From positions 1 through 51,174 of the forward strand of contig JANXRG010000099.1 of NCBI GenBank assembly GCA_025353105.1: 51,174 nucleotides of DNA, in the 5' to 3' direction. The notes below the pieces were generated by a model. The model ran no database searches. It worked only from the letters and a program-made list of their open reading frames with translations, and was not told the DNA's origin. Of this stretch, positions 1-51,174 are shown piece by piece. The position numbers were made by a program, and so were the translations under genes. The stretch is from Verrucomicrobiota bacterium (GTDB lineage: Bacteria; Verrucomicrobiota; Verrucomicrobiia; Chthoniobacterales; SZAS-18). The stretch's first letter is position 1; each line of letters opens with the position of its first letter.

Positions 1-227
1 AGCGCCGGGCTTGCGAGGAGCAGTTCCTTCACCTTGGGGAGATCACCGTGACCCGCGACGACGAAATCCTTCACGAGCGCGGAATCAAGCGCGGGACCGC
101 GATCGGGAGCGGCCGGGTTTGGCGCCGGTGGTGCGGGTGGCGTGGACGATTTTTCCTGCGCCTGCACGCGCAGCACGGCGCCCGTCGTGAGCAACAACCC
201 GGCGCGGAGAAATTGTTTTCGATTCAT
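1..227 (-). CDS. Ankyrin-repeat-type exported protein, 5' part only
   Basis: Reading the minus strand from the ATG at 225-227 gives an open frame that runs off the left window edge. The first 20 or so residues (MNRKQFLRAGLLLTTGAVLR, then VQAQ) form an export signal with a basic n-region and a hydrophobic core. An Ala/Pro-rich linker follows. The last visible residues read LVKDFVVAGHGDLPKVKELL, the usual opening of an ankyrin-repeat unit in bacterial exported ankyrin proteins. A GAGGTGA Shine-Dalgarno-like stretch lies just upstream of the ATG. The frame is too short to define the rest of the protein. Family assignment rests on this one half repeat, and ankyrin proteins usually mediate protein binding. 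Confidence 0.7.
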   Translation of the reverse strand, partial: MNRKQFLRAGLLLTTGAVLRVQAQEKSSTPPAPPAPNPAAPDRGPALDSALVKDFVVAGHGDLPKVKELLLASPA

Positions 228-463
228 GACATCACCTCGTTTCTTGCCTGACGGCATGGATTGCCGGCGGCGGAAGCATCATCGTTTCTGCCGCCTTCCA
301 GTGGCAAGCCGTGAATCCACCACCGAATGACGCCGACTCAGAGTGCGCCGCGTCGGTCCTGTTAAATCGCAAGATTGGTGGGAAATCCAGGCTGGGCGGG
401 GACCCGAAGTTTGCGCAGCATCAGGCTCATTCCCCTCATTCAACTCCTTGCCTTCAGACTCAT

Positions 464-1534
464 ATGACCATTCTTCGTCCCCTCCGCCTTCTTGGCACCA
501 GTGTCTTTAGCGTCCTCCTCGCGGGATTCGCCCACGCCCAGGTCGGGCTGTCGTTGCCTGAGCAAAGCCAGCGTGCGGTCGTCAACCAGCGCGTCGCGCT
601 CACCGACATCACGATCACCTATCATCGTCCGCTGGTGAATGGACGGAAAATTTTTGGCGGACTCGTGCCCTTCGGCGACGTTTGGCGCGCTGGCGCGAAT
701 TTGAATACCACGATTGAATTTAGCAGCCCCGTTTCGATCGAAGGCAAGCCGCTCGTCAAGGGCATCTACGGCCTCCACATGATCCCGACCGCGGATTCCT
801 GGACCGTCATTTTCTCCAAGGCGGCCACGTCGTGGGGGAGCTACGGCTATGATCCCGTGGAGGACGCACTGCGCGTCACGGTCAAGCCCCAGCCCGCGCC
901 GATGCAGGAGGCGCTGGGGTACGAATTCAACGAGTTGAAGCCAAACTCCGCGCTCATCACTTTGAGGTGGGACCAGTTGGCGGTGCCGTTCGGGGTGTCG
1001 ATTAGCGACGAAGACGCGACGCTTCCGAATGTCCGCGGCCAGATGCGTGGGGCGCTGCAATACACATGGGAGGGTTGGAACTCGGCCGCAACCTTCTGTC
1101 TCGAGCGCAAGATCAACCTCGGGGAGGCGCTCAAGTGGATCGAGAAATCGCTGCGCAACGAGGAGCGGTTCGAGAATCTTCAGACCAAGGCGAATCTGCT
1201 CCGGGCCTTAAATCGCGCGCCGGAGGCCGTCGCGATCACCAAGCATGCCATGGAGATTGCACCCGCGCCGCAGCTCTATACGTATGGGCGTCAGCTCCAG
1301 GGGCAGAAGCAACCCGTCGAGGCGCTGGAGATTTTCAAGGCGGTGGGGAAGCGTTATCCCGACAGCATTTACGGCCACCTGGCCCTCGCGCGGATCGCTT
1401 CGTCCACGGGCGATTTCGCGACGGCGACCAAGGAGGCGACGGCGGCCCAGGCAGCGTCGCAAAATGACGACCAAAAGAAGGCGATTCAGGGCCTCCTCGA
1501 CCGGCTGCAGCGCAAGGAGGACGTCAACAAGTAA
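464..1534 (+). CDS. DUF2911 domain protein with C-terminal TPR-like repeats, exported
   Basis: The 356-residue product starts at the ATG at 464, which directly precedes a signal peptide (about residues 1-25, ending in AHAQ). The open frame extends upstream to 311, but that part lacks protein-like character. Residues about 30-170 carry DUF2911 features: a 'RPLVNGRKIFGGLVPFGDVW' core followed by 'WRAGANLNTTIEF', a 'GIYGLHMIP' strand and 'WTVIFSK'. The C-terminal part (about 230-350) is helical, with TPR-like alternation of small residues (LLRALNRAPEAVAI; GHLALARIASSTGDFATA). DUF2911 proteins are common exported proteins of Bacteroidota and Verrucomicrobiota with no established reaction. It probably acts in the periplasm or on the outer surface. 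No operon partner is visible. Confidence 0.85.
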   Translation: MTILRPLRLLGTSVFSVLLAGFAHAQVGLSLPEQSQRAVVNQRVALTDITITYHRPLVNGRKIFGGLVPFGDVWRAGANLNTTIEFSSPVSIEGKPLVKGIYGLHMIPTADSWTVIFSKAATSWGSYGYDPVEDALRVTVKPQPAPMQEALGYEFNELKPNSALITLRWDQLAVPFGVSISDEDATLPNVRGQMRGALQYTWEGWNSAATFCLERKINLGEALKWIEKSLRNEERFENLQTKANLLRALNRAPEAVAITKHAMEIAPAPQLYTYGRQLQGQKQPVEALEIFKAVGKRYPDSIYGHLALARIASSTGDFATATKEATAAQAASQNDDQKKAIQGLLDRLQRKEDVNK

Positions 1535-1758
1535 GCCATGGTGGGAAAGGAAGATGTCCAATGCGGAATGGCGAGTGATGGGTGACGAGTGGCGAGCGGC
1601 GGAGCGCGAAGACGCCCGCAAATTCGAATCCCGCCCGTGTTCTCGGCGTGCTCGCTGAGGAGCAAAATTGGCTTCCGGTTTTTGTCCCGGGGCGGTTAGC
1701 ATCTTGGCCGCCCCGCCCGCCAGGGCGTCGGCGCGCCGCCCGTTCCAAACCGACCAAT

Positions 1759-2178
1759 ATGATCCAAGCCTTTCTTCAACTGAATCATCTGGCGGTCTGG
1801 ACCACCGCCTTGGTCGGATTTCTTCTTGGCTGGTTGTGGTTTGGTCCGCTCTGTGGGCGCGCGTGGATGGCGGAAATGAAGTTCACCGAACTGAATATCG
1901 CCGCCGCGAAACCCCGCATGGCGCGGCTTTTCGCGCTGGGTTTTCTCTTCACGTTGCTCGCCACTTATGGACTGGCCGTCCTGATCACCGCCCACCGCTC
2001 GCCCGGTTGGCTGAAAGGCGCTGAGTTCGGTGCATTAGTCGGCGCGCTGGTCGTAGGCGCTCGCATCCTCAATGGCGCGCTCTGGGAGAACCGCTCGACT
2101 CGACTGCAAGCCATTGTCGTCGGTTACGAGATTGTGCTCTTCACGTTGCAGGGTGCGATCTTCGGGGTCTGGCGCTAA
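1759..2178 (+). CDS. DUF1761-like integral membrane protein
   Basis: The 139-residue product from the ATG at 1759 is hydrophobic with about four transmembrane segments (around residues 10-32, 55-77, 84-102 and 117-137). Typical DUF1761 marks are the opening 'NHLAVWTTALVGFLLGWLWFG' type segment, a 'GPLCGRAWM' loop and late 'GALWENRSTRLQAIVVGYE', where homologues have a Trp/Glu-containing loop. The frame is open upstream to 1582, but those residues look non-coding (low-complexity, repeat-derived). Function is unknown for the family. It stands alone, 225 bp after the DUF2911 gene. Confidence is good for a membrane protein and moderate for the family name. Confidence 0.75.
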   Translation: MIQAFLQLNHLAVWTTALVGFLLGWLWFGPLCGRAWMAEMKFTELNIAAAKPRMARLFALGFLFTLLATYGLAVLITAHRSPGWLKGAEFGALVGALVVGARILNGALWENRSTRLQAIVVGYEIVLFTLQGAIFGVWR

Positions 2179-2260
2179 ATCCGGGCCGGGCACCCGCGGC
2201 CTTTTGCGAACGCATTCGCATCGATGACGACCTTTTGATGGTCGCCCCAGCTGCTGCATT

Positions 2261-2989
2261 TTGATTGTGGAACGCCTCGAAATTTGCTTCATCGGTGGCC
2301 TGGCCCCGCGCTGGCTTTCCGCATCGGTATTCCTGCTGGTTCTTTCGGCGCTCGTGCCGGAGTGGTCGTTCGCGCAAAAATCGGATCTCGAGAACGAACT
2401 CAAGAACCTGCCGAAGGTGCCGGGCACGCCCGCGCCGCCGAACATGGGCTCCGGCCCGACGCGCCTGAATCCGCTCGGACCGTACCTGCAGGAGTTCACT
2501 GGGGTGCAGTTCCCCGAGCGCGTCGGGGGATTTGAACGACGCGGCGTGGATCTCTATGATGCGGAAGCCCGGGACGTCGGCGCAAGCTACGAGAAGAATG
2601 GAGGAAGCCGTGGCTTGTTGTCGCTGATCACCGTTTTTAGTTATCCCGTTCCACTGACCCTTGCGGCCGGGGGCATGCGGGCGGTCTTTGACGACGCCAA
2701 GGCGGCGATCCTCTCGAAGAGCCCGGGCGCGAAGCTCGTGCGCGATGGAACCTATAGGGCGCCGGATGGCAGCAACGGTTTTTTTGCGGAATACACGATT
2801 CGGAACTTTGGCGGTAAGAAGGGCACGGTCCCCGTGCGTTCACGGCTTTATCTTTTCGGGAGCGGCGGCTGGTTGTTGAAATTCCGCGCGACCTACCCAG
2901 AGTGGCGCGCCGGGGCAGCGTCGACCGAGCTCGAGTCGTTCATCCGATCTTTCGGCACGGGCGTGATGCGAGGAAAGTTGGGCGTTTGA
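2261..2989 (+). CDS. Exported protein of unknown function
   Basis: The frame starts at TTG 2261, or more likely at the in-frame GTG at 2267. Neither has a convincing ribosome binding site. The N-terminus contains a hydrophobic core (WLSASVFLLVLSALVPEW) and a plausible cleavage site after SFAQ, so export is likely. The mature part (about 200 residues) has no motif I recognise. It contains a short Pro-rich linker (GTPAPPNMGSGP), then a mixed alpha/beta region with 'FPERVGGFERRGVDLYD' and a late 'RSRLYLFGSGGWLLKFRATYP' strand pair. Codon third positions are G/C-rich like those of its neighbours, which supports real coding. The start remains uncertain. Confidence 0.7.
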   Translation: MIVERLEICFIGGLAPRWLSASVFLLVLSALVPEWSFAQKSDLENELKNLPKVPGTPAPPNMGSGPTRLNPLGPYLQEFTGVQFPERVGGFERRGVDLYDAEARDVGASYEKNGGSRGLLSLITVFSYPVPLTLAAGGMRAVFDDAKAAILSKSPGAKLVRDGTYRAPDGSNGFFAEYTIRNFGGKKGTVPVRSRLYLFGSGGWLLKFRATYPEWRAGAASTELESFIRSFGTGVMRGKLGV

Positions 2990-3315
2990 ACTCGTTCCAC
3001 ACACCTCGTGATGGAACCGCGCTCGTAGAATCGCGGGCGCTTTCAACCCCGGGGCGTGCGCGGTTCACTGTGCTTGTCGGGAATGGAGTCCTCGCCCGGC
3101 GTTCTCCCTGACGGCGGGTTGACCGACGCATTCGGGGAGTGGGCGATTCCAATGATCTCCCCGTAATTTGGGCGTGACGCGCAACTCCGCGTGCATCCGA
3201 GCGTTTCTTGGGGATGCATCGTCCCCCCGGTCTGGCGACCACCCTCGCGCGGGCGGGAGTCGGCGACGATTTCCCGTCCCGCCCTAGCACGGCATTAGCT
3301 GAAGAAGGGATCCTT
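2990..3315. other. Intergenic stretch before the kinase gene
   Basis: No convincing gene lies here. Short frames on both strands are not protein-like. A TTGACC hexamer at about 3119 could be a -35 element, but I see no matching -10. Immediately before the GTG at 3316 there is an AGAAGGGA ribosome binding site, which decides the kinase start. Confidence 0.4.
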
Positions 3316-6048
3316 GTGAACCCTGAAGCGCCCACCTCCGGCCCGTCGCCGGCGTCGCCCGTGGTTGAACCACCTTTGCGGTTCGGCCATTACGAGGTCC
3401 TGCGCCATCCGGATGGCCAGCTCTGGGAGCTCGGGAAGGGCGCGATGGGCGTGACCTACAAGGCCCTCGATACGCGGCTCAAGATCGAGGTTGTCCTCAA
3501 GCAAATCCGGCCGCGTCTGCTGGAGGACGAGCGCATGCAGCGGCTGTTCTTGCGCGAGGCCCGCGCGGCTGCCAAGGTGCGGCATCCCAACATCGCCGCG
3601 GTGATTCACCTCAGCGACCGCGAACCATTCTTCTACACGATGGAGTTTGTGGCGGGGCGTTCGCTGGCCGACCTCCTGAAAAAGCGCAGTCCGCTGCCGG
3701 TGGGTGAGGCGCTGAACTACGCCGACCAGGTTGCCTCCGCCCTCGGCGCGCTGGCCCGCGAACGCATTGTCCATCGCGACCTCAAGCCGGCGAACTTGAT
3801 GCTGCTCGCCGATGACGAGATGACATTTGGCGTGCTGGTCAAAGTCATCGACTTCGGGCTCGCCAAGGGTTTCAGCGACGGCGGCCTTGCGGCGCAAACG
3901 CACCTGGCGGGGGATGTGTCGCAATCCGGCATCTTCAGCGGCACGCCGTTTTACGCGAGCCCCGAGCAATGCGCCACGCAGCCCGACATTGATTCGCGCT
4001 CCGATCTCTATTCACTGGGGGTAATCCTTTGGGAAATGCTGACCGGAACGCTGCCATTCTTCGGCACGCTCGGACAGGTGATGGCGATGCATCAATTCCA
4101 GCCGCCGCCGTGGGAAAGGGTCGCGGATCTGCCGACCGACGTGCGCGAGATTCTCCGGCGCCTGCTGGAGAAGGATCCCGCGGAGCGTTTTCAGAATCCG
4201 CGCGAATTGCGCGAGGCGATCGCAATCTGCCGTACGGACAGCGAGCGACGTAGCCTGCTTGCGCCGGGCGCCGATTCGGCGTCCGCGCCCGAGGTGGATG
4301 GGACCGCGGAGTCGGTGGCGACCGACGTGGCGCTCGGCACGCGGTACCGCCTGGTGGAGGCCTTTCCCGAGGGCGATGGCGGGCGGGTTTATCGCGCGAT
4401 CGATCACGCCGCGGGCGATGCCACGGTCGCGATCAAACTGTTGTCGCAGGAGTGCGCCACGCATGAGGAGTTTCTGAATCATCTGCGCGCCGAGATCGCG
4501 AACATCAAGGCTTCCGCCCAGCCGATGTTTCTGGCGTCGCCGCTTGAACTCGGGGAAGCGGACGCGGAAAGATTCGTGGTGCGAGAATGGGCGGAGGGGT
4601 TTTCGTTGATGACGCTGTTGCGCGCCCGTCGCACGATCACGCCCGCCGAAATTCAACGACTGCTGGCCGTGTTGCCGGAAGCGCTGGATGCCGCGGCTCC
4701 GCTCGATCTCGAATTCACCGAGCCGCTGCTGCACAAGTTGTTTGTCACCTCGAACGCGGGCAGCTGGCCGCGGACGGAGCTCCTTTCGCTGCGCACGCGG
4801 CCGCTGATCGATTGGCCGGCTTTTCGACTGCGCTGGAATCCGCTGAATTTTCGCGCGCCCGACGACGCCACGATGAACGAAGTAACGCGCGTCGCGCTCG
4901 ACGCGGAATTGCAAACCAACGATCCGGTGGTGGCGCTCGCTCGCTTGATTCGTGAGCTCCTGGGCGGCCGGCCCGGCGGAACCACGATTCTATCCGCTTG
5001 TTCCGACCATTCGAACTCCGTCTTGCGCCGGGCGCTCGCCCCGGGCGGGGGTCGCCTGACGTATACGACGGCGGCGGAATTCTGGCGCGCGTTTTTCCAG
5101 GCAGATGCCGTCGTCCCGCCGCCCGCTTCAACGGTCAAGCCCATGCCGGTCTCCGTCTCGCGACCAGCCTCGACATCATTCAAGGGCCAGCCGCCAGCCG
5201 CGCTGGAGTCAAGATCGCCGCCGCCCGTGCCGAAGAAGGGTCCTCCTTTTCTGATGCCGGCCACTTTTATCGTCGTTGTGGCGGTCGGCCTGATCGGCTG
5301 GTGGAAGGCGGAGCAAAGGAAACGGGGCGCTTCGTCGCGGCCCCGCGTCAGCGCCGTCCAACCGTCGATTTCCGCTGCGCCGGTGCCGCCGCAGGTCGCG
5401 CCCACCGTGTCCGCGCCCACGCAAAATCGGCCCGTGGTCGTCGCACCAGCTGCGCTGGCGCCGACCGGTGCCGCGGCGGTTGCCGCGTCGGGTCCCCCGG
5501 CCGCGCCGCCAGCGTCTTCGTTCGAGAACCGCCTCGGCATGCGATTCGTGCCGGTGGCGGGAACGCGCGTGCTCTTCGCCGCGCGCCAGACTTCGCGAAC
5601 TGATTTTGCCACGTTCCTACGCGAGGCCGCGTACAAATCTCGCGGTGGGGCGGGTGAGATCGTCGCACCCGGCGCGAGCGTGGCGAGACCGGACGCGCAG
5701 CCCGTGACGAACGTGACGATCGACGACGCGAGGGCCTTTTGCCTTTGGTTGACGCAGCGCGAACGCGCGGTCGGGCGCTTGGGTGCCTCGCAAGTCTACC
5801 GGCTCCCCAATAATTTTGAATGGACCATGGCCGGCGAGGGCTCGGACAACCGCCGTTCAAATCCAAACCGGTACGGGATCATGGATCTGCACGGCGCGAT
5901 TTCCGAGTGGTGCGAGGTCCCGCGCGGCGCCGGCCTGCATGTCATTCGCGGCGGACAGCATCCCGCGGCGATCCCCGCCACGAGCGCCGATTTTCGCAGC
6001 CCCTCCGTGGGATTCCGCGTCGTCGTCGGCGAAGGGCCGGGACGATAA
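3316..6048 (+). CDS. Membrane Ser/Thr protein kinase with pseudokinase and FGE-like C-terminal domain
   Basis: I chose the GTG at 3316 because AGAAGGGA lies about 6 bp upstream; this gives 910 residues. Domain 1 (about 25-310) is a complete Hanks-type kinase: glycine loop GKGAMGVTY at 40-48, Lys62, catalytic HRDLKPAN with Asp155, DFG Asp179 and a GTPFYASPEQ activation segment. Domain 2 (about 340-600) resembles a second kinase with a VAIKLL lysine but no HRD or DFG, so it is a likely pseudokinase. A Pro-rich linker and one transmembrane helix (FLMPATFIVVVAVGLIGWW) follow. The C-terminus (about 735-910) resembles sulfatase-modifying factor/FGE-type domains (NRLGMRFVPV; YGIMDLHGAISEWCE; VIRGGQ; VGFRVV) but lacks the active-site cysteines, so it is probably a ligand-binding or structural sensor outside the membrane. 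The likely role is transmembrane signalling; the substrate is unknown. Confidence 0.93.
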   Translation: MNPEAPTSGPSPASPVVEPPLRFGHYEVLRHPDGQLWELGKGAMGVTYKALDTRLKIEVVLKQIRPRLLEDERMQRLFLREARAAAKVRHPNIAAVIHLSDREPFFYTMEFVAGRSLADLLKKRSPLPVGEALNYADQVASALGALARERIVHRDLKPANLMLLADDEMTFGVLVKVIDFGLAKGFSDGGLAAQTHLAGDVSQSGIFSGTPFYASPEQCATQPDIDSRSDLYSLGVILWEMLTGTLPFFGTLGQVMAMHQFQPPPWERVADLPTDVREILRRLLEKDPAERFQNPRELREAIAICRTDSERRSLLAPGADSASAPEVDGTAESVATDVALGTRYRLVEAFPEGDGGRVYRAIDHAAGDATVAIKLLSQECATHEEFLNHLRAEIANIKASAQPMFLASPLELGEADAERFVVREWAEGFSLMTLLRARRTITPAEIQRLLAVLPEALDAAAPLDLEFTEPLLHKLFVTSNAGSWPRTELLSLRTRPLIDWPAFRLRWNPLNFRAPDDATMNEVTRVALDAELQTNDPVVALARLIRELLGGRPGGTTILSACSDHSNSVLRRALAPGGGRLTYTTAAEFWRAFFQADAVVPPPASTVKPMPVSVSRPASTSFKGQPPAALESRSPPPVPKKGPPFLMPATFIVVVAVGLIGWWKAEQRKRGASSRPRVSAVQPSISAAPVPPQVAPTVSAPTQNRPVVVAPAALAPTGAAAVAASGPPAAPPASSFENRLGMRFVPVAGTRVLFAARQTSRTDFATFLREAAYKSRGGAGEIVAPGASVARPDAQPVTNVTIDDARAFCLWLTQRERAVGRLGASQVYRLPNNFEWTMAGEGSDNRRSNPNRYGIMDLHGAISEWCEVPRGAGLHVIRGGQHPAAIPATSADFRSPSVGFRVVVGEGPGR

Positions 6049-6055
6049 GAGGTCG

Positions 6056-6190
6056 CTACTTCAGTTTCGCGTGGAACGTCGCCTCCAACCGCGGGCCGTC
6101 GCCCACCGGCTCGCTGGCCTTGGCGCTGCCGATGAGATCCTGTGCCATCCGACCGTTTAGCTTAAGCTCAAAATATCCGGAGACGCTGAA
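6056..6190 (-). pseudogene. 3'-terminal fragment of a duplicated exported-protein gene
   Basis: The minus strand encodes SVSGYFELKLNGRMAQDLIG followed by SAKASEPVGDGPRLEATFHA and KLK, then TAG at 6056-6058. This matches the last 43 residues of the intact gene at 11873-12361 with only about seven differences. By eye the DNA is about 84% identical over about 130 bp. Homology stops abruptly at Ser-Val-Ser-Gly; upstream of that the frame enters AAGCAACG repeats and is not protein-like. It is a 5'-truncated copy in the same orientation as the intact gene, starting 8 bp after the kinase stop codon. Confidence 0.85.
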
Positions 6191-6257
6191 GCAACGGGCA
6201 AGCAACGGGGGGCTGAAGCAACGGGGGAAGCAACGACGGGGGGAAGCAACGACGGGG
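6186..6257. repeat. Short tandem repeats of a GAAGCAACG(AC)GGGG unit
   Basis: Five copies of AAGCAACG, separated by G-rich spacers of varying length, lie in a row. The last two copies read GGGGAAGCAACGAC and run directly into the left arm of the inverted repeat at 6253. The array fills the gap between the truncated gene fragment and the REPIN-like element. Confidence 0.8.
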
Positions 6258-6478
6258 TCACACCGTGATAATTGACAAAGCGTTCGCTGGGCGGCTGGAC
6301 TGCCGCCATGGCCCGACCTCGGGTGGAAATGGCGGGCGGGTGGACTGCACTTGACGGCCGTGAGTGTTTCGATTGCGCGATTGAAATGAAAGCGACAATA
6401 TGACCGCAAGCGTCGGCGCCAGCTCGACCAATGAAGCAAGAATCTCTCGGCAATGTCATTTATCACGGTGTGACCCCG
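6253..6478. mobile_element. REPIN/MITE-like element with 25-bp inverted ends, probable internally deleted RAYT unit
   Basis: The left end (6253-6277, beginning CGGGGTCACACCGTGATAA) and the right end (6454-6478, as its reverse complement) match at 24 of 25 positions. Each arm also holds a small palindrome, TCAC-acc-GTGA. The core carries a 31-codon frame at 6308-6403 beginning MARPRVEMAGGW, which resembles the start of REP-associated tyrosine transposases (MARPLRIEFPGG...YHVTARG). A bottom-of-gene-like stretch in another phase (YDRKRRRQLDQ, stop, SKNLSAMS) ends inside the right arm, as RAYT C-termini often do. No catalytic motifs remain. This suggests a non-autonomous element made by internal deletion. 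The inverted repeat is certain; the RAYT origin is inference. Confidence 0.6.
6308..6403 (+). pseudogene. Remnant of the 5' end of a REP-associated tyrosine transposase (tentative)
   Basis: The frame encodes MARPRVEMAGGW, then TALDGRECFDCAIEMKATI and a stop. The first 12 residues fit the conserved N-terminus of Y1-type RAYT transposases. Right after W, a neighbouring phase reads His-Leu-Thr-Ala, close to the family's YHVTARG, so at least one indel has occurred. The HUH and catalytic Tyr regions are missing. It lies inside the inverted-repeat element. Confidence 0.4.
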
Positions 6479-6511
6479 GTTCCCTGCCCCACCCGGTTCC
6501 CTGCCCCAGTA
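6475..6511. repeat. Two tandem copies of CCGGTTCCCTGCCCCA
   Basis: A 16-bp unit occurs twice, nearly head to tail, directly after the right arm of the inverted-repeat element. It mirrors the G-rich tandem units that abut the left arm, as if each end of the element has accumulated short extensions. Confidence 0.75.
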
Positions 6512-6571
6512 AACGGACTAACTCTCCCAGTGGCTCGAAAAAGTGGATTCCGTCAGTGTGCTTCCAGACGA

Positions 6572-7888
6572 CTAAAAATTCGCCCACGGGCTGGTGGCGG
6601 TGTTGGGGGTGCCGAACGGGCCGATGTAAGTACCAGTGGCGGGATTGTAATTGGCTCCTCCGTTGGCGAAGGCTGTATTGCGAATGACGACATCCGAACT
6701 CGTCTGGAAGCATATCCCGTGTTGCTGATAGCCTGGTTGCCGTCAATGCGACTGCCGCCGCCCCCCCACACTGGCGAAGCCGCGTGCCCCATTGGAGGTC
6801 GAATTGTTGCCCGAGATCAGGCACCAGCTTGCGAACTGGATGCCGTCACCCTTGTTGCCGCTGACGGTGCAGCCTTTGACAGTTGAGCCCATGCCGGCGT
6901 AGATCCCGACGCCAGTGTTTGGCCCAGGGCTGTTGCTATTCGCGTTAGCGATCGCCGTGCAGCCCGTGACGGTGCCGCCGTCGGCATAGATGCCGTAAGT
7001 TGAAGTAAGGGAACCGGTGTTGTGGTTCGCGGTGCAGTTGGTCAGCGTGCTGTTTAAGGCGTAAATGCCAATCCGTCCGGAGTTGTTGTTCGCGGCGCAG
7101 TTGGTCAGCGTGCTCCCCGACGCAGCAGAAATGCTCCTGTCGCTTGAGTTGTTGTTCACGTAGCAATTGGTCAGCGTGCTCCCGGGTGACACATCAATGC
7201 CAAAGCCGCTAGAGTTATCGTTCGCGGTGCAGTTGGCCAACGTGCACCCTTGGTCGGCGGAAATTGCGGCATAGCCGGTGTTATGGGTCGCGGTGCAGTT
7301 GGTGAGCGTGTTGCCCGACCCAGTGCCAATGCCGATGTTCGCGTTATCGTGAATCTTGCAACCGTCGATCTGCCAGGCGTCACCAGACCTGAGTCCAATG
7401 CTTGAACACGCAGAGACCGCGAGTTGCAGGAAGGATCCGCCACGGGCATTACCGATGTCGTTCGAGGCTTGGACGCCATTGGCGAATCCAGTGATCGTGC
7501 CGTTCTTGACCGTGCATCGATGGGCTGTTTCATCAATGTAAATGCCGTTGCCAGCGCTGGGCGGCCCCGAAACTTGAAATCCATTCATCTCGATAGTCAC
7601 GCCCGCCGCCGTCACATGAATGCCGCTCCCAGTGTTGCTGATGACGGCGACATTGCCTGTCAGATAATAGCTACCCGGATTGTTAATGACATAAAGGTAG
7701 TTGCCATTCGGCGGTGTATTCGTCGAATTGATCGCGATGCCGGTTGACGCAATTTGATCGAGCGTCTTCATCGAAGGTGCTGGAGAGCCGGGGGGCGTCA
7801 GATTTCCCTGTGGGAACAAGGCACCGGGAAGTAGCAACAAGGCGGCGAGAGCGATGATCGACTTGAACAGACAGGACGGTGTATTCAT
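6572..7888 (-). pseudogene. Right-handed beta-helix exported protein with two compensating frameshifts
   Basis: From the ATG at 7888 the frame has a signal peptide (IIALAALLLLPGALFPQG), the conserved opening MKTLDQIASTGIAINSTNTP, a PGSYYLTGNV strand and a series of short parallel beta-helix coils rich in 'LTNCTANxN' (about residues 90-370). It fails after 'GFASVGG' at a seven-base G run (C run at 6761-6767 on the plus strand). Removing one G restores GGGGSRIDGNQAISNTGY. A second slip near 6711 (one base missing in TATGCTTCC) then restores FQTSSDVVIRNTAFANGGAN and a stop at 6572-6574, back in the original phase. Intact, it would be about 438 residues. The role is unknown; the fold is common in surface adhesins and polysaccharide-binding proteins. 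The indels may be real or base-calling errors at the homopolymer. Confidence 0.85.
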
Positions 7889-8287
7889 AGGGAAGGGGGA
7901 ACCCTGTATCGTAGCGGGCGAACCGCGAGCGCGGCGAGCGTAAACTTCGGGCAGAAGTCGGTGCGCAGAGCCGATTCATCAGGTTGCCATACCGGCATCC
8001 CCGCCCGAATGCCGAGGAATGGTGCGCGCAATGCCACGGCACTGACGGAAAGCGGTCGACCGTTCAGTCACCGACGTGGGAGGGACATTGAATACGAGGA
8101 GGCAAAGAGTCCGTACGAGAGGGAGGCGCGGCGCGCTGGGCAAAAGTCCGATGCTTCGGCTGGAGTGCCTGTGCTGGAGCACTGGAGGATTTGACCAGAG
8201 AACTGGTATCCGAATTGGCGCCCCGATCGTACCAGCATCCATCTGCACACTCTTCGCGCGTGCGCGTCTGTCTCTCCGCAACACGCG
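7889..8287. other. Intergenic stretch between two minus-strand surface-protein genes
   Basis: No supportable gene. Frames on both strands here are short and not protein-like. It should hold the promoter of the beta-helix gene (reading leftward) and the end of the NxxGxxAF gene's transcript, but I could not pick out either signal. Confidence 0.4.
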
Positions 8288-10477
8288 TCAGAATACCTGG
8301 ACCCGATAGAAGCCCTCCGATGCTCCGAATATGTCGGCAAATTGGATGGGTTGTCCAGTGGTGCCGTCAACCGGAGGTCCTACGTTCGTGAAGCTGTCGC
8401 TCGAAAGCGAGCCGGACCTCTGTAGTTGGTAGGTGTGTCCAGTATATCCGTCGATCGTGACGGTCACCCCCGCGCCGTTCTTTGTCAGTTGCTTCACTTT
8501 GACCAAGCTCGAATCGAGAATCGTCCCAGTATTTGTGAAGCCCAACTGCGGGTTGAAATTCCCGGTAATCACGTCGATCACGCCCATATTCTGAAATGGG
8601 GCTGGAATCGACAGCGTCGCTCCGCCCGTCATGCGCAGCGTGCCTTGATTAATTGTGATCCCGTTAAACGTGAGGATCCCCGAATTCGCTGTGGCCCCGC
8701 CGGCGGCATTAATCGTCACAGACCCATTGATCGTACCCGGGCCGGTGAGCAGACCAAGCGGACCGATCGTCAGGCCGTTGGTAGTAGAAATGGGACCAGT
8801 GGGTTGGAGCGCCAACTGAGCTACGCCCGTGCCTGAACCATTAAGGAGCAGGCTGTAGATTGAGGTGGCCGCGGCGGGACCCGTGACGGTCAGAGCCAAC
8901 GGCGGTGTAATAAAGACAGGGTGCGCCAATCCGGGCGGTTGACCGATGGTCCAGTTATCGGAATTATCCCAAGCTCCGCTTACGGTCCTTCGGTAATAAA
9001 GATTGGGCGTAAACAGGAACGCGCCGTTCTTTCCATTCGTAAGGAAGGCCGAAAACGCCAGCTGGCCTTGATTATTCAGACCAGTTCGTCCGCCGGGGTC
9101 TGGTCCCCCAACAAAGCTTGGCCCAGTGGACATGCTGATGGTGCTGCCCTGCAGGCTCTGCCCCTGATACGCGATTGTCAGCAGGTCGGTGCCGTCACCC
9201 AAATAGATGCCTTGCAATCCGCCGGATGTCTGGCCCACAAATGCGACCGCACCGGCGGCGTTAATCGTGGGACTCTGAAAAGAGGCGAAGGGGCCACCCA
9301 GACCCGGGGCCGCGGCGTCCTGAAGTGCCACGGGGGTTACAGTGAAAGCACCACGGCCGCGGTAAACGGCACTCTTGTTATTGAAGGCGGTGGCAATGAA
9401 TGCCACCCTTCCGGACCCGCCTATAGCCGGATCTCCAAAACCCGCGAAGTTCGAATTAAGGCCCGGCGCCACCATATTATTGTTCGTAGCAATGGCATTG
9501 ATCACCCCACCTTCCTCCACGTAGATCGCTTCGCCACTGAAGGAACCTCCGGTGCCGTGAAACGCTGTAAAGATACCCAGCCCGCTCACGGCCTGGTGCG
9601 GCGTTCCAAAAGGGCCGAAATTCCCTCCTAAACCCGGCGCCTGATCGTAGATCGTGGCCATCTTCACCAGGGGCGTCGCCAAGAAAATCCCTGTCGCGCC
9701 CGCGCTTGATCCCACGAAGGCGCAGAAGTTGGCGTTATAATTATTTTGCGAGGGCGCGCCGAACGTCAAGAAATTGCCTTGGGGCGCGCTTGGCGGAAGA
9801 CCGGGAACGGCGTCCAGCGTGCTCACCAACAGGACTGGTGTCGTACCGGAGATATTGCCGTTATAGATTCCAACGGCGGACGAATTGCCGCTGGCGACCG
9901 CCACGAAAATAACGCTCGAACTGGAAATTGTCGGAGAATCCGTGAATCCAACAAAATTTCCGGGGAAGTTCGGATTCGGCGTATTGGAGGTGACAACTGC
10001 TACCAGACCTGAGCCTGAATTGCCAAAGAGGCCGTTATTGCTGACGGAATCAGTGAATCCATAAAACACCACCCCGTCACCGGCGTCGTCGATGGCCGGA
10101 CTGAATATGTTGGTGAACGCGGTCCCCAAGCCGGGCGCGATATCGTGAGTCGTGGCGATCGCGGTCAATACCCCGATCTTCCACTTGAGTATGCCAGACT
10201 CGCCATGGTCCGTGGACGTTGTAAATGCCACCGCCCCCGCATTGTTTAGAACGAGATTGCCTCCCCCAAAGGTCTTGCCCACGAAGTTTGGGGCGGAGTC
10301 GCCAGTCAGCAGCAGTTTAAGGTACGTGCCGTCCTGCGCCGACCCACGCGACGTTGCGAGAATCATGACTGTCAACACGAGGAGCCAAGGCCGGAAGACT
10401 TGCCGCGCACCGTATGCGGGCGTGGTCGCAATAAGCGCGCGGGATCGCCTGGACGAATCGGTAGTGTACTTGGTCAC
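8288..10477 (-). CDS. Large exported NxxGxxAF-repeat protein with C-terminal surface module
   Basis: The 729-residue product has a signal segment (RPWLLVLTVMILATSRGSAQ, about residues 29-48), then roughly eight repeats of about 55-60 residues built around an 'NNxGxVAF...GIY/F' core (LNNAGAVAFTTSTDHGESGI; TINAAGAVAFVGQTSGGLQG; LNNQGQLAFSAFL). This is the 'choice-of-anchor tandem repeat NxxGxxAF' family, beta-propeller-like by inference. The region from about residue 490 resembles autotransporter-associated repeats (WDNSDNW; GGATLSIPAPFQNMG). The last about 80 residues (GHTYQLQRSGSL...GFYRVQVF) match a C-terminal module shared by many verrucomicrobial exported proteins. It is probably cell-surface or secreted; ligand unknown. 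Base composition is visibly less GC-rich than in flanking core genes. Confidence 0.85.
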   Translation of the reverse strand: MTKYTTDSSRRSRALIATTPAYGARQVFRPWLLVLTVMILATSRGSAQDGTYLKLLLTGDSAPNFVGKTFGGGNLVLNNAGAVAFTTSTDHGESGILKWKIGVLTAIATTHDIAPGLGTAFTNIFSPAIDDAGDGVVFYGFTDSVSNNGLFGNSGSGLVAVVTSNTPNPNFPGNFVGFTDSPTISSSSVIFVAVASGNSSAVGIYNGNISGTTPVLLVSTLDAVPGLPPSAPQGNFLTFGAPSQNNYNANFCAFVGSSAGATGIFLATPLVKMATIYDQAPGLGGNFGPFGTPHQAVSGLGIFTAFHGTGGSFSGEAIYVEEGGVINAIATNNNMVAPGLNSNFAGFGDPAIGGSGRVAFIATAFNNKSAVYRGRGAFTVTPVALQDAAAPGLGGPFASFQSPTINAAGAVAFVGQTSGGLQGIYLGDGTDLLTIAYQGQSLQGSTISMSTGPSFVGGPDPGGRTGLNNQGQLAFSAFLTNGKNGAFLFTPNLYYRRTVSGAWDNSDNWTIGQPPGLAHPVFITPPLALTVTGPAAATSIYSLLLNGSGTGVAQLALQPTGPISTTNGLTIGPLGLLTGPGTINGSVTINAAGGATANSGILTFNGITINQGTLRMTGGATLSIPAPFQNMGVIDVITGNFNPQLGFTNTGTILDSSLVKVKQLTKNGAGVTVTIDGYTGHTYQLQRSGSLSSDSFTNVGPPVDGTTGQPIQFADIFGASEGFYRVQVF

Positions 10478-10577
10478 GAGGTACCGCCCTCAAAACGCTA
10501 TGCGCCGGGCAGCACTCTGTAGGCTACAAGAACTCCCTACTCGGCGTCAAGACCCACAAGCTGAAAGCCGGTCGCAA

Positions 10578-11015
10578 CTACGCAGGTCGGTCAGGCATGG
10601 CGTCAACCAACCCCGTGAGCCGTTTCACGTCCCTCCGGTCAAAACCAAACCTCATGCTGAATTTCGGGTCGCCTGGATAGATGCGCTTTGCTGGATAGCC
10701 AAGGGCAAGGGCCGCTTCAATGAACGCTGCCTCCTAAATGTATCCGCCCTCGGACAGGAAGCCTTGATAGGCCGCCTTTTCAACAAGGTGCCTGTAGCCG
10801 TATGAGGTTTTGCCTGCCAGCGCGCTCGGGTTTAGGTCAGGACCAATGTGGCTGAGAAATTCCGTGCACCGACGGATTTGTCGCTGCAAGTCTTCCGGCT
10901 CAAAATAACCGGCCGCCTTGCGGATTTGTTCGAGCGTCTGCTCGTGATCGGTGGTGTTCACATCCTTAATTTGAATCTCTGGATCGAAGATCTCTGGCGC
11001 TGGCTCGTCGGTCAC
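10578..11015 (-). pseudogene. Unknown small protein gene interrupted by an in-frame amber codon
   Basis: From a GTG at 11015 the frame reads MTDEPAPEIFDPEIQIKDVN and so on through 'TSYGYRHLVEKAAYQGFLSE' and GGYI, then meets TAG at 10734-10736. Without that stop the same phase continues with EAAFIEAALALGYPAKRIYP, 'GDPKFSMRFGFDRRDVKRL' and ends at 10578. The two halves read as one protein of about 145 residues. The pattern 'SYGxKH..E...GYIxNxAFI.AALALGY' is one I associate with small phage- or plasmid-type proteins of unknown function. No Shine-Dalgarno is evident, and the true start could lie further upstream. The simplest reading is an inactivated gene or a truncated 93-residue product. Confidence 0.65.
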
Positions 11016-11032
11016 GAGGCAGTCTGGTACTC

Positions 11033-11856
11033 GTGAGAGCCGTGAGATTGATCGACATCGCGTGTTTGGTCACATTTCCGCTGACCGCTCCCGCGGCGCA
11101 ACGAAGTCTAAGTGAGTTGCAGAAGACGTATGCGGCGGAGGACGCCAAAGCTCGGTCATTTATCCACCGGAACATCTCGGGTGACGTGGAGGCGCAAAAC
11201 TTCTAATATCTGAAAAGTCACGACTTCAGGCAACGCTCGATGACAACCTGCGGCGAACCTTCGAGCTGTTGAACGCGGGCACCTTAGTTACCTGGCAACT
11301 TGTCGGGGTGACGACCCAGACGAGTCCGGACGCTCCCACGGCCATTGTCCGCGTGCGCCTGACCTACGAGATTCACCTGACGACTGGATGGTTTCTTGGG
11401 ACAGTGAGCGTCGCAACGGACGCGAGCGAAAAACTGGTAGGAGCGATGCAGTTCTCTCGGATAGAGGACGTACGGAAACGACCAAATCGATTTGCACCCA
11501 TGCAGCACGGAGCGCTTGGCGTTGGATTAATGGTGGCAATGTTCCTTGTGCTCGCTTTGATGCTAACGGCCGCGACCATTTGCTTGCGTTCGTCGATTCC
11601 GAACAAATGGGCCTGGTTGCTGTTTACGCTTATCGGCACATCCCGGCTTGAACTGGACTGGGGTTCCGGTGCGATGAAAATCGCTTATGTGAACATTCAA
11701 TTGTTGGGGATAGCGGTAAGGAAGCGGGGCGACCTGGCGCCATTTATCCTGGCCGTTTCTGCTCCGATTGGGGCCGTCTTGTTTCTCTTTGCACACTGGC
11801 AACACAGAAAGGCGCAGAGCGCCGCGAAGGCCGCGTCGGTGAGGGGGCAGGAGTGA
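11033..11856 (+). pseudogene. Frameshifted exported/membrane protein gene
   Basis: A GTG at 11033 opens a frame with a signal-like start (RLIDIACLVTFPLTAPAAQ) and a helical stretch up to 'GDVEAQNF', stop at 11204-11206. In another phase, KLLISEKSRLQATLDDNLRR leads without a stop into 'TFELLNAGTLVTWQLVGVTT' and on to 11856. Joining the frames by one inserted base near 11195 (GDVEA-x-KLLIS) gives a single protein of about 274 residues: signal peptide, about 140 soluble residues, then about four transmembrane segments (GVGLMVAMFLVLALMLTAAT; WAWLLFTLIGTS; APFILAVSAPIGAVLFLFAH). The second frame alone has no better start than TTG at 11269. The protein is unknown; a frameshifted single gene is the best explanation. 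Confidence 0.6.
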
Positions 11857-11872
11857 ATGCCAGTCGCCGTCG

Positions 11873-12361
11873 CTACCTCAGTTTCGCGTGAAACGTCGCC
11901 TCCAGCCGCGGACCGTCGCCGACCGGCTCGCTGGCTTTCGCGGTGCCGGTGAGATCCTTGCCCATCGGGCCCGTCAGCTTGAGCTCGAAATAACCAGAGA
12001 CGCTCGACTGCCGGCCGGCGACGTAGACATCCGTGCGAAAGACGCCGCCGTCCTTGTCGATCCAAAACAGGACGCCGCTGAATTCCGGATGGGCCCGCAT
12101 CAAGTCGAACTCGCTGGTCCACTTTTCCGCCGGCAATTTCTTGTCGGAGAGAATCAGGATGATCGGGCCGCGGCTGTCTTTCTCATCGATGAAGGCCGCG
12201 GCACTGGTCAGCGCGATCGGCACGCCCCCCTTGGGCAGGAAAAGGCCGGTCGCGGTGTTGTCCGGCAAGTCGCCGGCGACGGCGCGCTGCGAAAGGCAGG
12301 CGAGCCCGCAGACGACGGACAGGGTGAGACGAAGGGCGGCAGATTGGAGCACACAGGTCAT
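11873..12361 (-). CDS. Small exported protein of unknown function, intact copy
   Basis: The 162-residue product has a signal peptide (LRLTLSVVCGLACLSQRAVA, about residues 10-29) and a mature part with no motif I know. Features are 'NTATGLFLPKGGVPIALTSA', 'IILILSDKKLPAEKW', 'GVLFWIDKDGGVFRTDVYV' and a C-terminal beta-rich stretch 'SVSGYFELKLTGPMGKDLTG' that ends in AKLR. The last 43 residues recur as the truncated copy at 6056-6190, with mostly conservative changes. The predicted mature fold is small and mainly beta. It is transcribed alone or after the aldo/keto reductase operon; the gap to the reductase gene is about 60 bp. Confidence 0.75.
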   Translation of the reverse strand: MTCVLQSAALRLTLSVVCGLACLSQRAVAGDLPDNTATGLFLPKGGVPIALTSAAAFIDEKDSRGPIILILSDKKLPAEKWTSEFDLMRAHPEFSGVLFWIDKDGGVFRTDVYVAGRQSSVSGYFELKLTGPMGKDLTGTAKASEPVGDGPRLEATFHAKLR

Positions 12362-12424
12362 GCTCGCAGGCTAGTCCGCGGCGTTGCGCAATCGAGGGAA
12401 TACCGCGTCGCGACCGAAGGGGCT

Positions 12425-13381
12425 TCACACCGCCTCCGTCGCCATGCGGGCGCGCAACTTCTCGTCGGGCAATCGACCCGCGCCCGCCTTCATGTTGTCG
12501 CGCAGGTGACCGACGTTCGCCGTCGCGGGAATCGCGCAGGTGATCGCCGGATGCGAGATGATGAACTTGAGAAGAATCTGCGCCCAGCTTTCGCAATCTA
12601 TCTCCGGTGCCCAGTCCGGCAACGGCCGGCTGCGCAGCCGGCGGAACAAGTCGCCGCCGGCAAAGGGCCGGTTCGCGATCACCGCCACGCCGCGTTCCCG
12701 GGCCAGCGGGAGTACGCGTTGCTCGGCTTCGCGCTCGCCCACCGAATAATTGATCTGCACGAAGTCGATTTTCTCCCGCGCCAGCACGCGCGCCACCGCG
12801 TCGTGTCCGCTGGCGGTGTGGTGCGTGATGCCGACGTAGCGCACGCGACCCTCGCGCTTCCATTCCCGCAGGGTCGCGAGCTGCGTGTCGACATCGACGA
12901 GATTGTGGACCTGGATCAAATCGATCGGTTTCGCCCGCAGCTTTCGGATGGACGCGTCCATCTGCGCGAGGCCCGCGTCTCGTCCGGTGATCCAGACTTT
13001 GGTGGCGATGAACAATTTCGATCGCAGACCAAGTTTTGCGGTGATATCGCCAACGACTTCCTCGGAATTTCCGTACATCGGCGACGAATCGATCAGCTTT
13101 CCACCCAACTCCACAAACACCTTGAGCACATCTTCGAGCGGAGCGCGGTCGGAGCTCGACGCCCCGACGTCAAAGGTCTGCCACGTCCCGAGGCCGATCA
13201 CCGGAAGCGCTGCAACGGAGGCGGGAATGAGCCGGGTCAACATGGCAGGGGTCGTTTCTTGAGCGGCGGCGCGGCTGAATCTGAGTCCGGTGGTCGCCAG
13301 GCCGGCCAGGCCAGCCCCGAGCCAAACCAGCGCCTCCCGACGCGAGACGGCATCAGTCAGTTTTTGGCTCGGCGTTGTCAC
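12425..13381 (-). CDS. Tat-exported aldo/keto reductase
   Basis: The 318-residue product starts at GTG 13381. A twin-arginine signal (SRREALVWLGAGLAG, about residues 13-40) precedes an aldo/keto reductase barrel. The catalytic tetrad is present: Asp98 (LIDSSPMYG), Tyr103, Lys128 (ATKVW) and His159 (QVHNL). The NADPH-binding end is recognisable from IPATANVGHLRDNM near residue 290. Members reduce carbonyls with NAD(P)H. The Tat signal implies the folded enzyme is exported with its cofactor. It overlaps the end of the preceding gene by 29 bp, so it is probably translated from the same mRNA as the DUF3142 protein and the large helical protein upstream. The substrate cannot be told from sequence. 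Confidence 0.92.
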   Translation of the reverse strand: MTTPSQKLTDAVSRREALVWLGAGLAGLATTGLRFSRAAAQETTPAMLTRLIPASVAALPVIGLGTWQTFDVGASSSDRAPLEDVLKVFVELGGKLIDSSPMYGNSEEVVGDITAKLGLRSKLFIATKVWITGRDAGLAQMDASIRKLRAKPIDLIQVHNLVDVDTQLATLREWKREGRVRYVGITHHTASGHDAVARVLAREKIDFVQINYSVGEREAEQRVLPLARERGVAVIANRPFAGGDLFRRLRSRPLPDWAPEIDCESWAQILLKFIISHPAITCAIPATANVGHLRDNMKAGAGRLPDEKLRARMATEAV

Positions 13382-15659
13382 TGATCCGATGGTTGGAATC
13401 GTAGGCTGCCTTCTGTTCCGCGCTCCAGGGACCGGATTCTTCCACGAACCAGCGCTTCGTCATGGCTTCCCGGCCGATTCTGGTGCCGGCGGCGCGCTGT
13501 TTGAGGACCGCAAAGTAACGATCGGCGGCCTTCGCGTCGCGATCCTTGACCCAAAGGCCCGCGCGATTCACGACGTCCGCCAACTCTTCGGTGTTGTCCT
13601 CCAACAACTGGGCTGCCCGTATCGCCAGCGCCGCCGCGATCACCCGGTAGTGAAAGCGGACATCGGGTCGGATCGTGTTCGCCTTCAAGCGTTGAATCTC
13701 CTGCTTCGACGGCTTTGGGTTAATCGACTCGGTTCGCTTCACGCTTTGGCCGTCGACGTAACTGGCCATCTCGTAGGTGCCGGCCAATCGTTCCTTTGCG
13801 ATGTCGGTGTCCGCGAAATTGCCATCGCTGATAAATCCGTCGGGCGACACTTCCGTGCCCATCAATTCCATCCCGTCAAAGCGGGCGAGCCACGCGGCGG
13901 TGAACCACGCGCGAGCCCGCTGAAGTTTGGGCAGTTTTTCGTCCGCGCCATCCTTTAGCGCGGACACATAAGTCTGCAGATGCTTGTCGTATGGAGCGGG
14001 CATGTAACCCAATGCTTCCTGATACCGATCCTCACGCACGAGCCTTCGACCGAGCAGGTAGCGCAGTCCGGACGGTTTTGTCTCGATGTCGTTGGAACTC
14101 TTGGTGGCAGCGGGCGCGGGCTGGCGCTTGACGTAGGTCATGACTTCATCGGTCGTGAGGACTCGTTCCGCGATAAACGCGGTGTCCGGCCACAATTTCC
14201 CGTTGCGGAAGGTGTCCAGCGAGCGCGTAAAATCCGCCTGCGCGAGCTGCATGACACCTAGATCTCCGCTGGCATATTTTTCGAAGCTCCAATTGTCTCG
14301 TTCATTGCCATTGGCCGAGTCATCAACTTCTGAGGGACCTGCGAGCCATCCGGTGTAGCGATTTGAGTCGCGCAGTGTTTCCCAGCCGCGGGCCATGCTC
14401 TTCTCAGCCTCGCCGATCTTTCCGGCGCGAAGCAGCAACTTGGCCCGGAGCCAGCACGCTGCCGGGCTTTCTGCGCCGGCGACGGCGAGCCAATCCGCCG
14501 CGGCTTTATAATCGCCATTCGCATAGGCAATCCAGCCAAGGTATTCGGCATCCTCGATCTTCGATCCCTTCAAGTCTTTTAACGAGTCAAGCCAGTGCGC
14601 GCAGCGGTCGTGTGATTTTGTCAGCACGTCTGCCCCGTAATAGTAGGATCGATTCGATTCGGTCGCGAGAATGTGCGACGTCACGAGTCGACGAAGCAAC
14701 GGATCGCGGCCGGCGGCCAGCAGCGCGCGTGCAGTCTTCTGCTGATCGGCCAGCTTTTCTTCCGCGCTCCATTTCTCGCGCTCGTCCGCATCCGGCCCGT
14801 AGTTCAGCATCCCGTCGACGGGCTCCCGATCGGGAATCAGGGCCTTCAGCGAGTAGACCGCCGTTTCGTCGCCGAGCGCCAGCTGGGTCAGATACAACGG
14901 GGCGGCCTTTTCCGGGTGACCCTGCTTCCATTCGCTGCGCGCTTCCCAGCCATAGCTGTCGGCGGCCAGGCCAAGCGAATCCGCGAACCCAGCGCGCGCC
15001 AGGGCACGCGTTTGCTGAAACCATTGCACCGCTTCCGGATTGCCGCTCTTCATCGCGATCTTGCCGAGCATGAAGGCCGCCCAGACGCTGCGGTATTTGC
15101 GCTCGCCGACCGGGCGGCCCAACAATTTTTCCCAGGCCGTTCGTGCCTCGTCCCAATGCGACTTGCCGCGCCGGTAGGCCAGCGCACCGCGATGATAGTC
15201 CGCAAATTCAGAATCGAACTCCGCCGGAGGCGAATCGGTGGTGGTTTCCTTCGTCGCGGCGAGGAAACCGCGTACGGCTTCGTGTTGCCCGGTTGCCTTG
15301 GCGGAATCCGGCGGCTTGATCGCACCGCTGGAAATCGCGGCCACAAAGTCATTGGTGTCCGCATCTCCGGTGAGATCCTCGAGTGCCCCGTCCGTCCGTC
15401 GAGCCTTCCGCGCTTCGGCGAGCAATTTCTCGGGCGGGTGAAAACTTCCGGCTAGTCGCTTCACTTCCAGCTCCCAATAAAATTCGGGTGACGCGATGAG
15501 GTTCCGTCCCGCGCCACCCAGATATTCGGCCGGTCCATAATAGCCACTGGCGGAAAGTTCGGTGATCGGACCCAGCACCATGATAGCGACCCCGAGCGCC
15601 TTAGCGTTCCGCGGCGCCACGTCCAACCACCTGCGAATGGAGGAGAGCAATCTGATCAT
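13353..15659 (-). CDS. Large exported helical-repeat protein of unknown function
   Basis: The 768-residue product begins at ATG 15659 and overlaps the preceding gene by 59 bp. A hydrophobic segment (AKALGVAIMVLGPITELSAS, about residues 19-38) can act as a signal peptide. The mature protein is largely alpha-helical and looks TPR/Sel1-like in several places: 'AAFMLGKIAMKSGNPEAVQW', 'YLGWIAYANGDYKAAADWLA' and 'AKLLLRAGKIGEAEKSMARG'. It starts with a 'SGYYGPAEYLGGAGRNL' segment. I know no enzymatic motif in it. As the middle gene of a three-gene operon with the DUF3142 lipoprotein and the Tat-exported reductase, it is likely a periplasmic scaffold or assembly protein; that is inference. Confidence 0.8.
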   Translation of the reverse strand: MIRLLSSIRRWLDVAPRNAKALGVAIMVLGPITELSASGYYGPAEYLGGAGRNLIASPEFYWELEVKRLAGSFHPPEKLLAEARKARRTDGALEDLTGDADTNDFVAAISSGAIKPPDSAKATGQHEAVRGFLAATKETTTDSPPAEFDSEFADYHRGALAYRRGKSHWDEARTAWEKLLGRPVGERKYRSVWAAFMLGKIAMKSGNPEAVQWFQQTRALARAGFADSLGLAADSYGWEARSEWKQGHPEKAAPLYLTQLALGDETAVYSLKALIPDREPVDGMLNYGPDADEREKWSAEEKLADQQKTARALLAAGRDPLLRRLVTSHILATESNRSYYYGADVLTKSHDRCAHWLDSLKDLKGSKIEDAEYLGWIAYANGDYKAAADWLAVAGAESPAACWLRAKLLLRAGKIGEAEKSMARGWETLRDSNRYTGWLAGPSEVDDSANGNERDNWSFEKYASGDLGVMQLAQADFTRSLDTFRNGKLWPDTAFIAERVLTTDEVMTYVKRQPAPAATKSSNDIETKPSGLRYLLGRRLVREDRYQEALGYMPAPYDKHLQTYVSALKDGADEKLPKLQRARAWFTAAWLARFDGMELMGTEVSPDGFISDGNFADTDIAKERLAGTYEMASYVDGQSVKRTESINPKPSKQEIQRLKANTIRPDVRFHYRVIAAALAIRAAQLLEDNTEELADVVNRAGLWVKDRDAKAADRYFAVLKQRAAGTRIGREAMTKRWFVEESGPWSAEQKAAYDSNHRISDNAEPKTD

Positions 15660-16899
15660 GACGAAGCCAGCCTATACCCCGCCTCTCGCCGGGTGACAAT
15701 CGTAGTCGCGCTCCGGCTGATGGCGAAAACGTCGCGCGATTTGGTTCAACGTGGACCGTCCAGCCGGGGAGGGCGTCCGCGGAGACCAACGACACATGAT
15801 CCCACGTGACAATGACTTCTAGATCGGCCTCGTCGTCGCTCTCGCCGGTGTTTACCAACGTGATATCCACGGGATTTTCGCCGGCCGTTGTGACCTCAAA
15901 TTTTCGGATCGGCGCTCGCCCGGCCATGACCGCCGCAAGGGTTGGCCATCGCCAGTTCCGCGTGTCGGATCCGATCGGCACGCGATACCAGATCAACTCC
16001 CGTAGGCCGGCGGGTCGATGCTCCGACTGCCATTCGTGGACGAGCGCGGCGACCTCATCGGCATTCGTGATGAAGTCCAATAAACTGGTGCCCGGCGGCC
16101 AGGCGGGAGGCGGGCCTTCCATCGCCACGCCGAGAAGTTTCCCAGTCGAATCGTAACCCGCGAGGCAGCGATAGGTCGGCAACGCGACCGAGAACGGAAG
16201 ACCGATGGTTGAGGCGCGCTCCACCCAGCGTCGGGCCAACGTCGGATCGCACAAATCGGCGCGACCCGTCTCGGCCTGGGTGGGCACCGAATGCACTTGC
16301 AAGACGTAGCCATCCACCTCGCGGAGCAACTCGATTAAATCCGATTCGTTGAGCCAGGAAGGCAGCGTGGTGATGACGAAACGCACCGGCGCAATGACGG
16401 CTCGCAGCGTCTGCAACCAAACGCGATATCCGGCAAGTTTCTTTTGGGCGCAGTCGAAATCCAATTGAAGCTCGGTGAGTTCCAGCCGGTGCCGGCGTGC
16501 CTCGTCGAGCAGTGAATTCACAACCCCGCGGATCGCGCGAATCGACGCATCGTCGGTTTCGAACGGACCGCCAAAAGGCGCCACCCTCAAGCCGAGCGCG
16601 ATCGGCTTCCTGGTCTCGCGCATGGCTTCCCAGACGATCGAGGCGGAGATGAAACGTGCGACGCGGTGGTTCCAGACGATTTCCCCGGCCAATACCACCA
16701 AGCCGTCCATGCGCTGATCGGCCTCGGTCATGGCTTCGACGACCGCGCCGTTCCAATCGCGCTGCCAGACATATCCTCGCTGCGGCATCGGCTTGAGGTT
16801 CGCCGGTGCAGGTTTGCAACCAATCGGGAGCAGGGTTCCGACGGCGCCCGCGCCAAGCCAGCGGAGCGCTTCCCGCCGGGTCATCGAACATTGATTCAT
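15601..16899 (-). CDS. DUF3142 protein, Tat/lipoprotein-type signal
   Basis: The 432-residue product starts at 16899, with an alternative ATG five codons later. MTRREALRWLGAGAVGTLLP followed by IGCKP combines a twin-arginine start with a lipobox-like IGC, so it may be a Tat-exported lipoprotein. DUF3142 marks are 'QRGYVWQRDWNGAV', 'LQLDFDCAQKKLAGY', 'VRFVITTLPSWL', 'VDGYVLQVHSV' and 'GLPFSVALPTYRC'. The fold is related to glycoside-hydrolase-like TIM barrels, and the Asp-x-Asp in LDFD sits where such barrels hold acidic residues. No reaction is established. It is the first gene of the minus-strand operon and lies divergent to the TRAP operon. Confidence 0.88.
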   Translation of the reverse strand: MNQCSMTRREALRWLGAGAVGTLLPIGCKPAPANLKPMPQRGYVWQRDWNGAVVEAMTEADQRMDGLVVLAGEIVWNHRVARFISASIVWEAMRETRKPIALGLRVAPFGGPFETDDASIRAIRGVVNSLLDEARRHRLELTELQLDFDCAQKKLAGYRVWLQTLRAVIAPVRFVITTLPSWLNESDLIELLREVDGYVLQVHSVPTQAETGRADLCDPTLARRWVERASTIGLPFSVALPTYRCLAGYDSTGKLLGVAMEGPPPAWPPGTSLLDFITNADEVAALVHEWQSEHRPAGLRELIWYRVPIGSDTRNWRWPTLAAVMAGRAPIRKFEVTTAGENPVDITLVNTGESDDEADLEVIVTWDHVSLVSADALPGWTVHVEPNRATFSPSAGARLRLSPGERRGIGWLRHDQIALLHSQVVGRGAAER

Positions 16900-17138
16900 T
16901 TCGGCGGACGCTTCACGTCGCGGATTCTAAGCCGATGGAGCACGCAACAGCAACCGGGACGCGCGCGACGGATTGCATACAAAATGGCGGCGGCGCCCAT
17001 TTTCGTCTTGTCAGGGCGCGCGCGGGTGCGGCACGCTCCGCACGAGTCGAATCCGTTCCCGGACGGATCGCCCCGGCCCCCAGTTTCAACGGTTTGCCCG
17101 CCTTCCGAACGACGAGCCACGTCCGCCGGAGGTCAGGA

Positions 17139-18179
17139 ATGCACGCCACCCTCCAGAATCCGTTCCCCATGAATCCTCTCAAAGCCGTCTCCCTTTTCGC
17201 CGCCGCGGCATTTGTCTGCGCGCTGGCCCAAGCCGCCGACCCCGTCACGCTGAAGATTTCCCATCAGTTTCCGAGCAGCAGCGGAAACGAGGGTGATTTC
17301 CGCGACCGGCTGGTCCGCGAGTTCGCCAGGAAGGTGGAGGATCGAACCAAGGGCAGCCTGAAATTTGAAATCTACCCGGGTTCGTCGCTGATGAAGACGA
17401 ACGCGCAGTTCAGCGCGGTGCGGAAGGGCGCGCTCGACCTCAGCCTGTTCCCGATTTCCTACGCCGGGGGCGAGATGGCCGAGTTGAACATCGGGCTCAT
17501 CCCCGGGCTGGTGACCTCGTATGAGCAGGGCGCGGCGTGGCCCGGCGCGCCGGTGGGCAAGGAATTCTCCCGACTGCTCGAGGAGAAGGGGGTCATCATT
17601 CTGACTTGGATTTGGCAGGCCGGCGGCGTGGCCAGCCGTTCCACGCCAATCGTGGAACCCGAGGATTCCAAGGGGATGAAGGTGCGCGGCGGTAGCCGGG
17701 AAATGGACCTCGTGCTTAAAGCGGCGGGCGCCGCCGTGGTGTCGCTGCCCTCGAGCGAAATTTATGCGGGCATGCAGACCGGCGCGATGGACGCCGCCAT
17801 GACTTCGTCCACCAGCCTGATTTCCTTCCGGCTCGAGGAAGTGTCGAAAGCCCTGACCACGGGTCGCGGCCGCGCCTACTGGTTCATGCTGGAGCCGCTG
17901 ATCATGTCCAAAATCGTCTTTGACAAGCTGACCAGGGAACAGCAGGCCGCGCTGGTCGCGGTCGGCAAGGAAATGGAACCGATCGGCACGGCCGGCGCGA
18001 AGGCGGATGACCAGTTGGTGGCCGAGGTTTACGCCAAGGCCGGTGCCAAGGTGGTGGATTTGACAGCCGAGACCGTGGCCCGCTGGCGCGTGCTGGCGAA
18101 GGAGGCTTCCTGGAAGGATTACTCGGCTAAGAGTGAATCGTGCGCCAAGCTGATGGCGCTCGCGGAGGAAGTGAAGTGA
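17139..18179 (+). CDS. TRAP transporter periplasmic solute-binding protein (DctP family)
   Basis: I place the start at ATG 17139 because GGAGG lies 6 bp upstream (17128-17132). The ATG at 17169 would give a more compact signal peptide but lacks a ribosome binding site. The signal peptide ends at ALAQA. The mature protein has DctP features: 'TLKISHQFPSSSGNEGD', 'GSLKFEIYPGSSLMK', 'VRKGALDLSLFPISYAGGE', 'GMKVRGGSREMDLVLKAAGA' with the conserved Arg that usually pairs with a substrate carboxylate, and 'LPSSEIYAGMQTGAMDAA'. It captures an organic acid in the periplasm for the membrane subunits encoded directly downstream. Its stop overlaps the DctQ start. Confidence 0.95.
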   Translation: MHATLQNPFPMNPLKAVSLFAAAAFVCALAQAADPVTLKISHQFPSSSGNEGDFRDRLVREFARKVEDRTKGSLKFEIYPGSSLMKTNAQFSAVRKGALDLSLFPISYAGGEMAELNIGLIPGLVTSYEQGAAWPGAPVGKEFSRLLEEKGVIILTWIWQAGGVASRSTPIVEPEDSKGMKVRGGSREMDLVLKAAGAAVVSLPSSEIYAGMQTGAMDAAMTSSTSLISFRLEEVSKALTTGRGRAYWFMLEPLIMSKIVFDKLTREQQAALVAVGKEMEPIGTAGAKADDQLVAEVYAKAGAKVVDLTAETVARWRVLAKEASWKDYSAKSESCAKLMALAEEVK

Positions 18180-18745
18180 GCCAAGCCGCGGAGCTCGACG
18201 ACGGCGCCAAGCTCCCGGAGCCGATGACGCCGACCGGGTTCATCGGCGGGTTGCTGACTCTGCTCCGCTGGATCGATGAAGCGATCGTGCTGCTGTCGAT
18301 GATCGCGCTGCTGGTCGCATCGGTGGTGCTCACGTACAGCGCGGTCGTGCGATATTTCTTCAAGGTGCCGACGGACTGGCAGGACGAGATGGCCGTGTTC
18401 CTCCTCATCGGTGTGACCTTCATGTGCGGCGGCTACGTGCAATCCCTGCGCGGCCATGTCGGCATCCAGTTCCTCGCGGACTATCTGTCGCCGAAGCTCA
18501 ATCAGCTTCGTCTGCTGGTGGTCGACATCATCTCGTTCTCGTTCTGCGGATTTTTCGCGTGGAAATCCTGGACGCTGTTGCTCGAGGCGATCCATGAGGG
18601 GCAGACCACGTCGACGACCTGGAGCGCGCCGTTGTGGGTGCCGTACGGGTTGATGACGGTCGGCATGACGCTGCTCGCGGTGCGCCTGGCTTCACAACTC
18701 CTCCTGCGCTTTTCCCTCAAATCCTCATCGGGGCCGCATTCATGA
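18176..18745 (+). CDS. TRAP transporter small permease (DctQ family)
   Basis: The start is the GTG of a GTGA overlap with the DctP stop, preceded by GGAGGAA; this indicates translational coupling. The 189-residue protein has four transmembrane segments (about residues 34-56, 72-90, 114-136 and 150-172) and the usual family features: 'VVLTYSAVVRYFFKVPTDWQ' and 'DEMAVFLLIGVTFMCGGYVQ', then 'RGHVGIQFLADYLSP'. It forms the membrane complex with the large permease and docks the binding protein. The Arg-rich C-terminus is short, and the stop codon overlaps the start of the next gene. Confidence 0.95.
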   Translation: MSQAAELDDGAKLPEPMTPTGFIGGLLTLLRWIDEAIVLLSMIALLVASVVLTYSAVVRYFFKVPTDWQDEMAVFLLIGVTFMCGGYVQSLRGHVGIQFLADYLSPKLNQLRLLVVDIISFSFCGFFAWKSWTLLLEAIHEGQTTSTTWSAPLWVPYGLMTVGMTLLAVRLASQLLLRFSLKSSSGPHS

Positions 18746-20088
18746 GTGTCACGACCATCGCGTTGTTGTACGCCGCGTTTACGCTGTTGCTGATGTTTCT
18801 GGGGGTGCCGGTCGCCTTCGCGCTCGGGACGGCGGCGATCACGTTCATGCTGATTTTCATGCCGCGATCCTCGCTCGATACCGTGACGCAAAACGTGTAC
18901 GAGGAACTGGCGAGCATCACGCTGCTTTCCATTCCGCTTTTCATCCTGAAAGGGGCGGCCATCGGAAAATCGCGAGCCGGGGCGGATCTCTATTCCTCGC
19001 TGCACGCGTGGATGCACCGCATCCCGGGTGGCCTGGGCATCGTGAATGTTTTCGCCTGCGCGCTCTTCGCGGCGATGGCGGGTTCCAGCCCGGCGACGTG
19101 CTCGGCCATCGGCAGCGCGGGCATCCCGGAGATGCGCAATCGCGGCTACTCGTCGGGCTTTGCGGCCGGCATCATCGCCGCCGGCGGCACGCTTGGCATC
19201 CTGCTGCCGCCGTCGATCACGATGATTCTCTATTCCGTGGCCGCGGAGCAGTCGCTGGGGCGGTTGTTTCTCGCGGCCATCATGCCGGGCGTCATGCTCG
19301 TGATCTTTTTTTCGGTCTATGTCGGCTGGCATTTTGCCGGCGAATACCGCAAGGCGAAGAATATCTTTGAACAGGGAGGCGAACGTTCCGTGGTCCTCGA
19401 GGGTCATAGCTATACGCTCCGCGAGCGCGTTTCGATGCTGCCGCGCGTGCTGCCGTTTCTCATCCTGTTGATCGGTGTCATGGTCGCGCTCTACGGCGGC
19501 TACGCCACGCCGTCGGAAACCGCCGGCATCGGCGCCGTCCTCGCGTTCGTGCTCATCGCGATCATCTACCAGGTCTGGCGGCCCAGCCAGCTCCGGCCCA
19601 TCCTGACCTCCGCGATCAAGGAATCGACCATGCTCATGTTCATCATCGGCATGTCGCTCCTCTACTCTTACGTGATGAGCTATCTGCACATCAGCCAGTC
19701 GGCCGCGGAATGGATCGTGTCGATGCACCTCGGAAAGTGGGCGTTGCTGCTCGTCATCCTCGGCTTCGTGCTGGTGCTCGGGTTTTTCCTGCCGCCGGTA
19801 TCGATTATCCTGATGACCGCGCCCATCATCCTGCCGCCGCTCAAGGCGGCGGGCTTTGATCTCGTGTGGTTCGGCGTGATCATGACCATCGTCATGGAGA
19901 TGGGGCTGATCCATCCGCCGGTCGGCTTGAACATTTTCGTAATCAACAACATCGCACCGGACATCCCGGTGAGCGAAATCGTGTGGGGTGTCATGCCGTT
20001 CATTGGCCTGATGGCCATCGGCATCGTCGTGCTCTGCGTCTTCCCGGGGATTGCCCTCTGGCTGCCGGGTTACTTTCTGTTGAAGTAG
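18742..20088 (+). CDS. TRAP transporter large permease (DctM family)
   Basis: An ATGA overlap joins this gene to DctQ. The 448-residue product has about twelve hydrophobic segments and is the ion-coupled transport subunit. Recognisable DctM pieces are 'LLMFLGVPVAFALGTAA', 'LLSIPLFILKGAAIGKS', 'FAAMAGSSPATCSAIGSAGI' and 'GTLGILLPPSITMILYSVAA', which supply the two re-entrant loops, and late 'GLIHPPVGLNIFVINNIAPD'. The system normally uses a sodium gradient. The loops are complete, so it should be functional. No catabolic or regulatory gene lies beside the operon, so the substrate remains open. It ends 96 bp before the convergent protease gene. Confidence 0.95.
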   Translation: MSVTTIALLYAAFTLLLMFLGVPVAFALGTAAITFMLIFMPRSSLDTVTQNVYEELASITLLSIPLFILKGAAIGKSRAGADLYSSLHAWMHRIPGGLGIVNVFACALFAAMAGSSPATCSAIGSAGIPEMRNRGYSSGFAAGIIAAGGTLGILLPPSITMILYSVAAEQSLGRLFLAAIMPGVMLVIFFSVYVGWHFAGEYRKAKNIFEQGGERSVVLEGHSYTLRERVSMLPRVLPFLILLIGVMVALYGGYATPSETAGIGAVLAFVLIAIIYQVWRPSQLRPILTSAIKESTMLMFIIGMSLLYSYVMSYLHISQSAAEWIVSMHLGKWALLLVILGFVLVLGFFLPPVSIILMTAPIILPPLKAAGFDLVWFGVIMTIVMEMGLIHPPVGLNIFVINNIAPDIPVSEIVWGVMPFIGLMAIGIVVLCVFPGIALWLPGYFLLK

Positions 20089-20184
20089 ATCTGACGTGGG
20101 CTCCCGTCAGCGAAACAGAAGCGTGGCGTGATCCGCTGGCGGCATGTCGACCAAACTTTCGCGGGGAGAAAGTGGACTCGGACG

Positions 20185-23100
20185 TTAATTGCGTTTCACG
20201 CGGACGGGGAAGGGGGGACGTTTCTCAATCTTGGGCGGATGCGCCTCGAGTTCCTTCATGACGATCTCGATCGCTTTTTCGAGTTGCGGATCGCGCCCGG
20301 CGATCACGTCGGCCGGCGTCTGCTCGACCTCGATATCGGGCGCCACGCCTTCGTTCTCCACAATCCAGCCTTTGTCCGTCCAAATCGCGAGATCTGGAGC
20401 CGTCACAAATCCGCCGTCGATCAATTCCGGAAAACCAAGGACGCCGACGAGGCCACCCCAAGTGCGCGTTCCGATCACGGGGCCAAGCTTGAGTTTCTGA
20501 AACATCCACGGCAGCAGGTCGCCCCCGGAGCCGGCCGTTTCGTCGGCGATCATCACCTTGGGGCCCTGGATGCCGGCGATGGGCGTCTTGAGGTCGGCGC
20601 CGTAGCGCATCGCCCAGTTGCTGATGGCCGGCCGGCGCAGCAGATCAATATAGTAGTCGGCCACCTGGCCACCACCGTTGTGTCGCTCGTCCACGATGAT
20701 GCCCTCGCGATCCGCCTGCGGGAAGAAGTAGCGTTTGAAGGAGGCGAAACCGGCATTGGCGGTATTCGGGACATAGACATAGGCCACGCGGCCCTTCGTG
20801 GCCTCGGTGACCTTGCGCAGGTTGCCCTCCACCCAGTCGCGGTTGCGCAGCGGCTGCTCGGCTTCGACCGGCACGACCTTGACCGTGCGCGAGCCGGAGC
20901 CATCGGGATTTGGCCCGATCGTGATTTCCACGATGCGTCCCGCGGTGCGCTCAAATCTTGAATAGAGACTCTCTGGCGCACGGAGTGGCACGCCTTCCAC
21001 CGCCAGCAAATACTCGCCGGGTTTTACATCCACGCCCGGCTCGGTCAGCGGCGACCGCAGATCGGGCGTCCAGTTCAAGCCGCCATAGACTTTTTTGAAC
21101 CGGTAGCGGCCGTTTTCCACGCTGAAGTCCGCGCCGAGCAGGCCGCCGGGAATCGCCTCGGTCTCCGCGAGCGAGTCGCCGCCGCCCACGCGGTGATGGC
21201 CGACCGCGAGTTCGCTGAACATCCACTGCATCACGCGATTCAAATCCTGGCGCGACGTGACATCGGGCAGAAATGTCGCGTACTTCGCGCGCATCGCCTT
21301 CCAATCAGCGCCGTGCATGCCCGGATCGTAAAAGAAGTCGCGATTGATGCGCCAAGCCTCGTTAAAAATTTGCGTCCACTCGGCCGCGGGATCGACCTTC
21401 ACTTGCACACCGTCGAGATTGAGTTTGAACTTCGCGAGATCCAGCTTGTCGCCGAGATCACAGATCGACCAGCCGTCCTTGACCTTGACCAGCACGCGCT
21501 TGCAGGAGCCCGTAATCTGGAAGTTCATCACGTTTTCGGCCAGCGTGTCCTCCTTGCGCTTCTCGATGTCGTATCGATTCAGGCTGGTGTCGGTGCCACG
21601 CACCGCGCCGGGCTCCTTGCGGTAGAAAAGCTGGCCCGTCGTGCCCACCTGAAGATCCGAATAGCCCGCCGGTTTCACCGCCAGGGCCAGGATGCGTTGC
21701 GAGAGACCTTCCTGATCAACGGCCACGACAACCGGCGGCTTCTTGTCCTTCCCATCCTTCGCGTCCTTGTCTTCCTTGGAGTCGCTTGGTCTGGCTGTCT
21801 TGTTGCTGTCTGACTTTGTGGATTTGTCGTCGTTATCGCCGTCTTTCTTGTCCTTGTCTGAATCCTTCTTTGCTCCCTCCTCGTCGCTCTCCTTGGCGAG
21901 CGGCGAGGGGACGCCCTTGGCGAGAACCGCGAGATAGATGGAGCGGCTGGCGGCGAGATCCGCGTTGGTCTGCGAGAACCAGTCCTGCACGGGTCCGGCG
22001 TCCGTGGACACGAGGAAATAGAGATACTTTCCGTTTGGATCAAAGACGGGGAACGAGGCGTCGGCGACACCGTCCGAAATCGGAAACGACTTTCCATCCT
22101 TGAGCGAATATAGCCGGATGGTGTTGAGAAAACTCGACGAGTTGCGAGTGTACGCCAGCCAGTTGGAATCAGGCGCCCAAGCGTGATGCAGCACCTTCAC
22201 CGGGCCGTACATGGGATCCGAGTCGACCTTGGTCTGCTGGCCGCTGGCCACGTCGAGGATCCAAATCGTGCGCGAATTATCCGCGTAACTGAGGTGCTTG
22301 CCGTCCGGTGACCAACGCAAATCCTCGTAGAAGCCGGAACCCTTGAGTGCGATCTCGCGCGGTTCGTCGTGACCGTCCTGCGACATGATGCGCATCGCGT
22401 ACTCGCCGCTTGCGTCTGAGAAAAACGCGATTTGCTTTCCGTCGCACGACCACGCCGGGTGGGTGTCGTGCGCGCCCGGCGAGCGCGTGAGATTGCGGTC
22501 GTCGCCCTTCTCGCGCGGCACGGTCACGATGTCCCCGCGGATCGCGAAGGCGGCGCGGACGCCGGAGGGCGAGACGCTGGCCTCGCGAATGAACTTGGTG
22601 GCCTTGACGAAGCGTGGGCGCGACTCGACGAGGTCCGCAGCGACGCCGATCTTCAGACGACTGGCGGTGCCGGACGCGACATCAAACAGATGGAGATAGC
22701 CCGCCTGCTCATAAAGGATTCGCCCGGAGCTTCCCGCCAGGCCGAGCACGGGAAAGTCCGTATGTTTGGTCAGCCGCGCGACTTCCCTGGTCGCCGGGTC
22801 GTAGGAGTAGAGATTGAACTCACCGTCTCGATCCGATCGGAAATAGAGGCGACCGCCGAGCCAGATGGGGTCCGTGTCGTTGCTGCGACCGGCCGGCTGC
22901 GGGACCTTTTCAATCGCGTTTGTCTTGGGGTCGAAAAGGAACAATCGGGCGGCGGTTCCACCCCGGTAGTTCTTCCACTGGTTGGATGCTTCCGCGACGG
23001 GGAGATAGGCGATGGTCTTTCCGTCTGGCGAAATCGCGGCCTTCGTGGCGTGCGGGATCGGGAGACGCGTCGGCACGCCGCCTTCAATTGGCACGGTGTA

Positions 23101-23526
23101 AAGCTGCAGATAACGCGTGGTGTAGACCTCGCGGCCGGAGGAAAAGACAACCGATTTTCCGTCCGGTGTGAAACCCAGCGCAACGTCATTGCCCGGGTGC
23201 CACGTCAACCGCTTGGGTGTGCCGCCCTCGGTCGGAACCATGTACACGTCGGTGTTCCCGTCGGAGCGACCGGTGAAAGCGATGAGCTTTCCGTCCGGGG
23301 AAAAGTGCGGTCCCGATTCGATGCCGGGATGCGAGGTAAGATGTTGGACGCCGGTTCCGTCGAGGCGCGCGACCCAAAGATCGTTGGCGTACGCAAAAGC
23401 GATCCGATCCGCACTCAGGGCCGGATCACTGAGCAAACGCGTGTCTTGCACGTCGGCGGCGCGCGCGACCGGGGCGAGGGCGAGGCAGAGCGCCGGGAGA
23501 AGAATGCAGGATCGGATGGATTTCAT
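20185..23526 (-). CDS. Tricorn-like S41 family peptidase with beta-propeller domain
   Basis: I take the ATG at 23526 because it opens directly with a signal peptide (SCILLPALCLALAPVARAAD); the upstream extension is not protein-like. The 1113-residue product has N-terminal PD40/TolB-like propeller blades (HFSPDGKLIAFTGRSDGNTD; FTPDGKSVVFSSGREVY; WSPDGKHLSYADNSRTIW), a core domain, a PDZ-like segment (GVDVKPGEYLLAVEGVPL) and a C-terminal S41 protease domain. The nucleophile is Ser at about residue 1000 in ETAGSGGDLLPW. Homologues degrade peptides; the signal peptide places this one in the periplasm. A very charged Lys/Asp/Glu/Ser-rich insertion lies at about residues 545-600 between propeller and core. 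It converges on the TRAP operon. Confidence 0.95.
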   Translation of the reverse strand: MKSIRSCILLPALCLALAPVARAADVQDTRLLSDPALSADRIAFAYANDLWVARLDGTGVQHLTSHPGIESGPHFSPDGKLIAFTGRSDGNTDVYMVPTEGGTPKRLTWHPGNDVALGFTPDGKSVVFSSGREVYTTRYLQLYTVPIEGGVPTRLPIPHATKAAISPDGKTIAYLPVAEASNQWKNYRGGTAARLFLFDPKTNAIEKVPQPAGRSNDTDPIWLGGRLYFRSDRDGEFNLYSYDPATREVARLTKHTDFPVLGLAGSSGRILYEQAGYLHLFDVASGTASRLKIGVAADLVESRPRFVKATKFIREASVSPSGVRAAFAIRGDIVTVPREKGDDRNLTRSPGAHDTHPAWSCDGKQIAFFSDASGEYAMRIMSQDGHDEPREIALKGSGFYEDLRWSPDGKHLSYADNSRTIWILDVASGQQTKVDSDPMYGPVKVLHHAWAPDSNWLAYTRNSSSFLNTIRLYSLKDGKSFPISDGVADASFPVFDPNGKYLYFLVSTDAGPVQDWFSQTNADLAASRSIYLAVLAKGVPSPLAKESDEEGAKKDSDKDKKDGDNDDKSTKSDSNKTARPSDSKEDKDAKDGKDKKPPVVVAVDQEGLSQRILALAVKPAGYSDLQVGTTGQLFYRKEPGAVRGTDTSLNRYDIEKRKEDTLAENVMNFQITGSCKRVLVKVKDGWSICDLGDKLDLAKFKLNLDGVQVKVDPAAEWTQIFNEAWRINRDFFYDPGMHGADWKAMRAKYATFLPDVTSRQDLNRVMQWMFSELAVGHHRVGGGDSLAETEAIPGGLLGADFSVENGRYRFKKVYGGLNWTPDLRSPLTEPGVDVKPGEYLLAVEGVPLRAPESLYSRFERTAGRIVEITIGPNPDGSGSRTVKVVPVEAEQPLRNRDWVEGNLRKVTEATKGRVAYVYVPNTANAGFASFKRYFFPQADREGIIVDERHNGGGQVADYYIDLLRRPAISNWAMRYGADLKTPIAGIQGPKVMIADETAGSGGDLLPWMFQKLKLGPVIGTRTWGGLVGVLGFPELIDGGFVTAPDLAIWTDKGWIVENEGVAPDIEVEQTPADVIAGRDPQLEKAIEIVMKELEAHPPKIEKRPPFPVRVKRN

Positions 23527-23880
23527 GGGAGGCGTCGTGAGGATGAGCGAATAGCAATTCGCGCCCGCGGTTGCAAGCGTTGGCAGTTCGCCGCGAGCGA
23601 GCAACTTGGAACGCTCTCGGAAATCGCGTTCTGATTTTGAACCCGGGAAGAGATGCGTCTTTCCGCGGACTGGGGAGCACACGCGTCTCGCCGAGATTCG
23701 GTTGACGTGTGCACATCCAGTCGACGGCAGCCCGGACTGAGGCGTTCCGGCGCCCAACACAACAGCCCGGTGAGACGCCGGCCTGGGCAGGCGGGACGCC
23801 CGCGCTCCCCGATCCGGGAGAGCAGGCGCAGGCGCGATGTAGGATCTGTCAACGCAGCCGGAGGTCGCGTTCCACCTTTC

Positions 23881-24717
23881 TCAGGAGGCTCGCGAATCCG
23901 CCGACGCAAAACAATGCGGGCAGGAAACATCCGGGACATAACGGGAATCGCGTTGTTCCTCCTCCTTGAGCGGCGTCTGGCAATTGAAACACAATACGGA
24001 ATGGGTCTCGCGCAGTTCCGGGTCGACGCCCACGCGTCGATCAAACACAAAACACTCCCCGTCAAAATGCGCGCCGCCGCATTCCTCGAAATATTTCAGG
24101 ATGCCACCATCCAGTTGGAACACGTTTTTGAATCCCGACAGTTCCAGGAAGGGACCGGCTTTCTCGCAACGAATGCCGCCGGTGCAAAACGTGACGATGG
24201 TCTGCGTCTTGAGCTCCTCAGGCAGCTTCCGCGCGGCCTCGGGGAATTCGCGGAAGCGTTGAATGCCCGCGGGGCGCGCGCCGCGAAATGTTCCCATCCG
24301 GATCTCAAAATCATTTCGGGTGTCGAGCAGCATAATCGGTTTCCCTTCATCGAGCCATTGCTTCAACGTGCGCGCCGGAAGCCGGGCGGTCGGACGCTGT
24401 GCGGGATCAATCTCCGCGACACCGAAGGCAATGATCTCCCTCTTAATCTTCACCAGCATCCGATTAAAAGGTTGCTCGTCGCTCTCGCTTTCCTTCGGCG
24501 TGAGATCTTGCAAGCCGGGTACGGTGCGGAGCTCGGCCAGGAGCGCGTCCGTTTGCGCGCGGTCGCCCGCGACAAAGAAATTGATGCCCTCTGGGCTCAG
24601 CAGGATGGTGCCGCGCAACCCGCTGGCGAGGCTCTGGGCCAGCAGTTTCTCCCGCAGCTCGGGCAAACGAGCCAGCGGCGTGAATTTGTAGACTGAAAGG
24701 TTCAGGATCGCTGGCAT
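23881..24717 (-). CDS. trhO: Oxygen-dependent tRNA uridine(34) hydroxylase TrhO (rhodanese family)
   Basis: The 278-residue product from ATG 24717 matches the TrhO/YceA (UPF0176) family in full. It has the N-terminal acylphosphatase-like domain (NLSVYKFTPLARLPELREKL; GTILLSPEGINFFVAG) and the rhodanese domain with the 'DTRNDFEIRMGTFRGA' loop and catalytic Cys178 in VTFCTGGIRCEKAG. A Cys-rich tail follows (VLCFNCQTPL; VSCPHCFAS). TrhO hydroxylates wobble uridine 34 of certain tRNAs with O2, a step toward cmo5U-type modification. It acts in the cytoplasm. The gene stands alone; the upstream extension of the frame is dropped because homologues begin near MPAILNLSVYKF. Confidence 0.95.
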   Translation of the reverse strand: MPAILNLSVYKFTPLARLPELREKLLAQSLASGLRGTILLSPEGINFFVAGDRAQTDALLAELRTVPGLQDLTPKESESDEQPFNRMLVKIKREIIAFGVAEIDPAQRPTARLPARTLKQWLDEGKPIMLLDTRNDFEIRMGTFRGARPAGIQRFREFPEAARKLPEELKTQTIVTFCTGGIRCEKAGPFLELSGFKNVFQLDGGILKYFEECGGAHFDGECFVFDRRVGVDPELRETHSVLCFNCQTPLKEEEQRDSRYVPDVSCPHCFASADSRAS

Positions 24718-24792
24718 GGAGCGGGCGCGATATTCTAGCCGTGTTCCCGAGCGAACGATAGCGTCCAGTCGTCGGGCCACCGAACCTTCGGG

Positions 24793-25380
24793 CTAGTCAT
24801 CATCGTCATCGTCGGCCACTTTCGGCAACGGCGATGCGATCGTTACGGTGGTAATCTTGTCCGTGTCATCGCGCGTTGCGATCAAGCGAACCTCGTCCTG
24901 CGAGTCCTTCGGCTGCCGGTAGGTGAGAGTGACCGAGCTGTAGCCCGTGCTATTGCTCCGGCCGGTGGATAGGTTCCATTTTTGGTAGGAGAGTGCGGCC
25001 GCCCAAGCGTCAGCCAATTGCGCCGGGGTGAGCGTCGAGGTGCCCGTTTGGGCAATCCTGTCCTCATCATTCACCTTCTTGATCGCGATCGGGCCATCGG
25101 CCTTGAACTCCGGAATCTGCGGCGTCCACTTTGGGAATGCCAGCGGACCTGCCGCCAAAGCCGCGTCGATGCGCTTCTTTTTCTGCCTGGCCTCCTTCTT
25201 GGCGTCGTCATCGAGCATCTTTTTCACGTCGGGCATCGGCAGGCCCATGGCCTTCGCCGCCTCGGTGGCTTTTTTCAGCGCCGCCGCCGTTTCCTTGTCG
25301 GCGTCCTGCGCACGCGCTGGCGGCGCCAGCAGCAGGGCGGCCGCCACGAAGAGGACCATCCCGCCAGTTCTTGCATTCAT
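24793..25380 (-). CDS. Small exported protein with poly-Asp C-terminus, unknown function
   Basis: From ATG 25380 the 195-residue product has a signal peptide (GGMVLFVAAALLLAPPARAQ). Residues about 25-70 are Lys/Ala/Asp-rich and probably helical (AAALKKATEAAKAMGLPMPD; DDDAKKEARQKKKRIDA). The rest is mixed (FPKWTPQIPEFKADGPIAIK; SNSTGYSSVTLTYRQPKDS), and the end is a run of six aspartates. I do not recognise a family. The acidic tail could bind divalent metal or mediate solubility, but nothing shows this. It lies between trhO and the fructose-bisphosphatase gene on the same strand. Confidence 0.75.
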   Translation of the reverse strand: MNARTGGMVLFVAAALLLAPPARAQDADKETAAALKKATEAAKAMGLPMPDVKKMLDDDAKKEARQKKKRIDAALAAGPLAFPKWTPQIPEFKADGPIAIKKVNDEDRIAQTGTSTLTPAQLADAWAAALSYQKWNLSTGRSNSTGYSSVTLTYRQPKDSQDEVRLIATRDDTDKITTVTIASPLPKVADDDDDD

Positions 25381-25448
25381 GGTCCACAGCCTAATCAGGC
25401 ACAGGCCTGCGGGCAATCGCCTTTCGCCCGCCACAGGGCGCGCCGCAG

Positions 25449-27404
25449 CTACTCGTCCCGCTGCAACACCTCGTGATTCTCGTAGGCGGCGATCAGGCAT
25501 TCCAGCTGGCCGATGCGGGCCTGCAGTTCATCGCCGCGCTGGCTGTCGGCCACCCGCTTGGGCGCGCTCCATTCCTTGAGCACCGTGATCTTCGGGATGA
25601 TGTCGGCCCCATCCCGCACGGCGGCCTCCACCGAATCGAAATGGGAATGCTCGGCCAGAATCGTGCGGTCGGCCTCGAGCACCAGGGTGTAGCCGTGATC
25701 GCCGTACACCTCCGAAAATGCGCCGTCGATGGTGATCGCCTTGCCGCTGCGCTTGAGCGGCGATTCGCCCTTTTCCATTTTCACGGGCACGTGGCCGTTC
25801 ACGATCATCCCCTCGGCGGGATCGACGCCGAATTCTGCCAGTACCTTGTCGCAAAACCACGGCTCGTGAATGAGCGAGAAATACGCATCTTTCGACTCGT
25901 GCTTCGCCTTCTTGTCCTCGACGAGATCGGCCTCAAAGGTCGCAATCTTGTCCTTGCCGGAGAGCGGCGAAGCGGGGCCCGCCCAAAGGTACCAAAGCAG
26001 ATCGGCTTCGTGGCGCGCGCCGTCCATCATCCGAAAAATGGTATGCTCGATCTCCGCGAAGAGCTTGCGACCGTGCAGCATCTTTCCGCCGATCGGCATG
26101 TCGATGAATTCCCCCTTCGCGTCGACCGGCAGGCAGCCATGGAAGATCAGGCATTGTTCGCGCCGGAGGACCATGCGCCCGCGCGAGACCATCCAGCGCA
26201 TCTGGCGCCAGAGCGCCTTGCTGGCGAGGAATGACTTTCGAATGCGCGCGAGGCACGCGTGCTCCTCGGGGGAAAGTTCATAAGGCGAGGCGGGATCGAT
26301 CGTCGGAAAGTGCGTGTCCTGCAGCGGGTAAAGGATGCCGTCGAGCTCGACCGTGCCGGCCGCGTGGTCGATCCGGTGCAGCACACGACGCGATTCCATC
26401 TGCCATTCGGGATGGCGCTCCAGCATTTGGCCCTCGAGCTTGAACTGCATTACGGCGGCCGCCTTTTGCATCCGTGAAATCGTCTCGGTCTCGCGCATGC
26501 CCGTACCCTTGCCGTGGAAGCAGGAGGCGGGATCGCTTCCGTACACCGCGCGCGCCAGCACCTCGAGGGGCTGGACGGGGATACCGTAGCCTTCCTCGAG
26601 CTGCGTCAGCCGGCGGTACCGCAGCGACACCCGCAGCACATGGCAAATCAGTGGCTCGTGGCCAAGACACGCGCCCAGCCAAGCCATGTCGTGATTGCCC
26701 CACACGAACGCGACGTCCGGCTGCTGCATGAGATACTCAACGACGCGATCGCCGCGCGGCCCGCGGTCCCAGCAATCGCCCGCGATGACGAGTTCATCGA
26801 CGGCGAGGTTGCGGATGACACGGCACGTCAAGTGCACGAAATGCAGCGCGCGCCTTCGCTGCGCGAGCGTCGCCACGATGGTCTCGACAAATTCGCCGCC
26901 GCGTTCGGTGGAAGGCGCGTGGAGAATCTCGGAAAACAGCTCGCGATAGTCCGCGGGAAAGACTTCCGACGTTCGCTTGAGACTGCGCCGCGCCGCGAGC
27001 ACGCGCACGATCTCGAAGAGCGGCGTCAGCATCCGGCGGGCGTACGCCATGCGGGCGTCGCTGTCGGCCAGCTCGGACTCGAGATGCTCGATCACCTCGG
27101 CCGGGTAAAAAAGGAGCGTGAGCAGCGCCTGGAACTCGTCGGGCGGGAGTTTCGCCTGGAACATGCGCTCGACGAGCGGACGCAGCGTCCCGGAGGCGTT
27201 GTTGATGACGTGGCGCAGCTTTTTGTCCTCGCCGTGGATGTCGCTGATGACGTGGATGGCGCCCTTGGGCAGGCTCATCTCAGCGGCGCAGCGCGCCATT
27301 TCGGCGACGGCGGCATCGAGGGACGGGAATTCGCGCGCAAGCGGGCGCAGTAAATCGGCTTCGGAAGGTTTGGCTCGGGTGGGCATGGCGGGGAAACGCC
27401 GCAT
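25449..27404 (-). CDS. fbp: Class III fructose-1,6-bisphosphatase
   Basis: The product (651 residues from 27404; an ATG at 27386 is an equal candidate) matches the Firmicutes-type class III FBPase, usually about 640 residues. The metallophosphatase motifs are present: SDIHGEDKK (about residues 54-62), a GDCWDRGPRGD box, WGNHDMAWLG and the late NGHVPVKMEKG. It hydrolyses fructose 1,6-bisphosphate to fructose 6-phosphate in gluconeogenesis, with a divalent metal, in the cytoplasm. Family members also share 'LLTLLFYPAEVIEHLESE' and 'FHGKGTGMRETETISRMQKA', both found here. No other glycolytic gene adjoins it. Confidence 0.95.
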   Translation of the reverse strand: MRRFPAMPTRAKPSEADLLRPLAREFPSLDAAVAEMARCAAEMSLPKGAIHVISDIHGEDKKLRHVINNASGTLRPLVERMFQAKLPPDEFQALLTLLFYPAEVIEHLESELADSDARMAYARRMLTPLFEIVRVLAARRSLKRTSEVFPADYRELFSEILHAPSTERGGEFVETIVATLAQRRRALHFVHLTCRVIRNLAVDELVIAGDCWDRGPRGDRVVEYLMQQPDVAFVWGNHDMAWLGACLGHEPLICHVLRVSLRYRRLTQLEEGYGIPVQPLEVLARAVYGSDPASCFHGKGTGMRETETISRMQKAAAVMQFKLEGQMLERHPEWQMESRRVLHRIDHAAGTVELDGILYPLQDTHFPTIDPASPYELSPEEHACLARIRKSFLASKALWRQMRWMVSRGRMVLRREQCLIFHGCLPVDAKGEFIDMPIGGKMLHGRKLFAEIEHTIFRMMDGARHEADLLWYLWAGPASPLSGKDKIATFEADLVEDKKAKHESKDAYFSLIHEPWFCDKVLAEFGVDPAEGMIVNGHVPVKMEKGESPLKRSGKAITIDGAFSEVYGDHGYTLVLEADRTILAEHSHFDSVEAAVRDGADIIPKITVLKEWSAPKRVADSQRGDELQARIGQLECLIAAYENHEVLQRDE

Positions 27405-27595
27405 CCTGGCCGATTCGGCCCGCGCTGACCATCCCTCGCTACGAAGAAATTTAGCCCGCCGCTTCCCGACCTTCGATCCGACACCGACCTAGAAAAGCGG
27501 CAAACCCGACGCCGGAGCCGCGCCCATCGCCGCGGGCGTCGATTTAAATCTTCGAAAGGGCCATCGAACCCCATAGTCTCGAACGGGAATAAAAT

Positions 27596-28669
27596 ATGAA
27601 GGGAAAAGAGATCCGTCAGTCGCAGGGGCGAAGCATCGGGTGTCCGTTCTGCACGGTGATCCCGTCGTACATGCTTCGGCATCTGGCCCAGCACGGCCCG
27701 GCGCGCCTGCGCTCACTCGCGCTTCGCTCGCTCGAGCAATCCGAGCATTTGCGCGGTCAGCGGGCGATGCTCGCCAATCTTGGCGCGGTGGCCCTGGCCA
27801 CGCCGACCGGAACCAAGCGGCGGACCATTTACGACGCGGCGCACGGGACGGTTTTGCCGGGACAGCTGGTGCGCGGCGAAGGCGATCCAAAGGGCAACGA
27901 TCCGGGCGCGAACGAGGCCTACGATTACTCCGGCGCGACCTACGATTTTTATCGCGCGGTCTTCGGCCGCAATTCCATCGACGATCGCGGCCTCCGCCTC
28001 GACTCGTCGGTGCACTACTCCACGAAATACGACAACGCATTTTGGAACGGCCTGCAGATGGTCTATGGCGACGGCGACGGCGTCATTTTCCAAAGGTTCA
28101 CGCGCTGCCTCGAAGTCGTGGGCCACGAATTGACGCACGGCGTGACGCAGTACGAGGCCGGCCTCGAATACCAGGGCCAGCCGGGCGCGCTCAACGAATC
28201 GTTTTCCGATGTCTTTGGTTCCCTCGTCAAACAATGGAAACTCAAGCAGACTGCGGCCAAGGCCGATTGGTTGATCGGCGCGCAACTGCTCGCGCGCGGC
28301 GTGAAGGGCAAGGCATTGCGTTCCATGGCTGCGCCGGGCACCGCCTATGATGATCCAAATCTGGGCAAGGATCCGCAGCCCGCGCACATGAAGGATTTCT
28401 ACAAGGGCTCGGACGACAACGGCGGCGTGCACATCAACTCCGGGATCCCGAATCACGCGTTTTATTTGGTGGCCACCGCGCTCGGCGGCAACGCGTGGAA
28501 TCACGCCGGAAAAATCTGGTACGACACGCTCTGCAACCAACTCCGCCCCAGGGCCAGTTTCAAGGATGCGGCGAATGCGACGGTGGCATCGGCCGGAAAA
28601 CTATTCGGGGCGCGGAGCGCGGAATCTGCGGCCGTGAAATCGGCGTGGAAGGAAGTTGGGGTACTTTGA
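27596..28669 (+). CDS. Protealysin-like M4 metalloprotease
   Basis: The 357-residue product is a short thermolysin-family peptidase of the protealysin type. A short propeptide carries the CPFCTVIPSYMLRHLAQHG segment, equivalent to the protealysin 'PPYxLRxIA' box, and no classical signal peptide. The catalytic site is complete: HELTH at 177-181, Glu201 in NESFSDVFG, and the downstream NNGGVHINSGIPNHAFYLV with the proton-donor His. It hydrolyses peptide bonds on the amino side of hydrophobic residues, using Zn2+. Protealysins often act inside the cell or are exported without a standard signal. Four bp after its stop begins a small gene that looks like its emfourin inhibitor. Confidence 0.95.
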   Translation: MKGKEIRQSQGRSIGCPFCTVIPSYMLRHLAQHGPARLRSLALRSLEQSEHLRGQRAMLANLGAVALATPTGTKRRTIYDAAHGTVLPGQLVRGEGDPKGNDPGANEAYDYSGATYDFYRAVFGRNSIDDRGLRLDSSVHYSTKYDNAFWNGLQMVYGDGDGVIFQRFTRCLEVVGHELTHGVTQYEAGLEYQGQPGALNESFSDVFGSLVKQWKLKQTAAKADWLIGAQLLARGVKGKALRSMAAPGTAYDDPNLGKDPQPAHMKDFYKGSDDNGGVHINSGIPNHAFYLVATALGGNAWNHAGKIWYDTLCNQLRPRASFKDAANATVASAGKLFGARSAESAAVKSAWKEVGVL

Positions 28670-28673
28670 ACCG

Positions 28674-28976
28674 ATGCGACTCACGTTGACGCGCAGCGGC
28701 GGATTCCTGGGCTCGGCGCTGCCGCCGGTTGTCGTGGACACTACGTCGCTGGCGCGCAAACAACAGCAACACGTTGAAGGACTGGTGCACGTCGCCGATT
28801 TTTTCGCGCTGCCGCCGACGCTCATGGTGAGCCAGCCCGGCCCCGATCGTTTTCAATATGACCTGGAAATTCACGACTCGCACGGTCGCGCCCATCGGGT
28901 CACCTTTGGTGAGGAGTCCGCGTCACCGGCCTTGTTGGATTTAGCGCGGACGATCAGGGAGATTCGGGCAGCCTAG
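28674..28976 (+). CDS. Emfourin-like protealysin inhibitor
   Basis: The 100-residue product starts at ATG 28674, 4 bp after the M4 protease stop, so the two are almost surely cotranscribed. It begins MRLTLTRSGGFLGSALPPVV, where emfourins begin with a beta strand and an 'RxGGFAG' segment. It continues to 'LVHVADFFALP' and ends in a strand-helix (HRVTFGEESASPALLDLART). Emfourins are small slow-tight-binding inhibitors of protealysin-like M4 proteases, encoded next to them. I therefore infer that it keeps the neighbour protease inactive in the cell. Length and order fit the family. Confidence 0.85.
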   Translation: MRLTLTRSGGFLGSALPPVVVDTTSLARKQQQHVEGLVHVADFFALPPTLMVSQPGPDRFQYDLEIHDSHGRAHRVTFGEESASPALLDLARTIREIRAA

Positions 28977-28998
28977 GGTTTATGGGTTTTTGGGGAAA

Positions 28999-29028
28999 AT
29001 CTGCGTTGATCTACGTAAATCGGTGGTT
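28999..29028. repeat. Degenerate 10-bp tandem repeats
   Basis: ATCTGCGTTG, ATCTACGTAA and ATCGGTGGTT follow each other without spacer in the gap between the emfourin-like gene and the aminotransferase gene. A short hairpin (CCCCGA...TCGGGG, 29043-29061) follows. The function is unknown. Confidence 0.5.
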
Positions 29029-29133
29029 CATCGACCGTCAGGCCCCGATCTTTGTTCGGGGTCACCCGGGTAAAATTCGTGATTCCAAACTTTCGGCGTT
29101 CGACGCACGACGCTTTGACGCTTAATTCGACGC

Positions 29134-30354
29134 ATGACTTCGCTCCCCGTCGATCGCGCTCAGGTGCGCACGTGCTTTCCCTCACTTGCGTCGGGGTTTG
29201 GATATCTGGACAACGCCGGTGGTTCGCAGATTCCGGACGTGGTCATCGACGCAATGGCGGACTACTGCCGAACCTCCTATGTGCAGACCGGCGGAAGCTA
29301 CCCGGCTTCCGTCGCGACGAAGTGCTTGCTCGATGAAACGCACGCGTTTGTCGCTGAGTTCCTGAACGCGGGCTCAACCGGTGGCGTCATTCTCGGCGCG
29401 TCGAGTACAGCGCTCGTGCACCTTCTCGCGAACGCCTTCGGTGAAACGCTGCGGCCCGGTGACGAAATCATCGTGGCGGACAGCAATCACGAGGGCAACG
29501 CCACGCCTTGGTATCGGCTGGAACGATTCGGCATTAAGGTTATCCCGTGGCCCGTCGATTCGAAATCGATGATCTGTGAGTTGGGCGCATTGGAACGGCT
29601 CCTGGGTGCGCGGACTCGGGTGGTGGCGTTCCCGCACGTTTCAAATCTCACCGGCATCATCGCCGACGTGCGCGCGATCTCCGAAGTGGTGCGCGCGGCG
29701 GGAGCAATCGCCGTTTGCGATGGGGTGGCCTTTGCGCCGCATCGGGCAATCGACGTGCAGGCCCTTGGCTGCGATTTCTATTTCTACAGCACCTACAAGG
29801 TTTACGGTCCGCACCTGGGGGCGATGTATGGACGGCACGAAGCGTGGGCGCCGTTGACGGGACCGAACCACGTATTTATCGCGCAGGACTCGTTCCCGTC
29901 GAAGTGGGAACTGGGCAGCATTCCCTACGAGGGTTGCGCCGGTCTCCTTGGCTTGCGGACGTACCTCGCGTTCCTCGCGGGCGAATCGTACGCGGGTAAT
30001 GCCACGGTGCAGCGCGCCTTTGCGACGATGGCCGACCTTGAACACGCCCCGCACGAACGCATGTACACCTATCTGGCGGGCAAACGGGGAATTCGAATCA
30101 TCGGCCCGAAAACTCTCAGCCCGGATGCCGTCGGCACGCTTAGCTTTCGCCACGCCACAAAGAGCTCGGCCGAAATTGCTCACGCCGTGAACCGCCAGGA
30201 GCTTGGGATAAAGCACGGCAACTTCTACTCGGTCCGCCTCCTCTGCGCGCTGGGCATCGACCCCGACGATGGCGTCGCGCGCGTGAGCCTCGTGCATTAT
30301 AACACCCTCGAAGAAATCGATCGGCTCGCGGGCGTTCTGGACGATTTTCTCTAG
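29134..30354 (+). CDS. Class V aminotransferase / cysteine-desulfurase-like PLP enzyme
   Basis: The 406-residue product has the class V fold: LDNAGGSQIPDVVIDAM (start of the small domain), 'VILGASSTALVHLLANAFGE', the DSNHEGNATPW segment with His119 stacking on PLP, 'AIAVCDGVAFAPH' with Asp196, and Lys222 in FYFYSTYKVYGPHLGAMYG as the PLP Schiff-base lysine. It ends with 'ARVSLVHYNTLEEIDRLAGV'. Relatives called cysteine desulfurase-like often act on other amino compounds. The extended loop that holds the persulfide cysteine in SufS is not evident, so I do not name a substrate. It is cytoplasmic and stands alone. Confidence 0.9.
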   Translation: MTSLPVDRAQVRTCFPSLASGFGYLDNAGGSQIPDVVIDAMADYCRTSYVQTGGSYPASVATKCLLDETHAFVAEFLNAGSTGGVILGASSTALVHLLANAFGETLRPGDEIIVADSNHEGNATPWYRLERFGIKVIPWPVDSKSMICELGALERLLGARTRVVAFPHVSNLTGIIADVRAISEVVRAAGAIAVCDGVAFAPHRAIDVQALGCDFYFYSTYKVYGPHLGAMYGRHEAWAPLTGPNHVFIAQDSFPSKWELGSIPYEGCAGLLGLRTYLAFLAGESYAGNATVQRAFATMADLEHAPHERMYTYLAGKRGIRIIGPKTLSPDAVGTLSFRHATKSSAEIAHAVNRQELGIKHGNFYSVRLLCALGIDPDDGVARVSLVHYNTLEEIDRLAGVLDDFL

Positions 30355-30407
30355 TCGGGCGGGGGGACCTGGTTGACACGACGCATGAGGTGGCGGTTCG
30401 TTCCGCG

Positions 30408-30902
30408 ATGATGCGCCGCGCCCTTCTCATTCTAGCCTGTTCACTGGCAGTTCTGTCGACCCGGGCGCAGAACGTGGCGAAGTATTCGCCGGACACGATC
30501 CTTCAGCTTATCGGCATCCTCGAGCGCGATCCGATCAGCGAACGCGGCATCGCGGCCCGCGCGGTGATCGTGGAATTCGCGGAAAAGAGCGACACGGTGC
30601 TGGTCGAAGTCTCCGAGCGCGCCATGCCGTGGATCCTGGATAAACGGGTGCCCGAGCAGGCGCGAGCGGTCCTCACGGCAGCATACGTCGCTGGCAACGT
30701 GAAGTCGCAGCTGGAACGCAAGGTAAACGCGAATGACTCCCTGGCCGGCTGGAAGCAGGTGTTCAACGCGTACGAAGCGTTGCGCAAACATTCACCCGGA
30801 ATTCGGGTGCCGGGCGTGGAGGAGTTGCTCGAGGAAGAGAAGAGCGGAAAGCTTCCGGCCCGCGCCAGCGAGCTCGACGGGCAGGGGAAGGTCCGCGTCT
30901 AG
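30408..30902 (+). CDS. Exported helical protein of unknown function
   Basis: From ATG 30408 the 164-residue product has a clear signal peptide (RALLILACSLAVLSTRAQN). The mature part is alpha-helical: 'YSPDTILQLIGILERDPIS', 'ARAVIVEFAEKSDTVLVEV', 'KRVPEQARAVLTAAYVAGNV' and 'GWKQVFNAYEALRKHSPGI'. The pattern recalls HEAT- or TPR-like bundles in unknown exported proteins. No family is recognised. The ATG at 30411 is equally possible, and the GTG at 30390 less so. It converges on the OmpA-family gene, 34 bp away. Confidence 0.75.
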   Translation: MMRRALLILACSLAVLSTRAQNVAKYSPDTILQLIGILERDPISERGIAARAVIVEFAEKSDTVLVEVSERAMPWILDKRVPEQARAVLTAAYVAGNVKSQLERKVNANDSLAGWKQVFNAYEALRKHSPGIRVPGVEELLEEEKSGKLPARASELDGQGKVRV

Positions 30903-30936
30903 GGTCGCGGGGACCGGAGCCCGCCCTCCGTGTCAC

Positions 30937-32019
30937 TCATTTATTCTCCACGAGTTCAACGCGCCGATTCTTGGCCCGGCCCGGTTCGCTTTCGTTGCTG
31001 GCAACCGGGGCGGCAGAACTGACCCCAAACGGCAGGAGGCGATCGGCGCCCACGTGGTACTTGCCGGTGAGCGCGGCCACCACCGACGCGGCGCGGCGCT
31101 GCGAAAGATCGCGGTTGAAATCAAACGTGCCGACGTTATCCGTGTGGCCGGCCACCAAGATTTTAAGGCCCGGTTTCTCGCCCAGCAGTTTTGCAATCTG
31201 CTCGAGCGTGGGGTCCGATTCCGGCTTGATCTCCACCTTGTTGGAGTCGAACTGGATTCCGTAGATCGCCACGCGCCCCGTGCTGCTTAGGCTCTGGACC
31301 ATCTCCGACGATTGGAGTGTGACCATCTGTTGCTCCATCGCCCGGGGCTCGAGCACATCGAGTTGCACGATGACGTCGCCGGCATTGACCTCCACATCGT
31401 TGCCAAGTGCGCCCATCTCGAATGAGGTAACAAATAGCACGGCCGTGATTTTCGTCTGGGGCTGCCGCGCTACGAGCGCGTTGCCCTTTCCGCCGCTGTA
31501 AGAAAACAGCTGGTTGTTACCGCTGAGGTTTTCGTACACGGTCGAAAAGTCCTCGCCCGTTTCCTCCTTGCCCGACGCTTTCCAGCGCACTTCCCAGCCG
31601 GCCGATTGGAGAGCTTCGACATAATTGCGAAATACCTCGAGGCTGCTTCGCGACGGGCCGCCTGGGACGCGATACGAAATCCGCACGATCCGGCCCTCGA
31701 ACGGCTCCGATTTTTCGAACTTGTATTTGCCGTCGATTGGTTGGAGCGGACCGAGGGGCACCAGGTATCGTTCGAAGTTGATATTCTCGTATCGAATGAT
31801 CTGGGAGCCCTTGTAGCGCATGATCCCCGGAAAATCCGCGCTCCCCGGGAGGTCGGCCGCGCCGAGCGAGGCGGCCGCGAAAAAGCCGTAAGCGATAGTC
31901 AGCAGGGTAGTCTTTATCCCTGAAGTTATCAGTTCGCGGCGACGGAGTAAAGATCCGGTAAAGCGATCGATCCGAAATAGACGCGTCACATCCTCGACGA
32001 TCTTGGCGGAACACCGCAT
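30937..32019 (-). CDS. DUF4892/OmpA-family outer-membrane-associated protein
   Basis: The ATG at 32019 is preceded by GAGGAA at the right spacing, so I prefer it to the longer frame beginning at 32100. The 360-residue product has a long n-region, then a hydrophobic signal core (TTLLTIAYGFFAAASLGA). The DUF4892-like part (about 60-240) includes 'EGRIVRISYRVPGGPSRSSL' and 'VRWKASGKEETGEDFSTVYE'. The C-terminal OmpA-like domain (about 250-360) has AIYGIQFDSNKVEIKPES, VAGHTDNVG and NRDLSQRRAASVVAAL. OmpA-like domains bind peptidoglycan (meso-DAP), so it likely anchors the outer layer to the wall. Confidence 0.88.
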   Translation of the reverse strand: MRCSAKIVEDVTRLFRIDRFTGSLLRRRELITSGIKTTLLTIAYGFFAAASLGAADLPGSADFPGIMRYKGSQIIRYENINFERYLVPLGPLQPIDGKYKFEKSEPFEGRIVRISYRVPGGPSRSSLEVFRNYVEALQSAGWEVRWKASGKEETGEDFSTVYENLSGNNQLFSYSGGKGNALVARQPQTKITAVLFVTSFEMGALGNDVEVNAGDVIVQLDVLEPRAMEQQMVTLQSSEMVQSLSSTGRVAIYGIQFDSNKVEIKPESDPTLEQIAKLLGEKPGLKILVAGHTDNVGTFDFNRDLSQRRAASVVAALTGKYHVGADRLLPFGVSSAAPVASNESEPGRAKNRRVELVENK

Positions 32020-32118
32020 CCGATTTCCTCGGTTGACTGTAAGGTTTCGGCAGGAATAGCGTTTTACAGGTAAGAGCACGCGCCGTGGTGCCTCCGCCAC
32101 GGGCTAGTTCCAACCTTC

Positions 32119-33621
32119 ATGTCGCTTAGCCTCAGCCCGGAACGGCATCCCCGGCCGACCCTGTGGAGCCTAGCGCCCGTCGTGGTTGCGACCGGACTGT
32201 TCGCGGGCTGCACGAACTTGCAGCCGTACCGTGCCTCGACGACTCCGCCGTACAACCAGTTGGCCCAGCCGAGTCGGGCTCTGCCCCGACCGGGCGAGGA
32301 CCGCCACTACCAGCTCGCGTTCATCGAATTCGATGAGTTCGGCGACTACTGGAACGCGGACCAGGTGCATGATGCGCACCGAATGATCAGCAAAGGGGAT
32401 GGTCGGGTTCCCTTGATGATCCTTTTTATCCACGGCTGGAAGCACAACGCATCCGAGAACGATACAAATGTGCGTGGTTTCACCGCGTTGCTCGAACAAA
32501 TCGGCCAACGAGAGAAGAAATTTGGCCAGAGAGTTTGCGGGGTCTACATTGGCTGGCGGCGGCTGAGTGCGACGACGGAGGTCGTGAAGGAATTCTCCAT
32601 TTGGGATCGAAAACGAGTGGCCGCACAGGTGGCGGGTGTTCCGCTGACTTCGACGGTTCTTTCCCTGGCGAACGCCGCGAGAGCGGCGAATGGACAATCG
32701 GTTCTCATCGGACACTCGCTGGGCGCGCGCGTGCTGGAGCGAACGGTCGCGCAGGCGATCATCGGGCAGGCGGCAATCAAGTCGATCGAGTCGCAAGGTT
32801 CGCACGAGGCGTCGGATTCGACGAAGCAGCGCAAGTTGACTTGGAATGCTGAGTGGCCCGTGCGGCTCGTGATCCTGCTGAATAGTGCGTCGGAATCCGT
32901 TTATTCGCGGCAATTGAAACTGGCGCTTTCGCGCTGGGGAGACAACCCGCCGGCCATCGTCGCCATCACGTCGGAGACGGACTGGGCGACGGGTTCGGTT
33001 TTCCCGATCGCCATGGGACTTGAACGCCTGGGCAAACCGCCGGGACGGAATTATCGCGTCAAGACTGACGAATCCGTGTCGCCCCGGCCAAATGAAAGCC
33101 AGGAAATTTACCTGCGGACGACCGCGGGTCACAACCCGTTCATGATCGACCGGTATGTTGCGCCGACGCAGTCGCCATCGACCAATGCCGGGGAAAAACC
33201 CGCGGACAATCCGTTTTCATGGAATCTCGAGAATGTCCGGTGGGATTCTCAGAGTGCGGCTGGCTTCAGCCGATCTTTTTACACGCGTCCGCCTGGGACG
33301 AACGCCGAGTACCCGCCACGCGACCAATGGCTCGAATGGGATTTGCGGATGGCCGAGACGCACACGGAGCGGGACGCGTCGCTCCCCCGCTATCCCGCCG
33401 GGATTTTACCTCACATCATCGGGGAGCGTCTTTCGGGCTACTGGGTGGTGCGGGTGCCGGACAAGATTGTGCACGGGCATGATGGCATTTTCGACCTCCC
33501 CGCCATCGATCTGTTGGCGGCGTTCTACGCGGCGTGCGGGCGGAAGCCCAACGCTCCCCTCCCGGTGACGCTGCCGACCGCCATCCCGCCGATCAAGCCC
33601 GGGATGCAGATGAGCGGGTAG
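32119..33621 (+). CDS. Alpha/beta-hydrolase-fold lipoprotein
   Basis: The 500-residue product carries a lipoprotein signal ending LFAGC, with Cys31 as the lipidated residue. After a Pro/Gln-rich linker, the hydrolase core shows 'PLMILFIHGWKHNASENDTN' (oxyanion-hole loop) and 'GQSVLIGHSLGARVLERTVA', with nucleophile Ser200 in the GHSLG elbow. The later His and acid are not certain from sequence; His480-region residues (KIVHGHDGIFDLPAI) are candidates. It is probably a lipase or esterase of the membrane-anchored type. It is divergent to the DUF4892/OmpA gene, and the 99-bp gap between starts must hold both promoters. Confidence 0.85.
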   Translation: MSLSLSPERHPRPTLWSLAPVVVATGLFAGCTNLQPYRASTTPPYNQLAQPSRALPRPGEDRHYQLAFIEFDEFGDYWNADQVHDAHRMISKGDGRVPLMILFIHGWKHNASENDTNVRGFTALLEQIGQREKKFGQRVCGVYIGWRRLSATTEVVKEFSIWDRKRVAAQVAGVPLTSTVLSLANAARAANGQSVLIGHSLGARVLERTVAQAIIGQAAIKSIESQGSHEASDSTKQRKLTWNAEWPVRLVILLNSASESVYSRQLKLALSRWGDNPPAIVAITSETDWATGSVFPIAMGLERLGKPPGRNYRVKTDESVSPRPNESQEIYLRTTAGHNPFMIDRYVAPTQSPSTNAGEKPADNPFSWNLENVRWDSQSAAGFSRSFYTRPPGTNAEYPPRDQWLEWDLRMAETHTERDASLPRYPAGILPHIIGERLSGYWVVRVPDKIVHGHDGIFDLPAIDLLAAFYAACGRKPNAPLPVTLPTAIPPIKPGMQMSG

Positions 33622-33667
33622 ATATTTATGCTCCGCAGCCGGGCGGAAAAATTATTCCGTCCACCGG

Positions 33668-33877
33668 ATGGGTGACACTCGTATCCCCAGTATGGACCAT
33701 CGCACGATGACCGGGAATTGGAACGACATCACGCGCGGCCCGCAACCTTCTTACCGGCGACAAAGCGACAATATTCTCGCCCTCGTTCCGTCGAACGACA
33801 TCGAATTGCTCCCGCTGATCAAGATCTACGTGAACCACCTCAAGGGCTATATCCTCGAAGTCATCCACCGGCTCTAG
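33668..33877 (+). CDS. Possible small unknown protein
   Basis: A 69-codon frame with strongly G/C-rich third positions in its second half (DIELLPLIKIYVNHLKGYIL, EVIHRL) looks coding. Several in-frame ATGs (33668, 33692, 33707) are possible starts, and none has a clear ribosome binding site. No motif is recognised. A longer minus-strand frame over the same bases has a weaker protein-like composition. Confidence 0.4.
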   Translation: MGDTRIPSMDHRTMTGNWNDITRGPQPSYRRQSDNILALVPSNDIELLPLIKIYVNHLKGYILEVIHRL

Positions 33878-34060
33878 GCGTTGGGCAAGTCGTGGCGGGG
33901 CTGTCGATTCTTTTTGCTTTCGGGGAACCGCGAACCAGAGCTGGGTAATCCAGTTTTCCGCCTCGAATGAATTCTTCTGGATTGGACAAGTCGACCGAGA
34001 AACGTCAATCTTTCCATCCCTTAAACAAACCGCGACGCAGCCGCACAACCCCGATTCCCT

Positions 34061-34324
34061 ATGCTTCATCTTATCTGGTACATCCTCGTCGGCTTGGTGG
34101 CCGGTTTTATCGCCAAGTCACTCATGCACATTCACCTCACGCTGGTGTGGACGATCGTGCTTGGGATCGTTGGTTCCGTGGTCGGCGGCTGCATTGTCCA
34201 TCTCTTTTCCCGGCCCAAGCCAGGCGCTCCCTTTCATCCGGCCGGACTCATCTTTTCCATTCTTGGAGCGCTTCTCGTTTTGTTCGCCTACTACAAGCTG
34301 AACGTGCGCCTTCCCGGGTCGTAA
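34061..34324 (+). CDS. GlsB/YeaQ/YmgE-family small membrane protein
   Basis: The 87-residue product has three hydrophobic helices (about 4-22, 29-49 and 63-79). It shows the family pattern 'GLVAGFIAKSL...VLGIVGSVVGG' and a late 'AGLIFSILGALLVLFAYYKL'. These transglycosylase-associated small proteins sit in the inner membrane. Several are stress-induced in enterobacteria, but their activity is not established. It is transcribed toward the NxxGxxAF gene on the opposite strand and nearly touches its 3' end. Confidence 0.85.
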   Translation: MLHLIWYILVGLVAGFIAKSLMHIHLTLVWTIVLGIVGSVVGGCIVHLFSRPKPGAPFHPAGLIFSILGALLVLFAYYKLNVRLPGS

Positions 34325-34325
34325 G

Positions 34326-35354
34326 TCATGGTTCGACGGGATCGGCGCGGATGATGAGTTGCCGGCCGCTCGCCAGCGCAACGCGGATCGCGAGTTGGTT
34401 ACAATCGTTTATTGAGACGGGATTTAGAGCGAAGTCTGCCACCGTGGAACCAACCATCGGATCGCCGATGGAGATGATCTTGTCCGCGACCGGGTCCGAT
34501 CCGGAATAGACGCCAAGTGCGCCTCCTTTCGGCGTGGCAAGAAAGACGACGGTCCCGGCATTGTTGATCAGCGCCCCGCGGAAGCTTTCAAATGCGCCAT
34601 CGTTATCGGCGACCGTCGCGTACCGTCCGTCCGTCACTAAAAAAATGCCGGCCCCGCCCGTCTTGACCGTGGCGGAAAAAGCGACGGTTCCCTCGTCGTT
34701 CAGGCTGGGAAACAACCCGAGGTCAGCAAAAACGTGCCGCGTGTCGACGATGGCGGTGAGCGAACCACCCTGCGCGGCAAAGATACCGTAACCGCCCTCC
34801 TTCTGATCGGCGCGGAATACCACGATCCCGGCTCGGTTGATGACGGGGAGCCCTTGGAAGCCGCGGAAAACATCGCTTGTATCGGCAACCACCTTGAGCG
34901 GTCCGTGCCCTCTGGTGAATATGCCGCTTCGTCCCGATTTCAGGTCACCCCGGAAAGCAACCGTCCCGGCATCGTTCATCGTGGGACCCAGGGGGCCGAC
35001 GTCTTTTAGCGTGTCGTTGGTCTCGGCCACGCGGAGGAGTTGATTGTCGCGGATCAGATAAATCCCTCGGCCTCCCGATTTCAGTTCAGCATAGAAACTG
35101 ATTGAACCATCGTCGCTGACGTCCGGATGGCTGTAGAAGTTGACAAAGCGACCCGTGGTCATGTCGGCGACGGTGGAAATCATCTCGCCCGTGCCCGTGA
35201 AGAGTCCCGTGCCACCGCCGTGAAGCGCCCCCTGAAACGCCACGACGCCATGATTGTTGATTGAAGCGACGTACGGTGCGAAGTCGCAAAATCTGTCGCC
35301 TGTTTCGGCAATCGGTGTCAGCCGGAAGGATTTGGTTCGCGAGAGGTATTTCAT
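34326..35354 (-). CDS. NxxGxxAF-repeat protein (six to seven repeats)
   Basis: From ATG 35354 the 342-residue product consists almost wholly of repeats of about 50 residues with the core 'xNNxGxVAFxAxxxxGxxGIF': INNHGVVAFQGALHGGGTGL, MNDAGTVAFRGDLKSGRSGI, INRAGIVVFRADQKEGGYGI, LNDEGTVAFSATVKTGGAGI and INNAGTVVFLATPKGGALGV, plus a degenerate last copy. No signal peptide is visible with this start. The family is shared with the protein at 8288-10477 and is likely beta-propeller-like. Ligand and location are unknown. The longer frame to 35420 adds residues without signal character, so I prefer the ATG at 35354. Confidence 0.8.
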   Translation of the reverse strand: MKYLSRTKSFRLTPIAETGDRFCDFAPYVASINNHGVVAFQGALHGGGTGLFTGTGEMISTVADMTTGRFVNFYSHPDVSDDGSISFYAELKSGGRGIYLIRDNQLLRVAETNDTLKDVGPLGPTMNDAGTVAFRGDLKSGRSGIFTRGHGPLKVVADTSDVFRGFQGLPVINRAGIVVFRADQKEGGYGIFAAQGGSLTAIVDTRHVFADLGLFPSLNDEGTVAFSATVKTGGAGIFLVTDGRYATVADNDGAFESFRGALINNAGTVVFLATPKGGALGVYSGSDPVADKIISIGDPMVGSTVADFALNPVSINDCNQLAIRVALASGRQLIIRADPVEP

Positions 35355-35453
35355 CGGCAGAGGGATTGCAATGGCTGCAGCATGGCACGGCCGCGAAGCC
35401 TGCTCCATCGCAGAACTCATTGCCGGTTTTCAACTGTCTCTCAGAATCGGCCG

Positions 35454-36049
35454 GTGAAATTCCGCCTGATCGCCCTGTTCCAGGCGCGGGGTACCGTGGT
35501 TTGGTCATTGTCTGGTGGCGGGTCGCCCGCGAAGTCAAAGAAGCCGGGGTTTGCCGTGCGATTCGATCCGAATTCTCCGTCCCCAGCCATCTGGCTGGCA
35601 TATTTGCTGGCGCGGCAGAATTACGGATTAAAGCACGAGTCAGAATATCCGAAAAACGGCCGCGGCCAGTTGGTGGACACGTTTCCGAAAGAGGTGGATG
35701 GCTGCACGGCCGCTGCAAGGGTCTCTCAGGAATTGGGATCGGACGGGAAATCAAAGCGCGACCGTTACTGGGACGACGTGGCGAAAGTGTCGGCGGCCGA
35801 CTACATGAAGGAATACGTCTGGACGTATGCACCGGAAATCCAATCAAGATATCCCGGTGTCCCCGCAGCAGGTCAGCAAATTCCGGCGCGGCAAGATTCA
35901 GCGTTCGAACTCCAGCAGGGCTGCGTCCAAAACTCCCGCAAGGAAACCGAAGTCGAATCAGCGGAGAATTGGTCTGGCGTGTCATCCGGGGATCGAGCCG
36001 GGTTTTTGAACAGCGGCTGTCGAATTGTTGTCAAAGATTTTTCCCATCC
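35454..36049 (+). pseudogene. Possible gene remnant fused in frame ahead of the peptidoglycan-binding gene
   Basis: The open frame that contains the next gene extends far upstream. Part of that extension looks protein-like with codon bias toward G/C third positions: 'FDPNSPSPAIWLAYLLARQN', 'YPKNGRGQLVDTFPKEVDG' and 'YWDDVAKVSAADYMKEYVWT'. After about 35830 the phase ceases to look coding. I see no good start and no family. It could be the decayed end of an unrelated gene or an unannotated short protein. Confidence 0.35.
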
Positions 36050-36050
36050 C

Positions 36051-36857
36051 ATGAAGATATTTACGATTGGCTTGTTGGCGTTTGTGCTGTTCATCCCGGC
36101 TCCGGCCGATGCGGCTCCCGCCGCCGGACATCGAGGTGACAAATTTGGATCGGTCGTCCCACTTAATTACACGCGCGTGGCCGGTGCCCGCGGTTCCTAC
36201 CGAGGCGCGTACGGCCGTTATCGCGGTGGCTACTACGGCCGTGGCCCTTACGGATATTACGGCGGCCGTTACGGTTATCGGTTTCCGTACTATGGCGATT
36301 GCGGTTGGTATGGCGGCTTCTACCCGTACGGGGGTAACTATGGCTATCCGTATTCCGCATCCTACGCGTATGGAGCCGCTTGGCCGCTGGCCTATGACTC
36401 GAACTACTACGCGGCGGCGGCGCCGTACGCCGGCTATCAGCAGCCGTTTCTCCTCCGCCCGGTCCGCTCCCGTACCAGCTCGCGCGTGTCGCGCGGGTCG
36501 TTCATCACGAATGTTCAGTCGGCGCTGAAAAGCCGCGGTTTTTATGCGGGTCCCGTCGACGGCGACTTCGGTCCGTCGAGCCAGAAGGCCTTCGCCGCGT
36601 TTCAGCAGGCGAACGGAATGCCGGCGACCGGCACGCTGGATTCACCGGCGCTCTCGGCGCTGGGCGTCGACGGAAAATCCGCGAAATCGAAACCGACCCA
36701 GACCGCCCCTCGTAAGTCATCGGAAAGCACGTTCGCGCCGCCACCTATTTCGTCGCCCGTGCAACCGCCGGGCATTCCAGCCGAGCCGCCACTCATCGGA
36801 ACTCCCGCGCAGCCGCCGGTCGCCCCGCTTCAACCGCCTCCGATTCCGGGGGGCTGA
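36051..36857 (+). CDS. Exported Gly/Tyr-rich peptidoglycan-binding protein
   Basis: The 268-residue product starts at ATG 36051, which opens directly with a signal peptide (MKIFTIGLLAFVLFIPAPAD, then A). Residues about 45-130 are extremely rich in Gly, Tyr and Arg (YRGAYGRYRGGYYGRGPYG). A PG_binding_1 domain follows at about 150-205: 'ITNVQSALKSRGFYAGPVDG' and 'DFGPSSQKAFAAFQQANGMP'. The tail is Pro-rich (PPISSPVQPPGIPAEPP). PG_binding_1 domains anchor proteins to the cell wall; the Gly/Tyr region may be sticky or fibre-like, which is inference. Convergent with the RidA-like gene. Confidence 0.85.
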   Translation: MKIFTIGLLAFVLFIPAPADAAPAAGHRGDKFGSVVPLNYTRVAGARGSYRGAYGRYRGGYYGRGPYGYYGGRYGYRFPYYGDCGWYGGFYPYGGNYGYPYSASYAYGAAWPLAYDSNYYAAAAPYAGYQQPFLLRPVRSRTSSRVSRGSFITNVQSALKSRGFYAGPVDGDFGPSSQKAFAAFQQANGMPATGTLDSPALSALGVDGKSAKSKPTQTAPRKSSESTFAPPPISSPVQPPGIPAEPPLIGTPAQPPVAPLQPPPIPGG

Positions 36858-36944
36858 AAGGGCGGGCGCGCCCCGCCGCCCGACTCTCCGCCGCGCGGCG
36901 CTGATTTTTTGCTGCTGGCGGTCGACCGTCGACTCGCCCGTCAC

Positions 36945-37430
36945 CTACGAGCGAAGTTCAACCTCACCTTCGATCTCGACCGGAATCCGAAACGGCAGCT
37001 CCGCCATGCCGACGGCGCTTCGACTGTGAGCGCCGATCTCCGGGCCAAAGATTTCATGGATGAGATCGGAGAAACCGTTGATGACATTGGGTTGCCGGTC
37101 GAAGCCGGGGGCCGAATTCACCATCCCGAAGACGCGGGTCCAGGCGGCGATCCGGTCGAGGTCACCCAAGGTCCGCTGGAGACTGCCGAGAATTGACAAC
37201 GCGGTGAGCCGGGCCGCGCTGTAGCCTTGCTCCATGGTAAGCTCGCGTCCCACTTTCCCCAACGGCTCCGCAATCGAGCCGTCCGAATTTTGCGGCGCGT
37301 GGCCGGAGATCAGGGCGCGTCGGCCAACGACCCGAACAAATTCGAATGGAAGAATTACTCCGGGCGGAGGCTGCACTGGCGGAGGCAGGATCAATCCAAG
37401 AGAATTCAGGCGTGCTTCGATATTCGACAT
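36945..37430 (-). CDS. RidA/YjgF-like protein
   Basis: From ATG 37430 (AAGG 6 bp upstream) the 161-residue product fits the YjgF_endoribonuclease-like subgroup: MSNIEARLNSLGLILPPPVQ, 'PFEFVRVVGRRALISGHAPQ', 'YSAARLTALSILGSLQRTLG', 'IAAWTRVFGMVNSAPGF' and 'HSRSAVGMAELPFRIPVEIE'. RidA-type proteins hydrolyse reactive imines or enamines. In this subgroup the key Arg in HSRSAVG is kept, but the substrate is not established. It is cytoplasmic. Confidence 0.88.
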   Translation of the reverse strand: MSNIEARLNSLGLILPPPVQPPPGVILPFEFVRVVGRRALISGHAPQNSDGSIAEPLGKVGRELTMEQGYSAARLTALSILGSLQRTLGDLDRIAAWTRVFGMVNSAPGFDRQPNVINGFSDLIHEIFGPEIGAHSRSAVGMAELPFRIPVEIEGEVELRS

Positions 37431-37488
37431 GATTGACCTTGCTGGTTGGGGGCATCTCGATTCCGCAAACTGAAATCTGAAATGAGCC

Positions 37489-37884
37489 CTAGCGTCGCAG
37501 CGGCAAAAGGGCCCGCAGCCGGGTGTCGCGCACGTAAAGGCCGCCCCAGAGCAGCACGCCAGGAAGAATGGGAGGGAAGAACGGATCACCGACGCGCAAA
37601 TGGGTGGCGATGGCGCCGCCGAGATAGCCGGTCAACAGAATCGCGCCGAGCACCGCGGTCCGTGGAATCAGGTAGAGGATGGTGCAGGCGAGTTCGAGGA
37701 CACCTAGTCCAACGGCAAGGCGCAGGTCAAGGCCGAGGTGGGCGAAGCCCTCGATCAGCTCCGGCGTCTTCACGAATTTCATGACGGCGCTTACAACGAC
37801 CATCAGCACCGGTAGGACGCTCAGGATCCAGCCGACCCAAAGCAGGGGCTTCGAGAGGGGAGCAGATCGCAGGTTTGATTCCAT
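37489..37884 (-). CDS. DoxX-like membrane protein
   Basis: The ATG at 37884 has GGAGGA at good spacing. The 131-residue product has four transmembrane helices (about 13-33, 51-70, 78-95 and 103-120) and the family marks 'AVMKFVKTPELIEGFAHLGL', 'LGVLELACTILYLIPRTAVL' and 'GAILLTGYLGGAIATHLRVG'. DoxX-like proteins are small membrane proteins of unresolved function, often with redox links. It precedes the RidA-like gene on the same strand with a 58-bp gap, so the two may be cotranscribed. Confidence 0.88.
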   Translation of the reverse strand: MESNLRSAPLSKPLLWVGWILSVLPVLMVVVSAVMKFVKTPELIEGFAHLGLDLRLAVGLGVLELACTILYLIPRTAVLGAILLTGYLGGAIATHLRVGDPFFPPILPGVLLWGGLYVRDTRLRALLPLRR

Positions 37885-38012
37885 GAGTGATTCCTCCAGT
37901 TGAACTCGGCTGAGAACTTGCTGATTGGAAAAGCGGGGTCGACGAGTCGGGGACCTCGGAATCATCCGCAAACTCTTCGTTTTTGCCAAGTATTCTATGA
38001 GGAACGCAGAAC

Positions 38013-38912
38013 CTACCGGGTCGGAGTGTCCCCAAGTCCGTTGACGGGATCTCCGCTTTCTCGTCCCTTCCGGGCCGTCATGATGTAGTAACCAAAGCGG
38101 GAGCGCGCCAGGCCGACAATCGGCGACAACACGCACGCGAGGATGTGACCCCAGCGGACCCGGTTCAGGCGAAGGCGCGTCTCGAACAGTTGCCGTATCA
38201 GGAAGCGGAGCGTGACCCAAGGGATGTGCATGACCGACGGCGCAATCCGCAGAGACACATCCTCAACTTCGATGTCCTCAAAGCCGTTGCACTTCAGGCA
38301 GGCGATGAATCGCTCGATTTCAGCAAATGTCTCCAAGGCCCAGTTCTGGCACACCCGGCGGTAGCACCAGGATAGAAACGGATTCATGGATTGCGTGCCC
38401 TTGATAAATCCATCCGCGAGCACGAGACGCTGTCCGGTCTTGAGGATGCGCGCGGCCTCGCGCACAAAACTCTCCTTCGCAAAGCCCGCGTCGTGACACG
38501 CGCTTTCGAGGGCATAGACGCCATCATAGGTGTCATGGGGAAATGGGCTGGCCGTATAATCTACTTGATAAAAATGAACACGATCGCGCAGGAGATCCTT
38601 GGCCGTGAGCTGCTCAGCCTGCGCGATTTGCCAGGGCACCAGCGTACTTCCGTCGATTTGCAGTTTGCTGTATTCGCGGGCTGCCAGTCGAATGGTCGCG
38701 CCCAAACCGCAGCCCAGATCGAGGATGCGTCCGTCGCTGTCGGATTCCAGCCCCAAACGACGAAGGACCTGCCAGGACATCTCCTCGAGCATGCGCTCCA
38801 GTACGAACGGATTCGCTCCGGCCCGATAGTAGCCGAAATGCATATTGAAGTCGCGGCTCCAAGCTTCATAATCCTGTCCCGCCTCCGTATAATATCGAAC
38901 GACCTCCTGCAT
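38013..38912 (-). CDS. SAM-dependent methyltransferase, class I
   Basis: I chose the ATG at 38912 because a GGGGGGAGC ribosome binding site lies just upstream. The 299-residue product has the SAM-binding motif [15 protein letters not shown] at about 63-77, 'GRILDLG' followed by '[20 protein letters not shown]', and '[20 protein letters not shown]' at motif post I. It resembles sterol, tocopherol or glycine/sarcosine-type small-molecule methyltransferases; the C-terminal part (about 200-299) lacks a recognised domain. The acceptor is unknown. It is divergent to the HAD gene. Confidence 0.85.
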
Positions 38913-39003
38913 TTTGCTCCCCCCTGCGACATGTGAAGGCGTGTGCTTCATGGGCATAGCGATACCGGATTGCGCCCATGACGCAAGATAGGCTGACCGT
39001 CTG

Positions 39004-39885
39004 ATGACCCCGCCCAAGATTTCCATTTTGCTCGCCGACGTCGACGGCACGCTGGTCGACAGCCAGAAGCGCGTGACGCCACGCGCCGCCGCGGCCATCA
39101 TCAGGCTGCGCGAGCGTGGCATTGGATTCTCGGTCACGAGCGGACGACCACCGCGCGGGCTGAGCATGATCACGGCCGCGGTGGACGTGACCCTTCCGGT
39201 GGCCGCCTTCAATGGTGGCCTGTTGATTCAACACGACGATTTTTCCAAGGTCATCGAGCGGCACACGCTTGATCGCGACGTGACGCAAAGCATCATCGAC
39301 CGCCTCGCGGGCGAGGGACTCGACGTCTGGGTTTACGCCGGACTCGATTGGTATTTGCGCGACCCCGCAGCGCCGCATCGGGAGAAAGAGGAGCACACGG
39401 TTCAGTTTGCGCCGACGATCGTCGGTGATTTTAGCGTACCGTTGGAGGCCGGCGTCTTGAAGGTGACGGGTGTGAGCGACGATTTGGAATTGGTCGCCCG
39501 GGTGGAAAGGCTGGTGCAACAAGAGTTCGGCGGGGTCTGCGGCACCAAGCAATCTAATCCGGCTCGTGATCATGATTCAGCCTCGAGGCCGGCGGCTGTT
39601 TCGGCGGCCCGTTCGCAGCCATACTATCTCGATGTCACGCACCCATTGGCGAACAAGGGCAGCGTGGTCAAGTCGCTCTCCCGCCTGCAGGGCATCCCGG
39701 TCGCGGAAATCGCGACCATTGGCGACCAGCCGAACGACATGCTCATGTTTCGCGAAAGCGGCATTTCGATTTCGATGGGTCAGTCCACCGACGAGGTGAA
39801 GCGCGGGGCCACGCATGTGTCGCCCGGCGGTCTCGACGACGAGGGTTTCGCGCGCGCGGTGGAGAAGTTCATTCTCGACGATTGA
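39004..39885 (+). CDS. HAD-family hydrolase, Cof/YidA-like
   Basis: The 293-residue product has HAD motif I at [11 protein letters not shown] (Asp12, Asp14), motif II VTSGRPP, the conserved Lys near '[10 protein letters not shown]', and motif IV in [15 protein letters not shown]. The C2-type cap and the closing '[20 protein letters not shown]' fit Cof-like phosphatases, which hydrolyse sugar phosphates and similar metabolites. Between VCGTKQS and [10 protein letters not shown] lies an Ala/Ser/Arg-rich stretch of about 20 residues that looks like an insertion. It is cytoplasmic and follows the divergent methyltransferase. Confidence 0.9.
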
Positions 39886-39900
39886 TTCTGCGGCCCCACC

Positions 39901-40172
39901 GCGTTAACGATCCGGCGCGCTATCGACGAACAAAACCCTCTCAACGGCGTCACGCCGGGGGCCTTGGAAGAAGGCGACGCCCGTTTCATGGAGTCGATCG
40001 TCTGCGTCGATACCGTGATTCCCGCGCCGGTGCAGAGCCACGCCGATTACAGTGGCGCGTCGTGCACTTCGGCCATCGTTTCGTGAAAATCTACTCGGAA
40101 CGCAGCGACGGCAGCCTGGAGGTGGATTACGGACGTGTCCATGAAACGGAGCCGCTCCCGGCTGCGAAATAG
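39901..40172 (+). pseudogene. Frameshifted C-terminal fragment of an inward-rectifier (Kir-type) potassium channel
   Basis: One phase reads TIRRAIDEQNPLNGVTPGAL and 'EEGDARFMESIVCVDTVIPA', then PVQSHADY at about 40050. Near there the next phase takes over with WRVVHFGHRFVKIYSERSDG and 'SLEVDYGRVHETEPL', ending at 40172. Together this follows the cytoplasmic beta-domain of bacterial Kir channels: 'HPIDExSPLxGxTxExL', 'GxDET...V.ARxSY', 'GxRFxxIY...DLxRxHxxEP'. Pore and transmembrane parts are absent, and a frameshift lies in the fragment, so it is a dead remnant. It sits directly after the HAD gene. Confidence 0.75.
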
Positions 40173-40275
40173 TCAATGCTGCGATCGATCCGCCCCTTGG
40201 ACCAAGGCGGAAATGGGTAAAATGATAAGCTAAGAAACCGATTTCTAACCCGATCGTTCCGAGTCCGGCCTCAAG

Positions 40276-42987
40276 CTATCGGCCCGGGGCCTTGAGCGAT
40301 TGAATCCTCTGCGTGATCTTTTCCAGATTGTCGCGCGCCACCGCGTTGCGCGGATCGCGGGCCGCCAGTCGTTGTCGGATTTCGAAGGCCTGCTCGTACG
40401 CCTTGAGCGCGCCGCCCGCGTCGCCCTTGGCTTTCCGGGCCGTCCCGAGGCCTTCGCACATTTCCGCCAAGTCCGATTGCCAATACGCATTGCTCGGATC
40501 TTGGGCCACCACCTTTTGGCCGATCTCCAAGGCTTGATCGTACGCCTCAAGCGCGCCATCCAGGTCGCCCTGCGCCTGCCGCGCGCCTCCGATGTTGCTG
40601 TAGGCCCCCGCCCATTCCAGTTGCCAGTCGGCATTGCGCGGTTCCTGCTCCGCCAGCTTCCTGCTAATCTCCAGGGATTGTTCATACGCCATGAGCGCGC
40701 CGCCGAAATCGCCCTGGGCCTTCCGCACGTTGCCAATCCGGTCGTAGCTCGCCGACACATCCCGCTGCCAGACGGCATTGCGCGGATCTTGTTCCACCAT
40801 CTTTTGCATGATCGCCAGGGCCTGCTCAGACGCCTTGAGCGCGCCGCCAAACTCCTCCTGGGCCATTCGCACATCTCCGGCATTGTTATAGGCCAATGAC
40901 AAATCCCGCTGCCATCTACTGTTGCGCGGATCCTGTTCCACCAACTTCTGCATAATCTCCAACACTTGTTCGCAGACCTTGAGCGCGCCGTCCAAGTCGC
41001 CCATGGATTTCCGCAGGTCTCCGATCTTTTGGTAGCTCAGGGCCAAATCCACCTGCCAGCCGGCGTTGCGTGGATCCTGCGCCGCCAATTTTTGGCGAAT
41101 TACCATGGCCTGTTCGTGCACCTGAAGCCCGCCGCCCAGATCGCCCTGCGCCACGCGAACGCCTCCAGCCCTTTCGAGACTCACGGACAGGCTTCTCTGC
41201 CAGTCGGTATTGCGCGGATCCTGCGCCACCAACCCTTTTTCAATCGCCACCGATTCTTCAAACGCTTCGAGCGCGGCGCCGGAGTCGCCCTGAGATTGCC
41301 GCGCGTCTCCGACCATATTGTAGGTCACGGCCAACTCCTCCTGGTAGCTGGCGTTTCGTGGATCGAGCGTCGCCAGCCCTTGGCGAATCACCAGCTCCTG
41401 TTCAAACGCCTTGACCGCGCCGCCCAGGTCGCCCTTTGACATCCGCACGATTCCCACCCTTTCGTAGCGCAAGGACAAATCCCGCTGCCATTGGGTATTG
41501 CTCGCATCCTGCCCGACCAATTTTTGGGTGATCTCCAAGGCTTGTTCGTACGCCTTGAGCGCGCCATCCAGGTCGCCCTGGGCTAGCTGCACATCTCCGA
41601 TGCTAATGTACCTCAAGGACAATTCCCGTTGCGATCGGGTATTGCTCGGGTCGTGGGCCACCACCTTTTGGCCGATCTCCAAGGCCTGTTCATACGCCTT
41701 GAGCGCCTCACCCAACTGGCCCTGGGCTTGCCGCGCGTCTCCAATATTATTGTAGCTCCCCGCCAAATCCAATTGCCAGCCGGCATGGAGTGGATCCTGC
41801 CCCGCCAGTTTTTGGCGAATCGCCTTTGCCTGTTCATGCGCCTGCAGCGCCCCGCCCTGGTCCCCTTGGGCGCTCAGAATCTCTCCCTGCGATGACAGTC
41901 CCGCCGCCCGGCGCCCCTCCGCCGCCGTGTCGCCCGCCGCCGGTGGAAAGCTCGCGTAGTAATCGCGCGTCCTTCGGTTGACCTCGTCGAGCAACTCCAG
42001 TCGTCCAATGGGCTGAAGCTTCTCTTTCAAATCGTACGTCATGAATTGCACCAAGCCCTCCGCTGCGTCCCGCGCCGCGACCGCTTCGCGCTTCTGGCCC
42101 TCGGCGGCAATCTTTTGCCGCTCCGCTTCCCCTTTCTGGCGCCACGCGAAGATCCCGCTCACCACCGCCAGCAGCGCCAGCATGCCGAACACCACGCCAA
42201 CGCCCGCGAAGATGCGCGCGCGCTGGCGCGCCCGCCGAAGTTGGTACGCCTGGTCGCGCGCGGTCAGCCGCCCAAGCGAGACACCCAGCACGCCCGCGAT
42301 AATCTTCAGCTTCATCAAGTCGCTGCGTTTGCCGTACGCATCGACTTCCACTTCCACCTCGCGTCGCGTCAGTTTGCCCGCTTGTCGCAAATGCTGTCGG
42401 TAGGCCTCGGGCGAAGTCCAGCCTTCCGACGAACCAATCCGAAAGTCCGCCGCGACCGGCTCGCACAACTCGTCGAGCAATCGACCCTCCGCGTCGACGC
42501 GACGGCGCATCGGCTCGGGGAAACATTCCCGCCCTGGAGTAAAGCCCTCCCTTTGCTTGCCTGGATCGTCACTTGCGTTGGGCTCGCCATCCACCATCAC
42601 GGCGAGCACCCGATCCTCGCGGCCAAGTTTCTTGAAGTACCGGATCTCGCTCGCGACATAGCTGGATTCCACCGCCCGCGGCGAACAGACGACGACAAGA
42701 AACTTACTCGCCTCCAGCGCATTCGTGATGGCGTTGCCCAAGTCCGCATCGACGGGCAGTTCCTCTTCGTCGCGAAAGACCGGGAAGATGCGCTCCGGAA
42801 TCGTGTCGCCGCGGTCGTTCACGCTGCCCACGAGATCCGCGGGCACCTCGTACGTCTCGATCTGTTGGTGCAGCCACGTCGCCCACTGGCGCCCCGGCTC
42901 CCGATTGTCCGCGTGGCGGTAGCTGATGAAACACCAGAATTCTCGTCGCGGGGCTGGTGGCCGTTCGGACTGGCCGGAATTCAGCAT
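40276..42987 (-). CDS. TIR domain membrane protein with C-terminal TPR array
   Basis: The 903-residue product begins with a TIR-type domain: FWCFISYRHADN (17-28), 'FPVFRDEEELPVDADLGNAI', 'FLVVVCSPRAVESSYVASEI' and 'RYFKKLGREDRVLAVMVDGE'. Glu114 is where NADase-type TIRs carry the catalytic Glu. After an Arg-rich linker comes one transmembrane helix (about 259-281), a short coiled coil (RQKGEAERQKIAAEGQKREA) and then a TPR-like array: about eleven units of 48 residues built on 'GDVRxAQGDLGGALKAYEQALEIxQKLVAQDPRNA'. TIR proteins act as signalling adaptors or as NAD+-cleaving enzymes; the TPRs likely bind a partner. It stands alone, with no defence genes nearby. Confidence 0.9.
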   Translation of the reverse strand: MLNSGQSERPPAPRREFWCFISYRHADNREPGRQWATWLHQQIETYEVPADLVGSVNDRGDTIPERIFPVFRDEEELPVDADLGNAITNALEASKFLVVVCSPRAVESSYVASEIRYFKKLGREDRVLAVMVDGEPNASDDPGKQREGFTPGRECFPEPMRRRVDAEGRLLDELCEPVAADFRIGSSEGWTSPEAYRQHLRQAGKLTRREVEVEVDAYGKRSDLMKLKIIAGVLGVSLGRLTARDQAYQLRRARQRARIFAGVGVVFGMLALLAVVSGIFAWRQKGEAERQKIAAEGQKREAVAARDAAEGLVQFMTYDLKEKLQPIGRLELLDEVNRRTRDYYASFPPAAGDTAAEGRRAAGLSSQGEILSAQGDQGGALQAHEQAKAIRQKLAGQDPLHAGWQLDLAGSYNNIGDARQAQGQLGEALKAYEQALEIGQKVVAHDPSNTRSQRELSLRYISIGDVQLAQGDLDGALKAYEQALEITQKLVGQDASNTQWQRDLSLRYERVGIVRMSKGDLGGAVKAFEQELVIRQGLATLDPRNASYQEELAVTYNMVGDARQSQGDSGAALEAFEESVAIEKGLVAQDPRNTDWQRSLSVSLERAGGVRVAQGDLGGGLQVHEQAMVIRQKLAAQDPRNAGWQVDLALSYQKIGDLRKSMGDLDGALKVCEQVLEIMQKLVEQDPRNSRWQRDLSLAYNNAGDVRMAQEEFGGALKASEQALAIMQKMVEQDPRNAVWQRDVSASYDRIGNVRKAQGDFGGALMAYEQSLEISRKLAEQEPRNADWQLEWAGAYSNIGGARQAQGDLDGALEAYDQALEIGQKVVAQDPSNAYWQSDLAEMCEGLGTARKAKGDAGGALKAYEQAFEIRQRLAARDPRNAVARDNLEKITQRIQSLKAPGR

Positions 42988-43299
42988 GTTTTAATCTTGC
43001 GGGACGATGTCGAACGGCGGCGCGCATTTGCCAGCCGCGAATGGTCTCTTCACTTAAGCACCCAGCGTGCCCGCGGGTCGGATTGAACGTCATCGCGTTG
43101 AACGCTTGACCGCAATCAGCCAGAATTAGCTGCGCAACGATGGCTACTTTCTTCTTCGCGGGTCGTCTGGTTTTCGACCTTCGACCCTCCACCTATGGCG
43201 ATGCAGCCATCGCCAGTGGGCTGTTTCTTCGTACATTGCAAATCCGGTCGCCCTTCGTCGCCCGAATCAACGCCAATTCCTTTACCCCGCTTTCAAAAA
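42988..43299. other. Intergenic stretch between the TIR-TPR gene and a lipoprotein gene
   Basis: The starts of two divergent genes face each other here, so promoters must be inside, but I could not identify them with confidence. Short frames on both strands are not protein-like. I see no repeats or RNA. Confidence 0.4.
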
Positions 43300-43710
43300 A
43301 TGAACCGATTCCCCGCGATGGTGGCCCTTCTTTTCCTGGGCGGATGCGTCGCCACGCCCGTGGACACCCCGAGCGGCCGTCCGGAGGTTTCGATACCGAA
43401 TGACAACATGGTGGCATTCCGCGCGCGGCTGATCGATCAATTGGGGAGTCAGGGCGCGTTTGTCGGGAGCGCCAGCGCGGAGGCTTTGGAATTTGGAGAT
43501 GTGCCCTATCGCGCGGGTACGGGCGTGCCGGTAAGGCTCGGGTTGGTGATCTCTTTCGCGAGAGGAGCGGAGACGACCCGGGTGTTCGCGGCGTGGCGCG
43601 GCACTTCCTTCAATCCGGTGACCCGCACGCAAACGATGGTCACCCTGGATGCTTTCAGCAGCCGGCAGCAGGCGCAGGCCATGCTGGAGAAGGCCGCTGG
43701 ACTCGACTGA
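43300..43710 (+). CDS. Small lipoprotein of unknown function
   Basis: The ATG at 43300 opens a 136-residue product with a lipoprotein signal (MVALLFLGGC, Cys at about residue 16). The mature part is small: 'VDTPSGRPEVSIPNDNMVAF', 'GSASAEALEFGDVPYRAGTG' and 'RVFAAWRGTSFNPVTRTQTM'. I know no family. It is probably inserted in the outer membrane. A strong hairpin terminator follows 109 bp after the stop. Confidence 0.7.
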   Translation: MNRFPAMVALLFLGGCVATPVDTPSGRPEVSIPNDNMVAFRARLIDQLGSQGAFVGSASAEALEFGDVPYRAGTGVPVRLGLVISFARGAETTRVFAAWRGTSFNPVTRTQTMVTLDAFSSRQQAQAMLEKAAGLD

Positions 43711-43818
43711 CGTGGTTGCGCGCCGGCCGCCGCTCCGTCGGGTGTCCTTTATCATTCGACTTTCGACGCGGGGAACAAGCGTCCGTCCCATTAACGACAA
43801 TGCCGAGTTAACGTGCAA

Positions 43819-43852
43819 ATGCCCTCCCGAGCTCTTCTGAGCGGGAGGGCAT
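43819..43852. terminator. Bidirectional hairpin terminator
   Basis: ATGCCCTCCC and GGGAGGGCAT form a perfect 10-bp stem. Inside it GA is bulged, and GCTC/GAGC closes around a TTCT loop. It lies between convergent genes ending at 43710 (plus) and 43892 (minus), with no other function evident. A poly-T tract is absent, as is common in such organisms. Confidence 0.75.
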
Positions 43853-43891
43853 CAGCTTGAATCTCAGGTTTCGCGAGCGATCACGTGCCTG

Positions 43892-44353
43892 TTACGGCTT
43901 GTCGTACCACGACATGCTTTCGACTTTCTTTCCCTGCGCATCGGTTCCGCTGGTGGTGACGGTGCGGCTCTTGCCGTCAGCCGAGACGACAATTTTTCCG
44001 GTGGCAGTCACGGTTCCAGCTTTCTTGACGGAGAGGTCCAGCGTGTTGGCATCAACCGTCTTGTACGACCGCATGTCCGATGTTGGATCGCCGGTGACGG
44101 GATAATCTTTCCCGTCAAACTTGCCGATCCATTCGTTGTGCGTGGGCTTGCCGTCCTTGTCGGTCCCGTCCACGATGACCTTCACGTTGTCACCAGCGGC
44201 CGCATAGACCACGGTAATGATCTTGCCTCCCGCCGGATTGAGTTTCGATTTGGCCTCGTTGAGTTTCCAAGTGCCCATCTGGGGACTGGCGAGACACACT
44301 GCCGTAGCGGCAAGGCTCAGCGCCAGCGTCAATACCATCGTTTTTGTTTTCAT
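43892..44353 (-). CDS. Small exported protein of unknown function (MGTWKLNEAKSK family)
   Basis: From ATG 44353 (GGGGG upstream) the 153-residue product has a signal peptide (MVLTLALSLAATAVCLASP). The mature part reads 'QMGTWKLNEAKSKLNPAGGK', 'DGTDKDGKPTHNEWIGKFDG' and 'KDYPVTGDPTSDMRSYKTVD', with beta-strand repeats and a C-terminal 'KSRTVTTSGTDAQGKKVES'. I associate the pattern with lipocalin-like small exported proteins found in Acidobacteriota and Verrucomicrobiota. Function is unknown. Confidence 0.75.
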   Translation of the reverse strand: MKTKTMVLTLALSLAATAVCLASPQMGTWKLNEAKSKLNPAGGKIITVVYAAAGDNVKVIVDGTDKDGKPTHNEWIGKFDGKDYPVTGDPTSDMRSYKTVDANTLDLSVKKAGTVTATGKIVVSADGKSRTVTTSGTDAQGKKVESMSWYDKP

Positions 44354-44493
44354 GTGGCCCCCATGAAACGAGAAGGTGACGGCGCTGTCCAATCTCTTTC
44401 TCGCTTGCAGGCAGCTAATTGGTGCTGGTCGCATCGGTTTTCTCCGTTCGTGCACCAGCAGGAAGTGTCTGGCTCTCGACTCGCGACCTCTGG

Positions 44494-46899
44494 TTACTTG
44501 ATCGACTCCTTGGGGGCGAGCATCGCGACCATGGCGTCGAAGCGCGCATCCCCGCGCAGGGAATCCCAGTCGTAACCGAGCTTCAGGTCGGCATACGACG
44601 GACCCCCGGGGATGGCGGTCACGACCGCGAGCAATTCCAAGGCGAGATCCTTTTCACCCAATATGGCGTGAACCGCCGCCATGTCAGTGAGGTAGCGCGG
44701 CGCGTCGATTTTATCGCGGCTCAGTGGGACAAGATCGCATGCACGCTTGGCCTCGCGAATCGCATCCTCGCGCCGACCCAGGTACGCATCGATCACCGCG
44801 AGACGGCAGAGTGCCGGCGCGGTGTCGCCCTGCGCCAACAGGACTTGGCTCACCTCCGCGCGGGCCCCGGTGAATGCAGAGCGGGCCGCCTCGGCGTCGC
44901 CGCGCATGCGGGCCAGGCGCCCCGCGTACCAGGCGCGTGGTCCGGGGAAACCATCCCGATCCGTCAGGCCCGCCGCGGGCAACACCTCATAGGCGATGGC
45001 GGCAGCGGTCGGGTCGCGTTCCCATTCCGCCAGGTCGAATGATTCGGCCGCCACATCGCGCGCCGCGTCCGGCCCGACGGCCTCCGCGATGTTGATTGCA
45101 GCGCGAGCCGGTTTCAAATCGGCTGTCCATTCCGCTTGGGTAAAGGCCAGGATCAGGCGGGCAGTATCCGCCGCCATGTAGGGGTCCTGGGTGATCGACT
45201 CCATCGCGTCACGATAGCGGCGCATCGCCCGGTAGGTGGACCACAGGTTGACCATGACCCGTCGACTTTGTGGATCCAATTCCCGCGCCCGCCGCAGGTT
45301 TCGCAGGGCGTCTTCCCACCGGCCCTCCCGCCGGTCAATTAGGCCGAGGAAGCCGGGTATTTCCGCGTCGTTCGGCAGCAGGCGCTTCGCCAGTTCGAGT
45401 TCCCGCCGCGCCGCGCCCAGATCTCGGAAACCCCAATACGAATGGATGGCGCGCGCGAGGTGCGTTTCGCCGGCCTCCGGATTGAGCATCTCCGTGGCTC
45501 GCACCGCGGCCTCCGCCAAGGCCAGCCGATTTGTCGTATGATCGTGATTGAACCAGTAGATCAGATCGTGAACTTGGGCGAGCTGCGCTTGCGCGAGCAG
45601 AAACGACGGGTCTCGGGCTACCGCATCGTCCAGAAGCTGGGCGCATTGCAGGAGCACCTCCCTGTCGTTGACCGCTCCCCGCGTTCGATCCTTGAGTTCG
45701 AGGGCCCGCCGATACAGATCGTACGCGATCATATCCTTCGTCGGAGGCTGAGCGATCGCCACTTTTTCCGCTGGGGAAATCTTGGCCCGTAACTGGGCCG
45801 CGATCGCCTCCGCCACCTCGCTCTGGATCGCAAAAACGTCCGCCAGATCGCGGTCGTATCGCTGCGCCCAAACGTGCGCGTCGGAACGCGTGTCGATGAG
45901 CTGCGCCGTCACGCGCACTTTGCCTCCCGCCCGCTGCACGCTGCCCTCGAGCACGTAGGCGACACCGAGGGTGTTGCCAATCTCGCGAAGATTGCGTTGC
46001 ACGCCGGTCTTGTAGTGCATCACCGACGAGCGGCTGATCACCTTCAAATCCGCGATCCGCGCGAGGTCGGTCAGGATCTCATCCTGCATTCCGTTCGTAA
46101 AAAAAGCGTTCTCCTCGTCCTTGCTGAGGCTGTCGAAGGGAAGCACGGCGATGCTTTTCTCCGGAATCACGGGCGCGACGACCGCGGGCGCAGCGGTTGC
46201 GGGGGTCGCAGTGGTTCCGCGCCCCATGCGCCATGCCAGGAACGCCGCGACGATGGCCACCGCGATCGCCAGCGCCGCCAGGACGAAGCGACGCCGCGCC
46301 GCGACCGACGACTGTTTTGCCCCGGCTTTGCCCGAATCATTTTTCGGCGGGCGCATCGGCGGGAAATCGCGCGGCAAACCGGGGGCGACCAATTGCAGGA
46401 CATCAACCGACTGAGTGGGATCATCGAGCGGGCTCGAGCCGATCCTGACGAGGGTGGCATCGACGTCGCGCTCTGCTGCGATCACCTCCGCCGCGGCGGC
46501 CGACACGAGAATTTGCCCGCCATGCGCCAGGTCGAGCAAACGCGCCGTGCGGTTCAACGCGGGGCCGAAGAAATCCTTGCCGCGTCGTTCCGCGCTGCCG
46601 AAATGCAGCGCCATGCGGACCTTGAGTCCTTCCACCGCGGAAAAATCCTCCACCTGCAGCGCGCGCTGCAGGTCGATGGCGGCATTGGCGGCATCCGCCG
46701 GCCGGGAATAATAGACAAAGAACGCGTCGCCGGCGGCCTTGAAGATCTTGCCGCCATGTTCGCTGGAAAACTTTCGCATGATCGTGTCATGCCGCGCCAC
46801 GGCCTTCTCCATGGCGGCGCGATGCTTCAGCCAGCGCACGCTCGAGCCTTCGATATCCGTAAAGAGAAAAGCGGAAAGCCCGCCGGTGGCAGAGGACAT
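44494..46899 (-). CDS. Class III nucleotide cyclase with TM segment, TolB-like domain and TPRs
   Basis: I use the ATG at 46899 (MSSATGGLSAFLFTDIEGSS). The cyclase domain (about 1-165) has all key residues: metal Asp15 (FTDIEGSS) and Asp58 (KAAGDAF), Lys54, Asp109 (KDFFG), and Asn116 and Arg120 (ALNRTARLLDLAHGGQI). It should make cAMP or cGMP. A transmembrane helix follows (about 213-235, FVLAALAIAVAIVAAFLAWR). Next is a TolB/FlgO-like domain (EKSIAVLPFDSLSKDEENAF; GVAYVLEGSVQRAGGKVRVT), then TPR-like helices to the end. This layout is a recurring family in which the outer part is thought to sense signals. The gene stands alone. Confidence 0.92.
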   Translation of the reverse strand: MSSATGGLSAFLFTDIEGSSVRWLKHRAAMEKAVARHDTIMRKFSSEHGGKIFKAAGDAFFVYYSRPADAANAAIDLQRALQVEDFSAVEGLKVRMALHFGSAERRGKDFFGPALNRTARLLDLAHGGQILVSAAAAEVIAAERDVDATLVRIGSSPLDDPTQSVDVLQLVAPGLPRDFPPMRPPKNDSGKAGAKQSSVAARRRFVLAALAIAVAIVAAFLAWRMGRGTTATPATAAPAVVAPVIPEKSIAVLPFDSLSKDEENAFFTNGMQDEILTDLARIADLKVISRSSVMHYKTGVQRNLREIGNTLGVAYVLEGSVQRAGGKVRVTAQLIDTRSDAHVWAQRYDRDLADVFAIQSEVAEAIAAQLRAKISPAEKVAIAQPPTKDMIAYDLYRRALELKDRTRGAVNDREVLLQCAQLLDDAVARDPSFLLAQAQLAQVHDLIYWFNHDHTTNRLALAEAAVRATEMLNPEAGETHLARAIHSYWGFRDLGAARRELELAKRLLPNDAEIPGFLGLIDRREGRWEDALRNLRRARELDPQSRRVMVNLWSTYRAMRRYRDAMESITQDPYMAADTARLILAFTQAEWTADLKPARAAINIAEAVGPDAARDVAAESFDLAEWERDPTAAAIAYEVLPAAGLTDRDGFPGPRAWYAGRLARMRGDAEAARSAFTGARAEVSQVLLAQGDTAPALCRLAVIDAYLGRREDAIREAKRACDLVPLSRDKIDAPRYLTDMAAVHAILGEKDLALELLAVVTAIPGGPSYADLKLGYDWDSLRGDARFDAMVAMLAPKESIK

Positions 46900-47100
46900 G
46901 GATAGCGAGGGCTCTGGACAGCCGCTCCAGACGGGAAGTTGCCAGAGGGTGCCAGCGTTGCAAAGTCGCATCTGGGCGGGACCGGCGGCAAGGAGCCGGT
47001 TGCTTTGTTGAACCGCGCCGGCGCGGTCGTCAGGCAGGCTGCTTCCGCAATAATTTCGCCATTAGTCATTGGTTGGTAACGAATTTGCTTGGTACGTAGC

Positions 47101-50097
47101 ATGATCTTGAACGCAAGACTCGCGACCTTCCCCCTGGCCCTATGTCTCCTGGTCAGCGCCGCGTGGGGCCAGACCACCCTTCGCGTGGAGGTGGTCGACG
47201 ACACGGGCAGCACGTTCTCGCCGTATCTGCTGCTCGTGGGCCAGGATGCAGCGGGGGCGGGCACGACCACCTATCCGCTAAGCATCGATCCGGCCGGCGG
47301 CAATCTGGCCCTGGCCGATGCCGGCCTGGCCACCAACAACGTCGCCCCGCTGTCGATCAACCAGCTGAAACCGGCGGGCTACAACGTGACCTCGCTCTAC
47401 ACCGGCCAACCACGTCCGGTTTACTATTTCAATGTCACCACGATCGGCGCGGGCGCCTTCATGGTGTTCCAAAACGACGGTAGTCGCACGGTCCCGTTTA
47501 CGTACATCAACAACGCGAATCCCAGCCCGGTCACGGCAAATTATCGCTTCGACCAATGCGAGATCACGTTCAATTCCAACATCACGAGCGGCGCAAATCT
47601 CACGAGCATCGATGCGTTCAGCATGCCGATGCAGTACGAGCTTTTCACGGGCACGTATCCGAATCTCACGCCGGTGGATCAGCGTAAATATTATCTTTCG
47701 ACGCAGTCGATGCTGACGGCATTTCAAAACATCGGCGCGGGCCAGGCGCTCTACAAACTGGGGCCTGCCACCACGCCGGTGAAAGGCTGGACGCCCGCTG
47801 ACGGCATGGCGCAATTTGTGCGCGCGCTTGGGCCGGGGCAGGCGGCTGCCCCGAGTTCGTTGGGGAATCCTGCGCCGTATCCGACGTTTGCGACGTACCT
47901 GCAGCAAGTGGTCGGGCCGCCGGCGGCGGCGACGTTTACCATCGCCGGCAATGCCAACGGCAGCGGTTATTCGTACACCGGCCAGGTGCAGAGCGACAAT
48001 CACGGCGGTTACCAGATTCTCCTTAACAACGGCACCACGAATCCTCCGCCACCGAGTCCCCTTCCGAGCGGCGCAAATGTGACGGTCAATCTGCCGATCA
48101 ACCAGAAGGCCACGGCTTCCGCTACCGGCTCGGCCAGCGGCGCACTGACCGCCCTCAACGTGAACACGGCGGGGGCCGGCTACAACAATCCGCCCATTGT
48201 GACCATCAGCCCTCCCACCATCTTCCCCGCCGCGGCGTCAGCCAATGTCGCCGGTGGGGCAGTCACCGGCTTTAACATCATCAGCGCCGGCTCCGGCTAC
48301 ACCAGCGTGCCGACCGTCACCATAACCTCGCCGGTCGGCACTGGCGCGGCGGCGACCGCCATCCTCACGGGCGGTGCGGTCACCGGTTTCAGCATCACCA
48401 ACGCTGGCAGCGGGTACACCGGACCGCCGAATGTTAGCCTGAGCCCTCCGCCCCCCGGTTCCACCGCCACGGCGACGGCCAACGTCTCCGCTGGTGCGGT
48501 CACCGGCCTTAACATTGCCGATGCCGGCGCCGGCTACACCAGTGCGGCCGCCGTGAACATCACGCCGCCCGCCGGCAGCATGGACACCTTTCTTTACGGT
48601 GCCACCCTCAGCGCAGACGCGTTTTCCGTAGTGGGTGTTTCCTATGCCACCCTGCAGGCCGATACCAATATCGTGTATGGGGCCATTGCGCGTGACGCGC
48701 TGGCGGCGATCAATTTTGGTTACGTAAACGGCCGGTATGGGTCCTCGAGCGTGACCTGGTACGGTGCCGCACCCACCGCCTTTCCGTTCGGACTCTCGCG
48801 CGCGACCAATGACGGTTATTATAATCCGTGGGCGGCGATCCTGTATAATAACAGCGATGCCTATGGATTTGCGTTCAGCGACCGCAGCGGTCCATCGCCG
48901 CTGATGGGCTTGCAAGCCGGGCAAACGATGCGCATCACGCTGCTGCCGGATGCCAGGCTCGATTCGCCCAAGCCGTATGTGGCGGACGTCCAACCCACGT
49001 CCATGGAAATCGAATGGCAGGCTGTGCCTAACGCAACAGGCTATTTGATCACGGTTCTAGCCCCCAGGGGCATTTCGCCGATAAACGTGGCAGCTCAGGC
49101 GGGGATAAATCGTTTCCCTTTGTCGGGTTTAAACCAGGCCACGCCTTACACGTTCACCGTCGCGGCGACCGGCACGGCCAGCAGCAAACCGCTGATCAGC
49201 CCGGCGCAGCCCGTCCAAGGCCGCACCACCGGCACCCGCGCGACCGTGACCGGCGCAGTGCAGTTCAACATGGCAATGTCGTGGAGTCCTCCGACGACGA
49301 TTGCTAGTCCGCCGGCCGTGAGTTTCGACAACCAGACGCTGACCTATCAATCCAACACGCAATGGCTCAACAATGGATTGAACGCCACCTTGTCCGGCGT
49401 CACGGGCAGCGCGAACCAATATGTAATGACGCTGCAGGACGCGAACCAGCAGGTGATTTTCACCAATATCATCACCGCCACGTTTTCGCTGGTCGCGGGC
49501 TCAACGACAAACTTCACCGTCAGCGAGGGCACGCTCTTCGGAAATGCCCAGCCGCTCACGCCGAGTCCGCCCGCCGCGTCGTATGTCTCCAATGGCGGGA
49601 GCGGTCAAGCGCTCACGCTGGCGGTGCCCTTCAATCCCATTCCCCAAAAAGCCTTCGCGCCAGCGCTCGTCCCGGGCGTAGGCTACAACCAATGGGTGAG
49701 CGGGTTTACCGGCCTGGCAAATGCCGCGCCCGCCGCGGCACCGCAAAATGACGGGATCAGCAACCTGCAGAAGTATTTTCAGGGTCTCGATCCCCTGGTG
49801 ACCGGCCCATTCGACGCCACCGCCGCTGACGTCACGACCGACCAACTGGTCTTCCGGTACCGCAAGAGCAAATCGATCACCGGCGTGACGCCGCAGGTGG
49901 AGTGGTCCGCGGATTTGCTGATCTGGCAGACCAGCGACGTGACGTTCGATCCTGAACAGGACTTCGGTGATCACCTGCAATGCACCGCGCGTGTCTCGCG
50001 CGCGAGCGGCGCGGCAAGGTTCATCCGGCTCCGCGTTATCTTGACCCAGGCAAGGTCGCCGAAGGGATCCGCTCCGCAGCTGGGCCCACGCCGCTGA
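47101..50097 (+). CDS. Secreted GH64-like (beta-1,3-glucanase) protein with inserted repeats and Fn3 domain
   Basis: The 998-residue product has a signal peptide (about 1-23, ending AAWGQ). The GH64/thaumatin-like glucanase signature is clear: 'RFDQCEITFNSNITSGANLT' and 'SIDAFSMPMQYELF' hold a Glu and an Asp placed like the catalytic pair reported for GH64 enzymes. Residues about 341-488 are 3-4 repeats of about 39 residues (GYTSVPTVTITSPVGTGAAA; TAILTGGAVTGFSITNAGS). The GH64-like sequence then resumes (MDTFLYGATLSADAFSVVG; SRATNDGYYNPWAAILYNNS). A fibronectin III domain (about 620-710) and a C-terminal 'FRYRKSKSITGVTPQVEWSA' module follow. It probably cleaves beta-1,3-glucan outside the cell. 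Confidence 0.85.
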   Translation: MILNARLATFPLALCLLVSAAWGQTTLRVEVVDDTGSTFSPYLLLVGQDAAGAGTTTYPLSIDPAGGNLALADAGLATNNVAPLSINQLKPAGYNVTSLYTGQPRPVYYFNVTTIGAGAFMVFQNDGSRTVPFTYINNANPSPVTANYRFDQCEITFNSNITSGANLTSIDAFSMPMQYELFTGTYPNLTPVDQRKYYLSTQSMLTAFQNIGAGQALYKLGPATTPVKGWTPADGMAQFVRALGPGQAAAPSSLGNPAPYPTFATYLQQVVGPPAAATFTIAGNANGSGYSYTGQVQSDNHGGYQILLNNGTTNPPPPSPLPSGANVTVNLPINQKATASATGSASGALTALNVNTAGAGYNNPPIVTISPPTIFPAAASANVAGGAVTGFNIISAGSGYTSVPTVTITSPVGTGAAATAILTGGAVTGFSITNAGSGYTGPPNVSLSPPPPGSTATATANVSAGAVTGLNIADAGAGYTSAAAVNITPPAGSMDTFLYGATLSADAFSVVGVSYATLQADTNIVYGAIARDALAAINFGYVNGRYGSSSVTWYGAAPTAFPFGLSRATNDGYYNPWAAILYNNSDAYGFAFSDRSGPSPLMGLQAGQTMRITLLPDARLDSPKPYVADVQPTSMEIEWQAVPNATGYLITVLAPRGISPINVAAQAGINRFPLSGLNQATPYTFTVAATGTASSKPLISPAQPVQGRTTGTRATVTGAVQFNMAMSWSPPTTIASPPAVSFDNQTLTYQSNTQWLNNGLNATLSGVTGSANQYVMTLQDANQQVIFTNIITATFSLVAGSTTNFTVSEGTLFGNAQPLTPSPPAASYVSNGGSGQALTLAVPFNPIPQKAFAPALVPGVGYNQWVSGFTGLANAAPAAAPQNDGISNLQKYFQGLDPLVTGPFDATAADVTTDQLVFRYRKSKSITGVTPQVEWSADLLIWQTSDVTFDPEQDFGDHLQCTARVSRASGAARFIRLRVILTQARSPKGSAPQLGPRR

Positions 50098-50189
50098 CCC
50101 TCCGTTCGGTCGCCCCGGTGGCATCCGATTTTCTGCCGAAGCTCCGCGTCCCGGACGCTGGGCACGGTTTTCGCTGAGTAAGTATCCAT

Positions 50190-50657
50190 ATGAACGGGAA
50201 AACCGCTGCGTTGATTCTGGCTGCCGTCGCCCTGGGCGGCTGTAGCGGTCACTCGGAGCAAGCCCGCGTCGTGATGCTCAAAGCGCTCGATCTTGAGTGT
50301 CTGCACACGGAATTGCTTTATTCGGACCTGGTCAAATTCCATCAATCCTACCCGCGCGTCTCGCTGAACCGGGGTGGTGAGACCGCCTCGAGCTCTTCGA
50401 ATGAGCTGCGTGCGATGACGGAGGAGGTAGTTGAAATTTTTTCGAAATCGCCGGGCGAGCACGGAGAGCTTGCGCGCATCGCCTGCGAGCTTGTTATCGT
50501 CACGGGCGAGGCACAAGCGGCGATGAAATCCGGGGACGCGCTCTCGCATTTGAAAATTGCAGCCGTCGCAAGCGCGATCCGGCGAATGCGTGAATTGCAG
50601 GCCAGGCTTTCTTTCCTGGCGCCCACCGGAACGCTTGAGTCGCTTCCAAGAGCTTGA
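50190..50657 (+). CDS. Small lipoprotein of unknown function
   Basis: The 155-residue product has a lipoprotein signal (MNGKTAALILAAVALGGCSG, Cys18). The mature part is alpha-helical ('ARVVMLKALDLECLHTELLY', 'ELRAMTEEVVEIFSKSPGEH', 'AAVASAIRRMRELQARLSFL'). No family recognised. The gene lies 92 bp after the glucanase-like gene and could share its transcript. Confidence 0.75.
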   Translation: MNGKTAALILAAVALGGCSGHSEQARVVMLKALDLECLHTELLYSDLVKFHQSYPRVSLNRGGETASSSSNELRAMTEEVVEIFSKSPGEHGELARIACELVIVTGEAQAAMKSGDALSHLKIAAVASAIRRMRELQARLSFLAPTGTLESLPRA

Positions 50658-51011
50658 AGTTGGACGATTGAAGAGCGGCATTGGTTCGCGCCGCCAGCGT
50701 GGAAGGAAGCCCGACCGCCGTGTCGGGTTGGGGAGCGCGCTCGTCCCGCCGGACCGTCGCCCTTTGTGATATGCGATTTCCCGCAGTCACCAGAGACCTG
50801 TCCCTGGAGGCGAGGGGTTGAGCCGGCGCCTGGCATTGAGACAAATCCAGGCTGCAACGACGTCACCGCGCGCGGAGTCGGCTGACGGGCGGCGGATGCA
50901 GCGCCGAATGTTTCAAATCTGTCGCTGTGGAACGAAGTTTTCCCACTCAGAGCTTGCTCCTTTCCTTGAATAAGTTCCGCGCGGCTGTTGCTGGGGTGCG
51001 ATTCAGAGATA
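50658..51011. other. Intergenic stretch with a weak hairpin
   Basis: A CCCGAC-cgccgt-GTCGGG hairpin lies near 50709-50726 and may end transcription of the lipoprotein gene. Otherwise I see nothing; short frames on both strands are not protein-like. Confidence 0.4.
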
Positions 51012-51174
51012 ATGAGCTCTCCCGAAAAACCAGCGCTTCAGCCGCAAGTTTTGCCGACGAGTGGCATTGACTCCAAGGCGCCCAAATCCACGACTCGCTT
51101 GGGGGATGCACTAATTCGGTTCAGCGATTTGGTCTACTTTCTGGAATGCGGCGATGACTCCATGTGGAGCTGGA
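51012..51174 (+). CDS. Unknown protein, 5' part only
   Basis: From ATG 51012 the frame stays open to the window end and reads MSSPEKPALQPQVLPTSGID, then SKAPKSTTRLGDALIRFSDL and VYFLECGDDSMWSW. The N-terminus is polar, with no signal peptide. No family can be named from 54 residues. The ribosome binding site is weak (CAGAGAT). Confidence 0.5.
   Translation, partial: MSSPEKPALQPQVLPTSGIDSKAPKSTTRLGDALIRFSDLVYFLECGDDSMWSW

Follow-up and report, generated by a model that had tools for sequence, protein, structure and literature searches.

A four-unit GxGYT repeat block interrupts a GH64-like domain in a predicted secreted protein of a Verrucomicrobiota bacterium

The insertion of one domain into another is already known among glycoside hydrolases, and the cases closest to ours come from rather different enzymes. 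For example, the GH33 sialidases NanI and NanJ of Clostridium perfringens are described, in excerpts of PMC11525138, as holding a beta-sheet domain within their catalytic domain that is absent from NanH. Similarly, Dpo31, the tail-spike depolymerase of the marine phage Carin-1 (PDB 28lx, 28mg and 8ck1), carries, according to excerpts of PMC13317679, a protruding Ig-like domain, D3* (residues 434-536), which is inserted in the polysaccharide-degrading domain and is inactive on its own. Canonical GH64 is represented by LPHase and by the structure 3gd0, and the catalytic residues of LPHase are given in the excerpted account (PMC4758615) as Glu154 and Asp170, with Thr156, Asn158, Trp163 and Thr167 at the sugar site. 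What is new in the protein considered here is a GxGYT module within a GH64-like core; among the open-access papers listed in our searches, none dealt with the GxGYT unit or with a repeat inserted in a GH64 domain, which is of course not proof of absence.

The window, by which we mean the whole 51,174-nucleotide stretch of contig JANXRG010000099.1 that was analysed, encodes this protein towards its far end (Table 1). With canonical GH64 it shares a collinear domain and, as judged by alignment, the catalytic Glu/Asp pair, but it is very distant from these enzymes and adds a 159-residue repeat block, a fibronectin type III domain and further C-terminal regions. With NanI and NanJ, as far as the excerpts go, it has in common a domain that is inserted in the catalytic domain of a glycoside hydrolase and absent from a relative, although both the enzyme family and the inserted domain are different. 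The likeness to Dpo31, within the same bounds, lies in two GxGYT units, which are found there in an Ig-like domain itself inserted in a polysaccharide-degrading domain; the difference is that the enzyme hosting them belongs to a phage tail and is a depolymerase of the beta-helix type.

Table 1. Layout of the GH64-like protein and its repeat block (positions in the window)
Feature	Coordinates	Strand	Basis or remark
GH64-like secreted protein with inserted repeats, 998 aa CDS	47101..50097	+	open ORF; homologues found
Putative signal peptide, residues 1-23	47101..47169	+	hydrophobic run followed by AWG|Q, as judged by eye
First part of the GH64-like catalytic domain, residues 25-332	47173..48096	+	PF16483 E 3.6e-6; insert-free profile
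E154 codon, counterpart of LPHase catalytic Glu154	47560..47562	+	alignments A2 and A9; 3gd0 alignment
D171 codon, counterpart of LPHase catalytic Asp170	47611..47613	+	as for E154
Inserted block, site A, 159 aa between anchors, four GxGYT units	48097..48573	+	absent in 6/9 proteins compared
GxGYT unit 1, residues 336-376	48106..48228	+	repeat comparison
GxGYT unit 2, residues 377-415; pairs with unit 3 in the confidently predicted bead	48229..48345	+	repeat comparison, AlphaFold2, VIA
GxGYT unit 3, residues 416-454	48346..48462	+	repeat comparison, AlphaFold2, VIA
GxGYT unit 4, residues 455-494; final GSM common to catalytic-domain anchor	48463..48582	+	repeat comparison, anchors
Second part of the GH64-like catalytic domain, residues 492-623	48574..48969	+	insert-free profile; far-side profile A4
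Fibronectin type III domain, residues 627-697	48979..49191	+	PF00041 E 1.5e-7
C-terminal domain, residues about 860-980, recurrent in other proteins of the phylum	49678..50040	+	homologue searches

That the repeat block interrupts one GH64-like domain is best seen with a profile of length 452 (A6) made from three relatives that have no block, the window itself being left out. Before the block this profile matches 47173-48042 (profile 10-286, E 3.3e-44) and after it 48361-48969 (profile 252-452, E 3.9e-46), the left end of the latter match running into the repeats, and it splits a relative with two units, L072, in the same manner (profile 10-309 and 300-452). Net lengths between the flanking anchors tell the same story, with 159 residues in the window, 88 in L072 and 192 in L070, and 2, 4, 2, 8 and 9 in five relatives without a block; a further relative, L128, also has none on inspection, so that the block is present in three of the nine proteins compared (window included) and missing from six. 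The count excludes four more distant GH64-type sequences (L038, L041, L123 and an upstream frame in L075), because the insertion site could not be placed in them with confidence. The initial annotation, which had proposed that glucanase-like sequence flanks the repeats and that they were inserted in the domain, and had suggested looking for homologues free of them, is thus borne out by the split match and the insert lengths; we saw neither repeats following a complete GH64 domain nor a far side devoid of GH64 similarity, the two outcomes it had named as speaking against an insertion. The block holds two units in L072, four in the window and about four, divergent ones in L070. Since the three GxGYT-bearing cores group together in a tree (support 83/92; window with L072, 99/98; canonical GH64 set apart, 97/94), a single insertion among the relatives compared would be the simplest reading. 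Among genome contigs, no relative came from the 17 pattern matches of a first scan and two from a second scan; none of 49 pattern matches in viral contigs encodes a relative of the whole protein, and the plasmid collection yielded no relative of the near side.

How good a GH64 enzyme this is requires more caution. The Pfam model PF16483 has no match to the whole protein up to E 1, reaches 25.3 bits in a six-frame search and gives 26.9 bits with the near side alone, all of this under the Pfam cut-off of 27 bits, and since the whole protein falls below the cut-off we call it GH64-like and not GH64. Whole-protein matches were found in two of the eight aligned relatives, L073 (35.2 bits, over the cut-off) and L066 (16.3 bits). 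On the evidence of the alignments, the Glu/Asp pair that serves catalysis in GH64 is retained: E154 and D171 are invariant in all eight rows of alignment A2, and their counterparts are so in all eight rows of A9, five of which are GH64-type, and could be placed on 3gd0. Comparison by eye with the LPHase sugar site matches T156, N158 and T168 and leaves Trp163 without a counterpart. On the far side the similarity to GH64 appears weak but collinear, and it is bridged by other GH64-type proteins. Alone, the far side gives a non-significant E of 0.15-0.18 against a five-sequence GH64 set, with 16 of 200 shuffles as good. When 1346 ORFs were searched with the far-side profile A4, it hit L038 (E 1.1e-8), L041 (5e-5) and L033 (0.0012) at their C-terminal ends, reached only 0.29 for L034 and 8.6 for L042, and missed L035 and L036, while the insert-free profile runs along L038, itself over the Pfam cut-off, from profile position 10 to 445 (E 9.7e-9). 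In a global hhalign comparison 118 of 200 shuffles did as well as the far side, so that it carries no information, and the single PDB match of the far-side profile, a VHH antibody at E 0.48, was judged to be chance. When the three insert-free relatives were searched against the PDB, adenovirus fibre proteins (E 9.8e-5), again taken as chance, came above 3gd0 (E 0.044), and this ranking marks the unaided GH64 signal as weak; with all eight relatives the search was swamped by fn3 domains. A joint profile of these three and five GH64-type sequences retrieves eight GH64-type sequences from the PDB (E 4.2e-30 to 4.7e-12), a match that by itself is no proof of GH64 membership, because the profile includes canonical members.

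The repeats themselves are real, as the initial annotation had it, and its count of three to four units of about 39 residues can be sharpened to exactly four, of 39-41 residues, with pairwise identities of 46-61%. With unit borders placed by eye, their summed pairwise score is 551 against 131 +/- 19 in residue shuffles, none of 1000 scoring as high. Tandem Repeats Finder reported no DNA-level repeat in 47900-48800, so the units are not a recent duplication and that origin was dropped. Neither the block nor the C-terminal domain has a Pfam match, and the whole 998-residue protein has none in NCBIfam. AlphaFold2 predicts the block with a mean pLDDT of 79.6, rising to 82-96 in ten-residue blocks over model residues 41-120, where two units, each of three short strands, pack as one compact six-stranded bead of about 80 residues; confidence is lower for units 1 and 4 at the two ends (mostly 65-78), and the alignment has its greatest depth at the centre, which would by itself tilt the model towards pairing units 2 and 3. 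A model of residues 24-700 built from four alignment rows was of no use (pLDDT 35.1). Against the PDB, Foldseek returned no match to the block model at E <= 0.001 among 127 at E <= 10 (best E 0.19), and Dpo31 is not among the best 50 of these 127. VIA gave a Z of at most 3.0, with Ig-type domains in several rows; among the 23 matches listed by VIA-align, 13 span about 40-120, and seven extend over about 1-165 but align only 67-75 residues. In BFVD, two predicted viral proteins (ranks 10 and 19) fit the model closely, with an rmsd of 1.1 for 75 columns and 1.3 for 78, whereas most rows superpose loosely (3.5-31 over longer alignments). The one solved protein that a profile of the units matches is Dpo31, at residues 431-508 (E 1.3e-5), which overlaps D3*; PDB searches with the window block or a phage block as a single sequence found no match, Dpo31 included. 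Taken together, the two-unit bead is probably Ig-like in fold, if the model is a fair guide. The initial annotation had instead imagined a small beta-solenoid arm, and regular-length, Gly/Thr/Ala-rich units with three short predicted strands each do fit four units set in line, but we consider this very unlikely indeed, given that the related solved stretch was published as Ig-like, that the prediction and its structural matches both concentrate on a separate bead of two units, and that 11 of 17 other motif-bearing ORFs have exactly two GxGY motifs in the stretch covered, as agrees with such a bead.

What, then, is the protein for? We hold with moderate confidence that it is a secreted GH64-like enzyme with a once-inserted, length-varied accessory module of GxGYT beads, probably glycan- or surface-binding. 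The enzyme would most likely be a beta-1,3-glucanase, whose catalytic domain gained the module in a loop between two conserved stretches and in which the length of the array changed after that single event. If two units make one bead, the window would carry two, and there is a hint in the model that units 1 and 4 may enclose the bead of units 2 and 3 and would then form the other bead themselves, as in a nested insertion. The beads would most likely add a binding surface for insoluble glucan or the cell surface, and the block may bind substrate or cell surface much as the initial annotation suggested. It is also possible, if on the unlikely side, that the block is a nearly neutral, tolerated loop expansion, in which promiscuous beads are kept as spacers or decoration that bind nothing. 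The variable copy number and the divergence of the L070 units fit this, as do a second GxGYT pair in the downstream region of L072, the two relatives (among the six without a block) that hold another repeat type elsewhere in the same domain, and the GH33 precedent, where the inserted domain of two of three sialidases lies, in the excerpted account (PMC11525138), away from the catalytic site. Retention of the unit consensus in a divergent family suggests constraint on the bead and speaks against neutrality, although constraint on the fold alone would suffice to explain it.

A quite unlikely reading, to our minds, is that the GH64-like part has ceased to be a glucanase and serves as a binding or structural domain, the whole being an adhesin-like surface protein. 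The sub-threshold GH64 score and the missing Trp163 counterpart would suit this, and so would the fn3 and recurrent C-terminal domains and the fact that the two adjoining genes, when checked, held no polysaccharide-use domain; the invariant E154 and D171 and the sugar-site residues T156 and N158 argue the other way. For the secreted enzyme that we favour, the relatives provide natural versions of one catalytic domain, some bearing the block and others lacking it, making a direct test of the effect of insertion on insoluble-glucan action feasible, and they open the question of when the insertion occurred and what the block does.

A common repeat, unnamed in the NCBIfam and Pfam collections searched, is thereby tied to an Ig-like domain of known structure, itself an insertion in an enzyme that degrades polysaccharide. 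By profile similarity, GxGYT units are akin to repeats of phage virion proteins, and they are also present in other bacterial proteins. One of these, L029, is a multicopper oxidase that bears two GxGYT units; it was considered as a second case of insertion and set aside as not demonstrable, since every match to it, from 5 of 145 genomes, lay on or near the repeat and its plasmid relatives were distant. With tblastn the block found no match in the phage collection, perhaps owing to the low-complexity filter, and PF09356 (BR0599) has none in the window's own genome. We would float, as a tentative and rather doubtful idea, that GxGYT pairs are a mobile, unlisted Ig-like glycan-binding module of phage virions and secreted bacterial enzymes, which spreads into surface loops, even in mid-catalytic-domain, and grows by nesting bead in bead (1 and 4 around 2 and 3). 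The units match the PHROGs virion families phrog_5342, 701, 4406, 460 and 708 (best E 7.5e-19, by profile), among which are tail fibre proteins and several families of conserved structural proteins, for instance those of the baseplate wedge and of head closure, besides other virion proteins; the units also occur at 41 IMG/VR loci.

The gene encodes a 998-residue protein whose N-terminal hydrophobic stretch looks like a signal peptide. With the whole protein as query, the sole domain returned by Pfam is fibronectin type III (fn3; residues 627-697), and NCBIfam returns no match; given apart, however, residues 24-340 match the GH64 family PF16483 at E 3.6e-6, just short of the cut-off (26.9 of 27 bits). 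The near side of the catalytic domain, that is, the part before the repeats, is thus indeed glucanase-like, as the initial annotation had it, and judged by its sequence we regard the protein as a distant GH64 relative.

The repeat block itself (residues 336-494) consists of four units of 39-41 residues, with borders placed by eye, which roughly follow the pattern ATATA-x-V-x-GGAVTG-x-x-I-x-x-AGSGYTS-x-P-x-VTI-x-x-P and are 46-61% identical in pairwise comparison. Aligned with one another, they reach a summed score of 551; residue shuffles gave 131 +/- 19, and none of 1000 scored as high. No tandem repeat is detected in the DNA of the block region, and the units are therefore old.

The proposal that this block is inserted within the GH64-like domain is borne out by relatives that lack it. 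A profile of three insert-free relatives (L071, L073 and L066) splits on the window into two matches, one over 47173-48042 (E 3.3e-44) and one over 48361-48969 (E 3.9e-46), the latter extending leftwards into the repeats. L072 is split similarly, at profile positions 10-309 and 300-452, the pattern expected of an insertion within one domain. The spacing between fixed anchors flanking the site, in the eight relatives with a readable core, is given in the table.

The window gene, relatives with a readable core and further features, with coordinates, GxGYT units at the insertion site and residues between the flanking anchors
Feature	Source	Coordinates	Also seen as	Units at site	Residues between anchors
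Window gene		47101-50097, + strand		4	159
L072	genome G482			2	88
L070	genome G384			about 4 (by reading)	192
L071	genome G638			none	2
L073	genome G577			none	4
L066	bacterium isolate GS31			none	2
L003	genome G169	ORF 478-3021	L069	none	8
L046	genome G310 (window's order)	ORF 1189-4110	L065, Verrucomicrobiaceae bacterium contig	none	9
L128	genome G776			none (inspection)	
C-terminal domain	window	49678-50040			
Divergent neighbour	window	44497-46971, - strand			
Upstream frame L075	same genome as L072	1-1125			
L029		1-2865			
L002	G000 contig 101 (window's genome)	19328-19675			

It is harder to say whether the far side, after the block, is also GH64, and taken alone this is difficult to show from sequence. 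When a far-side profile was compared with five of the phylum's GH64-type proteins, E was 0.15-0.18 and 16 of 200 column shuffles were equally good; a global form of the comparison was uninformative. The near side of the insert-free relatives reached E 1.3e-12 against the same five. In a search of 1346 ORFs from the loci compared, some of them present repeatedly, the far-side profile did not list L035 or L036 and gave only E 0.29 for L034 and 8.6 for L042, and a whole-protein GH64 match is found in just two of eight aligned relatives, L073 and L066, the latter below the cut-off. Yet four results support a GH64 far side. It is collinear with the GH64 end region through two motifs, SAINFG (L071) or AAINFG (window) against AAGNRG (L033), and YGFAFSDR against YAFSYDD; the same 1346-ORF search hits L038 (E 1.1e-8), L041 (5e-5) and L033 (0.0012) at their C-terminal ends, and of these L038 and L033 lie above the Pfam GH64 cut-off and L041 below it (23.5 of 27 bits); profile positions 10-445 of the insert-free set align with L038 (E 9.7e-9); and a joint profile of the three insert-free relatives and the five GH64-type proteins, though it includes canonical members itself, matches solved GH64 structures over most of its length (for 3gd0, 8-401 of 407, E 2.2e-25). 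The weak hits of the far-side profile in L072 and L075 trace to another GH64-like frame, which lies immediately upstream of the L072 gene and of which the final 375 residues are available (E 2.1e-6 to the insert-free profile); this genome carries two GH64-like genes in tandem.

In the GH64 enzyme LPHase, Glu154 and Asp170 are the catalytic pair, and Thr156, Asn158, Trp163 and Thr167 belong to the sugar site (PMC4758615). The pair falls at chain positions 120 and 136 of the 3gd0 alignment (our own count; offset 34), and its window counterparts, E154 and D171, are invariant in all eight rows of one alignment (A2), as are the corresponding columns in all eight of another (A9). Window T156, N158 and T168 match the sugar site, whereas Trp163 has no counterpart.

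What, then, are the units? Searched against PHROGs, the block matches 21 families up to E 1. Phage tail fibre and virion structural families head the list (7.5e-19), which also includes head closure at 3.6e-17 and baseplate wedge at 1.6e-15. An IMG/VR scan confirmed 41 loci among 139 pattern matches. The divergent L070 repeats have a sole PHROG match (8.4e-5, residues 405-493). A profile of the block and 12 viral stretches finds one solved structure, residues 431-508 of Dpo31, the tail-spike depolymerase of marine phage Carin-1 (E 1.3e-5), the next match being at chance level (0.088); this stretch overlaps the inserted Ig-like domain D3*, which is reported to be inactive by itself (PMC13317679). 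AlphaFold2, run on the same alignment, models the block at a mean pLDDT of 79.6; in ten-residue blocks the value is 82-96 for model residues 41-120, falls mostly to 65-78 elsewhere and is 46 at the very end. The model matches 39 predicted viral proteins at E 0.001 or better; two (ranks 10 and 19) superpose closely, with rmsd 1.1 over 75 columns and 1.3 over 78, the size of two units, and most others loosely across longer alignments. Since 13 of the 23 VIA-align rows shown span model residues ~40-120 and seven span ~1-165 with only 67-75 residues aligned (three do neither), the model hints at two beads, the first made of units 2 and 3 and the second of units 1 and 4, one nested in the other. 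VIA-align Z is at most 3.0, so that a fold name is not established. Exactly two GxGY motifs occur in the available stretch of 11 of 17 other motif-bearing ORFs, a count in which several ORFs are truncated at locus borders and degenerate units escape the strict motif.

Inserted domains are already known in glycoside hydrolase catalytic domains, and our search of open-access papers found no account of a GxGYT module in GH64. The likeliest picture is of a beta-1,3-glucanase-type enzyme that is secreted and has two additional beads tied to its surface via two chain crossings. Ordinary carbohydrate-binding modules hold enzymes on substrate from the chain end; by analogy with Dpo31, a bead could keep the enzyme attached to insoluble glucan or to a cell wall. 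Inserted domains may also sit far from the active site, without direct effect, as a GH33 sialidase case warns (PMC11525138).

Other members carry other repeats. L003 and L046 have a different one, FTSGxNxG...GDxF, in the same domain; read by eye, it lies ~20 residues beyond the position of the window's block on the downstream side, and it recurs towards the N-terminus. Its nearest Pfam family is Phage_BR0599 (L046 residues 467-509, E 1e-5, above cut-off; L003 residues 104-145, E 0.0023, below), and PHROGs gave no entry for either protein. L072 bears a second GxGYT pair after fn3 (residues ~754-866), and together these cases indicate that the family accepts small beta repeats at several places.

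In a maximum-likelihood tree of 12 cores minus their blocks, the three GxGYT bearers group at 83/92, with the window and L072 joined at 99/98, L003 and L046 at 100/100, and three canonical GH64 rows separate at 97/94; long branches are flagged for L033, L128 and L073. A single insertion is the simplest reading, with moderate branch support. The gene is rare: at E 1e-10 or better it occurs in 3 of the order's 213 genomes, one of them the window's own, and at E 1e-12 or better in 7 of the 384 genomes of the class. It gave no match in the two other genus genomes and four family genomes listed (86-92% complete), and is thus patchily kept or passed around.

The C-terminal domain, of ~120 residues and without a Pfam match, is perhaps a sorting or anchoring domain; many of the matches sit there (query residues ~855-990), several extending to a stop codon. 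The divergent neighbour encodes a guanylate/adenylate cyclase domain, a weak FlgO/TolB-like match and TPR regions, from which a link to glucan use is not obvious. Another protein of the window's genome (L002) also bears a GxGYT pair, and its available part matches no Pfam family. Finally, a multicopper-oxidase-type protein (L029; Cu-oxidase_2) carries a GxGYT pair immediately ahead of the final copper domain, which may be another case of insertion into an enzyme.
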